From Entophlyctis helioformis (Eukaryota; Chytridiomycota; Chytridiomycetes; Chytridiales; Chytriomycetaceae): a stretch of DNA of 64,000 bases. This document shows, piece by piece, positions 1 through 64,000 of the stretch. The DNA lies in contig JAHLKH010000158.1 in assembly GCA_025526915.1 (NCBI GenBank), forward strand, positions 1 to 64,000, in the 5' to 3' direction. Under the pieces are notes generated by a model that worked only from the letters and a program-made list of their open reading frames with translations, was not told the origin of the DNA and searched no databases. Position 1 is the first letter of the stretch. Each line of letters opens with the position of its first letter. Made by a program: the position numbers and the translations under genes.

Positions 1-1087
1 CGATCCGCCGGGTCTTCGAGCAGATCAAGCGAGAGCGAGGCGGGCTGCTTTGCGAGGTGCAGGGAGGCAATCTCGGCAGACACGGTCAATGCAGCAATCT
101 CTTCGGGAGTGGCGAGCGTGGGCGGAGCCTTGCGCTTGCGGCGGATCTTGGACAGCCTGACCCGATCGCGGCCAGACGAGTGTTGTTGTACGGCAGGACA
201 AGACGGTGAAGGACAAGGCTCGTGTGTGAGTAGGGTTGCACATGGATGCACGCACAGATCTGCGCAGCCAACGTACTCTGAGGCAGTCTCGTCAATGTGC
301 TGCACGACATCGGCAGGCAGCTCGTCGACAGCAACGTCCATGTCGACATCGGCAGCGGTGTCTGGCACAGCAGCCGCCGAGGAAGCAGAAGCAGAAGCGC
401 CGGACGCCTGGGCCGCCGACACTCTGAAATGCGCGAGCTGCGAGCGGGCCTCGTCGCGCTCCTTGAGCAGCCGGCCAATGACACGCTTGGCGGCATCCAC
501 CTCGTACAGGGCCGTGGTGAGCTCGAGACGGACGGCGTGGTGCTGCTGCTTGAGCGTGTGGGTCTCGAGCATGACCGCGTCCCACTCGTTCTGCAGCGTG
601 AGCAGCAGGGTCGGGATGGACGTTGCGGCCGGCGGCCGAGGTCTGACAAACGCCGGCGCTGTTTGTGGTCGTTGTGGTTGTCGTCGTGGTTGTCGTGGTT
701 GCAGCAGTGGTCGTTCAAGGGTGGTGGTTGTCAGGACGACCGCCTTCAGCGAGCAGCTCTGTCACCACGGCAACGCAGGCGTGACTCACCCGACTTGACG
801 GCCACCAGGTCGTCCTCGGACAGCGGCTCGCCCGACACGGGGTCGGTGCCCCGCTCCGCCAGGTGCTTGAGAATCAGCCGCTTCTCGAACAGGTGGCCCG
901 ACTTGGCCGACACGACCGGCTCGTGCGGCGCCTCTCCAGAGACTGTCGGTGTGCGTGTGTGCGTGTGTGTGTGTGTGTCAGCCGTGTGTCTATGTGTGTG
1001 CCTATGTGTCTGTCTATGTCTGCACTGGCTGCCTATGTGCCTATGCCTGCACCACCACGACCACGACCACTCACTTGAACAAAACAT
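1..1087 (-). CDS. PRP19: Pre-mRNA-processing factor 19 (U-box E3 ligase), 5' part, truncated by window edge
   Basis: PRP19 is the U-box ubiquitin ligase scaffold of the spliceosomal NineTeen complex. Inferred exons are 1087-1075, 942-790, 658-277 and 156 to the window edge. The ATG at 1087-1085 gives MFCSISGEAPHEPVVS, continuing into the U-box with LFEKRLILKHL and DPVSGEPLSEDDL, which is close to the family consensus. Exon 3 carries the conserved PRP19 linker (ATSIPTLLLTLQNEWDAVMLE) and the helical region used for tetramer formation. Exon 4 contains LSKIRRKRKAPPTLATPEEI, expected just before the WD40 propeller. The propeller itself lies outside the window. Splice phases agree across all four exons. 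Intron 1 (943-1074) is rich in GT/TG repeats. Confidence 0.9.
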
Positions 1088-1550
1088 GGCGCAGATCGTC
1101 TCGAGATCGCTCGCTTGCCTCGAACAGGCGGACGGGCGGAACCGCAATGCCCACGAAATGCCTGCCCGTGCGATCTGCCCGCGTTGGCTGCGGCTGCGGC
1201 TGCACGCCAAACACGACACTGTCGCGCAGCTGTGCACAGACCTGCCACCACAGCTGCGATATCATCTGCCACGCCTGCCATGCTTGCTGCTGCTGCCTCT
1301 TCTAGGCCAGCGCCAGTTGCGCACGTGGCCTGAAGCGCGCTGCAGATCGGCGCTGTGGCTGTCGCTGCTTCTGCATGGCATCGCACGACACCAGAGCACG
1401 ACACGACACGACACGACACGACACGACACCAGAGCACGACGAGCGTGTCGAGCACAACTCTCCGGCTCCGCCAGCCAATCAGCGCGCTCTCTTGCTCACG
1501 TGGACCCACGTGTCCAAGCCTTGTGCCGATGCTGACAATCACTCGCGGCC
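1088..1550. promoter_or_regulatory. Divergent intergenic region between PRP19 and the dioxygenase gene
   Basis: No convincing gene is seen here. A pentanucleotide (ACACG)n satellite lies at about 1397-1432, bounded on both sides by an ACCAGAGCACGAC motif. A CCAAT box is at 1475-1479, and two CACGTG E-boxes spaced by four bases lie at 1497-1512, about 40-55 bp before the ATG at 1551. The two genes are transcribed away from each other, so this stretch probably serves as promoter for both. The transcription-factor assignment is not determined. Confidence 0.45.
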
Positions 1551-2590
1551 ATGCTCAGGATCGGCGGCATGGCCAGCAACAACGGCGACAGCAGCAGCGA
1601 CGAGCTGGACCTGTTTGCAGACCCCACACAAGAAGAGCTGGCAATCAATGCCCAGCGGCGTGCAGACTCGCTCGCTGCCCAGCAGGCTGCGAGATCGGCT
1701 CCAGCTCACACGACCGAGCAGCGCCGCCGTGCGTATCTGATGTCTGGCCCTGCCAAGCGAAACAAACTGCACTGGCTGCCGCATGTGTGGTCTGCAGACG
1801 AATGCGCCCGCATCGCACTCGCCGTCAACTCCCATACGGCGCCTGTGGCTGCATCTACATCTGCATCGCATGGCCACGGCCGGGCAGGTGGCCGTGATCC
1901 GAGCGGATGGACCACGGATCGGCACGACTCGTTTCCAACAACAGACGTGCCCGTGGCGGATCTGCAGCCCGACTTGGCCGCATTCATCGTGTCGTCGCTG
2001 ACCGACCGCGTTCTGGGCCCGGCAGCTGCTGCCACCGGCTTCCTGCCCTCGGACCTCGTCTTTCTGGATCTCTTTATCGGTGAGCAGCCCCCGTCTTTCT
2101 TGGCGGCCGATTGCAGGATGTGCACAATGTGTTGGTGTGCGATGCATGCAGCTCATGCAGCTGACAGTTCCGGCATGCGTCGACAGTGCTCTACGATGCA
2201 GACCACGGCGGCCAGCGATCGCTCGACGAGCACACAGACGGCTGTCTGCTGTCCTTTAACGTGCTCATCAACGCGCCGTCCGACTTTACTGGCGGCGGCA
2301 CGTTCTTTTCGTCGCTGCCGTCGTCGGGAGCAGCAGCGATGCCAGAGACACAGATGCCAGAGACGCAGACGCCAGCAATGCCCGTGCCGATGGGATACCT
2401 CGCGATGCTGGGCCAGGGCGACTGCGTGGTGCACGACTCCAAGCTGCCGCATGCGGGCCGCGAGGTGACACGCGGCAGGCGCATGATCTGCGTCGGCTTT
2501 GTGGAGAGCCGGCGGTCTGCGGCCGCAGCGGCAGCGTCGGGCAAGCGGCCCGTCGCCGACCTGCTGCGTCCCACGGCGCCTCGTCCATGA
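1551..2590 (+). CDS. Prolyl 4-hydroxylase-like 2-oxoglutarate/Fe(II) dioxygenase
   Basis: Two exons, 1551-2079 and 2187-2590, give about 310 residues. The intron starts GTGAGC and ends CGACAG, and the phase joins as LFIVLYDAD. The C-terminal half has the double-stranded beta-helix pattern of P4H-type oxygenases. LDEHTDG supplies the proximal His and Asp ligands (about H192 and D194). LPHAGREVTRGRRMI supplies the distal His (about H265) and the 2-oxoglutarate-binding Arg (about R275). The region GGGTFF between them is also typical. The N-terminal about 60 residues are polar and poorly conserved in character; a second in-frame ATG lies at 1569. The substrate is not known: relatives modify prolyl residues or other protein side chains. 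No signal peptide is apparent, so the protein is probably cytosolic or nuclear. Confidence 0.75.
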
Positions 2591-2667
2591 CAGCGCGATG
2601 CAATAAACCGCGCTTGCCCACGCTTGCCCACGCCTGCCAAAAGCTTGCTGCCACCCTCGCCACCGCC

Positions 2668-3154
2668 ATGCGCATGTCATCGCTGCTTCTGCTTGTTGCT
2701 CCGTTCGTCGCACGGGCTGCAGCCACCGCCGAGCACGCTGCGTCTGCGTCGCTCGACCGCTGTGAGTGCGGGCCGCTGCCTGTTGCCGCCTGCTGCCCAC
2801 TGCTGCCCACTGACCCATCGAGCCATCCGCCGACAGTCGGCACGTACCTCATCACCCTCAAGGAAGGCGTGCCCGAGTCCCGCGTGGCCGACGTCATCAA
2901 GGCCGTCGAGGCTGCCGGCGGCATCGTGCTCGAGCGCTACACGCTGATCCCCTGCATCAAGGCCGGTGAGTCTGCCGTGCCGTTGTGGTGGCCTTTGACC
3001 GCCGTGTGCACCCTTGCCCGTGCACTCCGCTGACACACACACAGAGCTGCCGATCCCGTACGTCGCGAAGCTGCAGGCCGCGTTTGCCTTTGCCGACGTC
3101 GAGGAGGACGGCGAGATGCACATTCTCAAGCGCAACGACCACATCCACACCTGA
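2668..3154 (+). CDS. Secreted I9-type proteinase inhibitor (Pbi2-like)
   Basis: Three exons (2668-2761, 2837-2965, 3045-3154) encode about 110 residues. The first exon gives a hydrophobic leader (SLLLLVAPFVARAAATA) consistent with a signal peptide. The mature part, GTYLITLKEGVPESRVADVI followed by a helix and ELPIPYVAKL and VEEDGEMHIL, matches the inhibitor I9 / subtilisin-propeptide fold seen in yeast Pbi2, a cytosolic and vacuolar proteinase-B inhibitor. There is no peptidase domain downstream, so it is a free-standing inhibitor rather than a zymogen propeptide. The leader, absent from yeast Pbi2, suggests action outside the cell or in the vacuole. Splice phases agree. The gene starts about 80 bp after the preceding stop codon on the same strand. 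Confidence 0.75.
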
Positions 3155-3273
3155 TCGGCTCCGCTGTGCTGCCTGCCCCTTGCCTGCACTGCCCTCATCC
3201 GACTCTTCTCTGTACACTCTTCATGAACGCTGTTGCACGTCATCCAGCAGCCATGTTTTCATTCCAGTCATCG

Positions 3274-3344
3274 TCAGTGGCCTTGCGGATGCATCAGCCC
3301 AGCGTCATGCTCGAGGCCGCCATGGTGGTACTGCTCGTGCTGTC

Positions 3345-3375
<31 letters not shown>

Positions 3376-6300
3376 GTGCGCAAGCGGGTGCTGCAACATC
3401 ACGGGATACGCAACCCCTTGCTGCACCATGTCGTGTCCATGCATGTAACCGTACGCGTACCCCTGCAGATCCGCATACGCATGCTGCTGCTGCTGCGGCT
3501 GCGGCTGCGACTGCGGCTGTCCCATCGCATCGCTCGGCCCAGCCAGCACCATGCGTCCATGTTCATCAAAGCCGGCCGTCTCGTATCCGTACGGCACGTG
3601 CGCGGCATGCTGGTAAAACGGATGCACAACAAGCGGGAACGGTGTGCCGTCCATGCCGACATCCGCACGGCCTGCCCCGGGCACACCCTGCAGGGCAGCG
3701 CCAGCCGCAGCAGCCTGTGCCTGCAGGTCGTGGCCGGCGTCGTCGGCACTACCGGGCGTGACGCCAATAGCAGCGAGGGCGATCGCAGCTGCGTGCGGAT
3801 CATAGCACGGACTGATGGCTCTGACCGTGTGTCGCTTGAGCGCGTCCTGCACACGCACGTGTGGTTTGTCAGTCGGCTGCCACGTCCCCATCCTCATGCC
3901 CATGCAGGCATCACGCGGAGCAGCAGGGCCACTCACCAGTCGAGCAAACGTCTTGTTGCATTTATGGCAATGGAACGGCTTGAGAACCGTGTGCAGCGAC
4001 CGCTGGTGCCGCCGCAGGTCATGCGACCGCTTGAACGACGCGTCGCACTCGTAGCAGTGGTAGTTGCGTGGATTGTGGGACTTCATGTGCGACCGCAGCT
4101 TGAGCCTGGATGCAAACAGCTTGTCGCAGTTGGGGTCCTTGCATGGGTACATCAGGCCGTTGGGTGTCTGCTTGCCGACCGCTGGCTGCCTGGTCGATCC
4201 GGGTTTGCCAGGGCTGCGTCGCAACGCATCTTCCTTGTCGTGCCCGTCGGCGTCGGCATCGGCGTCGCTGTCGGATCCGCCGTCCGTGTCGCCATGATCG
4301 CCGCCGGCTGCATTCTCAGTCTCGGCATGCGGCGGCAACGTCTGCTGCGTCACTGGCGGCGGTGCACCGTCCGTCTGGCTGTCTGCCGCCGGCTGAGATC
4401 CCTCGCCTGCCGGGCCAGAAGAGATGCCCAATCCAGAAATGCCCGTGGCGACACCGTCTGTGAGCTCGCTCACGCCCGAGTTGACGACAGACGACAGCGT
4501 GGAGCCGCTGCCGGCCGTCGGCGCGCCGTTGATATGCTCACCAGCAAGCCGCGACACGGCCGGATGGATTGCGCCACCAGGAGAAACCGACTTGTGTGCA
4601 GATCCCGCCGTGCGTTTCCTGCTCTTGGGCGTCAGGATCTTTGGCGTCAAAACCTTCCGGCCCTTCCGCAGTGCCTGTATCCGTTTCGCGTCTGGCAGCG
4701 TATTGCCGCCCGTCTGCTCATTCTGCTGTTGTTGCTGTTGCGCCAACTCGGCGCCAGCGACTTGCGGAAGCAACGGCCCGCTTTGATCCGACGGCCGATG
4801 TTGCCCATACGGCGCGCCAGCAACCTGCAGATTGTGTTGGAATGTCGGTATCCCGTGGATACCGAGTCCGGCGCTGAGCAGCGGGCCGAGGCCACCCGCG
4901 GCCATGGGATCATCCAAGTACGGCGACGACGCGAGTTCGGGTTGCGGCACAGACGCCTGGTGCGGGCTGGTATGCATATGCGGCGACGTGAGCAGCTCGA
5001 ATGCCGCGTGCTGGTGCGCATGGCCACCTTGGTTGTGGTGGAGGTCAGCGCTGGTTGTGCCGGCCGTGGCAGGCGGCGGGGACGACGCTTGCGGCTGCGT
5101 GGGCGAAAAGTAAAACAGGTTGCCGAGATTGATGTTGGTCATGTAGGCACTCGCTGCAGCGGCTGCAAGCGCAGAGGGAATCGCCGATGTCGGGATCGCG
5201 CTGGCTGGCAGCGACGAGCCGCCTGCAGTGTTGAGGAGCGTGGCCAGGTGCGGCAGCGGATGGCTGTGCACAGTCGGCGAGAATGCCGACATGGGCTGGT
5301 CCTGCGGCGCGAGATGCGTGACAATGCCCGTTGGGCTGGCCGCCATGTTGTGCAGGTCGGGCGACGCCTGGCTGGCATGGTGCGACGACGCAAACATGAG
5401 ACCAGCGTGCTGGTGCTGCTGGTGTGGATGTGGCTGTTGGTTTGCAGGCATCAGCAGGTGTTGCGGCTGGAGGTCCGACGCGTTGGCCGATGGCAGATTG
5501 AGGAGCGACCGCGTGGCTTCGTTGCCAGTCGGCGGTGCTGTTGGCGAAAACATAGGCTGCTGGGTATGTAGCATGGAGAGTCCGCTGCCGAGCTGCGGGT
5601 TAGCCATGGCAGCTATGGGGGACAGCGCCATGTTCGCGATCCCCGCATGCGGGTCAAACTGTGGCAATGCCGGGTGGTAGCCGTGCGGCGACTGCAGGTC
5701 TGCCGACTGAAGGTAGTGTTGCTGCAGATACAGCTGGTGCTGGTACTGATCGGCGGCCGACATCTGCTGCTGCTGCTGCTGCTGCTGATCGTGGCCAAGC
5801 TGGGATGGGTCTTGGTGGCTCTGCAGTTGATGGTGGGGATGCTGGCTCGGGTGGTGTTGGAACTGCATCATGGACGCGGCGGCTTCGGCTGTAACGGGCC
5901 GTTCTGGTGAGATGGGCGGCGACCTCAGCAGACCGGCAAGACCTTGATGGATGGGTTGCGGAGGCTGCTGCTGCGGCATGCTCTGGTGAATGTGTCGGTG
6001 ATCGTGCTGGTCCAAAGACAGACCCGGCTGTCCGCTCTGCTGAGCCATGGCGGGCTGCGATGCCATGCCGCTCGGGGCCATCGAGTTGGGCAGAAGGAGC
6101 CGGTGCCGCGTTGTGATCTGTGGCACGGCCAAGGACGACGGCGACTGGTCCTGCTGTCTCGCGTTCTTGATGCCGCCCGCCTTCTGGCCAGCAGCCGCGT
6201 CGGTGGTCTTCTTGGCCGCTGCCTGCTTCTTCTTGGACGGCGTGTCGGGAGCCTGCTGCTGGACGCCCGTCTCGGCTGGGCCGGGGAGGCTGGGTGCAGG

Positions 6301-6810
6301 CATGTACGCCATGGCCAGCGTGGGCGGCTTGCCGTGATCGCTTGCCGAGACTGTTGCCGACGTCGCGATGCCCATGGCAGCACCGGCAGCGCGGATGAGC
6401 TCGTTGGCAGAAATCGGCGACACGGGCGTGTGCATGCCGACCGTTCCCAGCGGGTTCGTGCCTGCCGGGCCCCTGGGTTGTGCACCAGCAGGCGCAGTCG
6501 CCTTCATGCCTGCACTCAGTTGTTGTTGCTGTTGTTGATGATCGCTCTGTTCTTGTTCGGGCTGCTGCTGTTTGTTGGCCGTGGCATACGCCTCGAACCG
6601 GCGTTGCATCATGAGTAGCGGTGCTGGCTCAGACTGCCCATTGTGCGATGGCTGCTGTTGTTGTTGCTGAGGGTGCTGCTGCTGCGGGTCGGACGGATTG
6701 CTTCGAGGCTCGGACGACTCCGAGTCAGCGACAGCCGCCCACAGGCTGCCGTCGACATCGCTTGCAAACAGGTCCTTGTCAGACTTGAGGAATTCGCTCA
6801 TGGCCTCCAT
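3274..6810 (-). CDS. Large polyQ C2H2 zinc-finger transcription factor
   Basis: Two exons (6810-3937 and 3846-3274) encode about 1,148 residues. Removing the 90-nt intron (donor GTGAGT, acceptor GTGCAG) restores a third finger broken in the unspliced reading. Three consecutive fingers are visible near the C-terminal third: YPCKDPNCDKLFASRLKLRSH, YHCYECDASFKRSHDLRRHQ and FHCHKCNKTFARLDALKRH. The last lacks a normally spaced second His and may be C2HC or degenerate. Long Gln/His/Pro-rich stretches precede the fingers, and a basic cluster (RKGRKVLTPKILTPKSRKR) is a likely nuclear signal. I chose the ATG at 6810 (MEAMSEFLKSDKDLF) over one 78 bp upstream because the upstream extension is Cys/Leu-rich and derived from a repeat. 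Target genes are unknown. Confidence 0.8.
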
Positions 6811-7537
6811 GGCAGTCGCTATTGGCGTGTTGGCGTGTTGGTCGTTGCTGGCACAGCCGAGTAAGCAGACAAGTAGGCAGGCAGACAAGTAGGCAGGCAG
6901 GCACAGGCGTGCACCCTTGGGTCAGATGGATCGATCTTGGCAGGGACGGAGGGCGGAGCGGGTGTGCACCAAAGCTTCAAGCAGGCGCACAGCACAGCAC
7001 GCCGGCAGTGGCCGCCACACCCATGACATCATTGCAGCCACTGGCGGACTGACCTGTAGGCTGAGCCACCGGATTGCCCCGATTCGGTCCTGATTGTGGC
7101 AGGGAGCCCCGCACAAGGGTGCACTTCGGGACGGAGTGGTGCCGGAAGTGACGCTGGGCGATGTTCGAGTCGAGGGCGGCCGCGGGTCGTCTGGTGGGTG
7201 CGGTCGCTGTGCTCGGACTGAGTGAGTGAATGGGCGGCTGGGCGGCTGGGCGGATGGGCGGATGGATGGATGGGTTGAAGCCAAACGGGGCCAAGAAACC
7301 TGCAAAGCATTCGGGCAGCCGGCCGTGGATGCAAGTGCTGCGGCCTTGATCACATGCCCGCGAGGATCTCATCCATTGAACGTTGGCATATCCACGCCTA
7401 ACACGCCTTACACGCCGTTGCGTTTATTGAACACTGGTGTTGTTGATACCGTTGCACACGCCGCTGCTTACAGTCTGCTACTTGACATACACGCTCACAA
7501 GCCGATCAATCGCCTGCATCGGCATCCGGCTCGACGG
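6811..7537. other. Intergenic region with short tandem repeats
   Basis: This separates the 5' end of the C2H2 gene from the 3' end of VPS51. It contains two copies of an AGACAAGTAGGCAGGC unit at about 6865-6903 and a GGGCGGCT/GGATGG minisatellite at about 7228-7272. It probably holds the C2H2 promoter. No further gene was recognised; the small open frames here are repetitive. Confidence 0.4.
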
Positions 7538-10500
7538 TCAGCAACCACGCAACCACACACGGCCATTTGGCAGCACGAACAGCAGCAAAGGGCTTACCAG
7601 CGAGTCCATGCCAACGGGATCCACACAGCGCTGGAACGCATTCTGCAGCGCCGTGTCGAGCATCGATCCAAGCAGCCGCTCATCGCCAACAAACGACCAG
7701 AACTGCGCGCGGATGTACGCCACGTCCACCTGGATCTGCTGGTACGCCGTCGTGCTCAGCACCATGTCGCGGATATGCTCAATAAAGCACTGTCATGCAG
7801 CCAGTGTGTCAGTCGCCATGACCAGAGGCACCAGCTTGCATGCCCATTTGCGCAAAACAGTCTGGCTTGCCTTGAGCGTCACTTTGGTCATGACAAGCAG
7901 CACAGCAGCGCGGCTGAGCTCGATGCGCGACGGCAGGTACTCGATGCGCTCCTGGAACAGCCGGTCAATGTCGTTGAGCAGCGCGTCAAACTGCCCGGCC
8001 CCGCCGCCAATGCCGAGCCCGGCGTTTCCACCGCTGCCAATGATGGTGCTCGCATTGCTGCTGGGCGGGTTGGACCGCATGGTGGATCCAAGCGACGGCA
8101 GAGTGGTTTGCGAGGTGGCCGCATGGCGCAGACTCGAGTGCCGCGCAAGCCCGGCCGCGCCGCTGCCAAGACCGCCGCCGCCACCGCCACCGCCAGACAT
8201 GCCAGGAACACCGAGACTCGCGGCGGTGCTGGGCGACACGAACATGGCCGATCCCGCCGACTTCATGCCCGGCGTCACATTCGTCGTCTTCATCCGCTTG
8301 GACAGATCCACTGCCATGACGAGCAGCTCGCGTGAGTCGGCATTGGACAGGCAGACAGACAGCCATCCATCCCAGCGTGCCAGGCACGGCACTTACTCGA
8401 TCGACGGCGCGGATCGCCTCCAGCGTCGTCATCAAAGCATTTCTTGACATCAGCATGCATGCGGTCAAACTCGCCGGCCAGATCCATCCACACTCTCGAC
8501 ACTTGCCGGATCGGCTCGGCATCACTGCCGCCGCCACCGCCACTGCCGCTACGGCCATACGGGACCAGCCCCTGCGCATACGTCCGCACAAGCCCAGTGG
8601 CATGGGCGACATTGACTTCCACGTAGCGCGTGAGCAGCTTCTGCGCAGTGATCTTGAACGACGCGGCAATGTCTTGTGCCTTGATCATCAGTTCGGCCTC
8701 GCCCGTCAAGCCTCCGCTGCCGATCATGCCGGGAGAGGCGTTGCCGCCTGGACCGCGGATCCTCGGCAGTCCACTACCGCCGCTGCTACTAGCCAGCTTG
8801 GTGGGCGATTCGGGCAGGAAGCTGCCGGCCATGGGAGTCTGCAGCGGGTCGGCTGCAAGAATGCGTTCGGCGTACATGGAGAATACAGACTCGACAGATC
8901 CCTTGGACCATTCGAGGGCGAGTCGTGAGAGGATGAGAATGTGCTGCGGCATGGGCTTGGACCCAGGCGTCTCGTTGTACGTGGCGCTCTAGTGGCCGGC
9001 CGTTATCGCAGGGTCAGCCGCAGCCATGGCAACCCCCCACAAAAATGACATGGAGCCTACCATCATGTCGTTGCCAATGTCGGTCCAGAATGCCAGCAAC
9101 GTGTCGCGGATGCGCTCGACAACGCCCTGGACATTGCCCATCTGCTGTGTCGACTCGGGCCTGACAAAGTTCTGTCATGTGTCCATGGTGTTTGGGTGAG
9201 TGCCGCCCGCCTTCTCAACCACCGTCATAACAAGTTGGTGCATACTTCGAGAATAGGAAGCGCGTGCGCAATGAGCGTCTCCTTGATCCAGCTGGTCAGC
9301 TGGCGGACAATCGTAAACACGTCCATGTCAGGGCCGACCTTGACCTCGCGCCATCTCGCTGCCATGCACACATACACACATCGTCAGACACAAAAGGCCA
9401 GGGCCATGCCGCCAAACCTCGTTTTACCAGAAAACTCTTGCTTGACTTTGCCAAAGACACCCGAGATGATGCGATGCAGGATCGACACGCGCATCTCAGC
9501 CACGCGCGTCTCCATGCGCGCGATGGTGCGCAGCGATCCAGCCTCGGCAATGTCGCGTCGCACAACTTGCAGGATGCTGACATACATGGTCGGCGACACT
9601 TGAGAGATATCGTCCTGCAGCACCACAGCCGCCAACGTCTGCTGTGTAAGTCTAGACTTTTGCTGAAGCGTTTGCCGATCCACAGACACTGAGCTTACCG
9701 GCAGCTGCAGCATCTTCTCAATGAACCCAAAGTACTTGTTGACCATGTCCTCGACCACACGCACAAGGTCGCCGCGGGCAACCCGGCGATCGTCGTCGCT
9801 CATGTTCTTGGCAAACAGATTCGCTTTGAGCGCGTCGATGCTCTTGATGGACGATGGCGACACGTTGCTGGGCGACCCGTCGCGCTGGCGCAGGAAATAC
9901 GCGTCGAAGCAGTCGGCAAAGGCAGCGAGCTCGGCCAGGTACACCTTGTTGAACTCGGCAACGCGTGTCGTGGCGGCGGTCTCGTCGATCGGGTCCGTGG
10001 TCATGGCTGCCGAAGATGCATGCCTGCGTTGTGATGATCGTTGGTGTCGCAGCGCCTCGGGTAGGGATGGATGCGGCAGCCGGTTCGTTGGCGCGGGAGC
10101 CTGTTGTGGATGGCGTGGCGGCAGCAGGCGATGCAGAAGCAGCAGTAGCAGCAGCCTTTTTGGCCGTCACGTTGCCAGACGAGTACATGTCGAGCAGTTT
10201 GTTGAGCTGCACAGACACACTGTTCATGGACGTGTTAGTTTGCGGCAGAGATGCGTGACTGGAGCCAACAGACGCACCGGAAGATGTACTCTTTGGCAAG
10301 CTCGAGCGGCGGCATAACAGCCAGACCGAGCATCAGCCCTACATTCTCAGAGATCTGCGGCACAGACGTCTGCCACAATGCAATCGCGCCAACCAGCCAA
10401 GTGTCAGTCGCACATTGCCCAGTTCACGCTGCCCAGCCATTATCGACTGCAGCGGACCTTGTCAGAGACCATCTTCTCGCGGACGCGCTTGCCAACGTCA

Positions 10501-11835
10501 AACATGATGCCGGCACACTCGTCCTCGATCTGCTTGAACGCAGGCACGTGATGGTAATGTGCAAGCAGCGCACTGGTCTTGGAGTAGAACAGAACCGCCT
10601 GGGCAAACTGCCGCTTCTTGGTGCATTCCAGCAGACGGTTGGGTAACTCGAACACAAAGTTGAGCTGTGAGGGGGGGTTGCCCATCGTCAGCAAGTGCGA
10701 CGAGATGGCAATCGCACAACAGAAGCCGGTACGGACGACGCACCTTTTTGATGAGGTTGTGGACGCCGCTCAGCTGGTGGATTTTGGCGCGCTGAGGAGC
10801 CAGCACCGAGTGCAGATCGTCTGCGGCTGCCGTGATGCTGGATATCTTGGTCTCGAGCAGCGCCATCTTGGCCGTCATTTCCTCTGCGTTGGATTTCATC
10901 TGCCGCGGGCCATGGATGGAACTGCGAGTCAGCACTGTGTATGCAGTGGTCGGCCAGCAAGACAAGACAGCAAGGCAGCGCACCATGCGGATCGTGTCGG
11001 TCGCGGCGATAAACTTGGAGTAGTTTTCGTACACGAGCGTCTTCATGTTGCCGTCCAGGTCCTTGATCTCTGCGATTGCCGCTCGTCAGCCCGCCGGCCC
11101 CATGCACGCACGATCGCATGCGCAGCGCAGCGAGGCCATCGGCAGCATGCAAACCCACCGGACACGAGCTGGTTGTCTCTGCGGATCAGCTCCTGCAGCG
11201 ACATCTCCTTGGTCATCTTGTTGAACGCCAGCTCGGCGTGGTACGCCTCCGTGTCTGATCGCGCATCGGTTGTGTGGCACAAGCATCGCAGCGGGTCAGC
11301 CATGCCATCCTCGCTCGCCCCGCCCGCATCACAACTGCCCGCTTTACAACTGCAGCCGCATCCAAAGCGCAACTCAACAACGCAACGCACCAATGTCGAG
11401 CGGATCGGCCCGGCGCAACGGCGACATCTTGAAGGAGAGCGGCGAAACGTCGTTGGACCCTGGCATGCTGCCACCACCGCCAACGCCGCCGCCGCCGCCT
11501 GCTGACGTCGTCGTCGTCGCCGAGGAGGCCGCCTCGCTGCCCCCGTCGTCCGCCATGCCGTAATAGTCTTTGAGCAGGTCGCGCCGACGCCTGGTCGCGG
11601 TGGGTCTGAGCGGCGAGCCGCCTGGCGACGAGCTGTCGCTGCTGCCAAGGTATCCGCCGGCGGGCTGCAGGGACGCGGCGCTGTGGTAGGCGTGCGGGTC
11701 GCTGCCGCTTGCGGCCGTGCCCGGGAAGCCCGACGCAGATCCGGTGGCAGACGACGGGCTCATGGGCGGCGAGAACGTCTGCGATGACGCCGACAGGCCC
11801 GAGGCCATGGCGGGCGATTGCGGACGTCGCGCCAT
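7538..11835 (-). CDS. VPS51: VPS51 homologue, GARP/EARP tethering complex subunit
   Basis: VPS51 links the GARP/EARP tether to SNAREs at the trans-Golgi network during retrograde transport from endosomes. The N-terminus has the family signature RRRRDLLKDYYG and DPLDIDTEAYHAELAFNKM. It is followed by the coiled coil LQELIRRDNQLVSEIKDLDG, NMKTLVYENYSKFI and the LPNRLLE...FAQAVLFYSKTSALLAHY segment. Resolved exons are 11835-11391, 11254-11159, 11069-10984, 10899-10744, 10664-10458, 10369-10278 and one starting at 10219. Further exons cover about 10004-9384 (with an in-frame intron near 9700-9640), 9360-9245, 9180-9000, 8990-8400, 8330-7800 and 7795-7538. The junction near 10200-10000 is uncertain. 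The Ala/Ser/Thr- and Gly-rich inserts are probably disordered. Confidence 0.85.
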
Positions 11836-11959
11836 TTGCTTGTTTGACGGGCAAGTCCGACGGGCAGGTCCGACGGGCAGATCTGCTGTACAAGAGGCCA
11901 ACAAGTGGCCAACAAGCAGCCAACAAGCGGTCGGCACGGAGCGCAGACGGCCGTGTACA
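11836..11959. repeat. Tandem repeats upstream of VPS51
   Basis: Two adjacent short tandem arrays fill the interval between VPS51 and the next gene. One has three copies of a unit like GTCCGACGGGCAG (about 11848-11880). The other has three copies of GGCCAACAAG(T/C) variants (about 11898-11931). They sit immediately before the VPS51 start and within the 3' flank of the G-patch gene. Confidence 0.6.
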
Positions 11960-13223
11960 TTAGAGTGTGCGTTTATTGTTGATCGCAAACTTGAAGCCGC
12001 CGGCAGCTGGCGCGGGCTTCTTGCCAAACGCAAACGCAACCGGCTTGGCTGCTGGCGGTGGTTGTGCTGCCTGTGCTGCTGCCGGCGTTGGTTGCTGCTG
12101 TTGTTGTTGTTGCTGTTGTTGCGTCTGTGGTATCGCTGCTGGCTGCGACTGCGATTGCGTTTGTGGAGGCTCGGGCTGCACTGGCGCGTCGGCGGCAGCG
12201 GCAGGATCGTTGCGTTTGGCCGTGCGGTCAGCCAGCGCCTGCTGCATGCGCTGCATCTCGCGCTCCTCGCGCGCACGCTCCTTGTCCTTGGCCTTGCTGG
12301 CACCGCCTGCGCCGCGCTGCCCGAGCAACGCGCCACGCTTGGACATTTCCTGCATCTCCTTGAACCGCTGTTGCCCGCAGGCCGGCAGTCCTGCTGTCAG
12401 ACTCCAGCCCGCAACACGCTACACGCAACACGCCACGGCAACGCACCTTCTTGTGGTGGTGATCGTACGACGACAGGTGCGTCTCGTACTCGGAGATCTT
12501 GGTGTACTGCTTGTCGCACAGCGCGCAGTAAAAGGCCGCCTGCACGGCCTTGATCTCCTCCTTGATGCTCTCGGTCTTGCGCACCTTGGCCTGCCATTGT
12601 CACGCAGACGGCCACGCCGCACGCACCGTCAGCACACACACGCACACGCACACATGGACGCTCTGCCACGAGCGATCGCACTTTGAAGCACCTCCACGCA
12701 CACACACAGAGACACGCAGACATGCAGCAGACGCACCTCTCGCTCGGCTCGCTCGCTGTCCGTCTCGGCCGCAATGCGCTCCATCTCGGTCGCCTTGCGC
12801 CGCGTCGACTCGACGTGGAACGACCGCATCTGCTCGGCCCGGCCAAGCCCAAGCAGGTCGTCCTTGGCGAGAATCGGCACCGGATCCAGCCGGCCTGTGC
12901 GCGCCGCCCGTTGCCAGAGATGCTGGTCAGTCATGTCGTGCCTGCTGCATCCTGCTGCAAGCAACACTCGCACGGCACTCGCACACACCGGATCCAGATA
13001 CGCCAAGGCCCGTGCCGACCGTCCAGCCGAGCTTGAGCATGAGCCGGAAGCCCTTGTTGGACGCTGCTATCGGCACCGCCATGCTCGACTGCTCCAGCTC
13101 GTCGTCGCTTCCGTCGTACCGGTACATGTCCTGCAGCATCTGCTCGTCGTCGCCGTCGTCGTCGTAACCGTCGTGCAGCCTACTCCGGCTGCCCTGCCCG
13201 ACATCTGGCCTGTCGTCTGCCAT
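11960..13223 (-). CDS. G-patch and C2H2 zinc-finger RNA-processing protein (GPATCH8-like)
   Basis: Four exons (13223-13002, 12922-12737, 12590-12447, 12367-11960) encode about 319 residues with consistent phases. Exon 1 ends in GFRLMLKLGWTVGTGLG, the start of a G-patch, a motif that recruits DEAH helicases in splicing or ribosome assembly. Exon 3 carries a C2H2 finger, FYCALCDKQYTKISEYETH followed by HHHKK, then RFKEMQEMSK. That order and the FKEM motif match GPATCH8-type proteins. The C-terminal third is basic, then Gln/Pro-rich, ending in AFGKKPAPAAGGFKFAINNK. The N-terminus is acidic. A nuclear role in RNA processing is inferred from the domain pair. Confidence 0.75.
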
Positions 13224-13345
13224 TTGTGTTGTGGTTCAAGGTCAAGTGCAGATCGCAACAACCATTCATTGCGCAAGCTAGGCGGTATAGAGAGACGCCA
13301 ATGATAACAAGACGAGAAGAAGATGATGAGGATGAGGGGACCGTC

Positions 13346-16300
13346 TTAAAGATCAAGCACAGAGCGGTGGAGCGCAAACGGCTTGCCGGCAGCATCGTCC
13401 AGGTTGCCGCTGGACGTGGCAAGCGGCGCAACCGCAGCACCAGCCGCCGCCGCCGTCTTGACCTTCCAGAAGCGGAACTCGAGGCCGACCCAGTCGCGGC
13501 GCACCGTCGACACGGTCGTGGGCGAGCCGTTGCTGCCACCGTCGCCGTAGACGAGCATCTGCAGCGTGTTGCCCGAGACCTTGAGCAGACGCTCGGGCAC
13601 GTAAAAGTCCTTTTGGGGACCGTCGCCGTTGCCGTAGAAGCGCGCAATGAACGTGCCGTTGATGTAAATGTACGCCGTGCCCGTGCCGGTCATGTGCAGA
13701 CGCAGCGGGACGCGGAGCGCGCCGTCCGCAGAGACTGTCGCTGCCAGGCCGGCCGGAAGGTCAAACGACGAGCGGAACCAGGCTGGTGCAGCGGCAGTCG
13801 TCGGGGGCGGCGCATGGAACACGTTGACGCCCGTGTCGGCCTTGAACTCGACCTGCTCGGCCGTCGCGTGCACAAAGGCGGCGTTGACGGCATCGGTCGT
13901 CTCGCCGGGCAGGCCCGAGTGGTTGAAAATGTCCTCGAGCTTGCGCACGTCCACGCCGGCAATGTGCCACTTGAGCGAGTTGGTGGCGTCCATGGCGGTC
14001 GGGAACTGCGCCTTGAGGATGCCGCGAGGGCAGCGCACGTCGTTGAGCACAAACGGCTGGCGGTTGAGGCCAAGCGACTCGGTGAGCACAATGAGCGTGT
14101 TGGCGCCTTGGTTCAGGTGCAGCGTCGGCAGCGAGTACGTCTGCCAGCCGCCAAAGGTGTTGACGTCAGGGCCGTTCTTGGCGCCAGCACGGAACGCGCC
14201 GAGCGAGTACGTGATGTGGCCGCCAACAAGCGCGCCGTTGAGGTAGAGCGTGCCGCGGTGGCGCAGGTTGATGTCCAGGCGAAGGTTGGAGTTGGGCACG
14301 GCCTTGAGGTTAAACTCCATCTTGTACACTGCATGACCGCTCGTGTAGAGGTAGTCGATGGCGTTGAGGGTCGGGGTCGAGGCGTTGCCGTCCTTGATCG
14401 GGATCTTTTGCCACGGCATGTCGGCAAAGTCGATCTTTCTGGTCGTGACGTTGGCGAGCTGGATGGCAAGAGACGACGAGAGCGCAGTCTGGAGCGCTGG
14501 GATCGGCGTGCGCGTGAGCTTGGTGACAAACGGCGCGCCGGCAAGCGGGTCGTCGCCGTCCGGGGAAGCAAAGCCAGCGAGCGCGCCAAGTGCACCGACA
14601 GCAATGCTGTACACGGCGGGGCTGTTCTCGCTCTCCTCCTCGAGCTTGAGGGCACGCGTGGCAGGGTCGAACTGGGCCGAGTAGGCGCCCCAGAAGACAG
14701 CAAGCGGCAGGTCGTCGGACGCGTCGAGTGCAGCCAGCTTCTCGTTGGTGCGGCGCCAGTGAGCGTCCTCAAACGACGGCTGGAGCGTGTACAGGTCGCG
14801 GGCAGGCAGCGCAATGACAATGAGCGGCTTGATCGACTCGGGAGCGCCGACAGCCGAGATCTTGGCCCAGCCAATCGAGTTCTGGAACGAGATCACGGAC
14901 ACGCCGCCCTCCTCGCGCGTGGTGGGGTTGAGCGAGCCCTCGGCCGTGACGTGGCCGTAAAAGGCGAGCTGGCCGTCGACCTCGTCGTCAGACTGGATGA
15001 TCCAGACCTCGGAGCCGTCCGCGGGACGCATGCGCAGGTGGATGGGCAGCGTGGCGAGCAGCAGACGGAGGCCGTTGACGGCGGCATAGTTGCCAACGCC
15101 AATGAACGAGTGCTTGTAGGGCAGACGGCACTTGAGCTGGAGAGGCTCGTTGGAGCCGCGCGTGACGCTGATGGTGGTCGCGGTGGCCTTGTTGGGAGCA
15201 AAGTTGCGGAAGAAGACAAAGTCGACAAAGTTGACGCCAGGCGTGCGGCGGCGGCGGGCGATAAAGTCGGGGACGGACGACTCGATCTTGAAGCCGGCGC
15301 CGCGCAGAGAGTTGCCGACGGGGTCGGTGCGCGAGAAGATGTCGGCAAAGGAGCGGGCAAAGGCGAGCGAGAGACGGACCTGGCGGCCGCGGCCAGAGAG
15401 GTGGCCAAACTCGCGGATGCAGGCAGAGTAGTCGTACGAGGTGTAGACGTCGGGATCGCCGAGCGTGCCCCAGTTGGTGCCGCCGTAGAACATGTACAGG
15501 TTGAGCGCGGTGACGCCCTGCGACATGGCCGTGTCGACAATCATGCGCGTGTACTTTTCGCCGTAGTAGTTGTAGACGTCGTCAAAGGTGTGCGGCACGG
15601 TGTAGTGGTTGAACCAGCCGCCCTGCAGCTCGGCGATCAGGATCGGCGACGAGGCCGCGCCGCCGCCAAAGCCGCGGACGGTGGACTCGGTGTTGTCAAA
15701 GGCCTTGGTGACGTCGGACGTGCTCCACTCGCCCCAGGTGTCGGTGGACTTGATGTCGCCGCCAACGGTCGCGAGCGGCGAGGACGTGGGGCAGAAGACG
15801 ACGTACTTGTCAAAGCCGTAGAGATCGAGGCCAAACGTCTGCTTGCCGGCGGACGTGTGCGAGTCTTCGCGCGCAACAAACGAGCCCTCTTCCCAGGCAT
15901 CGTTGGTGAACAGCGGCACGGTCATGCCGAGGTCGCGGGCCGTCTTGGAGAGGTGGCGCATGTCGTCAGACAGGCCGAGCGGGATGCCCTTGAAGAGCTC
16001 AAAGGCCTCGTTCTCGATCTGGAGGGCGAGCACACAGCCGTTGGGCTTGGAGGTGACCTGGTGGCGGGCAAGGATGGGCATGATGGCCTCGTACCACTGG
16101 GCCGAGTAGCGCGAGAACTCGGCGTCGTAGGTGCGGAACATGGACACGGTCGTGTGGCGGATGAGTACGTCGCGCTTGGCGATCAGCCACGGCGGGATGC
16201 CGCCGCCTTGGGTCTCTGCGCAGATGTACGGGCCGGGAGCCGCCAGCACGTAGATGCGGTGCTTCTCGCAGAGATCGAGCAGGAAGTCGAGGTTCTTGTT

Positions 16301-16941
16301 GCCGTCAAAGTTGTACACGCCGTCGCCTGTTGGACGTTGTGGTTGGCATGGTTGCCGTTGTGGTTGTGGTTGTGATCGTAGTCGTGGTGATGAGCAGCAG
16401 CAACGGTGGAGCGATGGTTTGTCAGTTGCCGCTCTCGGCCAGATGCAGCGAGCGCCGCGAATGCAGCACAACAATGCGAGGGAACCGGCGCACGCCCAAC
16501 GGGAAGAGCTGCAAGTGGCAGGAAGGACGACAAGAAGGAAGACATGCACTAGAAGAGCAACAAGGACAACGACGACAGCAACAACAACGACAGCAAGGAC
16601 GTACTCGGCGAGTGGAAGCCCCAGTGGAAGTAGATGCGGATCGAGTTGAGGCCGGCGGCCTTGTACTGCAGCAGGATCTCTTCCCAGCGGGCGTGGTCGG
16701 GCAGGCGCCAGTAGTGGAACTCGCCCGACAGCAGCACGAGCGGCTTGCCGTGCAGGTAGAAGCAGTGGCGGTCCCACGTCAGGATGTGGCCAAACGAGTC
16801 GTGGTCGTAGGCGACCGCCGACGTCGGCACGGGCAGCGAGCCCAGGTTGCGGCGGCGCAGCCAGACCCACGCGGCCGCGGCGGCGGCAACGGGCACGGCG
16901 GCGAGCACAAGCAGCGTGAGCACGATGGATGCGAGGCCCAT
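13346..16941 (-). CDS. GH35 beta-galactosidase-like glycoside hydrolase, membrane anchored
   Basis: Two exons (16941-16605 and 16326-13346) give about 1,105 residues. The intron boundary GA|GTACGT...CAACAG|GC joins as FHSPSDGVYNFDG. Family 35 motifs appear in order: LSGEFHYWRLPDHARWEEIL, APGPYICAE, IPPWL, LALQIENEAF (catalytic acid/base Glu near 212-214) and ILIAELQGGWFNHY (nucleophile Glu near 341), then ALNLYMFYGGTNWG. Long C-terminal beta-rich domains follow, as in large GH35 enzymes. The N-terminus is a hydrophobic helix (SIVLTLLVLAAVPVAAAAAAW) followed by LRRRN, which fits a type II signal anchor rather than a cleaved signal peptide. It probably trims terminal beta-galactose from glycans at the cell surface or in the secretory route. 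A long open frame on the opposite strand is its shadow. Confidence 0.88.
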
Positions 16942-17662
16942 GGCTGGTTGTAGTAGTGGTGGTGGTGGTGGTAGAAGTAGGAGAAGGAGTGCTTGTTGTT
17001 GTTGTTGTTGTAGAAGTTGACGCCGGCAGACGCCCCTCGGTCTGTGTTGGCGACGGTCACGGCAAGTGCGATGGAACGCGTCTGATCTAAAGCGCCGCCT
17101 GCACAAGCGTCACGGAATCAACAAAAGCGGCTCATTGGACGGCCCGACTGTTGGCAAGAACCGTGCGTCACTCTCGTGCGCCTCTCTCGTGCGTCTCGGA
17201 TGGCACACATGCGATCACATCGTGTATTCGCGTATAAGTGCATCCGTGCATCCGTGCATCTCCGCATCCGTGCATCCCCGCATTCTCAGGCAGAGTTTAG
17301 TGCAGATTCATTTTATACTTATCTTACACTTCTTTCCTGCTCGAATCCCACACGCTCCGCTGAGATTCGCTGCATTTCGCTGCGATCCGCTTTGCCAGCA
17401 CAGTCACAATCACACGCAGGTGGGCAGGAGCTTCCGCACGCGCACGCCTCTGACTGGACATCCCCCGGATCGCTAGTCTGGCCTATACACACACACACAC
17501 GCACACTCATTGCACACTCACACTCTTGCTGCACTCTAGCCCCTTTCTGCTTGTGGCTGCAACACCGAGGCTGCTCCACGGATCTCGATCTGCACCAACA
17601 CCAGTCGCGGGCAGCAACACTGCCAGCAAACCCACCCAGCCAGCCAGCGCACTGGTCTCGCC
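16942..17662. promoter_or_regulatory. Divergent intergenic region between the GH35 and MKP-like genes
   Basis: The 721-bp stretch separates two genes transcribed outward. It includes a GCATCC(G/C)-type short repeat at about 17237-17282, an AT-richer patch (TTTTATACTTATC near 17311) and CA-rich repeats near 17487-17520. It probably holds both promoters. No gene is supported inside it. Confidence 0.4.
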
Positions 17663-20525
17663 ATGCGAGAACCGCCCAAGCTCAGTGTGACGCAGCCCCC
17701 CTCCAGCGTCGCAACAGACGCAGACATCCTTGCCGCCAAACGCCTGCAAAACATTGCCTCGAGCCGATCGCAAGACTCCCTTGGCGCCACGACCACCACC
17801 AACAGCACCACCAACAGCAACACCATCAACAATAGCAATAACAAAGGCGCGGGTGCGGCGCTCGGCGGGCTGCAGGCGCCTCCGCTCTCGACTGCCGCGA
17901 CATCCGTGTCGTCCGACAGCATCGCGGTGCTCAAGCAGCAGCAGCAGAAGCTAGCACTGTCTGCCACACAGGCGGCACAGGCAGCAGCAGCCGGATCGTC
18001 GCCGTCGGCATCTCCGGGGCCGCTGCTCGCGCGGAATGCGGTGCGGCAGCTTGAGACCAGATCATCCGCGGCTGCTGCGAGTGCAAACAATTCCGTCCCA
18101 GGCAACGACGACGCGCCTGCCAGTCAGCTGCGCGGTGGGGCCCTTGCGACGTCGACCGCCCTCGACGGACCGGCTGGCTCCGACGCCCACAGTATGGCAA
18201 CATCACATGCCCGCTCAGGCAGTGCGGCCGCCCGGCACCTGTCGGCAGTCGGGTCAGACGCCAGCCTGGGTATCGGCAGATCGGCATCGCAGGCGTCAGT
18301 GCGAGTTGCCAACGACTCGTCCGACACAGAGGTGGCAGCAGCCATCTCGACAGCGTCGCTGAGTGTAGAGACACCAGGCGGTGGCGGTGGTGGCGGCGGC
18401 GCGTCGCGTGGTCCGCTGGCATTGGCTGGATCGCAGTCGAACATCATGGGTGCATCCACAAGCAGCATCAGCTGCGCCGGTGCATCGAGCGCGGCAGCAA
18501 CCTCGACCGGTCTGGCATCCGTTGCCCGTATGATGGAAACGGGGAAACTGCGGTCCATCACGCCCGAGGACCTGCTCGCCCATCTGCGCGTCCCAGCAGA
18601 CGATGGCCAGTGCCAGCCGCAGGCCGCCGTTCCAGGGGCATCAGCCGAATGGTCGCAGCCGAGCAGTTTCCTACTGATCGACATGCGGGCTGCGGCCGAG
18701 TACCAGCGGCTCAACATTTCCAGATCGCTGTGCGTCAACTTTCCTGCGCTGCTCATCAAGCGGTTCAAACGCCGCGCCGTGTCCAACTTCAATCTCGGCA
18801 ACTTTATCGCGGTCGGGCCGGAGATGTACGCCGGGTGGCAGCAGGCGGCGCATGCAGACAAATCGGGAGCCGCACAGAGCGTGGTCGTCGTCTATGACGG
18901 CAACATGCTGATGGCGAATTCAGAGACGAGCGAGGCGTGGGCGTTTGTGGCTGCTCTGGCGGACGGCATGGCCAGCGATCTGATCAAGTATGGCGGCTCA
19001 GACGCGCCGGCTCCCGACAAGCGCAGACAGGTCGTGGTGGCGTATCTCCAGGGCGGGTTCCGCGCGTTCCAGTCACTCGCTGGCGCTTCCGAGTGGTTGG
19101 GCGGAACTGCCAGTGCTGCTGTGCCGGGAGCCGGGGAGACACAGGGATCGGCAGGCGATCTCGGCGATGGTGGCGGCAACGGAAGCGACTTGGGCTCCAA
19201 TGGCCAGCTGCTCGGTGCGCGACCCAAGCGGCTGTCGATTGCACCCGTGACAGAAGGCGGCACCAGCATGATGGGCGGCGTCCGCCTCGGCAGATCGCGC
19301 ACCAACAAAAGCAAGAGCACGCTTTCCACTGGAGGAGACGACAGCATGGCGCCAGGGTCGCCGCTCGTTACCACCAATCCAGGACTTCCGGCTGCGCAAG
19401 GTGGTGCACAAGAGCCGTCGGCAAGCGGCACTGCTGCTGCTGCTACAAGTGGCGGCGGAGGCACTGGGCCCGCCGGGCTTGCACCTCTCACCATCAACAA
19501 GAAGAGCAAGTTTGCACTCGCGATTGACACGCAGAGCCCAGTACGCACCACAATGCGCGGCAGCAAGTCCAACATCACACTGGGCAACCCAGTCGGCGGC
19601 GGCGGCGGCGGTGGTGCAGGGCTCATGTCGCCGCTCGTCACGACCATGGGGAAATCCCTGCCGCTGATCATCCCGGGCACAGCACCCAACACGTCCAGCA
19701 ACAACACAGGCCACAACGCGTCGCCTCTGCGCAACCAGGACGCAGAGTCAGACGACCCGCCGCTGACCGCCGTGCGTCTCGAGATGGGGCCGTTGCCCAT
19801 TGACGGCAGCAACAGGTCGCTCCATCGCGGCGTGACGGTTCCCGGGCGGCTGCAGAACCCGCTTACCCTGCCGCCGCGATACGCGCAGCCGCAATCGCCA
19901 GACGACGATGCAGACGACAAGGACGAGACACCAACGACGTCGCCCAACGACAATGCCGCGCCGCCTGAACCGTGCTCGCGTGTGCAGCTCAACATATTCC
20001 TCGGCTCGGACGCGATACCGTTGGCACCAGACGCAGTGGACCAGCTGACGCGGCTGGGCGTGACGCACATCCTCAACATGGCCGCCGAGGTCAAGAACTC
20101 GCCGGCGGTGATGGAGAGCGGCAAGTTTGTGCTCAAGTGGCTGCCAGTGTACGACAACACGGAGCAGGACATGGACGGCCCGCTCAAAGAGGCCATTGAC
20201 TTTATCAGTGCGTCATGCGCGTTGCACTGTTTGTGTCTTTTGGAGTGCGGTTGGACTGACGCTGGCGTGATTGGCAGCCGAGGCGGTCAACTCGTCACCC
20301 ACGTCCAAGGTGTTTGTGCACTGCAAAGCAGGAAGATCAAGATCCGTGTCGGTGGTGATCGGGTACCTGGTGTCGACCCGACAGTACACACTCAAGACGG
20401 CATACGAGATGGTGCGCAAGGTGCGCAAAGGCGTCAGCCCAAACCTCGGGTTCATGGCTGCACTCATGAAAGTCGAGCGAGACGCGTTCCCTGAAATGAC
20501 ACAAGGCTCGTCACTGTACGGCTAA
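17663..20525 (+). CDS. MAP-kinase-phosphatase-like protein: rhodanese (CH2) plus dual-specificity phosphatase
   Basis: Two exons (17663-20207 and 20278-20525) encode about 930 residues. A rhodanese-like domain spans roughly residues 296-475 (ITPEDLLAHL, FLLIDMRAAAEYQ, VVVAYLQGGFRAFQSL). It includes a basic stretch LLIKRFKRRAVSNF near residue 362 that resembles the kinase-interaction motif of MKPs. No Cys is seen where a rhodanese would carry its catalytic one (VVVVYDGNMLM). The dual-specificity phosphatase domain starts near residue 773 (VQLNIFLGSD) and ends with the CX5R loop VHCKAGRSRS (Cys near 864), which the intron precedes. This order is that of MKPs, which dephosphorylate MAP kinases. 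The N-terminal 290 residues and the 300-residue linker are Ser/Gly/Asn-rich. Confidence 0.82.
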
Positions 20526-20701
20526 GCCGGCCGACAGCAGCCTGTCAGCAGCAGCGTGTCAGCAGCAGCGGGCCGTGGTTGTGGATGCCGCGTGGTCGTC
20601 AGGGCATGAGGTGGAAGCGCGTGTCTTTCTTCTATAAACCGATTTCAAAAAGCGACACTCTCCATTCATTCAAGGCATCCATTGCCAACCACCGTCGCCC
20701 C

Positions 20702-23700
20702 TTATAAACTAAACTCGCGTCCAACACGCTTGAGTGCACCGCGCACCGCTTCGACAAGGCTGTCTGTGCCAATACTGCTGCCACCGCCAGTCGCCCATGC
20801 GCTGCCAGCCACAACGCCGAGCACCTCGACCAGGGCATCAAACATCAGAAAGACGTGTGCAGAGGACCCGCTGAGTACGTGTTGGCGCACAGCATCCGCC
20901 GCGTCAATGTGCAGGTGTTTGGAAAAGATGCCGGGCATAACGTCCAGATCGCGGATATTCTGCAGCACAAACAGCAGCTCGCTCGTCCTCAGTCTGCCGG
21001 TTGGCCAGTCAGCCAGTCAGTCAGTCAGTCCAACAGTTGCAGGGTACACTCCATGTCAGACAGCCGGAAACACACCTTGGCATGGGAAGTCGCCCATAAG
21101 ACGGGCGATCCACGCAATACATGCGCAGTACCTCGCGACACTTGTCCACGAGCACCGGCGCAGCAAGCTCGGCCACACGCGTCCGTCGATCGCCCATCAC
21201 GCCAGCCGCAGTGCCAGCCGCATCGCCAGCCCTGCAGAGGTTAAAGAGAACACCCAGACACGTAAAGGCAAAGTTCTCGCGTCCAGTGGCACGCACGTCG
21301 AAGCCGAGCCCGGGCGCCACACTCGAGTCTGCATTGCCGCCAGTGCCGGCATTGCCAGCATCGGGCAGAGCAAGCGGCGACATCACCAGCATGGACTCGG
21401 ACACGGATCCGCCAAGGCCGCCACCAGCAGCCGTCGCCGCGGTCGTCAGGTACAGCCGCGAGCCGCGCCGTAGCATGTCCAGCAGCCGGCTAATGACGGC
21501 GTCGCCCACATGCGGCTGCGCGAGATGCGCCAGCACATCGCCCTCGATCGCCGTCACGAGCGAAATGTCAAACGCCTCGTCGGCAGAGACCTCGTCGCTG
21601 GAGAGCGTTGGTGGCGGGAGGACCGGAACGAACACGCCGCTGCTGCTGACTGTTACCTGCAGTAAAAAGTCTTCAAAGAGTCCCAGCAGCGCCGAGTAGA
21701 TCGAGTTGAATGTCTGCGGCTCAAGTTGCGTCTGTGTCTGTGTCTGCGTCTCGGCATCCGCGGGTGGAGCCGTTGGTGGAGCAAGCGCGTCGAGCGCACC
21801 AAGCCCCACACGGATAATGGTCATGCACGCCGTTGCAGCCGACCGCCAAACGGGTGTCGAGTCCTTGGTGCCGCTGGGCGGACACGCATACTTGAGACGC
21901 ATGGGCACACGCAGCGCGCCGAGCGTTTGCTCAAACGCGCCAGTGGCATACACGCTGGGCCGCCGACCGTGCCGCTCGTACAGCGCGACAAGCAGCTGCA
22001 GACTGCGCTTGGCGAGCGCCATGTACGTCATCTTGCGGAGCAGCGGCAGGCCGCTGCCTGTGGCGGTGAGGGCCGATGTCGGTGTCGCGTCGGGCGGCAG
22101 GAGTGCCGACGCAAGGAACGCCGGCGTGGCAGGCACAAACGGCAGCTTGATCATGTCCGTGACGAGCAGAACGAGGATCTCGGGTGCAGTGTCTATGCCC
22201 GAAAACTCAATCTTGGTCTCGGCAGCAATGTCGAGCACGGCCAGTTGCACCGGTGTGAGCTGCTCGAGGTCGTTGACAAAATCAGCGCGAAGGCGTGAGA
22301 GCGTGGTGCCCGGCAGCGGCGTCGAATGGTACACGAGCAGGTGCCGCGCAATGTCACAGTACTGCGCCAGCTCGGTGGCAGTAAAGTGCGGGCGGATCAC
22401 GTCATGGAGCTCTGTGAACGAGACGAGGTATGCCGAGATCGTGTCCTGCGTGAAGAAGCCGTGGATAAGGCTGATGGGCGTCCCGTCACACCAGAGCACG
22501 TCGCCGGATGTTGTGCTTGCGCCAGTCGGCGCTGGCCCAATGGCTTTGGTGGACGCAGGCGGCAGTGGCGCTTGCGAATCGAGTCCCTCCATGGATCCAG
22601 CATCGCCCACACGATCCATGCCGCTGCCGCTGCCGTCGCCCTCGCCGCCGTCCTCGTCCACACAGCCAATGCTCTGCCGCGCAGCAAGCGCCTTCTCAGC
22701 CGCGGCAGCAGCGGCTGCCGCACGCGCAGCCTCGCGCTCGATCATCTCCTCCGACCCTGCGACAATGCCCTGTCCGATGTGCACCCAGAAGCGCCAGACG
22801 ACAGCCCACATATCGGCGGCCTTGACGGCCACGTTGGGTGCAATCGGCTTGGACGCGCCGGGCCTCGCGTACTGCACAATCAGCCGCAAGTTCTTGAGTG
22901 CCGCCATGGACACCTCGGGCGACCCCTCCAGACACGTCACGGCAATGTACTCGAGGAAATGGACCCACGCCTGGTCGAAGCTAGAGCCGAGATCCACCAG
23001 CACGTGCAGGAAATCGAGGACGCATTTGGTGACGCCGTTGAGGGTGAGCACCTTGGTCTCGTCCCACTGCTTGGGACCGGGCACGGCCGGCCGGGCAAAC
23101 GGCGATCGCGGCGTCTGCGGCGACATGGGCGACGACGCCATGGCGGTGTTGGTGAGCGTCGAGCCAGAGGCTTGGGCTGCTGCTGCCGCCATGGCCATGC
23201 GCTTGACATCCGATCCGCCAACCTGCATACTCCCAGCGCGGCCAGGCGGGCCAACAATCGCACCACTGCCGCCGCTGCCGCCACCGCCACCGCCAATGGC
23301 ACTTGCGCCAACGCTGGCATAGCTGGCATCGCGCTCCGAAGAGACGCGGATGCGCTCAAGGAGCGGAAACAGGATATGCCAGATGCACTGGTCCCACGCG
23401 TCGAGAGTGAGCCGCTGGCCGTTCATGGCAAGCGTGCGGAAGAGCGTCTGGTTGGCAGAGTTTCGGACCTCGGGCCGGTGGTCGGCGCAGAGCTCAGACA
23501 GGTGCCCAAGGAGGTACATCCAGAGCGTGTCGAGCGACTTGGTGGTCAAGGGCCCAGACAGCAGGTGCACATTGAGCAGCGCGGTTTCCATGGCATTGTC
23601 CGTCTTGCTGTCGCTGTCGGCCGGCGGATCGCCACCAGCCGACGCCGCCTGATCGGCAGCCACTCCGGTATCGGCCGACGCGGTCACAAGGTTCGATGCC

Positions 23701-26700
23701 GACACTGCGGACTGCATGCCGTCGCCGGCAGCACCGGCCGCACGACTGCTGTGATCCAGTGCCTGTCGCTTGGTGAGAATATAGTCGCAAAGTGTCCACA
23801 GCAGACCGACGGCCGTGAGCGAGATGTTGAGATCGTCCGACAGAGCGCCAAAAACCGCGACCGTTTCGATGCACCGCGACAGGACCATAGGGGGCAGGAG
23901 CGTGAGAAAGTCTGTGCAGATGAGCTGGATGCACGGGAAGCCGATGCGCAGAATAGCAGACAAGCGCACAGCCGCAGCAGCCGACGACGACGACGACGAT
24001 CCAGAAATGCCAGACGACGGGATCGAGTCTGCAAACGAGGCCGAGCTGGGCTGCAGGGCAGGCACGGCAGTCTGCGCCGCGACAGACGAGTCGATGGCGA
24101 GCATGGAAAAGCCCTTGGACAGGACCGGAAAGCTGCCCGTGATGCCCGACGCCGCCGCACTGCCGATCGCCGGCGCAGGGAGCGCAGCCGAGGCCGCGCC
24201 AGCCGCATCAAGATTACCCGGCGGCGGAGGGCCGACGGCCGTCAGCGCGCGCGGACGACGCTGCACGCGCGAATGGCGCGCAACGTGCTGCAGCACGTCA
24301 AAGATGAGCACCCATCCCATCGACAGGCTCTGTCCGTTGATCTGCAGGAGCCTGTTGAGCGTCTCGAGGCCGCTTTTCTGGACGTCCACTAGCCATGCGA
24401 GCTTGGTGATTTTTTCGCGGTCGTCCAGGGCCGTGGCGCCAGTGGCCGACGGCTCGTGCGTGATGATATCGACGGCCATGAGGGTGCGCACAGGCTCGAG
24501 GATACGCATCTCGACGAGCGGGTTGGTGAGGTCGGCGACCTGGACTGCCGCGTTCAGGATCTCGCCGAATGTGGTGCACACCTGGTGCCGTATGGACACG
24601 GTGCAGCTCGGGTTGTGCGCCATCTGGATCAGCTGGCCAATGATGAGATCCCAGACCGAAAAGTCGGCGGGCTGGATGAGCCGCTTGACGTTGGCAATGG
24701 CCACGTCGTGGAGCTTGGAGACCGCAAACGACTTTTCGTCGGCCACTTTCATCGAGTCCTTGTTGAGCGTGGCGCTTGCCTGCGCAGCAACGGCGCCGGC
24801 CATGGTTTCGTGCGCCAGACGGCAGAGCGCGCGTACAAACTCGTCAAAATGGCGCATGTCCATGTTGACGGTGCGCTCAAAGGCCTTGCGCACAAACACG
24901 GCAAAGGTCGCAAAGTTGTTTTCGGACGGTCCGGCATTCATGCTGCCGATGCCGCCGGTGCCGCTGCTAGACGCGTTGATGGCTGGCGCTGCGAAAATGG
25001 GGTGGATAATGGCCGACAGCGTGGTGGATCGGTGGCGCAGGAATTCCTTGGGCAGCATGCTGGTGCTGGGCGATGACGACTCGAATAGACCAGGACTCGA
25101 TTCCATGCGCTTGCCCATCTTGCCTGTCGACATGAGCCCCTCTGCAATCTGCAGCGTCTCAAACACAGCAAACCAGGTTCGGTTGTCCATGACGGGCGTG
25201 AGGGCCTCTGCAATGCCCAGAAGGACGCGCAGACAGACGACGTTGCGGTCCGTGAGCAGACCAGACTGCGGTGGTGTGATGGTACGCGCGGCGCCGTGGA
25301 TGTCGGACAGATCGAACGGCGAGACTTCCTTGGACAGTGAGGCAAAGTCAAACGAGAGGGAGGACGACGACGGGACGCAGACGCGGCACATGGCACCCAG
25401 GAACGCGTCGCGGTCGGCAGTGAGGCCCATCAGACCCACAACAACCGTATAGTTTTGGAACGCCTGTAGCGTCCATGTGAAGATCTCCTCGTCGACCAGC
25501 GACGTGGACAGGATGGCCAGCACAGCCAGAATGCTTGAGCTGGCTGATTTGGCCATCTCGATGGCGAGCAGAATCTTGTCGTTCTTGCTGGCTGCGGTCG
25601 AGTCGACGCTGGCCTTGGAGTCTCGTGCGTCTGGCCCTCCATCGGCCGCCTGCACGTCGGAGGCTTGTGCGTCAGAACCCGATAATGCAGCTATGGCAGC
25701 TGCGTGTGTGCCAGCCGTTGCAGAGCCGGTTGAGCTCCGATCGGGATATGCCGTCTCTTCTTCCAGTGTCGCCAGATTGGCAAACGAGCCCAGCGGGTGG
25801 TCCGATGTTCCCTTGGATGCAATGGCTGCTGCTGCTGCACTGGCAGCCAAGTCCATCGAGCTTGCGGCGATGAGCTCGACCGAGCGGCTCTTGATGTCCA
25901 GAATCGGGAGAATGAACCACGCAATGTTTTCCACGGTGGCCAAGATGCACTGGACAGCGACAAACAGCGGGTACGTGTCTGGGAAAGCAGGCGGCTCTGT
26001 CTTTTCCAGCTGGTCGAGGCTGATGCGATTGCCATCAACACGCGTCAGTTGGCACAGCTTCTTCTGCCCGCATGCCGGACAGCCAGCGGAATGCGACTGG
26101 CTCACCATTGGATCTTGACACTGGACCCAGAAGCAGACAGCGAATAGCCGTCCAAGGCAGCACCCATCTGGGCAGTCTCCTTTCCAGAATCGCCGGCCAT
26201 GGTGGACCCGAGCAGGAACCCACGCTCCTCAAACACAGCCTTGGCAATCGCCAGCATCATGTCGTGGAAGACGGTTGTCGAATGATCCTTGGCGTCGTAG
26301 TGGATGAAGATGCCACGCTGCAGCCCCGACTCGGCAAAGATGCCCTTGAGAGCCTCGAGCACAAGCACGGTCTGCCAGAGGGGGATGTTTTCAGACTCGA
26401 GGATCTTGACGTACATGGACAGAAAGATCTCGCACTCCATGACCAGCACGCTGTTGAAGTGCTTGATAATGGCCTGCATCACGCGGATGAGGCGGACCGC
26501 AATGGAAAAGTCAATCTTTTCCGAAAACGACTTGATGACGATGGAGCAGACGCGTTCCTTGAGCAGCTTGAGTAGCTCTGGATGCGACTGGAACAGCGAC
26601 GGAGTGCTGACCAACACCGACTCGATGAGCTCGAGACCAAACCCTTTGGACATGGACTGCACTCGCAGAAACGATGCAGGCTCTCCCGACGTTAACAGGC

Positions 26701-28056
26701 ACAGATCCTACAAGTGGTCCGGACGCGAAAGTGAGCTGGCTAGGTTGGAGGAGGGGGGAATTGGTGTTCAGGCAGACGCAGGCGCACCTGAAAGAGCAGA
26801 CGTGCGTCTGATGCGCACTGCCGCATTTCCTTGGACATGGGCTGGCCCGCATTGTCTATTGCAGCCGGGTCTGCATCCGTCGTGCTTGTATCTGTCGGTC
26901 ATTCAACAGTCAGACGACTGGCTGTTAAGCAGTGCCAGAGTGGACGACGAGCGCCGTTCGTACTCATACTTTGGGCATCAGCCTGCGCCTCGAGTGTCCC
27001 CAGACGCTCAAAGGCGTGGATAAAGAGCTGTCTGAACGTCACGGCGGCCGTGCTGTTGACGACGGGGAACTTTGTATCCTGCAGCTTGTAGCAGAGGTAC
27101 AGAGCGTCTGCAAGCGTGTCGCCATAGACGGAGCGGTAGTTTGTGATCATGGGCAGGATGGTCTGCAGGATCTTGAGCTGCAGCTCCATGGTGCTGCCCA
27201 GCTGGTCAGACAGCGTCTTGATGATCAGGGCCGTTGAAGACTCTGGCACGGCCTGGTGCGAGATGAGCTTTTGCAGGCACGAGATGGCGATGGGGATGAG
27301 CTTGGGGTTCTTTGTCTCGCAGGACATGACAAACGGCCGGATCGTGTCATCGGTCTTGGAGAGCTCTGTCGCAGAACGGAGAGCAGACGTCAGCTGGGCA
27401 GGCCGTGGACGGCGGGACACAAGCAGAACGAATGCAAGCAAGCAAGCATGGATGCATCCATAGGAAACCTTCGGCGAGCGTGTCGGGTGCACCCGGGGTC
27501 TGGGCAGACGAGGCGCGATCCTTGAGCGAGCGAAGCAGGAACAGCAACCGCTCGGCAGCCTGCAGTCAGCCAGCCAGCCAGCCAGCCAGATGCCAGAGGT
27601 AAGTCGCGGCTGGGCAAATGAGCGCACGGTCCGCGTGCCGTCGGCCGGCATCCGTGTGCGACGGCCCAGACGTTTTACAGACGCATCCACTGGCTGCATG
27701 CGTCGCCGCCCAGCAGCAGCAGCAGCCATGGGCAGGCGAGCCAGGCCAGCAACGGACGCCCGTCCATCGCGGCGCTCGTTCGAGTCGCGTTGGACGAGGC
27801 CGGCCAGCCAGCCGTTGCTGCGTCCAGCGCCATCGGCACGGCTTGGCAGCACAAGGCCAGACCAGGAGAGCCAGACAAAGCCAGCCGAGAGCCCGGGCAG
27901 GGCGGGGCGGGCCACGGCAGAGCGAGCCAAGGCAGACAGGGCGAGCCAAGGCAGGCGGCAACGCACCTCTTTGATTTCGGGGTTCTTGCGCTTGGCCTCG
28001 TTGGACAGGCTGACGAGCTCGTTCTGCAGATACGCGGCCAGGCCGCTGGTGCTCAT
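20702..28056 (-). CDS. MON2: MON2 homologue, large Arf-GEF-like Golgi/endosome trafficking protein
   Basis: Seven exons with matching phases encode about 2,172 residues: 28056-27967, 27559-27469, 27365-26970, 26891-26788, 26707-26106, 26019-21076 and 20993-20702. Recognisable MON2 segments are AAYLQNELVSLSNEAKRKNPEIKEAAERL at the N-terminus, LLFQDLCLLTSGEPASFL, FGLELIESVL, LETLNRLLQINGQSLSMGW, and a C-terminal LPMPRLRTSELLFVLQNIRD. MON2 relates to BIG/GBF Arf-GEFs but lacks a Sec7 domain, and works with Dop1 and a P4-ATPase in endosome-to-Golgi traffic. The protein is longer than the usual about 1,700 residues because of Ser/Ala/Gly-rich inserts in exon 6. Intron 1 is unusually long at about 400 nt. 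Confidence 0.88.
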
Positions 28057-28359
28057 GGCGCGCGGCGTGAGGGTATCGACTGCTGGTATTGGCTGCCGGT
28101 ATTGGCTGGCGGTGTTGGCTGGCGGTATGGACTGCTGGTATGGACTGCTGGTATGGACTGCGGCGTGGTGCTGCGAGCTGCCGTGCCGAGGGTATGGAGC
28201 AGCGGGCTTGGGTGGACTGGATGGGCTGGGTTCGGTTGGATGAATCGAAGCGTGGTGCGTGGACTCGCGGGGCTGGATGAGTGTGGATGGTTGGTTGCGT
28301 GTGGTTGGTTGATGCCACTTTGCCCAGCACACACCTCTGCCCAACACTCACCAACCCCA
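28057..28359. promoter_or_regulatory. Bidirectional promoter region with minisatellite
   Basis: Only 303 bp separate the divergent MON2 and isochorismatase start codons. The MON2-proximal half is a minisatellite of units like TATGGACTGCTGG and TATTGGCTGCCGG (about 28078-28160). The other half carries GGTTGGTTG-type repeats. No TATA box is evident. Confidence 0.5.
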
Positions 28360-29283
28360 ATGTCGGCCCTCGTGCGTCCCGCGTCGCTCCGCAGCCCGTC
28401 GCTGGCCTCGACGGCCTTCTTCGTGTGCGACATCCAGGAGCGCTTCCGCCCGCTCATCCACAACTTCCCGTCCGTCGTTGCCACGGCCCACAAGATGGTT
28501 GGTAGTGGGCTGGCTGGCTGCCTGTCTTGGGCTGCCTCTCTTGGGCTGCCTGCCAATCTGCCTGCCTTGCGCTGCCTGACTCGTGCCGCCATCGCTCACC
28601 TGCGCCGTGCCCCCTGCCAGATCGAGGCCGCCAAGATCCTGTCCGTGCCGCTCATCGTCACAGAGCAGCACCCAAAGGGCCTGGGCCACACCGTCGCCGA
28701 GCTCGACGTTGCCGGCGCACACTGCCGTCTGCCAAAGACAAAGTTCTCCATGTGGACGCCCGAGGTCGAGAGCATCGTCACCAAGGAGCTCAAGTCCAAG
28801 TCGGCCGTGCTGTTTGGCATCGAGGTGTGTGCGTGCGTGTCTGCGTGCCTGTCAACGTGCCATCATGCGATCCTTCATGCACGGCTGCGACGCTGACCGC
28901 CACTGCCGCCGCCATGATCCCATCCAGTCGCATGTCTGCGTCACTCAGACTGCCCTGGATCTGCTGCGCAACGACATTGACGTCTACGTGCTGGCCGACG
29001 GCGTGTCGTCCATGAACAAGGAGGAAGTGCCCATTGCCATCCAGGTGTGCACAGCACAGTCGCATCCCGCTGATGCACATGCACGGCTTGCGCAGCTAAC
29101 CCGCCAGCGATCATGCAACAGCGTCTGAAGGAGGCCGGCGCCGTCATCACCAGCTCAGAGTCGATCCTGTTCCAGCTGCTGGTCGACTCGAACCACACGC
29201 ACTTCAAGGCCATCTCCAACCTGGTCAAGACCACAAAGGACTCGACCGCGTCTGCTCTCAAGGGCCTGACTTCCAGCCTCTGA
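28360..29283 (+). CDS. Isochorismatase-family hydrolase (ISOC1/2-like)
   Basis: Four exons (28360-28497, 28621-28824, 28928-29044, 29122-29283) encode about 206 residues with consistent phases. The cysteine-hydrolase triad is visible: Asp24 in FFVCDIQERF, Lys near 85-87 in LPKTKFSMW and Cys118 in SHVCVTQTALDLL. The motif VTEQHPKGLGHTV also fits the ISOC1/ISOC2/YcaC branch rather than true nicotinamidases, which carry a metal-binding DXH. The physiological substrate of this branch is unclear. Length matches the family. It shares a short upstream region with MON2 and converges on the Fanzor-type gene, whose stop codon is about 335 bp away. Confidence 0.85.
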
Positions 29284-29419
29284 TCCGCCCCGTCGGTCCG
29301 TATGCTCGTATGTTCCTATGCCCGCCTGCCTGTCTGCTGCCGCCAATGAAACCTCTTGGCCCGGTTCCGCGATTCTCTCTTGCGATGTATGGGCCCGATA
29401 TTCATACAATTACCAAGAA

Positions 29420-29618
29420 GTATTGAATTGGATTCGTCGCAAGAGGCGACGAATGCAAGCCAGCACATCACACGATGGAAGGTTCGAGTCAGCAACGAGC
29501 ATGCAATGACAGCCAGGCGAGGCACATCCAACGAGGGTCTTACCTTTATCGTTAGAAAAAGTGACCCGTTAGGTCGATCGGGAGGTCCCCCGATTCAAAG
29601 TGTTGGTAGTCAAACAAG
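29420..29618 (-). ncRNA. Candidate Fanzor guide-RNA (omega-RNA-like) region with two stem-loops
   Basis: This lies directly 3' of the stop codon of the Fanzor-type gene. Two inverted repeats are seen. The first is a 6-bp stem ATCGGG/CCCGAT with a 6-nt loop at 29577-29594. The second is a 9-bp perfect stem ATTCGTCGC/GCGACGAAT with a 5-nt loop at 29432-29454. In characterised Fanzor and TnpB loci the guide RNA derives from the region overlapping or following the 3' end of the nuclease gene. The position fits, but the RNA and its boundaries are inference. The second stem could instead be a transcription-end or element-end structure. Confidence 0.3.
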
Positions 29619-32600
29619 TCACTGTGTGGGATGCAGGTCAAGTGACTTGAGGGCAGGCTGTCCGCGTGTTGGTCGCAGCTGGTCGACACGTCTTGCACGA
29701 TCCTGGACAACAGGCCGATCAGATGGTGTTGGAGGCTGCTGGATGACGGGCGGATCGGGTGGTGCCAGAGGCTGCTGGTCGACAGGCGGAGCACGCATTG
29801 CACGCAGCTGGATGGAGATATGCATTGCCGCGATACTGTTGAGGTGCGCTTGCGTGGCTGGATTGCTGTCGGCTTTGGTGTGCGTCAAGTAGAGCGGCCG
29901 GTGTCCAAAGAGCAGATGCCACAGCGCGACCATCCCGATGTTGGTGGCTCCAAGAACGTCTCGGTGGTAGACGGTCTCGCATGGTATGCACTCGTAGCGT
30001 CGCAGGTTGGTGCGGTTCTTGTCTGGGATCCGCTGCTTGCACTGCGGGCACATCTGGCTGGTCAGGTTCTCGTTGCAGCGGTAGATCTGTGTGTGTGTGT
30101 GTGTGTGTGTGGTCAGTTGGTGCACAGATGGATAGATGGATGGCATGGCATCAGACGCACATAGGCATATCCAGACGACCGCAGATGCCTGATGAGAAAC
30201 CTCTCAAACACAGCATGCCGGCCACCTTGGCCTGTAAAGTCGATGCCAAATGCCCACACAACGGGAATGTCCTTCTCTGTTGGCTTGTCACAGCGGCCTT
30301 GAGACGCAGCAGATGCGCGCTCTCCAGTGGTTGATCCTGCCAGATTCATGATGCCCTCAAGAGCGTTTCCGCGATCAGACGTGCTGTTGCTGCGCATGGT
30401 GAACCGCTTGGCTTTGACCTTCTGTGGAATGCCATGCCACGCCATGCCATCCAGTGCAATCAGCAGGCAATCAAGCAGCATGGCGGTCATGTCAATGGGC
30501 ATCCAGAAACAGAGAAAACGTACCCGTGCATTCAGGAATGGCGTGCAGTACGCACGGCAGCGCAGATCCCAAAAGGCTCTCTCGCCAGGCTTGACGTTTG
30601 GATCGGCATGCTTTGCTGTCTTGAATGCAATGGCTGCCTGGACGTCGGCTGCCTTGGCAAGTCGGTCATCAAACCTGGCACAAGAGGCAGGCACTGTGAG
30701 TTGATCTGGTCAAGAGTGCGCGTGGCAGAGTCATTGCATGCATACCACCGCTGAAAGATGCCCTCAGCTTGTGCCATGCCAGAGGCGAGCACGTAGTTGG
30801 ACTCGAGGGTATACGAAAAGTCCCTAAGGTCGACCAAGATGCTGGACGCGCCATACAGGTACCGCTGGCCCCAATCAAAGCTGACAATGCGCACAAACCG
30901 GTAGCCCTTGTTGGTGAACAACTTGTTGGCTTTGAGGATGTTGGGCAATCGCTGCGAGGCGTAAAAGTTGCGCTGGGCCTGTCATGCCATGGCATGAGTG
31001 AGGAATGCACAATGCATGTGCACCAATGCGCGAGTTTAGCATGCAAGTGGCTTACAGGATTGGTCGCTTTTGGCTTGGCGGCTGATGGGTCGGCAGGATC
31101 GGCGGCTGTGGATGGCATGTCAGTCGGTGTGGACAACAAGTGCGCGTCTGGATTGGCACAGCAACTCACATTCGCAATCCATGTGATCATGCCCATCATT
31201 GGCCTCATCATCATGAGCATCACCAGCAAGACTGAGCTGCTGGGCTGGAGAAGCCGCATTGGGATCTGCAGAGCAAGGCGGATGTCAGAACCAATGTGTG
31301 CACCATCGCATTCAAGCACGCCACATACTGCGAGGCGACTCTGGACGGTCTGTGCGAAAGTCCAGAGTCAGCTGAGAGACGCTGTATCCATCGGTCTTGA
31401 TGCTGCCTAGTCTGACAGCCTTGGTTGGTCGCGCTGGGAGCAGGGCTTTGATCGCAGCCTGGATGTAATCCTCGCGCTCCTTGCCATCCAGACTCTGCTT
31501 GTTGGCCTCTCGCGTCGCCTTGGCTTTGGCCGCTTTCTTTGCCTTGGCGTTGGCCGCGTCCATTTGGACCTTAGCGTCTGCAGGCGTCTGGAAGCGTCGT
31601 GTATCCGAGGCGAGTCCGGGGAGGAGAATGTCGAGAACGCAATCCTCGCGGCTTGAGCTGAAAGCGGCTTGTATGTCGTTGTTGGATGACGCAAGAGTCA
31701 AGGCTTGCGAGCCAGGCTCTTTGAGAAGAGTGATTTGTAAGTATCAAATCATGTAAGCATGGCATAACCAAGTGCGACCTACTGCTGATCGCAGCCAAGA
31801 GACGCTTTTGCAAAGCCTGCAATGCCGCGTTGTTCTTGGTTGGCTTGCGATCCTTCAGGTTCCCTATCACCGACCAAAACAGAATGGTCTCGGTGATATG
31901 GACAAACGGGTCCCGATTCGCCGCCTCAGGGCATAACTTGATCACTGTTTCGCCGGCCAGCTTGCGCAGCTGGTAGAACTTGCCTATTTCTGACAGCGAT
32001 TTGTTGAGCAAGATCGCCGCAAGCCTAACCAGCTGTCGGGGGATCCCAGCAATGGCTATGCCCTCTGTGTCTGAAGGTGTGCTGGATGCCGCGTCTGTGG
32101 TGGCCTCGTCCCTCTCGCCACATGGCTTCTTGGTCGCGGTGCAATCGGTGGGCAACAAAGAGCTAGACAGGGCCCTCTTGCGACCTGCCGCAGGAGGTGC
32201 AGCATCCAGAGTGGCTTGTGGTGCAGCGTCAAGATCGGCCAGCGATGGGGCGTCCTTAGCGATCAGCGGCATGGCGTCCTCAGCGACCAGTGATGCCGCG
32301 TCCTTGGCGGCCAGTGGCGTGGCGTCCTCAATGGCTTTGGTCATGGCCGCGACTGATGCCACGACCTCCTCCTTTGATGCGCCGGGCATCAGCTGGTGGG
32401 CAGCAGCAAGAACGAGCATCGACTGGTTCGAGATGACATGCACTGCCAGCATGGTGCAGATATCTCGGGCCAAGTAGCTGTAGATGTCACCGGTCGCTTT
32501 CCCACACAGACCAACAGCCAGCTTGCATGGCAGGACTGCCTTGTCCAAATCTGTCTGGATCGCGCTTGTCTGGATCGCATCCATCTTGTCAGCATCCATC

Positions 32601-35600
32601 ATATCCATGCCCATCATGTCAGCATCAGCCATGTCTGCACGCACCTTGCCTGCATAGGCGTGCACCATGCGCCGCGTCCAGTTACGGTGAACAATCAGTT
32701 GCATGACGGTGACCAGCCATGTGTTGGTGGTGTCCATATATGATCGCGGCTTTGCCATGCGACCATTGCCAACAATCATGACAATGTGGCGTAGGAGACA
32801 TGCCACAGACGTCTCGCCGCCGGATCTGCTGCTGGTCAGTGCTGTGAGGAGTTGATTGGCAGTTGGAATGACTGCTGCTGCTTCTGCTTCTGCTTGCTGC
32901 TCGTGCTGCTCATGCTGCTCATCATCCTCGTGATCCTCATGCTGCTCATCGTCCTCATGATCCTCATGATCGTTGTCGTCCTCATGATCGTTATCGTCCT
33001 CGTGGTCATCATGGTCGCGATCGTCCTCATGGCTGTCAGGACCGTCAGGGTCATTGGGGCCATTGGGCTGCTTGGGCTTCTTGACGCGTCCGAGCGAGCA
33101 GAGCTCAAGCACTGTGCCCTTTGAGAGGATCACAGAATCCCCATAGAAAGGGATTTTGCCCTTGCGACCATGTGGACCAACGCCGTACATAAACCGGACC
33201 ATGGTGTCCTTTTCCAGCACACAGTATCCTGCCAAGAGCGCAGCCTCCATCTTGCGGTCAAGTTTCTCGCGATCAAGAAAGCAGTAGTTGGTCTTTCCAT
33301 TGCGGGTCCACTTGAAAACGCAATAATCGAGTGGCAGTGGCTCATCTGACTCGAGCTTGAGCAGTACTTTGAGAACAGCGCCAAGCATCACAATCCCGAC
33401 ATGCCGAGCGCCGACGATGAACGTGTAAACCTTGGAAATGCAGGCTAGGACGATCATGGCGACGGTTTGCTCTGCTGAAAGTGGTTTGGCTGGAGGGCCC
33501 AACAACTTTGCGCTTGCTGGATTGTCTGAAACCATCTCCTGCACAGCTGTCAGCACACACAAAGCCGAGCATGCAGAGCAGCATCGCGATCAACTCCCAT
33601 ACCTTCAGATCCACGATCATATTGGGGCGATGTTGCTGCGTGTTTGTCTGAGCCTTTGGTGCTTTGGGATGCTGCTGTGCCTCCTGCTCGCGCTCGTGCT
33701 CGTCCTTCTCCTTGTCTTTCTCCGTGCCCTCCTCTGTTGGTGCTTTGAAATTGGCGACTGCAGGAAGAGTCTGGCAGGCCCCTTGTTTGTAGTCGCCCAT
33801 CCGGACAAGCTCATTGTGCAAGGTGCGTCTTGCATGAAATGCGTATCTGCCAGCAGAATGCATGTCAGCAAGCACAATCAAGGCACGCGACATGCCATAT
33901 GCCACTTACGCCTGTGTCTCGTCCTCAGATTGAGCCTCGCGGGCTTGCTTGCTCGCATCCTTCTTGTTCTCCTTGACGATCTCATCTGCCTTGGCCTTCT
34001 CTGCACGCTCTGCCCTCTCCTTCTCACGTGCAGCCAGCATGGCCGGCGTGCAATGGCGTGGCTCCTGCCGTGTTTGGATGCAGTATCAGGTGTTCATTCT
34101 GCGTGCACAAGATGCTCACAATCACAAGCCTGCAGTTCAACTCACAGTTGTCTTTGTGTCATCAAACACACCAAGAGGGAATCTCTTAAGGCATGCTTGG
34201 TTGGCGCGATCGTTCTCAGATGACCTGGGCAGCTTTTCTGGCAGTGGAGGAGGGCCAGCCTGTCAAGCAAAAGGATGAGCAATCGTGCCAAATCACTGCG
34301 GCACACACAGACAATGGAAGATGAGACGCACTGCAGCTTGCTCGATGACTTTCTGCAGCAGAGTAATGGCCTTTAGACGCTGATTGGCGAGTGTGATTGA
34401 ATTGCCCCTGCCCTTGCCCTTGCCCATGCTGATGCGTCGATTCTTGAGGCCATTCAGGGCGTCCAGCAGGTCTGTGGCCTCCGCATGGATAACTTCAAAC
34501 GTGTCTGCCGGTGCCACTCTTGTACTGATCCGCCTGCGGTGCTTGATTGGCTGTGTGTCTTGCTGCGTTTGTGGATCTGCAATAACCCGTTCCACAATGA
34601 TGGCATTGTGAGTGGATGATATCAAGTCATCGCAAAGCAAGCAGCACATACTGGGAGTGGATACATTGCTGAATGGGGCGCGTTTGGGATGCGCGATCTT
34701 GTGCAGCCGATCGCGCATTCTTGGAGCAACAGTCTGTGCAGGAGCAATGGATTGAGTCAGTCACATTCAAGATCAACAACCACACATGGTGCAAGAGCAA
34801 CGGCATGCATCCAAGCCATGCAGCAACTTACAAAGGCGTGCAAAATGAGCTTATCTTGTTTGCTGAGACCTGCGTACTCATCCGGCTCAATAGATTGCTC
34901 CCTGACGGTCTGCAGAAGCTGGGTACTAGCCGTCCTGCAAATGGCAGAGAGGATATTACGGCGTGTGACGGCATTGTAGTTGTCGGCAAGGAGCTCAACC
35001 GCATGCCTGTTGATGGCACCCATCGCCACGCGGCATCCCTTGACTTCCCTGAATGCAGCGTCCAGCTGCCCACTGATGACAATAGTGATGGCAAGCTGCT
35101 CAACAGCACTGCGCGTAAGATGAACAGCTGCAGGGATGGGCTCGCCATTCTTTGCCTTGGGATGATTCAAGCAGCATCCAGGCGACAAGCACCTGGAGAA
35201 TGATCAGAGAATGGCATCAACACAGACATGCGGTGTCAGTCTTTCCAGAAACGCCACAGATGACATGCATGCATACTTGGTCTCAGCTGAGGCAGCCGTG
35301 TCAACATCCATGCTGTTGGCATTGCCTGATTGATGCTCAGAACTGGCAAGGCATTCAAACGGGTCAATGCCAGTATGTCTGCAACCGCACTTAATCAAGA
35401 AGCTTGCCTGGTTGCAATCACGCCAGTTGGTGCACTGGGCTCAGTCTGATTGACAAAGATGTCAAACGCATTCTGGAATGAGTGCACAAGGCTCCCATCG
35501 CCAATCTCAGCCAACTCTTTGATGTACGCGTCCTTGACAGCATGCATGAATATGCTGGCCTCAAATGGAGTTTGAAGGATGGCACAGAGCTCGGATTTCT

Positions 35601-38586
35601 CAATCCCCAGCTCAACAGCCTTGGCGTTGAACTGCGTGTTGGTGAATTCAGTGGCAGCCGCGATTCCTGGCAGGGAATGCAAGCAGAATCGTGCACAAAG
35701 ACAAAGAATGGCATGAGTGATGACAGATACAACAAAACAGGCGCGGCAACTCACCGTAGCCATGGCGGGCAAAGAAATCTGTATGAGAAAGTGAATGTAG
35801 CACTGGGCCTCCAGGCGGACTTGCCGGCTGGTCTCGGGGCAGTGAGTATGCACGCAGGGGAACGGCGGGCAGACGACTGCAAGAACGGGGGAAACCAGAG
35901 CGGCCAGTGCGGCCCGACAATGTCTGTCCGGTCACGTGGATCACGTGGATCACGTGACCGCGACCGAGCATCCGTTACACTCCCCCCAGCGTAGACAGCC
36001 ACTCATAAGAAAGAAGAGTGGATGAACAGCGACTAAGAGGATGCATGGGCGTTGCACACACAAGAAGCAGAGGTGTGGGCAACAATGGACGCGTAGGACA
36101 CAGGACGGGAAACCGTGCGCTCAGAGCAACAAGGAGAGAGAGAGAGATGGAGTGGATGGAAGGGGAAGAGATGGAGAGATGGATTGGATGGAAGGGGAAG
36201 AGATGGAGAGGTAGACAGATCGGGGCCGAGAGGGTGAACATGGTCAACAGACACATGAACAGGTGGACAAGCCGGATGGTGCGGCGATCAGGATGGAAAG
36301 GCGACAGCAGCTGCGAGATCGTGCCGGTGGTGACCGAGCTGACGTGCGTGGCCGTGTTGGTGTAAGCTGATCCGAATGTGGTCAGAGCCGTACGGTGTAG
36401 GGTGGCGGCTGATGGCTGGTCAGGGACGCAGTGTGGGTTCAAGTGGCGATCCAAAAGGGATCCCACCCCAGACTCCTCTCGCAAGAGGCACCAAGCATGG
36501 CCTGGATACCCGGTCCAGGAGCTGATGCTGAGCTACAGATGTGCAACGTGCTGGGGCCGGTGTCTGCAGGCTGTGGCCGATGGATGCTGATGCCGAGACC
36601 AATGGCGGCTGGGTGGCTGAGGCGGCTGATGCTGCCAAGGCCGAGGTGATGAACGCGCCCGTCGATGAGAACATCGTGCTGCAGAAGCAGCGAGGCACAA
36701 GCCGATCCAGTGGTGGTTGATATGGCGGACAATGCAGCTGCGGCAGATGCAGGCCGTGCCGTGCTGACGCAAATGCCGATACTGACGTGCTGATCCAGAT
36801 GTGGTCAGGACTGATCGGCGTGGTTGTGGCGGCTGACGAAAGTTGCAGCGGTGCAGTTGAGGGTGTAAGTGGTGATCGGCTGTGGATCCCGCCCCAACTC
36901 CTCTCACAGGAGGCACAGAGCATGCCTGGAGACAATGTCCAGAAGCAGATGCGGCGACAAGCAGGTGGAGCTGATGCTGGCGAGCGAGCTGATGCCGGCA
37001 GATATCGAACCATGCGACGGAAGGCGAGTGTGAGGCGGCTGTAAAGAGGCATCGGATGCCAGAGCCGGTGGGTGGATGACGACACAGCCCACTGCCAGCT
37101 GCAGACCAAGACGCATGAAAAAAAAGTGCGCTGGTGCACAGCGGCAAGTGTCGACAAGCGGATGCCACGAGAGCACAGGAGCGTTGAGACAAAGACGTCC
37201 AGTGTGCGAGACTCGAGGCGCAACTCCGCAGGGCCTGGGTGGCAAGACTGCCGACCACCAGCAGGCCCTGGTTCCAGCCGAGGCAGCAGAGGCGGCGAGG
37301 ATGTCCAGCCAAGCTCACCAATGCTGCCCCGACCGAAAAAAAAGTTGGGTTCTTGCTGTAGTACTGGGCCGCCAGACGGACTTGCCGGCTGGTCTCGGGG
37401 CAGTGAGTATGCACGCAGGGGAACGGCGGGCAGACGACTACTTCATTGGGAGGCAGCACAGACCTGGTCTCGGGGCAGTGAGTATGCACGCAGGGGAACG
37501 GCGGGCAGACGACTGCAAGAACGGGGGAAACCAGAGCGGCCAGTGCGGCCCGACAATGTCTGTCCGGTCACGTGGATCACGTGGATCACGTGACCGCGAC
37601 CGAGCATCCGTTACAGTGAAGCAATCAGCTTGCACACACCACGAAAATCCCACACACCAAAGGCGGATGCCATGGTGGCAATCCCACCATGGTTGTAGGA
37701 TCGCATTGGCGCGATCCACCCATGCTGCATGTGTGTCAAAATGACAGCACAATGCCCAGCAGCATGGGCAACCAGATCTGAATCATTTCCAACAACAAGC
37801 ATTGGCTTTTGACTGCCACTCAATGCATACTGTGAGCCATCAACTAGAACAGAAGAACGCCATGACGATCTCTTACCTTGACTTGCAAACATGGCGGGCG
37901 ATGCAACAGTCTGCCTCGTAGTTGCAATGGCAGACCGTGAATCCATCCATCGATCGAGCCAGCTCCTTGAGTGCCTCAAAGATATGCTTCTTGTCGACGT
38001 TGGTCAGGCAGAAGAACCTCTTGAGGGCGTGTTTCTCTTCCCTGATCGCCAGAAGCAGAAGGTGGTTAGTATGGCAGCCACACAATTCAGAGCAGCGACC
38101 TTACTTGGTCATCAACCCCGCCTGCTTGTATTCTTGACGCTGGTAGATGTGCTGCTGGACTGTGGCGGCTGCTTTGAGCATCTTGAGTGTGCGGCTGTTG
38201 TGGACCAGCTTGACCTCCGAGTCGCTGAGACGCCCGTCAACATGGAACCAGACGTCGTGGCCATTGCCAAGCGACGCCATGAAGACCTCCAAGGCCGGCT
38301 GGATAATGGCCTTCCAGGCGGCCTTGGAGTCTGGCTGAGTGACGGCTGCTGTTGCAACCAAGGCTGAAAAGAAAAGGCTGAGAAAGTCGACGTGCAGCAT
38401 GCTGCTGATGAAGCTGCTGGCGGCTGTTGCTGTTGCGGCTGTTGCTGTTGCTGTTGTTGCGGCTTGATGTTGCGGCAGTGTGCTATGGAGCACAACCTGC
38501 ACGACCTGGCCCAGGGCCCAGGCAGCGGTGTGGACAAGGACGGCACCGTGCGTCTCGGCCACTTTCAGCAGGCCTACAAAAGTCAT
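29619..38586 (-). CDS. XPG/FEN1-like plus Fanzor (eukaryotic TnpB-like) nuclease gene, interrupted by an LTR element
   Basis: Inferred exons: 38586-38105, 38041-37877, 37812-37616 plus 35790-35755 (split by the insertion), 35666-35488, 35407-35277, 35192-34832, 34733-34332, 34259-34146, 34064-33910, 33846-33603, 33538-31783, 31718-31329, 31265-31224, 31147-31056, 30978-30746, 30674-30524, 30421-30161, 30086-29619. All phases agree, giving about 1,952 residues. The N-terminal part has XPG-type acidic motifs: SMLHVDFLSLFF, VWFHVDGRLSDSEVK, CNYEADCCIARH and LVVGNDSDLVAH. The middle is coiled/charged with an Asp/Glu/His-rich stretch. The C-terminus is Fanzor: RuvC-I Asp near 1617 (VSFDWGQRYLYGAS), WAFGIDFTGQGG, and a zinc ribbon LTSQMCPQC...YECIPC followed by HRDVLGATNI (RuvC-III Asp near 1840). 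Exons 4, 5 and 13 have the least certain borders. It could also be two adjacent genes. Confidence 0.6.
35796..35979 (-). repeat. Left LTR (184 bp)
   Basis: It is bounded by TGTAG and TTACA and lies next to the inner purine run. It holds three CACGTG E-boxes spaced nine bases apart near the TTACA end (about 35935-35957), a possible promoter cluster. It differs from the right LTR at three positions in the first 22 bases and lacks that copy's 75-bp insertion. Confidence 0.8.
37357..37615 (-). repeat. Right LTR (259 bp) with internal duplication
   Basis: This is the same repeat as at 35796-35979, but with an extra 75 bp: a 51-bp block (CTGGTCTCGGGGCAGTGAG onward) is duplicated with a 24-bp linker. 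The three E-boxes are retained at about 37570-37594. Near identity to the other LTR outside this block points to a recent insertion. Confidence 0.8.
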
Positions 38587-38920
38587 GTTGGTGCTGCTGC
38601 TGCTGTGTGGTGCTGGTGTGTGGTGCTGTGTGGTGCTGCGTACTGGTACATGCTGCTGCTGCGTCTGTATCTGTGTTTACGAGAAAAGAATTGGAGCGTC
38701 TGGCGGAGTTGAACTTTTCATTGCATGAAAACAGAGAGCGAGTGGATAGAGAGCGAGCAGTCTGGCACTCGCCGTCCCCTGCCCAACAGCCATCAAGGGA
38801 GCAGCAAGCACAGCCAACAGCCAGGCGTTCAAGATGCGGTCCTGTGTTGCTGGCACAGTCATTGATGTGATGCCACCCAGTGCGCAGCTTGACATGCACT
38901 GTGCAGCATCACTCTGTGTG
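38587..38920. other. Upstream region of the XPG-Fanzor gene
   Basis: The 334 bp contain GTGCTG-type repeats (38588-38650) and no supported gene. The minus-strand gene's promoter would lie here if its ATG is correctly placed at 38586. Confidence 0.35.
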
Positions 38921-39916
38921 TCAAATGAGCCGCATTGCAGCGAGCCTCTCTCCGAGTAGCGTCTTCTCAGTCAATGTCCCATTGCATCCAGCAATCGTCC
39001 TGATATGCATCTGCCATGTGACCCAGTGCGATGCAGTTGGTGTTACCTGACTGGCCAGCTGGTCCGTGGGCGGGTTGGCCGTTGACGCACTGCCTGCTTC
39101 GCCCCTCTGCTCTGGATTGTCCTTGTCAACAAACACAGTGCATGCAAGACTGTGATCGTCAGGGTCTTCGCCATCATCGTCGTTGTGGTTGTTGAATGAA
39201 TCGAGAGTGCTTGGTCTGTCTGGCCACTCCAGTTGCTGCTCAGTGGATCGCATCCAAGATGCCATCGCACCAAGTGCAATGTAGCCAGACACGCCTGCCA
39301 GCACTCGCGTCCTCCTCACCAATCTCGTCTGGATCAGTGTCATTGAGTGTGCTGGTCGTCGAGTTTGCTGTCACTGTCGAGTTTGGCGTCCAAGTCGGCA
39401 TGCCAATCCAGCTGTCCAGCAAGCAGTTCGTGCAGCCAACTCCAAGGATCGGCCCATTGAGCACGTCTCAGTGGCTGCTCATCTGCTGCTGCTGCATCCC
39501 ATGTCGCAGTCGGAAAGCACCAGGCAGCTCGGCCCTGCGATGCCAATGCTCTCGCTGTCCTCTTGAACAACAACCAGATCGCCCTGTTCACGGCCGTCTT
39601 GCCAACGTCTCTTGCTGTTTGGACCCATCAGACATGCACACAGTCAGTGCCAAGACAACACAGACACGGCCGTCAGACTGCTGTGCCATCGTTGACGGGC
39701 AATGGAGCATGCCTGGACAGACAGCGAGTCAACGCACCTGCTTGCCTGTCTGCAGCCTGCCTTCTGTCCGCCCGCCTTGTTGGGCATGCCTCTCAGACGG
39801 CCACGACCACGCTGCTCTGCTGGACGGCCCGCTCGACGGCCTGCTGCATGCCACCTTGAGCAGTGAGCCTCGCCGTCTCCCCTGAAGGACTCGTCCAGCA
39901 AGCGAGCGCTGTCCCA
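38921..39916 (-). CDS. Possible multi-exon gene of unknown function
   Basis: Several minus-strand segments look coding but cannot be chained with confidence. There is an ATG at 39916 (MGQRSLAGRVLQGRRRG then a GTGGCA donor). A segment near 39600-39470 reads REQGDLVVVQEDSESIGIAG in one frame and AIWLLFKRTARALASQGRAA in another. Another near 39350-39310 reads STLNDTDPDEIGEEDASAG. The last runs 39270-38921 (MRSTEQQLEWPDRPSTLDSF, then an acidic stretch), ending in TGA. I do not recognise a domain. It would be transcribed divergently from the FHA-domain gene and lie head-to-tail with the XPG-Fanzor gene. It may be a small host protein or part of the mobile locus. Confidence 0.3.
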
Positions 39917-40162
39917 TATCCGTGCTGTCGCCTGCGTCGCTGTCGTCGTTGTCGTTTGGCTCGTTGTTGTTTGTGTGCAGTTGGGCGGCAAGTGCAGCAG
40001 CGTCTGGCGCGTTGCTGCTGGACTCGTATCGCGCAGTGTCAGCACCGCGCAAGGGCTCTCTAGATCGGCCAATCACAGCGATTCCACCAAGAACAACCAA
40101 TCAGGAATATTCCACCAGGGGTAATGGTATGAGAAGTGGAGAACAGGGCCCCGATCTCGCAA
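39917..40162. promoter_or_regulatory. Promoter region of the FHA/HMG gene with CCAAT boxes
   Basis: Two CCAAT motifs lie at 40069-40073 and 40097-40101, about 60-95 bp before the ATG at 40163. The region is probably shared with the possible minus-strand gene on the left. Confidence 0.4.
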
Positions 40163-41673
40163 ATGCACGTCCACGCTCAGCTTCTGTTCGAAGGCAACAC
40201 ATCCGTCGACCTGTCCGGCTTCCTCGCACAGGGCGACCTGGTCATTGGGCGGTGCAGCGTCTTGCTCCGCATCCCCAACAACCTCCAAGTCAGCCGCAAA
40301 CAGGTTGTGCTGCGGATAGACCCAACCACCAGCCGTCTGCTCGTGACTCGGGTCCGTTGGTCTGTTCACCTGTCGCCTGCTCTGCCGGGTCGGTTGTCGA
40401 GCCAACAGACACTCGTGCTGATGCCCTGCCGCATGGACAGATGGGGACCAATCCTTCGCAACTCAACGGCATGGACCTCGACAAGGAGCGGTCGGCATGC
40501 ATCACAGACGGCGATGTGCTCAGCCTTCTGGCCGGCCAGTTCAAGATCAAGTTCACAATCGCTCGTTCGGAGCTGTCGCACTCGCCTTCCCTTGGACGAT
40601 CGCTCTCGGTGTCTCTGTCGACCCAAGATCACGGCCAGGAACTCCCGTCCAACTTGCCATCGGTACCGTTGGCACAGCCGCCGCCAATGTCCAAATCCGA
40701 GCGTATTGACGACGAGTCCAGCACAGACCTGCCGCTGCCCGATCCGCGTAGGGCCGCAAGCCTCGGATTCGCATCGTCAGAGGATGGCAGAAACGCACTC
40801 GAGATGCCACAGCCATTGTCACCAGAAGCGGCATCGTCCAGTTTGGCCGTATCATCACAGCCCATCCGCATTCCTGCAAGATCGACCCGCGCACCGCTTC
40901 TCCAGTCGCTCAGTCTGTCTGCATCCTTGGACTCTCATCAAGAAACTGGCGTGCAGCAATTGTCCCAGCAAGATCAGCCGCAGCCGTCGCCATTGGAAGC
41001 CTTTGATATGAAGCACACGCTGGCCTTTCTTCGCGGCGTCGAGCAATCTCTTGGTCTTGAACCTGCCAGCCATCCGCCCTCATTGCACTCGCTGCCCGCA
41101 CATCGCGCGTCCCGTCGCAACAGCCAGGCCGATGTACAGAACAAGAATGACTGTGATGATGTGGATGCACTTGGTGATACCGGTCGTGATGTTGGAAGCG
41201 ACGATGGTGATGGAGCAGAATCGGTCGTGTCGCACGAGTCGGCGTTGGTGCACGGATCAGACTCGGATGAGCCAGCCGAGCCGACAGAGCCTGCAGGGAC
41301 AGCAGTCATGCAGTTTGCCAAACAGGCTGCAAAGGATCTTGACCTCATCTTACGGCCACGCATCAAGCCCGGAATGGCATCCACGGCTGCAGCTGCCCGA
41401 AAACGGAAGGCGGACACAAAGGATTCGGGATTGGCAGTCAAGGGCATCTCGAGCAAAGAGAAATATCCTCGGAAAGCGACGGCGTATGGGATGTTTGCCA
41501 GCGAGATGCGCCAGCAGATTCGTGCCAAGCAGCCTGGCTTGGCGTCTGCAGATGTGACGCGCTCCATCAAGGGCATGTTCACCAAGCTGTCTCCCGACAG
41601 TCTAAAGGTGACCGTTCTGCGTCCACGGCTCGTGTCAGACGTCTGGCGTGGAACTTACACATGGCCCCAATGA
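40163..41673 (+). CDS. FHA-domain and HMG-box nuclear protein
   Basis: Two exons (40163-40351 and 40441-41673) encode about 473 residues. The first exon and the start of the second form an FHA-like fold: DLVIGRCSVLLRIPNNLQVSRKQVVL, RLLVTRMGTNPSQLNG and ITDGDVLSLLAGQFKIKF. The GTNPSQLNG stretch resembles the FHA domains of PNK/aprataxin/APLF-type DNA-repair proteins, which bind phosphothreonine. A Ser/Pro-rich linker follows. The C-terminus has an HMG-box-like segment (KEKYPRKATAYGMFASEMRQQI, then ADVTRSIKGMFTKLSPDSLK). This suggests a chromatin or DNA-damage role. The donor is GTCCGT and the acceptor GGACAG. A start codon upstream of 40163 was not found in frame. Confidence 0.7.
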
Positions 41674-41984
41674 TGCAGATGTGGGCGACTCGGGCAGCTG
41701 AGCACAACAGCAGCACACAGCAAACCATGGCCCTGGCGTCAGGGTTATCAGAGTCGGCAGGGTCAGGCAGCGATGCGACTGATCGTAAACCGCCACTCGT
41801 CAAACGACAGAGGCACACAAGGTCTGCACTGGCAGGACAAACACAAGGACACATTTGGGCACACGCCATGGCGTCTCTTCTCATGGACCTGAACACATCG
41901 GCTGCTTCTTCACCGCCGCCTGCATGCTTTGAATCGGATGTGAATGAAGAGCCGGGATAGATCATGCCACAACAGGTGCGGATG

Positions 41985-42779
41985 GACGGTTGGCGAGCTT
42001 TTCGTCCACGCCCGGCCTGCCCGACGGCGACCCAGACAGCAAGCCCCGCCTCAAGGCATACGGCCTGGCCGTCACGCTCAAGTCTGCCAGCAAGTGCGAT
42101 ACGGCTGCCATCTACACTGCGTTCCAGATGCAGAAGACAGCCAATATCATACGAGATCCGGTCTTTGACCCGCGACGCTCGGAAGGTGCACGGTTCCTGA
42201 TGCTTGCACGCGTGGGCGGCATCTACACGGCTCGCCGCGCCATCAACGCCAACCTGCTCGACCCAGCCCACCCGTTTGGTGACGGTTCATGCTGCATCAT
42301 GTGCGGCGAGGATCTGGGAAGCACGCTGGAGATTGCGCACTTTGCGCTCGAGTGCACAGAGGAGCGGATCGTGGCTATCCGCACAGCGCACGGGCAGCGT
42401 GGCTTGGACGCACGGTTCGCAGCAGCGCGCGCCATTGCAACGCACGAGAATGTGGGACACCCACAGATACGCGGCGATCTTGTACATATTGTTTCTGACG
42501 TGGTAAACTTGATGTGGGGGTTAGTCCTTGGCGGGACGTGGGGCGAAGCATTTAATGCGGAGCAGATGCGGAATTTCGAGGGCGATGGGTTGGCTATGGT
42601 GGGTTTTGCGGACTTCCTGCAAGCGTCTATTTGGGTGTACCGGTCTGAGCTCTGGGCACACAAACGGCGCGCTGTAGGGTAAGGGTACCTGTGGGATTTG
42701 CCAACGAGCCTATGCCATCACTGGTGGGGCATGCTATGCGAGCATTTGGAATGAAGCTTTCTTATCCATCAAAAAAAAA
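41985..42779 (+). mobile_element. Non-LTR retrotransposon 3' tail (LINE ORF2 C-terminus and poly(A))
   Basis: An open frame to 42684 encodes about 230 residues without an RT domain. It contains LARVGGIYTARRAINANLLD, then CIMCGEDLGSTLEIAHFALEC, a CCHC-type zinc-finger pattern (C-x2-C...H-x4-C) like those at the C-terminus of LINE ORF2 proteins. About 85 bp after the stop there is a run of nine A (42771-42779), consistent with a retrotransposed 3' end. Shorter, damaged copies of the same tail occur at 49425-49660 and 57330-57665. The fragment is 5'-truncated. Family assignment is inferred from pattern and context. Confidence 0.6.
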
Positions 42780-42879
42780 GGCGAGCTTTTCGTAGTGTGT
42801 GTGTGTGGTTGGTGATCCATCGGTTTGTGACAGTCGTGTACTTTTTGCAACTGGGGAGTTTTGAGGAACAAGAGGGGAA

Positions 42880-42952
42880 GCTTCCGTGGCGCAATGGCTA
42901 GCGCGTAACGCTGTTAACGTTAAGGTTGGTGGTTCGAGCCCACCCGGGAGCG
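42880..42952 (+). tRNA. tRNA-Asn (anticodon GTT)
   Basis: The 73-nt sequence folds as a standard cloverleaf. The acceptor stem is GCTTCCG/CGGGAGC with discriminator G. The D arm is GCGC...GCGC, the anticodon arm TAACG-CTGTTAA-CGTTA with anticodon GTT, and the T arm GGTGG-TTCGAGC-CCACC. There is no intron. Box B (GGTTCGAGCCC) is intact, and a TTTT Pol III terminator follows at 42957-42960. The CCA end is not encoded, as expected in a eukaryote. Confidence 0.95.
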
Positions 42953-43108
42953 TCTCTTTTGCCCGTCTTGCTTTCCATTTTGCACATCACGACTGTCTGC
43001 CTGTCTGGCTGCCTGCCTGGCTGCCTGCCCTTCTCTTTTGCCACAATCACACCATGCCAAGGCTCTTGCTTCATTCCGTTGCTCACTCCGACTGCCGTCC
43101 GCTGCTGG

Positions 43109-44989
43109 TCACTTGCCAAACGACCGTGGGTCAAGGCACATGCCAAGCTCAATGCCCGGATGCACCGCTCGGAACTGCTGCGTCAGCTCATCCACCATCC
43201 ACGACATCCCCGTGCCGCCATAGTACGACGCAATCGCGTCCGTCTTCTTGCAAAAGTCCAGATCCGCCAGCCGGATGCTCTTGAGCGTCGGCCGTTGCAA
43301 GGGCAGCGCCAGAAGGTCGCACTCGGAAATGACCCGGTCGCTCAGGTAGTGGTCGCTCGTGCCGCCGCAAATGCGCAGCACCTGCAGACTGTCGAGGTGC
43401 TCGACAATGCGCAGGATCGCGTCCATGTCCATGCCGGCCCGTGTGCTGAGCGTCAGTGTGATCTCTTTGAGACGCGACAGTCCTGATGGGTCTTGGTTGG
43501 CGTCTGGCGCTGTGGCTGCTGCATGCGGTGTGCGTTCGGCTGGTGGCGTCGAGACTGCCAGACTGTGCATCTGCTCAACCAAGCGTCCGTCGATGGATGC
43601 ATGCTGCTCGTGTTGCTGGCTGCCAGACACGCTGCTCGTGTGGCCATCTTGCACAGGCAAACCGCCAATCCCACTGCCACCGTCAATCCCACTGCCACCA
43701 CCAACCACGTCGGCTCCAACCACGTCGGCTTCAGGCACAGCTGCCACCACCATGCTTGGCACATACGCCGCTGGAGTCACGTTGCTCAGTTTCCAAATGT
43801 GCAGCGACTCGAGATGCCTGCACTCTTGCAGCAGATCGCGGATCCCCTCGTCTGTGATCTGCTGTCCCGTGCCTGGCTCGACAAGCCGCTGGTACCGACT
43901 GCGCTGCGACATGTCCGTCAGGAACGCCGTGATGGAAGCGAGCCGCGGACACGCTCTTGCAATCGTCCGCAGCCCTTCGTTGGACATCTCGGCCCACGAC
44001 AGACTGAGGCGTGCGAGACGGCGGCAATGGCCAGCAGTTCCGACGGTCGAGACGAGCGGCGACACTTGCGATGCGTGCTGTGTGGACGGCTCCTTGGGCG
44101 ATGCGTCTTGCAGCAATGGCAGTGTGGACGGCAATGGCGACGGTGGAAGTGGCGCTGCAAAACACTGGCGCACAAAGTCGTCGGTCACGCGCATGCGCAG
44201 ATCCAGGCTCACAAGCCGCGACAAGGCACGGCCCCACGGCAGCAGTGCAAAGTTGTCGCAGAAGAACTGCAGCCGCAGCGACCGCAAGTTTGTGCAGCTG
44301 CTCATCAGGATGAACAGCGCATGCTGGAGCGAGTATCGCGCAAACACGGCCGGCACGGCCAGCAGAGCGTCTGGCGCTGTCGGTGCCGTCGCACAAGTGT
44401 CTGGTGGGATGGCAGCCTGTTCAGTAAGACCGCTCTGACTGCAGCACGCTTGTGTCGCGGTGATGTCGCCAATGCCCGAGTCCAAACGCACAAGGTCAGA
44501 TGGCGATGGCGATGACGATGGCGATGACTGTGCAGCTGCATCTGTGCCATGTGTGTCTCCTGCGCCAAGATCGCTGCCTGTGGTGCGATCGGTGTTGAGG
44601 AGTTGCAGATGCTGCACTTGGCTGCTGCCATCCACTTCGTCGACCTCGCCATCCTCGCCGCCAACAAACAGCCACACGTCGTCAACGTGAAGCACAAAGT
44701 CCAAGTATGTGGTGCGGCGCAGAGCATAGAGAGTGTCGCTGTCTGGCTGCTGTGTTGCCGGTGGCAGCGGCAGTGGGAGCGGCAGAACACGGCGTCTGTT
44801 GAGCAGCGCGTGGATGAATGCAAGCCACGCTGCTCTGCGGACGGTTGGGCCGATGCGCGGTGCGGCCCACAGACGGGCAATGGACGCGCTGAAGCACGCG
44901 CGGTTGACGAGCGCCAGAGCACGCAGATGGGACGGCTTGTCAAGGAAGCGCGCAATGAGCGAGAGCAGCTCGACTGGCAGACGGCGCAT
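43109..44989 (-). CDS. F-box/LRR-like protein (left-arm copy)
   Basis: A single-exon gene of 626 residues. The N-terminus is a clear F-box: MRRLPVELLSLIARFLDKPS followed by LRALALVNRACFSASIARLW, which would bind Skp1 in an SCF ubiquitin ligase. Downstream segments repeat an LRR-like pattern of the AMN1/FBXL kind (LRSLRLQFFCDNF, LVSLDLRMRVTDDFVRQCF, LARLSLSWAEMSNEGLRTI, ESLHIWKLSNV, LQVLRICGGTS). Long Ser/Pro/Gln-rich stretches separate them. The target is unknown. It is identical to the right-arm copy except at residue 513, Thr here and Met there. Its start lies about 190 bp from the divergent phosphatase gene. Confidence 0.8.
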   Translation of the reverse strand: MRRLPVELLSLIARFLDKPSHLRALALVNRACFSASIARLWAAPRIGPTVRRAAWLAFIHALLNRRRVLPLPLPLPPATQQPDSDTLYALRRTTYLDFVLHVDDVWLFVGGEDGEVDEVDGSSQVQHLQLLNTDRTTGSDLGAGDTHGTDAAAQSSPSSSPSPSDLVRLDSGIGDITATQACCSQSGLTEQAAIPPDTCATAPTAPDALLAVPAVFARYSLQHALFILMSSCTNLRSLRLQFFCDNFALLPWGRALSRLVSLDLRMRVTDDFVRQCFAAPLPPSPLPSTLPLLQDASPKEPSTQHASQVSPLVSTVGTAGHCRRLARLSLSWAEMSNEGLRTIARACPRLASITAFLTDMSQRSRYQRLVEPGTGQQITDEGIRDLLQECRHLESLHIWKLSNVTPAAYVPSMVVAAVPEADVVGADVVGGGSGIDGGSGIGGLPVQDGHTSSVSGSQQHEQHASIDGRLVEQMHSLAVSTPPAERTPHAAATAPDANQDPSGLSRLKEITLTLSTRAGMDMDAILRIVEHLDSLQVLRICGGTSDHYLSDRVISECDLLALPLQRPTLKSIRLADLDFCKKTDAIASYYGGTGMSWMVDELTQQFRAVHPGIELGMCLDPRSFGK

Positions 44990-45180
44990 CTATCTGAGGC
45001 GTTGTGTGATGTGTTGCTGTGCGTGTGTGCGTGTGTCGCTGTGCCTTGTTGATGCAAGCAGGAAGAGCAGCCGCGACTGGCCGCTGCGGAAGTTTCGCGG
45101 CAAGTGGCGCGCCTCGTGACTCACAGGCAGCAGCAGGCAGCGGCGCGTGTGTGGCCGCGGCTGGCGGGCTTGTCCACGCA
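44990..45180. promoter_or_regulatory. Short bidirectional promoter (left arm)
   Basis: The 191 bp lie between the divergent F-box/LRR and phosphatase start codons and include a GTGTGTGTGC-type repeat near 45013-45040. An identical copy lies at 61915-62105. If the phosphatase start is the later ATG at 45250, the region is 69 bp longer. Confidence 0.35.
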
Positions 45181-47189
45181 ATGCGCAACCGCATCCGCTG
45201 CACCAACAACCGCCGCGAACCGCACGAACCACACGAACCACACGCTGCCATGCCGGCTGCACTCGCGCCTGTCCAGCCGCGCACTGCCAGCCGCACTCCC
45301 ACGCTCGCGTCGCTCATGGACGGGCTCGTTGTGACTGAGGCTGCTCCTGCTGCTGCTGCCGACCACGAGCACGACATCAGCATCGACCACGACGCCAGCG
45401 GTGCACTTGAACAGAAAGGGACGCCACTTGCTCGCAATGCGCCGCTGTTCCCTCGCACGCCTGCGGCTGTCGACGGCAATCGGCCGCAACACAAGCAGCT
45501 GCATGAGCACAACAACCACAACCACAACCACAACCAACAGTCCCAGTCGCAGGCGCAGTCGCAGGCTCAGTGGCCGGCCGGCCTTCGCCGCAAGCGCACC
45601 AAGCAGGGCCGGCCGGCGTCGCTGTATCCGCAAAGCACCAGTCTCCCGTGGCACTTTTCGTGGCTTGACCAAGACCGCATGGTCGGCGGCATGGGTGCGC
45701 CTGTGAGTGGCTTGCCGAGACTGCATGTGCAGGCTGCATGTGCAGGACGGATGCCCAGCCAGCCATACTAGAGATCGCAGTGCCGCTGACACCAACCAAC
45801 CCCCGCTCGCCACAGACGGACCGTGCACACTTCCGGTCCATGGCAGATGCCGGCGTCGGCCTGATTGTGACGCTCACCGAAGCGCCTCTGACTGCGCATC
45901 GCAACACGGATCTGGACGCTTGCGCTGGCTGTGAGTGCGCGCTGCCCATGACCACAGCACTCTCGTACACGACTAATTGGATGTCTGACTGTCTGACTGA
46001 CTGCCTGGCAGGCGGCTTCCGTTGGACCGACATCGACTACGAGGACGACCTGTTCATGCATCTGCACCACGACGATTGCCTTGACGTGCTCTTCCTGCCC
46101 GTCCCAGACGGACACGCGCCGCTGTTTGAGCAGGTCGATGCATTCCTGCACCACACAGACGCATACGTGGCGCGTGGCAAGCGAGTCGTGGTGCACTGCC
46201 AGGCTGGCGTGGGTCGCACGGCCGTGTTCCTGGCTGCGTACCTGATGCACAAGCACGACCTTGCTCCCGATGCCGCGATATCCATGCTGCGGCACGTGCG
46301 GCCACAGTCGATGCAGCTCTCGGATGACTACTTTGACGATCCGTTTGTGTTGCGGCATGGCGCCAGCTTCTCGCGCAACCTGATGCAGGAGTCCTTTGTC
46401 GAGTGCTACTACGAGTACATGACAAGCTCTGGCGTTTCCTCGACTGCACCAACATCGCCAACACCATCAGCATCGCCAGACATCCCTCTCAGTCTCGCAC
46501 CGCGTGTCAACAACACCAACAACAGCAGCCACAAGACGACATCCTTGTGCGGCATGGACTCTTGCCCACACGACATCAGCAAGATGAACATGGCCTGCAT
46601 CTCGGCATCATCGACCATGAGTGCCATTGCCGAAGAAGCAGATGCATCCGCAGATAGTGCCAGCGAGTCTGATCTGGCAACATGCGCAAGTGGGTCGACC
46701 ATTGACTGCCGCAGCAGCTTCACCAAACACAGCAGTCGAAGCAACAGCAGCGTCAGCATCAGCAGAGGCCCAGCCGCCACACACTGCGGCTCCCAACGCG
46801 GCCGTGACGCAGCGCAACGGTCGCTGAGACGCGTGTTTTCGTCATCGTCGTCTGTGGCATCCTCGCTGTCATCAATAGACACGCTGCATCTGTCGTTTGA
46901 TGGCTTGGACGACTTGGACGACTTGCAGGAATCGGCCAACTCTGGCGAGGACGAGGACGCATCAGAGTCTGTTGATACAGACAATGCCAACCACACAGAC
47001 GCTGCTGGCCATCCACTGTCAGCAGCGTCAGCAAAGGATCACAGCGACAGCGACAAGAGTCACGTCGATGCACGACTCATGCCACTTTCGACACAACCGT
47101 CGACACCGCCAGCATCCTCACGCTCGCTGTGTTTTGCGTGTCGCGGTGTCGTCTCTTTCGGCCCATACCGCATCACACCAATGGCATGA
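45181..47189 (+). CDS. Dual-specificity protein phosphatase (left-arm copy)
   Basis: Three inferred exons (45181-45702, 45774-45930, 46012-47189) encode about 618 residues with matching phases. The catalytic loop is VVVHCQAGVGRTAVFLAAYL, a CX5R motif, preceded by a likely general-acid region (GFRWTDIDYEDD). The core resembles DUSP23/Cdc14-type small phosphatases. MADAGVGLIVTLTE and PDAAISMLRHVRPQSMQ are also typical of that group. The N-terminus is His/Asn/Gln-rich and the C-terminal 250 residues are Ser/Asp-rich and probably disordered. An alternative start is the ATG at 45250. Substrate unknown. The start of exon 2 is the least certain junction. Confidence 0.78.
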
Positions 47190-47310
47190 CAACATGTGAC
47201 GGCGACAGATCGACTCGCTCATTAATGAAACAAGCACCGTGTATTTATGGACATGCAGTGACATGAAAGGAATGACATGATGGACGCTCTGTGGCAATCC
47301 AGCCATTCAT

Positions 47311-48462
47311 TCACTGATCTTCGTCTTCGTCTGGATAGTCGTCGTCGTAGTTGGACACATGCGCAACCACGACGCCGCCATCGGCTGCGGCTGCGTCCAG
47401 CCACTCGGCCACGTCTGTGTGCCCATTCTGCGCCGCGTAGTCCATTGCCAGGCGTGTGCATCCCTCGCGTCTGTGTGTCGCCAGCCACTGCACCACAGAC
47501 AGATGTCCGTGCTCGGCGGCCCAGTCGATCGCATCCTTGGTGCATCCCTCGGTCCTGTTGTCGTGCAGCCACTGCACCACCTGCAGATGCCCGCCGCGTG
47601 CTGCGCCGTCCATGGCACCGGTCGAGCACGCCTTGCTGCCTGCCTCGTGCAGCATCTGCAGCACCTCGAGATGGCCGCCGCGAGCCGCGAGGTCCATGGC
47701 AAGAAACCCGTCCCACGCGCGCATCTTGGCTATGCGGACATCGCACTCGTCGACAAGGTGCCTGAGCAGGGCAGGATGGCCGTAGATCACGGCGTGCCAT
47801 GCCAGCGCGAACCAGCAGCGGATGCTCAGCAGATCCAGCCAGCCGTTGCGCATGGCAATGTGGCGCAGCTGTTGGTGCACTGTGAACACGGCTGGGCCGC
47901 GAGTGTGCACGACAGAGAGTGTGTTGTGCTCGCTGTCGATGCGGCGGTCGGCGGCAAAGTCGGCCTGGTCCGGGAAGCGAGCGCACAGACGGCAGAACAG
48001 CGAGCGCGACCGCACACGCAGCATGCCGTTGTTGGTGTCGAGCAGCGTGTCCGGCAGCAGCTGCAAGTCGCCGGCCCAGTCGAGGGCGATGGCATCGGCC
48101 CAAACAGCAGCGACGGTCGTGTTGTCGCGAGTGCGCTCGAGTGTGCGCTTGGTGCCCAGCAGGCCACACAGGAAGCGGGTCAGAGGACCGGCCAGTGCGA
48201 GGGTGATGGCGTGCAGCTCGGCAGGCAGCCTGTCCCAGTGGCTGCTGCCGTGCGGCAACCGAGCAGCCGTCGCAGCAGCCTGATCGGTGATTGCCGCAGC
48301 GTGCACAGCAGCAGCGTCCTTGATCCGCTGCACGATGCCGTCGTGGCCATCGAGCGAGTCTGCATCCGAGTCTGCATCCGAGTCTGCGTGCGAGTCAGCA
48401 GCGTGCGAGTCTGCGTGCGAGGCAGCAGCGTCTGGCTGGCCACTGGACAGACGGCCGCTCAT
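47311..48462 (-). CDS. F-box-like/ankyrin-repeat protein (left-arm copy)
   Basis: A single exon of 383 residues starting MSGRLSSGQPDAAAS. HWDRLPAELHAITLALAGPL looks like a divergent F-box. At least four ankyrin-type repeats of the form GHLxVVQWLHxxRTEGCT follow (GGHLEVLQMLHEAGSKACST, GGHLQVVQWLHDNRTEGCTK, HGHLSVVQWLATHRREGCTR, NGHTDVAEWL). The Asp-rich end reads NYDDDYPDEDEDQ. This repeat type occurs in large paralogous families in chytrids and amoebae. It is a paralogue of the gene at 52971-54803. The open frame continues upstream through non-coding and retroelement sequence; I took the first Met that precedes the conserved region. Confidence 0.75.
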   Translation of the reverse strand: MSGRLSSGQPDAAASHADSHAADSHADSDADSDADSLDGHDGIVQRIKDAAAVHAAAITDQAAATAARLPHGSSHWDRLPAELHAITLALAGPLTRFLCGLLGTKRTLERTRDNTTVAAVWADAIALDWAGDLQLLPDTLLDTNNGMLRVRSRSLFCRLCARFPDQADFAADRRIDSEHNTLSVVHTRGPAVFTVHQQLRHIAMRNGWLDLLSIRCWFALAWHAVIYGHPALLRHLVDECDVRIAKMRAWDGFLAMDLAARGGHLEVLQMLHEAGSKACSTGAMDGAARGGHLQVVQWLHDNRTEGCTKDAIDWAAEHGHLSVVQWLATHRREGCTRLAMDYAAQNGHTDVAEWLDAAAADGGVVVAHVSNYDDDYPDEDEDQ

Positions 48463-49424
48463 TGCGCCGACGGGCCAGATCTGTGCACGCCGCGCGCCAC
48501 GACACACGCCGATCCGCAGTCGAGTCACGTGACGGACGGCCGCCATAAGAGCCAGAGCAGACGCCGCCCGGCTCTTGCCCCTCATAGGAAAGGCTCGTTC
48601 GAAGCTCGCAGCGGCCCCCTCTGTGCCCCTGCGAGTCAAAACATGCAGCCGAGAGCAAGCGCTGTTCCTCGGTCGTCGTGCTGCCTTGGCCTGATGGTGT
48701 CGCAGTGTGACATTACCCGGATCATCGACAGCCTCTTGCTTTGTGTGCTTTGTGTGCTGCTCGCTTGCTGGATGTGCAACTGCTGCTTGCCTGCTCGCTT
48801 CGTATGCTGCTGCTACTGCTGCAGGCGGCTCTTGCGCTCGCTGCTGTCGGAATCGCCGGCCATGGCCAGCCTGTGTGCGCCAACGCCGGCTGTGCATGGC
48901 CGTCGATTGTTGCGGCTTCCCGCCTGCAGCAGCAGACGCACACACGGACAAGCACAAGCAGATGCACACACACGCAGACCCGCCTCTCTCCTCCCTCGTC
49001 CCCTCCTCACACAGACGGCGAGCCTCGGCCTGTGATGCTTTCATATATGTTAGACTTCCGAGCGGCTCTCGAGCCTCTGCGGACAACTTCAGCCTGAGGC
49101 CGGGCTCGTCGTCTTGCTGTCTGGCTGCAGGCTGGCTGCTGGCTGGCTGCAGGCTGGCTGCCATCCATCGCATCGTGCGCTGTCCCCACCACGCACGCTT
49201 GGTTGCTGCGGCATGCGAGCTGCTCTTGAGAGTCGATGCCGCGAGCACGGCCAGCTCGAGCGGCTGGACACTGGCCATCTTGAGCGAGACGTTGCCCAGC
49301 AGATGCACGGCAGATGCACGGCAGCAACGCAGATCTCGACACTGGCCAAGTGCTCTCAGAGTCCTTGGCTGTCGAGAGCAGCAACAGTCCACGCTGCCAC
49401 CCACACTCGGCATGCAGATCCCAC
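48463..49424. other. Gene-free stretch inside the left arm
   Basis: This 960-bp region holds short repeats (GGCTGCAGGCTGGCTGCTGGCTGGCTGC near 49115-49160) and CACACACGGAC-type repeats near 48940-48975. No supported gene was found. Open frames are long on both strands because the DNA is GC-rich, but they lack recognisable domains. It probably includes the promoter of the ankyrin gene. Confidence 0.35.
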
Positions 49425-49660
49425 AGCGACGCTCGGAAGGCGTGCGGTTTCTGATGCTCTCTCGTGTGGGCGGCATCTACACGGCTCGCCGCGCTATCGA
49501 CGCCAGACTGCTTGATCCGACCCACCCGTTTGGCGACGGTTCACGCTGCATCCTGTGCGGCTCGCTTTGTGCTTGAGTGCACAGAGGCGCTGACGGTGGC
49601 TATTCGCACAGTGCATGGGCGACGTGAGCTGGAGACTGTGCAGAACCCTATTTGATTTCC
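49425..49660 (+). mobile_element. Damaged LINE ORF2 tail at the inner edge of the left arm
   Basis: The stretch LSRVGGIYTARRAIDARLLD followed by DGSRCILCG is homologous to 42178-42320. A deletion of about 28 bp within the zinc-finger codons (after position 49560) shifts the frame relative to the longer copy. The homology then continues as CTTGAGTGCACAGAGG. The identical part of the inverted repeat stops at 49561, in the middle of this fragment. Confidence 0.6.
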
Positions 49661-49955
49661 TGTGCCAGACGGCTGATTGCAATACGTCGCAATGGATCGC
49701 CGATGGTTGCCAGCTGCTTGGATACCGTGACTCACACGAGCAAGGGGTGGATGAATCTGGAGAGCGCGCCACGAAAGTTGGGGCCATTGCACTCATGCCC
49801 CGACAAACAATAGGTGTGGGAGAGTGGATCGGCGTTTGGAACGGGCATGCCGTCCACAACTTTGGGTAAACTATAAGAAGACGCAAGTCTCCATTTTGCA
49901 CGGGGCCCAACCGTCCCCAAAAAACATCCACATACTTGAGGCACGCCACAAGATC
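49562..49955. other. Upstream region of the long ankyrin gene
   Basis: It begins with the diverged end of the LINE fragment. The rest is AT-richer than its surroundings and shows no gene; it is presumably the promoter and leader of the gene at 49956. Confidence 0.3.
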
Positions 49956-52796
49956 ATGCCCCAAGCCCATCAGCCTCACCGCCATCAAAAGCATGCCGCG
50001 GCTGTCCAGAGCCCGCTGTCGCCAACGTCCGACGTCACGCTCACAAGCTCAGACTTTGATTCGCTGAAGAGTCCCAGAGTCGTCAAGGACAAGGATGCCG
50101 TGCCCAGCATCCTTGTCACGGGTTCCGACCACCAGCCCGACCCGCCCATGACCGTGCCGCTCAGACGCTCAATCAAGAGTGCACGCACGCATCCCACGAT
50201 TGATACATCCGAAAAAGCTGGGCCCGGCTCCACGCCCAGCACCGCATCGACCATCCGGGCCATCCCCGCGCCGTCGTCGCCAGCCCGGTTGCCGGGCATA
50301 TGCGTACAACCGATCATGCCATTAGGCCAGCCATCAGGTCGTGCCAGCAGCCCGCAGGACACGGTCGCATCACCAGCGTCGCCGCCATCACCAGCATCGT
50401 GGGCAAGCACCATGCCTGCGCTTGTGCATGGCATCAAGGACGACGGCGACGGCATGCAGATCGTGTCGTTTCGAGCTCCCAAAAACTGCAAGATCACTGC
50501 TGTTGTGTCTCTGCCGCATCCTCACTCGGCCACATCGCACCCCGCGTCGCCACGATCGCCATCAGGAGCAGCAAGAGAGACGAGCGCTGCAGTCAAGAGC
50601 GCCGATGCAGACAGTGCCTACGTGACAAGCAGCAGTGGCAGCGACAATGACCGGCCAGCGATCTCGGCTCTCAGACCGTCCAAGACAGCCGTTGATCGCA
50701 CGCATGGGCATGGAACGGCCTTGACAACAGCAGCGGCATCTGCACAGTTTGGCTCACTGCACCCGTCGGTCAAGCGCAGCCAGACGCATGCAGTTTTCCG
50801 CCAGCCGTCCATGTCTGTTGCATTACCTCCACGAAACAGCACTCCTACTCGCCCTCTGCTCCAGCATGGCATGCTCTCTGCCGTGTTGCTGGCCACTTCT
50901 CCCACCGATCAGCCGTCCGCGAGGCGATCGTCAGTTTGCACCACCTATCTGCAGCACATCCAGCGTCGGTCAAGCACCACCGCTCGCCCTGCTGCCGCGA
51001 TCAACTCGACAGCAGTCTCGCAGACATCGGCCCTTCTCCATCGGCTCTCTCTCCTTGCTCGACCAGCCGGCGCGTCAAGCCAGCAGCAACAGTCGCCTGG
51101 TGCACAACAGCCACCATCACTACCATCCAACTCGGCGTCTCGCCGTCCGTCCATTTTCAAGCGGCCATCCTCTGAATCAACTGATGCTGCTGCGACTGGT
51201 GACGCAGATTCCGAGCCAGCCACCCCATGCACATGCGACTGCCGGCGTCTCTTTCCACCCAGCGATGCTACCACAACTGGCGTTCTCAAGTACTCGGACC
51301 TCATCCAAGACCTGCGGCTGCTGTATCCAACACTCATGACTTACTTCAACGGCGCCGACCTCAAGACGCGTCTGGATCCGCGCAATCGCGGTGCTCTGTC
51401 TCGCCGCAGCCTGCACACGTTGCTGCAAGAGCATGGCGGGTCGTTGGACACCATGCTTGCGCCGTTCCTCGCCAAGAGCGTGTCGGATGTCAAGAGTGAG
51501 ATCCAGCGTCGTGGCCAAGAGTCCATGTTTGACGGCTGGCCTCTGATCGCGGCTGCGGCTGCCGGATACGTCGATCTCGTCGGATGCCTGGTGCACCTCT
51601 TTCGCGAGCCACAGCAACCACAAGGGCAACCGCCAGAGCAAGGGCACGAGCAGACATTGCCCTCGGCCGGCCAGTCGGCAAGCAAACACTTGGACGCTGT
51701 GCTGCCAGTCGACAAACACATGCTGCTTGGCGGTGCTGGCGACGTGGCAGGAGCCACGGCACTCTATATTGCTTCCGCACTCAACCATCTGGATATTGTC
51801 GACACGCTTGTTCAAGGCGGCGCCAACACCGAGATCCCCACAAGATACGGCTGGACTGCCATCGTGGTTGCGGCAGCCCTCAACCACTCGTGCGTCGTGT
51901 CGAGTCTTGCGCGTGCGGGTGCCAACATCGAGTGGACCGACACGTGCGGATGCACGCCGCTCATGCACGCTGTTGTGCGCAACCACATCGATTCGTGCTG
52001 CGTGCTCATCGGTGCAGGTGCGGCCACGGACGCGCGCAACAACAACGGATGGACGCCGCTCATCTACGCGGCGAACCTCGACCTGCCCGAGGCCGCGTGG
52101 CTGCTGGTGCAGTGCGGTGCATGCGTTGGCATGCGCGACACAGCTGGATGGACGCCGCTCATTCATGCAGCTGCGCGCGACCACGCTGACGTTATCGTGT
52201 GTCTGCTGAGCGGCCCGACCGATCTGTCGGCAATGCCGTCGTCTTCGCTCCATGGATCGCCCAGCGCGTCGCACGGTCGATCGCAGTCTGCGGGTGTGGC
52301 TGACGGCCGCGACCTGCATTCATGGACGGCACTGCATCATGCCTGCGAGCGTGGCCACACCGCGTCCACCCGCGCTCTCTTGCAATGCGGCGCAGATGCA
52401 AGCCTGCCCGACTCGCAAGGCCGATCGCCGCTGTTTCTTGCCGCACATGAGGGCCATGTGAATGTCTGCCGCGTGCTGCTGACCGAAGCCGACACGCACG
52501 TCGACCAGGTGGACAAGACGCAGCGGACGGCGCTGATGCTGGCTGCCAAGTACGGCCACGTGACTGTGTGTCGCATGCTGGTCGAGGCTGGAGCGCGTGT
52601 GGATGCAGTGGATCGTCTTGGATGCACGGCGCTCATGTATGCCGCGCACTGTGGACACAGCGAGGTGTGCGACTTGCTGCTACAGAGCGGCGCGTCGGAT
52701 GAGCTTGTGGACAGAGCAGGTCGCAATGCACAACAACACGCACAGAGCAAGGGCTTTGACGGCGTTGCGCATCTCATTGCCAGCTACCGCACCTGA
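49956..52796 (+). CDS. Ankyrin-repeat protein (946 residues)
   Basis: A single exon, taken from the ATG at 49956 (MPQAHQPHRHQKHAAAVQSP), because the longer frame upstream begins only with GTG. The first about 460 residues are Ser/Pro-rich and probably disordered. Next comes a conserved-looking helical segment (LKYSDLIQDLRLLYPTLMTY, ADLKTRLDPRNRGALSRRSL), then about ten ankyrin repeats of the classical type, for example NHLDIVDTLVQGGANTEIPT, GWTPLIYAANLDLPEAAWLL, SPLFLAAHEGHVNVCRVLL and TALMLAAKYGHVTVCRMLVE. Ankyrin repeats mediate protein binding. The partner is unknown. These repeats differ from the WLH type in the neighbouring genes. Confidence 0.8.
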   Translation: MPQAHQPHRHQKHAAAVQSPLSPTSDVTLTSSDFDSLKSPRVVKDKDAVPSILVTGSDHQPDPPMTVPLRRSIKSARTHPTIDTSEKAGPGSTPSTASTIRAIPAPSSPARLPGICVQPIMPLGQPSGRASSPQDTVASPASPPSPASWASTMPALVHGIKDDGDGMQIVSFRAPKNCKITAVVSLPHPHSATSHPASPRSPSGAARETSAAVKSADADSAYVTSSSGSDNDRPAISALRPSKTAVDRTHGHGTALTTAAASAQFGSLHPSVKRSQTHAVFRQPSMSVALPPRNSTPTRPLLQHGMLSAVLLATSPTDQPSARRSSVCTTYLQHIQRRSSTTARPAAAINSTAVSQTSALLHRLSLLARPAGASSQQQQSPGAQQPPSLPSNSASRRPSIFKRPSSESTDAAATGDADSEPATPCTCDCRRLFPPSDATTTGVLKYSDLIQDLRLLYPTLMTYFNGADLKTRLDPRNRGALSRRSLHTLLQEHGGSLDTMLAPFLAKSVSDVKSEIQRRGQESMFDGWPLIAAAAAGYVDLVGCLVHLFREPQQPQGQPPEQGHEQTLPSAGQSASKHLDAVLPVDKHMLLGGAGDVAGATALYIASALNHLDIVDTLVQGGANTEIPTRYGWTAIVVAAALNHSCVVSSLARAGANIEWTDTCGCTPLMHAVVRNHIDSCCVLIGAGAATDARNNNGWTPLIYAANLDLPEAAWLLVQCGACVGMRDTAGWTPLIHAAARDHADVIVCLLSGPTDLSAMPSSSLHGSPSASHGRSQSAGVADGRDLHSWTALHHACERGHTASTRALLQCGADASLPDSQGRSPLFLAAHEGHVNVCRVLLTEADTHVDQVDKTQRTALMLAAKYGHVTVCRMLVEAGARVDAVDRLGCTALMYAAHCGHSEVCDLLLQSGASDELVDRAGRNAQQHAQSKGFDGVAHLIASYRT

Positions 52797-52970
52797 CCTC
52801 AATGCCGGCCTACCTTTAGCCTGCCATCTGCCTGCCATCAGCCTGAACATGCTCGTCCATGAATGAACACCACTTTTTCTTTGCGCACAGCAGCGTGCTC
52901 CCATTATTGATCATGATAAAAGTGATGACTGCCTCACAGTTTGTGAGTGACACGAGTTTTGGCAGGCGGA

Positions 52971-54803
52971 TCACGCCTGCTTCTCAGCGAGCGCACGCTC
53001 AAGGTGCGCAACCAGATTGCCGCATCCGGCTGTGCGTCTGGCCGCCTGCAGCATCTCCATCGAACGCAGACGGGACATGCTGTCCACCAGAACACCAAAA
53101 ATGGTGGTGGTCTTTGCAAAACGGAGAGCATCAAGTGTGAACGGATAGCCGTGCTCCACCAGGAACCGCACGGTCTCAATGTGGCCACTTTTGGCTGCAT
53201 CATTGATCGCAACATCGGTACATCCTTCTTTGCGATTCTTGTGGAGCCACTCGACGACATGGAGGTGGCCATTCTGTGCCGCAAAGTTCATCGCGTCTGG
53301 TGTACATCCTTCCGTGCGGTTCTTGTGGAGCCACTTGATGACATGCAGGTGGCCAGCAAAGGCAGCGTAGTTCATCGCGTCTGGGGTACACCCTTCATGG
53401 CGATTCGCATGGAGCCACTGGACAACATCAAGACGGCCCGACAGTGCAGAGTTATTCATCGCCCGAGCCGAGCATCCTTCGGTCCGGTTGGCGTGGAGCC
53501 ACTGCACAACGTCAAGGTGGCCGCTCTGCGCCGCATCATTCATCGCAAGTCTTGAGCATCCTTCCCTGCGATTGGCGTGGAGCCACTTGACGACATCGAG
53601 ATTACCGTTGCGAGCCGCGTCATCCATTGCATTTATCGTGCATCCTTCGGTACGGTGGGCATGGAGCCACTGCACAACATCGAGATGGCCGCCGGCAGCC
53701 GCGTTATCCATGGCACGATACGTGCACGACATGTTGCCTGCATCGTGCAGTATCGGGAGAATGTCGACGTGGCCGAACGAAGCAGCGAGATCCATTGCCT
53801 TGCTCCCTTCATAACTATCAAACTTGCTGAGATCGACGCCGTGGTGCGCAGCAAGGTGCTTGAGAAGGCCGGCATGGCCAAACTTGATCGCGAGCCAGCC
53901 AAGAGCGATCGGGTACGAGAAGTCGACGAGGTCGAACCAGCCGTTGCGCATGGGAATGTGGCGGAGGAGGGGCGTGAAGGTTCCTATCGGGCCATGATGC
54001 ACCGCGCTGTTTCCTGCATACTTGTTGATAACAGCGTCATTGCGCTTGTCTGTGCCGGCTTGGTCTGGAAAGCGAGTACAGAGGCGGTGGTACATGGACC
54101 GAGACACAGACAGCGAGAGGGTGTGGATAGCGGGGAACTTGATAACAACGCTCTCAGTGGCACAGAAGAAGGCGTCGGGCAGCAGAGCGAGGTTGCCTTG
54201 CCAGTCTTGGTTGATGGTATCGGTCCACAGCGCTTCGACGGTCCCATCCTCGGGAGTGTTCTTGTCGCCCAGCAGACCGTTGAGGAAGAGCGTGAGAGGG
54301 CCAGCCGCCTTGAGGATCATGAGCTGGAGCTCGTACGGGAGCGTGTCCCATCGGCTTGCGTCTGGATCGATGCCAGCGAGAACGAGCAGACGGCGACGGA
54401 CGGTGGGCGGCACCCAGTCCCACCAGCTGTGGCCAGGCAGCAGCTCACGCAGCGGAGGAGGAGCGACGACGACGGCCGCAGATGGTTGAGGAGGGGCAGC
54501 AAGTGGGGCAGGGACGGTCGAGACAGCCAGCGAGTCATGCAGAGCAGCGAGGGCCGCAGCGACGGTCTGCTATGCGGCAATGGCAGAGTGGACAGCGGCG
54601 GCAGCATCAGACACTGCGCTGGCTGTTGGTGCAGCAGCAGCAGTCGCAGTCTTGACAGCCGTGTCGGCAGTGGCAGCGGCAGCGTGTGCAGCGTGTGCAG
54701 CCTGCGTGACGGCAGCAGCAGCCGAGGCGGGCAGACTTGCGGCTGTTGGTGGTTGTGCCGTGGCAGCAGGAGGCTGCTTGATGTTGCGTCGCTTGCTGGG
54801 CAT
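52971..54803 (-). CDS. F-box-like/ankyrin gene with in-frame TAG or 48-nt intron
   Basis: The frame starts at an ATG at 54803 (MPSKRRNIKQPPAATAQPP) and runs Ala-rich to a TAG at 54572-54570. It continues in the same frame (QTVAAALAALHDSLAV) through SRWDTLPYELQLMILKAAGP (F-box-like) and eight WLH-type repeats (GHLDVVQWLHAHRTEGCT and variants) to 52971. No other ATG precedes the F-box-like segment. The gene is therefore broken by one nonsense codon, read through, or spliced. A phase-0, 48-nt interval, GTGTCTGATG...GCATAGCAG, would remove the TAG. It is a paralogue of the arm genes at 47311-48462 and 58633-59784. The total would be about 610 residues. Confidence 0.65.
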
Positions 54804-55077
54804 GTCGCTGTGCTGCTCAGTCGGTCGGCCGGCCGGTTGGTTTGTCGGCGGCAAAGCGCGATGCTCGACGCGTGACGTGACGACGCGATGAGATGGCGAG
54901 CCACTCGAGCATCTGCCAACAGAGCAGCGACTGTGACGACAGATGTGCACTATAAGCCGTGCGTGCCGTCTGCTGCAAGGCCGTGATCACGCAGAGCCAA
55001 CAGGCGGATGCAGAGGATGGTAGAGTGGATGTATTCGTATGATTGGCAATGCGTCAAGTCACAGATGGATGGCGAGT

Positions 55078-56954
55078 CTACATTGGCGTCATGGCAATCG
55101 AGTCTGACTGTGTAGCACCAGCCGACTTTCTCATCCTGTTGTGCACAAGCAAGGCGACCTTGACAATCACCGCCAGAGCAACAATGCAGGCCAGCACAAT
55201 CGATATGATGTACTCGGGCTTGAGTGGGGCTGGGGCTGAATGGGCATGCATAGCAGTGTGTTAAAAGGAATCCATCAACATTTAGGCAGGGCAGCAGGGA
55301 GCGACTTACGAGGGAAGCAGAGCTTGGAAGTGGTGGCGTCCGTGAACGCGATGCCGGTGTTGCGTGCGTCACATTCAGAGCCACCGTTGCTGCTGATGAC
55401 AAAGCCGGTGGAGCCCTCGAGCTTGGGATTGTCATTGATCAGCCTGTGTGAGAGTAGCCATCAAGATTGCACGCGAGTGTCAGTGACATGCAATGTGCAC
55501 GACAGAGTGGCCGATGTAGAGCAGTGACTTACAGCCTCGAGAGTGTAGTCAAGTTCTGGAACGATGCAGGAATCTTGCCAGAGAGTTGGCAGTTTTGGAG
55601 CGACCTATGTATTGAGCCAGGAGGCTCAGTTCAGCGCCTCAGACAAGACAAGCAGAAAGCCGTGATGTGACTATAGATGACTTACATACGAAGGATACGA
55701 GTCAAGTTACCAATGGACTCAGGGATTGGGCCGGTGATCGGGTTGTTGTCCAGATGGCTGCATTCAAGCGTGTCAGAAAGTCAGTGTTGCAGCTCGTTGT
55801 GCAACGCAGCGGCTGGATGGATGGACTTACAGGTCAAAAAGGCCAGATGTACGGCCAATGGTCTCGGGGATCGGGCCAGTCAGCTTGTTGTTGGAAATGC
55901 GGCTGGTGGTCCAAAGGGTCAGCCAGGCTGCAGGACAGCCAAACGATGGGCGATGGATCCACCAACTTACAGATAATACAGATACGTGCGGCTGGTCAAG
56001 CTTGCAATGGAGCCATTGAACTGGTTGTTGCCAATGTCACTGCAAACGAGACATGATGCTGTGAGTTTCAACCCAGAATGCACACATCTCATACACCACA
56101 CTCACAGGTAAGAAAGTTTTGGGGCATCAGGCAGTGCTGACAGATCCGACGCAAACTGGTTCATCGACAAGTCACTGTTTGGATGGTCAGCTTGCCGATC
56201 ATCTGGATCTCGCAAAGACAGAAGGACTCACAGGTGGGTCAAGTTGGTCAGGGGCTTGATGGCGTCAAGAGGACCAGAGAGGGCGTTTCTGCCAAGAAAA
56301 CTGCCCATTGCCACAATGCTCGTCAGCCACAGATCTCAGTGCTTGCGAATGCTGCTGGTGCACAAGCACAACTTACAGGACTTGAAGAGACGTCAGGTTG
56401 CTGAAGCTGGCAGGGATGCTGCCAGTCAACTGGTTTTCGGAAAGGGAAAGCCTCTCCAGTTTCGAGAGGCTACCAAGCGATGCGGGAATCGGGCCATTCA
56501 GTTGGTTGTTGGAAATGTCCAGCGACGTCAGCTTGGAGAGGTTGCCAAGAGACGCTGGGATCGTGCCAGTCAACTTGGTGTTGGCGAGCCGGCTATAAGA
56601 TGGAAAGGTGAGCCGAAGTGAGGTGTTGAGTGGATTGCAGCGGCTGAGTTGGCCAAAGCGCAACCTACAGAGACACAAGCTCAGTGAGCGATCCGAGCGA
56701 CTCGGGCAGCGTGCCGGTCAGTTTGCTACCAATCAGAAAGCTGGCCAAGATGGTGGCGTTGAAGCGGTGGTCAGCAAGGAGGTGCAGCGTGCAAGCCAAA
56801 GAACGATGACAGCCACTCACAGGCCGGTGACTCTGCCGTTGGCGCAACCAACTGTGTCCATGGTTTGCGATGCAGGACTGCAGCAGTCAGTGACATTGCC
56901 AAAGACCGGCGGGAACGCCTGGGCGAGAACAGCGCAGTCTGCAGGTGCGCTCAT
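55078..56954 (-). CDS. Transmembrane leucine-rich-repeat protein, about one exon per repeat
   Basis: The N-terminal exon 56954-56821 gives a Cys-containing cap (DCAVLAQAFPPVFGNVTDCC, then VGCANGRVTGL). Plant-type LRRs follow: LTGTLPESLGSLTELVSL, LTGTIPASLGNLSKLTSLDI, NQLNGPIPASLGSLSKLERL, NALSGPLDAIKPLTNLTHL, NQFNGSIASLTSRTYLYYL, KLTGPIPETIGR, PITGPIPESIGN and QLSGKIPASFQNL. After these come SNGGSECDARNTG and a membrane helix (YIISIVLACIVALAVIVKVA), then a short tail ending at the TAG at 55080-55078. Introns fall after the same Leu of successive repeats. There is no kinase domain. A signal peptide is not visible in the first exon, so an upstream exon may be missing. It is probably a cell-surface receptor-like or adhesion protein. 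Confidence 0.75.
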
Positions 56955-57329
56955 GTGTTTGGATGGGATGAGTTGGATGCAGCGGGCAACGGCGTCGCCA
57001 TTTTGAGCGTTTTGTTTCAGAGAGCCAAGCAGAGCGTGTTTTAAAATTTTGAGTGCTTTGCTGATATTGATGCGGGTCCCTTGCGAAACAGCAGCCAATC
57101 AGAGGGATCCACAACGCTGATGTCGGCAAGCGATGCCGAGATGCATCTCTGTGGCTGTGTGGCTGCGTGGCATTCTGTCGAGGTCACCAAGTTGAGCGGC
57201 TGTCATCTAGAGCAGATGCCATAGCAGTAGATCGGTGTTCATGAGTGCCGTGGACAGGAATGGACAGACAAGACTCTGCGTTTGAATAAAGGCGGGATGT
57301 GGCACTTGGCCACGCCAATGAGCATCTCT
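56955..57329. other. Gene-free stretch
   Basis: This is AT-richer than its surroundings (for example TTTTAAAATTTTGAG at 57039-57053). It could contain the promoter of the LRR gene or an unrecognised signal-peptide exon. Nothing else was identified. Confidence 0.3.
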
Positions 57330-57665
57330 CATCTGTCGGCCCACTCGACGACTCGCGCAAGAGCTGCCGTTTTGACTGGAATGCATGCCTCATTCCAAGT
57401 GCCTGCATAGCATGTCCCGCCAGCGTCAGTGTGTGCTGCTGCAAGCCATGCGTGCAAGCCACGCCTCCCATGCACTGTGCGAAGTGCCACAGTCAGCTCG
57501 TCTGTGCACTCGAGTGCAAAGCAAGCAATCCTCGCCGCACAGGATGCAGCGTGAACCGTCGCCAAACGGGTGGGTCGGATCAAGCAGTCTGGCGTCGATA
57601 GCGCGGCGAGCCGTGTAGATGCCGCCCACACGAGAGAGCATCAGAAACCGCACGCCTTCCGAGCG
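57330..57665 (-). mobile_element. Damaged LINE ORF2 tail at the inner edge of the right arm
   Basis: On the minus strand it repeats the VGGIYTARRAIDARLLD / DGSRCILCGED segment. It then shifts frame after a deletion and continues in another frame as FALECTDELTVALRTVHGRR. The deletion differs from the one in the left-arm fragment. Identity with the left arm ends at 57534; beyond that the two LINE tails are homologous but diverged. Confidence 0.6.
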
Positions 57666-58632
57666 TCGCTGTGGGATCTGCATGCCGAGTGTGGGTGGCA
57701 GCATGGACTGTTGCTGCTCTCGACAGCCAAGGACTCTGAGAGCACTTGGCCAGTGTCGAGATCTGCGTTGCTGCCGTGCATCTGCCGTGCATCTGCTGGG
57801 CAACGTCTCGCTCAAGATGGCCAGTGTCCAGCCGCTCGAGCTGGCCGTGCTCGCGGCATCGACTCTCAAGAGCAGCTCGCATGCCGCAGCAACCAAGCGT
57901 GCGTGGTGGGGACAGCGCACGATGCGATGGATGGCAGCCAGCCTGCAGCCAGCCAGCAGCCAGCCTGCAGCCAGACAGCAAGACGACGAGCCCGGCCTCA
58001 GGCTGAAGTTGTCCGCAGAGGCTCGAGAGCCGCTCGGAAGTCTAACATATATGAAAGCATCACAGGCCGAGGCTCGCCGTCTGTGTGAGGAGGGGACGAG
58101 GGAGGAGAGAGGCGGGTCTGCGTGTGTGTGCATCTGCTTGTGCTTGTCCGTGTGTGCGTCTGCTGCTGCAGGCGGGAAGCCGCAACAATCGACGGCCATG
58201 CACAGCCGGCGTTGGCGCACACAGGCTGGCCATGGCCGGCGATTCCGACAGCAGCGAGCGCAAGAGCCGCCTGCAGCAGTAGCAGCAGCATACGAAGCGA
58301 GCAGGCAAGCAGCAGTTGCACATCCAGCAAGCGAGCAGCACACAAAGCACACAAAGCAAGAGGCTGTCGATGATCCGGGTAATGTCACACTGCGACACCA
58401 TCAGGCCAAGGCAGCACGACGACCGAGGAACAGCGCTTGCTCTCGGCTGCATGTTTTGACTCGCAGGGGCACAGAGGGGGCCGCTGCGAGCTTCGAACGA
58501 GCCTTTCCTATGAGGGGCAAGAGCCGGGCGGCGTCTGCTCTGGCTCTTATGGCGGCCGTCCGTCACGTGACTCGACTGCGGATCGGCGTGTGTCGTGGCG
58601 CGCGGCGTGCACAGATCTGGCCCGTCGGCGCA

Positions 58633-59784
58633 ATGAGCGGCCGTCTGTCCAGTGGCCAGCCAGACGCTGCTGCCTCGCACGCAGACTCGCACGCTGCTGA
58701 CTCGCACGCAGACTCGGATGCAGACTCGGATGCAGACTCGCTCGATGGCCACGACGGCATCGTGCAGCGGATCAAGGACGCTGCTGCTGTGCACGCTGCG
58801 GCAATCACCGATCAGGCTGCTGCGACGGCTGCTCGGTTGCCGCACGGCAGCAGCCACTGGGACAGGCTGCCTGCCGAGCTGCACGCCATCACCCTCGCAC
58901 TGGCCGGTCCTCTGACCCGCTTCCTGTGTGGCCTGCTGGGCACCAAGCGCACACTCGAGCGCACTCGCGACAACACGACCGTCGCTGCTGTTTGGGCCGA
59001 TGCCATCGCCCTCGACTGGGCCGGCGACTTGCAGCTGCTGCCGGACACGCTGCTCGACACCAACAACGGCATGCTGCGTGTGCGGTCGCGCTCGCTGTTC
59101 TGCCGTCTGTGCGCTCGCTTCCCGGACCAGGCCGACTTTGCCGCCGACCGCCGCATCGACAGCGAGCACAACACACTCTCTGTCGTGCACACTCGCGGCC
59201 CAGCCGTGTTCACAGTGCACCAACAGCTGCGCCACATTGCCATGCGCAACGGCTGGCTGGATCTGCTGAGCATCCGCTGCTGGTTCGCGCTGGCATGGCA
59301 CGCCGTGATCTACGGCCATCCTGCCCTGCTCAGGCACCTTGTCGACGAGTGCGATGTCCGCATAGCCAAGATGCGCGCGTGGGACGGGTTTCTTGCCATG
59401 GACCTCGCGGCTCGCGGCGGCCATCTCGAGGTGCTGCAGATGCTGCACGAGGCAGGCAGCAAGGCGTGCTCGACCGGTGCCATGGACGGCGCAGCACGCG
59501 GCGGGCATCTGCAGGTGGTGCAGTGGCTGCACGACAACAGGACCGAGGGATGCACCAAGGATGCGATCGACTGGGCCGCCGAGCACGGACATCTGTCTGT
59601 GGTGCAGTGGCTGGCGACACACAGACGCGAGGGATGCACACGCCTGGCAATGGACTACGCGGCGCAGAATGGGCACACAGACGTGGCCGAGTGGCTGGAC
59701 GCAGCCGCAGCCGATGGCGGCGTCGTGGTTGCGCATGTGTCCAACTACGACGACGACTATCCAGACGAAGACGAAGATCAGTGA
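58633..59784 (+). CDS. F-box-like/ankyrin-repeat protein (right-arm copy)
   Basis: The 383-residue product is the same as that of the gene at 47311-48462, with the F-box-like segment followed by WLH-type ankyrin repeats and an acidic tail. The copies show no difference within the coding region. The nearby difference at 57703 lies about 930 bp before the start codon. Confidence 0.75.
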   Translation: MSGRLSSGQPDAAASHADSHAADSHADSDADSDADSLDGHDGIVQRIKDAAAVHAAAITDQAAATAARLPHGSSHWDRLPAELHAITLALAGPLTRFLCGLLGTKRTLERTRDNTTVAAVWADAIALDWAGDLQLLPDTLLDTNNGMLRVRSRSLFCRLCARFPDQADFAADRRIDSEHNTLSVVHTRGPAVFTVHQQLRHIAMRNGWLDLLSIRCWFALAWHAVIYGHPALLRHLVDECDVRIAKMRAWDGFLAMDLAARGGHLEVLQMLHEAGSKACSTGAMDGAARGGHLQVVQWLHDNRTEGCTKDAIDWAAEHGHLSVVQWLATHRREGCTRLAMDYAAQNGHTDVAEWLDAAAADGGVVVAHVSNYDDDYPDEDEDQ

Positions 59785-59905
59785 ATGAATGGCTGGATTG
59801 CCACAGAGCGTCCATCATGTCATTCCTTTCATGTCACTGCATGTCCATAAATACACGGTGCTTGTTTCATTAATGAGCGAGTCGATCTGTCGCCGTCACA
59901 TGTTG
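59785..59905. other. Convergent 3' spacer (right arm)
   Basis: The 121 bp lie between the stop codons of the ankyrin and phosphatase genes. The same spacer occurs at 47190-47310. It includes CCATAAATACACGG and CATTAATGAG, AT-rich patches suited to 3'-end formation of either gene. Confidence 0.3.
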
Positions 59906-61914
59906 TCATGCCATTGGTGTGATGCGGTATGGGCCGAAAGAGACGACACCGCGACACGCAAAACACAGCGAGCGTGAGGATGCTGGCGGTGTCGACGGTT
60001 GTGTCGAAAGTGGCATGAGTCGTGCATCGACGTGACTCTTGTCGCTGTCGCTGTGATCCTTTGCTGACGCTGCTGACAGTGGATGGCCAGCAGCGTCTGT
60101 GTGGTTGGCATTGTCTGTATCAACAGACTCTGATGCGTCCTCGTCCTCGCCAGAGTTGGCCGATTCCTGCAAGTCGTCCAAGTCGTCCAAGCCATCAAAC
60201 GACAGATGCAGCGTGTCTATTGATGACAGCGAGGATGCCACAGACGACGATGACGAAAACACGCGTCTCAGCGACCGTTGCGCTGCGTCACGGCCGCGTT
60301 GGGAGCCGCAGTGTGTGGCGGCTGGGCCTCTGCTGATGCTGACGCTGCTGTTGCTTCGACTGCTGTGTTTGGTGAAGCTGCTGCGGCAGTCAATGGTCGA
60401 CCCACTTGCGCATGTTGCCAGATCAGACTCGCTGGCACTATCTGCGGATGCATCTGCTTCTTCGGCAATGGCACTCATGGTCGATGATGCCGAGATGCAG
60501 GCCATGTTCATCTTGCTGATGTCGTGTGGGCAAGAGTCCATGCCGCACAAGGATGTCGTCTTGTGGCTGCTGTTGTTGGTGTTGTTGACACGCGGTGCGA
60601 GACTGAGAGGGATGTCTGGCGATGCTGATGGTGTTGGCGATGTTGGTGCAGTCGAGGAAACGCCAGAGCTTGTCATGTACTCGTAGTAGCACTCGACAAA
60701 GGACTCCTGCATCAGGTTGCGCGAGAAGCTGGCGCCATGCCGCAACACAAACGGATCGTCAAAGTAGTCATCCGAGAGCTGCATCGACTGTGGCCGCACG
60801 TGCCGCAGCATGGATATCGCGGCATCGGGAGCAAGGTCGTGCTTGTGCATCAGGTACGCAGCCAGGAACACGGCCGTGCGACCCACGCCAGCCTGGCAGT
60901 GCACCACGACTCGCTTGCCACGCGCCACGTATGCGTCTGTGTGGTGCAGGAATGCATCGACCTGCTCAAACAGCGGCGCGTGTCCGTCTGGGACGGGCAG
61001 GAAGAGCACGTCAAGGCAATCGTCGTGGTGCAGATGCATGAACAGGTCGTCCTCGTAGTCGATGTCGGTCCAACGGAAGCCGCCTGCCAGGCAGTCAGTC
61101 AGACAGTCAGACATCCAATTAGTCGTGTACGAGAGTGCTGTGGTCATGGGCAGCGCGCACTCACAGCCAGCGCAAGCGTCCAGATCCGTGTTGCGATGCG
61201 CAGTCAGAGGCGCTTCGGTGAGCGTCACAATCAGGCCGACGCCGGCATCTGCCATGGACCGGAAGTGTGCACGGTCCGTCTGTGGCGAGCGGGGGTTGGT
61301 TGGTGTCAGCGGCACTGCGATCTCTAGTATGGCTGGCTGGGCATCCGTCCTGCACATGCAGCCTGCACATGCAGTCTCGGCAAGCCACTCACAGGCGCAC
61401 CCATGCCGCCGACCATGCGGTCTTGGTCAAGCCACGAAAAGTGCCACGGGAGACTGGTGCTTTGCGGATACAGCGACGCCGGCCGGCCCTGCTTGGTGCG
61501 CTTGCGGCGAAGGCCGGCCGGCCACTGAGCCTGCGACTGCGCCTGCGACTGGGACTGTTGGTTGTGGTTGTGGTTGTGGTTGTTGTGCTCATGCAGCTGC
61601 TTGTGTTGCGGCCGATTGCCGTCGACAGCCGCAGGCGTGCGAGGGAACAGCGGCGCATTGCGAGCAAGTGGCGTCCCTTTCTGTTCAAGTGCACCGCTGG
61701 CGTCGTGGTCGATGCTGATGTCGTGCTCGTGGTCGGCAGCAGCAGCAGGAGCAGCCTCAGTCACAACGAGCCCGTCCATGAGCGACGCGAGCGTGGGAGT
61801 GCGGCTGGCAGTGCGCGGCTGGACAGGCGCGAGTGCAGCCGGCATGGCAGCGTGTGGTTCGTGTGGTTCGTGCGGTTCGCGGCGGTTGTTGGTGCAGCGG
61901 ATGCGGTTGCGCAT
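59906..61914 (-). CDS. Dual-specificity protein phosphatase (right-arm copy)
   Basis: Inferred exons 61914-61393, 61321-61165 and 61083-59906 mirror those of 45181-47189. The encoded protein is identical, with the HCQAGVGRT catalytic loop. Having two identical copies implies double dosage or recent sequence exchange. Confidence 0.78.
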
Positions 61915-62105
61915 TGCGTGGACAAGCCCGCCAGCCGCGGCCACACACGCGCCGCTGCCTGCTGCTGCCTGTGAGTCACGAGGCGCGCCACTTGCCGCGA
62001 AACTTCCGCAGCGGCCAGTCGCGGCTGCTCTTCCTGCTTGCATCAACAAGGCACAGCGACACACGCACACACGCACAGCAACACATCACACAACGCCTCA
62101 GATAG

Positions 62106-63986
62106 ATGCGCCGTCTGCCAGTCGAGCTGCTCTCGCTCATTGCGCGCTTCCTTGACAAGCCGTCCCATCTGCGTGCTCTGGCGCTCGTCAACCGCGCGTG
62201 CTTCAGCGCGTCCATTGCCCGTCTGTGGGCCGCACCGCGCATCGGCCCAACCGTCCGCAGAGCAGCGTGGCTTGCATTCATCCACGCGCTGCTCAACAGA
62301 CGCCGTGTTCTGCCGCTCCCACTGCCGCTGCCACCGGCAACACAGCAGCCAGACAGCGACACTCTCTATGCTCTGCGCCGCACCACATACTTGGACTTTG
62401 TGCTTCACGTTGACGACGTGTGGCTGTTTGTTGGCGGCGAGGATGGCGAGGTCGACGAAGTGGATGGCAGCAGCCAAGTGCAGCATCTGCAACTCCTCAA
62501 CACCGATCGCACCACAGGCAGCGATCTTGGCGCAGGAGACACACATGGCACAGATGCAGCTGCACAGTCATCGCCATCGTCATCGCCATCGCCATCTGAC
62601 CTTGTGCGTTTGGACTCGGGCATTGGCGACATCACCGCGACACAAGCGTGCTGCAGTCAGAGCGGTCTTACTGAACAGGCTGCCATCCCACCAGACACTT
62701 GTGCGACGGCACCGACAGCGCCAGACGCTCTGCTGGCCGTGCCGGCCGTGTTTGCGCGATACTCGCTCCAGCATGCGCTGTTCATCCTGATGAGCAGCTG
62801 CACAAACTTGCGGTCGCTGCGGCTGCAGTTCTTCTGCGACAACTTTGCACTGCTGCCGTGGGGCCGTGCCTTGTCGCGGCTTGTGAGCCTGGATCTGCGC
62901 ATGCGCGTGACCGACGACTTTGTGCGCCAGTGTTTTGCAGCGCCACTTCCACCGTCGCCATTGCCGTCCACACTGCCATTGCTGCAAGACGCATCGCCCA
63001 AGGAGCCGTCCACACAGCACGCATCGCAAGTGTCGCCGCTCGTCTCGACCGTCGGAACTGCTGGCCATTGCCGCCGTCTCGCACGCCTCAGTCTGTCGTG
63101 GGCCGAGATGTCCAACGAAGGGCTGCGGACGATTGCAAGAGCGTGTCCGCGGCTCGCTTCCATCACGGCGTTCCTGACGGACATGTCGCAGCGCAGTCGG
63201 TACCAGCGGCTTGTCGAGCCAGGCACGGGACAGCAGATCACAGACGAGGGGATCCGCGATCTGCTGCAAGAGTGCAGGCATCTCGAGTCGCTGCACATTT
63301 GGAAACTGAGCAACGTGACTCCAGCGGCGTATGTGCCAAGCATGGTGGTGGCAGCTGTGCCTGAAGCCGACGTGGTTGGAGCCGACGTGGTTGGTGGTGG
63401 CAGTGGGATTGACGGTGGCAGTGGGATTGGCGGTTTGCCTGTGCAAGATGGCCACACGAGCAGCGTGTCTGGCAGCCAGCAACACGAGCAGCATGCATCC
63501 ATCGACGGACGCTTGGTTGAGCAGATGCACAGTCTGGCAGTCTCGACGCCACCAGCCGAACGCACACCGCATGCAGCAGCCACAGCGCCAGACGCCAACC
63601 AAGACCCATCAGGACTGTCGCGTCTCAAAGAGATCACACTGATGCTCAGCACACGGGCCGGCATGGACATGGACGCGATCCTGCGCATTGTCGAGCACCT
63701 CGACAGTCTGCAGGTGCTGCGCATTTGCGGCGGCACGAGCGACCACTACCTGAGCGACCGGGTCATTTCCGAGTGCGACCTTCTGGCGCTGCCCTTGCAA
63801 CGGCCGACGCTCAAGAGCATCCGGCTGGCGGATCTGGACTTTTGCAAGAAGACGGACGCGATTGCGTCGTACTATGGCGGCACGGGGATGTCGTGGATGG
63901 TGGATGAGCTGACGCAGCAGTTCCGAGCGGTGCATCCGGGCATTGAGCTTGGCATGTGCCTTGACCCACGGTCGTTTGGCAAGTGA
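62106..63986 (+). CDS. F-box/LRR-like protein (right-arm copy)
   Basis: A 626-residue single-exon copy of the gene at 43109-44989. The only difference is ATG (Met) instead of ACG (Thr) at codon 513, within KEITLMLSTRAGMDMDAIL. The stop codon lies 14 bp before the window end. Confidence 0.8.
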   Translation: MRRLPVELLSLIARFLDKPSHLRALALVNRACFSASIARLWAAPRIGPTVRRAAWLAFIHALLNRRRVLPLPLPLPPATQQPDSDTLYALRRTTYLDFVLHVDDVWLFVGGEDGEVDEVDGSSQVQHLQLLNTDRTTGSDLGAGDTHGTDAAAQSSPSSSPSPSDLVRLDSGIGDITATQACCSQSGLTEQAAIPPDTCATAPTAPDALLAVPAVFARYSLQHALFILMSSCTNLRSLRLQFFCDNFALLPWGRALSRLVSLDLRMRVTDDFVRQCFAAPLPPSPLPSTLPLLQDASPKEPSTQHASQVSPLVSTVGTAGHCRRLARLSLSWAEMSNEGLRTIARACPRLASITAFLTDMSQRSRYQRLVEPGTGQQITDEGIRDLLQECRHLESLHIWKLSNVTPAAYVPSMVVAAVPEADVVGADVVGGGSGIDGGSGIGGLPVQDGHTSSVSGSQQHEQHASIDGRLVEQMHSLAVSTPPAERTPHAAATAPDANQDPSGLSRLKEITLMLSTRAGMDMDAILRIVEHLDSLQVLRICGGTSDHYLSDRVISECDLLALPLQRPTLKSIRLADLDFCKKTDAIASYYGGTGMSWMVDELTQQFRAVHPGIELGMCLDPRSFGK

Positions 63987-64000
63987 CCAGCAGCGGACGG

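Follow-up and report, generated by a model that had tools for sequence, protein, structure and literature searches.

The gene described here belongs to a TIR DNA transposon that is present in high copy number in Entophlyctis helioformis; it lies in a window of 64,000 nucleotides, the whole stretch of DNA that was analysed. We consider it probable (about 0.75) that the only gene found in this TIR transposon encodes a protein of ~1,960 residues, in which a 5' nuclease is followed by a linker and a Fanzor1. This reading is based on motifs, a fold match, the exon chain, selection and the TIRs. Fanzors are eukaryotic RNA-guided nucleases and relatives of CRISPR Cas12. All genome-wide counts refer to the E. 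helioformis genome of 29.57 Mb in 482 contigs.

Exon chaining by frame resulted in a minus-strand gene from 38586 to 29618 with 18 exons and 17 introns of 63-102 nt (Table 1), the same strand and number of exons as had been proposed in an earlier sequence-only reading of this DNA. The ATG is located at 38586 and the stop codon at 29620-29618 of the minus strand, and the intron borders are GT-AG, except for a single GC-AG at exon 4/5a. When the LTR insertion is left out, the frame is open over ~1,960 residues with zero stops, i.e. 281 stop-free codons before the insertion and 1,679 from exon 3b to exon 17. In the window copy, the single reading frame claimed earlier is broken in exon 3 by the LTR insertion and stop-free after it. 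The choice of splice sites in this model was partly guided by frame; independent support of the junctions is limited to exons 1 to 5b, where the borders between E1 and E5b agree with annotated protein P0001, and those up to E4 with P0002.

Table 1. Location of gene and transposon features within the window
Feature	Position	Strand	Remarks
Whole transposon copy	29392..40143	-	about 10.7 kb including a 1.82 kb later insertion; left limit approximate (left end altered)
Left TIR	40120..40143	-	changed outside TTCTCATACCATTACC; relatives read GGCCCGGTTCTCATACCATTACC
5' region	38587..40010	-	about 1.4 kb; eight relatives from several subfamilies are 87-92% identical
Exon 1	38105..38586	-	start, polyQ/Ala tract, HVDF and FHVDG motifs, predicted FEN/XPG domain
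Exon 2	37877..38041	-	YEAD motif; junction to exon 3 also in P0001
Exon 3, first piece	37616..37812	-	NDSDL motif; split by LTR insertion
LTR-flanked insertion, outside the gene proper	35796..37615	-	1,820 bp, TG...CA, 5-bp duplication TTCAC
Exon 3, second piece	35755..35790	-	TDFF, seventh acidic residue
Exon 4	35408..35666	-	most of helix-two-turn-helix-like GYGIAAA and subsequent helices
Exons 5a and 5b	35342-35277, 35192-34832	-	junctions identical in P0001
Exons 6-9, linker	34733-34332, 34259-34146, 34064-33910, 33846-33603	-	
Exon 10	31783..33538	-	585 aa; acidic tract; presumed REC/WED Fanzor N-terminal half
Exon 11	31329..31718	-	Fanzor1-type TDG motif at 31395-31384
Exons 12-13, RuvC	31265-31170, 31105-31056	-	
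Exons 14-16, RuvC	30978-30746, 30674-30524, 30421-30161	-	FDWGQ (D-Phi-G) in exon 14
Exon 17	29621..30086	-	alternative Glu (NENLTS), C4 zinc ribbon, RD motif
Candidate guide-RNA (omega/reRNA) scaffold	29392..29617	-	conserved 3' non-coding right end
Right TIR, 23 bp	29392..29414	-	GGTAATTGTATGAATATCGGGCC on gene strand

The assignment of the first ~390 residues to a FEN/XPG/EXO1-type nuclease is supported by a fold search, seven acidic residues and sub-threshold Pfam matches. The four acidic motifs noticed previously are indeed present in one frame (HVDF, 38394-38383; FHVDG, 38247-38233; YEAD, 37920-37909; NDSDL, 37787-37773), and a seventh acidic residue, in TDFF (35782-35771), had been overlooked. 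All seven active-site acidic residues are found in the expected order and are invariant in six out of six diverged sequences (one without its first part). We take them to occupy the active-site positions of FEN1, and the Lys and Arg that follow the second Asp are presumably also as in FEN1. Pfam XPG_I_2 matched all six members below threshold; the two scores available, 12.4 and 19.9 bits, compare with a cut-off of 24.2. Searches of the PDB with the N-terminal part, as a single sequence and as a profile, gave no match, and an NCBIfam search with the N-terminal alignment gave nothing. Another XPG protein of E. helioformis (L035), which we regard as asteroid-like, itself matches XPG_I_2 and carries the EADxxIAR and xDSD motifs in register with the N-terminal part; it differs in being a separate ORF at another genomic location, and the profile match to it by hhalign was weak (E 0.0046, probability 7.6%). 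Against FEN1 (E 0.34) and pieces of Rad2 (E 0.17), hhalign performed worse than against an unrelated control (0.087).

The structure prediction that had been suggested for this region retrieved a PIN/FEN fold from models of low confidence. These AlphaFold models are those of annotated proteins P0001 and P0002, cover the N-terminal part only and have a low mean pLDDT of 47.5 and 48.8. Both low-confidence models retrieve EXO1, FEN1 and XRN folds, with members of the superfamily on top of all four lists, and a PIN-like fold with a helical arch was recovered in the two models despite low mean pLDDT and low Foldseek TM-scores (0.17-0.41 across 33 rows). At E <=0.001 Foldseek yielded a single match, obtained with the first of the two models; the structural alignments to the superfamily have about 8-20% sequence identity. 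Compared with the MGxxGL pattern, the proteins start with MGVIGL in L026, MGVDGS in the class II consensus, MGVVGA in L030 and MTFVGLL in the window. Five stretches of viral contigs fit the N-terminal pattern, zero of which could be confirmed as relatives. Taken with the modelled fold, the sequence suggests that the N-terminal part is a candidate 5' exo/flap nuclease: it resembles the EXO1/FEN1/XPG superfamily in the fold found by structure search, the order of strands and the seven acidic residues, but is distant in sequence, appears joined to an RNA-guided nuclease and is carried by a transposon.

Profiles and motifs identify the C-terminal part as a Fanzor1 RuvC core. It matches the zinc-ribbon/RuvC C-terminal profile PF07282 (TNB domain) with 41.9 bits (E 1.1e-10, above the cut-off of 26.3), NCBIfam guided_TnpB with 28.6 bits (E 8.5e-7, below the cut-off of 100) and, weakly, the solved TnpB-like protein L79 (E 1.5). 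The Fanzor core reported by the sequence-only reading was found again, with FDWGQ at 30879-30865, the C4 ribbon at 30050-29979 and HRDVLGATN at 29966-29940. The Fanzor/TnpB motif was defined by Bao and Jurka (PMC3627910) as D-X(125,275)-[TS]-[TS]-X-X-C4 zinc finger-X(5,50)-RD, and the window protein reads D-X187-TS-QM-CPQC...CIPC-X5-RD, with spacings of 187 and 5. Fanzor1 signatures include D-Phi-G in place of DPG, an alternative Glu and the TDG of the WED domain (PMC10711439). Here FDWGQ (D-Phi-G) occupies residues 1625-1629, NENLTS residues 1811-1816 and TDGY residues 1521-1524; the Glu of NENLTS would be the catalytic one and TDGY may lie within a WED domain. For exon 10 no convincing match was obtained, and its PDB sequence search was negative. 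By analogy, the Fanzor part would perform RNA-guided DNA cleavage.

The right end of the window element is common to 18 relatives, and its left-end repeat is situated at about 40143-40010. In a first set of relatives, comprising 20 loci of up to 10 kb each, the right end GGTAATTGTATGAATATCGGGCC was present in 18 and in the window, with the last bases altered in L023; left ends, where read, start with GGCCCGGTTCTCATACCATTACC or a near-variant. Genome-wide, with <=3 mismatches, the right form occurs at 170 sites and the left form at 86 (controls 0), and a pattern spanning both forms at 127+129 = 256 ends (reversed control 0). Both ends could be read in 11 copies (L009, L010, L012, L014, L016, L019, L029, L030, L031, L032 and the window); L022, with a truncated left end, was omitted. 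An exact 8-bp target duplication flanks four of these copies, namely L009 (CAAGAATC), L012 (ATAAAGTC; outer repeat altered), L029 (AGAAAAAA) and L032 (CAAAGCCG); L010 and L016 have a near duplication (6-7 of 8 bases), and none is present in the other five, including the window copy. L009 and L019 have one flank in common and differ in the other; L015 and L016 also share one flank, the other not being part of the comparison. Such one-sided sharing points to recombination or insertion into another repeat.

The genome contains the last Fanzor exon in 150 or more places (150 of 280 candidates scored), and the exon-10 ORF in at least 110 matched pieces (66 of 369 candidates scored), with 87-97% protein identity on 17 other contigs and 34-50% for the others, one reaching 68%. 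Among the 100 exact sites listed, 58 are right ends, and the last Fanzor exon is located 330-701 bp inside 47 of these. Five of the 11 remaining right ends belong to read elements that hold the gene (L012, L026, L027, L031, L032), two are near exon-10 matches (C153, C168), and four (C39:61137, C66:117185, C97:50424, C266:21163) have neither a last Fanzor exon nor an exon-10 match listed. Where two ends were listed on one contig, 13 of 21 pairs were spaced 7.2-9.5 kb. A second gene or transposase could not be detected in the 1.4-kb 5' region, whose six frames contain 5-17 stops against each of eight relatives. Its pN/pS of 0.46-1.59 towards these relatives gives no coding signature, and its 229-aa ORF has no Pfam match. 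No gene besides the nuclease-Fanzor gene was found in the elements read.

The LTR insertion of the window copy, which ends in similar direct repeats, splits exon 3 between IAS and SHTDFF. An uninterrupted exon 3 site is present in all four relatives that cover it (L011, L013, L017, L021), and L022 has a deletion there. The window copy is inactivated by this insertion. Fragments of the same LTR repeat family occur in or beside L017, L020, L022, L024 and L028.

Judged from the alignments, the family is a mosaic. The N-terminal module exists as class I in the window, L011, L013, L017, L021 and part of L022, and as class II in L009, L010, L012, L014, L015, L016, L019, L020, L023 and L025 and in parts of L018, L024 and L028. 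The two classes are 31-46% identical in the main exons, with a switch near window position 34174; the middle regions likewise come in types, about 44% identical, and the element ends and the RuvC part are far closer between copies than the other regions. L032 matches every window exon except E9 in order, as does L033 as far as its sequence extends. Exons 1-4 and 10-17 were tested in L029, L030, L026 and L023 and keep their order, with the exceptions of E13 in L029 and E12 in L030, L026 and L023; exon 1 of L023 is class II and present in the class II alignment. A profile search of annotated proteins with the N-terminal part (7,996 candidates scored) found seven, P0001-P0007, all from E. helioformis, so at that search sensitivity the architecture may be confined to this species.

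Using codons drawn from protein-guided matches, dN/dS (NG86) was 0.13-0.40 in the nuclease part and 0.20-0.86 in the linker (nine pairs), and 0.30-0.52 in the Fanzor part (eight pairs). In DNA alignments of the window with L011, L013, L017 and L021, frame 0 has zero stops in the aligned codons and a pN/pS of 0.21-0.61, as opposed to 0.61-2.15 in the other two frames, whose stops add up to 36-93 per comparison over the three parts. The linker shows the least contrast, with 0.61 in both frame 0 and frame 1 of L013. Open frames by mere chance are ruled out by this control of stops and pN/pS in four relatives. The open chain might also be the relic of a degenerate repeat without any expressed protein, its copies being dead passengers. 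This would agree with the LTR element that cuts the window copy, with frameshifts or stops in relatives (1-19 exon indels not divisible by three in each of the four tested) and with introns and exons that diverge at similar rates when the window is compared with four copies. We regard it as very unlikely, given a dN/dS well below 1 in recent and diverged copies, the stop-free aligned codons and the invariant active-site residues of the six sequences. In L011, L014, L031 and L032, slips in the polyQ tract put the start codon in a different frame from the nuclease exon. Frameshifted copies next to this codon pattern indicate that single copies decay while past selection remains visible.

The nuclease and Fanzor parts very probably form one protein, and a single mRNA would then join both halves. 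The region could otherwise consist of two adjacent genes, an XPG-like nuclease (exons 1-5 or 1-8) and a Fanzor (from exon 9 or 10), expressed from separate transcripts or through alternative splicing, with products that co-operate in trans. Such a division would fit the annotated proteins P0001-P0007, which cover the N-terminal part only (P0002 stops at 397 aa), two empty searches for longer annotated proteins (about 8,000 candidates scored each), the lack of a match to window exon 9 in L032 and L033, and the linker as the part under the weakest selection. Fanzor elements with a separate GIY-YIG nuclease gene have also been described (Bao and Jurka, PMC3627910). It is nevertheless unlikely: gaps of 63-102 nt between all exons leave little room for a terminator and a promoter, the frame is open across all junctions after the insertion, linker exons 6-8 keep their order in L032 and L033, and annotated gene models of repeats are often truncated. 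The exon order kept in diverged subfamilies, gaps of at most 102 nt and dN/dS below 1 in all parts argue against two adjacent genes. The join of an XPG/FEN1-like nuclease to a Fanzor, as read from the letters before, gains support from fold search, motifs, exon order and dN/dS; the multi-copy transposon that the gene fills had escaped that reading.

For such a fused protein, a mechanism of cutting, resection and copying back can tentatively be proposed. With a right-end RNA as its guide, the Fanzor half would cut the empty or allelic site. The EXO1-like half fused to it would resect or trim the 5' ends of the cut, and the break would be repaired by copying the element back. Fanzor guide RNAs derive from the right end (PMC10711439). 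The right end here has a mean column identity of 79% in an alignment of 23 sequences, none of 42 predicted pairs changed on both sides, and the folding of four stretches gave shuffle z-scores of -0.8 to -1.8. Strand transfer at the TIRs, with 8-bp duplications, would more likely be the task of a transposase acting in trans. Rather than in resection, the 5' nuclease might act on RNA or on the element ends, by trimming of guide RNA or removal of flaps during excision or insertion. The FEN fold includes the 5'-3' RNases XRN1/XRN2 among its relatives, XRN1 had the top Foldseek E-value for the first model (8.4e-4), and the N-terminal domain might process the right-end RNA; but EXO1, not XRN, is the best match by VIA Z in both models, and this option is doubtful.

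It is also quite unlikely that the fused protein is a self-contained RNA-guided cut-and-resect machine that mobilises its transposon with no transposase of its own, in which the Fanzor half would pick and cut the site and the EXO1-like half would ready the break for the element to be copied in. Likewise improbable is the protein as sole mobility factor, that is, a transposase-free, RNA-guided TIR transposon that both nucleases would excise and insert. In its favour, the elements read contain no second gene and have a 5' region that looks non-coding, the Fanzor exon lies on most right ends among the sites listed, and the sole match to an 8-bp transposase among the three families searched was KDZ, with four matches on three contigs elsewhere in the genome, three of the four matches with internal stops. 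No KDZ transposase lies between TIR pairs among those listed (100 of 170 right ends). The 8-bp duplication is the rule for Zisupton (KDZ), yet is also found in hAT and others, so it is not diagnostic of KDZ. MULE was not supported as mover, with 0 matches in the genome and a control that was positive in prokaryote genomes. Known Fanzor elements without a transposase bear TIRs and duplications of known transposase families (PMC3627910), and such elements, like the present one, may have been moved in trans. Short derivatives, for instance C436:7860-8911, also hint at mobilisation in trans, and the combination of TIRs and a fixed 8-bp duplication usually points to a DDE-type transposase. The hAT search gave no match, but its positive control was equally silent, and TIR elements beyond those read may hold a transposase.

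Among known systems, fungal Fanzor1 transposons (SPu-1 of Spizellomyces punctatus and the TIR elements of Rhizopus, Phycomyces and Mucor) are likewise fungal TIR elements with Fanzor1 as a main gene, several of them without a transposase and with defined duplications, putatively TA for SPu-1 and 9 bp for MuDR-like Fanzor1 elements (PMC3627910). SPu-1 is about 2.1 kb long and encodes a 633-aa protein (PMC3627910), unlike the E. helioformis elements with mostly about 7.2-9.5 kb, an 8-bp duplication, ~1,960 aa and a predicted FEN/XPG domain. The solved Fanzor1 SpuFz1 (Saito et al. 2023, PMC10432273) also has a RuvC with a C4 zinc finger and, as a Fanzor1, would be expected to carry the TDG, D-Phi-G and alternative-Glu signatures too (defined in PMC10711439). 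The domains named in the available sections of its description are REC, WED, RuvC and NUC (PMC10432273), whereas exon 10 here has no PDB sequence match.

In agreement with the earlier statement that no Fanzor with a flap-nuclease-like domain was known, our literature search, which reached few subscription papers, found neither a Fanzor joined with an XPG or PIN domain nor a Fanzor in Entophlyctis, and fusion terms led to no such architecture in the accessible text of four Fanzor papers. Viral genes are termed 'Fanzor flap endonuclease homologs', with no fusion described in the accessible part (PMC11071296), and terms for Fanzor and flap endonuclease co-occur in PMC12719977, those for TnpB and XPG in PMC7286691. 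The nearest precedent is the separate GIY-YIG nuclease gene mentioned above. A Fanzor1 with its own fused 5' nuclease thus appears to be a new architecture, as far as could be found. The role that Fanzors play for their transposons is an open question, which this family makes testable in one protein. A family with an apparent fusion, the last Fanzor exon at 150 or more places and both active sites kept under selection would link RNA-guided cutting with the processing of ends in nature, and such a natural nuclease fusion may be of use in genome editing.

The transposon copy carrying the FEN/XPG-type nuclease-Fanzor gene and its relatives elsewhere in the genome are mosaics, with a module switch near window position 34174: two N-terminal modules and at least two middle modules occur in mixed combinations among the elements. 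The RuvC end is much closer among these mosaic elements than the N-terminal and middle modules are, and judged from the sequences this combination points to recombination between transposon copies. The 5' region, in which no coding signature was seen, showed 87-92% identity to eight relatives, including subfamilies with far more divergent first exons. A flank is common to the copy pairs L009/L019 (right flank only) and L015/L016, a sign of either exchange between elements or insertion into another repeat.

Two short elements on contigs C436 and C199 are likely internally deleted derivatives, since their two ends lie so close together. The LTR family inserted in the window copy was found again inside or adjoining L017, L020, L022, L024 and L028, as if it preferred the Fanzor transposon or its surroundings. 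Stop codons were present in three of the four matches to KDZ transposase, which fall at the three tabulated loci and are possibly former movers of the Fanzor transposon family.

Features of the element, its neighbours and related loci (G000, E. helioformis assembly)
Feature	Location	Strand	Remark
LTR-flanked element	window 35796-37615		1.82 kb
5' region	window 38587-40010		1.4 kb, no coding signature
Isochorismatase-domain ORF	window 27622-28896	+	neighbour
ORF, weak HMG-box match	window 40105-41673	+	neighbour; below cut-off
tRNA-Asn gene (anticodon GTT)	window 42880-42952		~2.7 kb past left end
Left and right transposon ends	G000 C436:7860-8911		~1.05 kb apart
Left and right transposon ends	G000 C199:20580-22748		~2.2 kb apart
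KDZ transposase match	G000 C334:6404-7253
KDZ transposase match	G000 C271:9823-10062
KDZ transposase match	G000 C396:222-449
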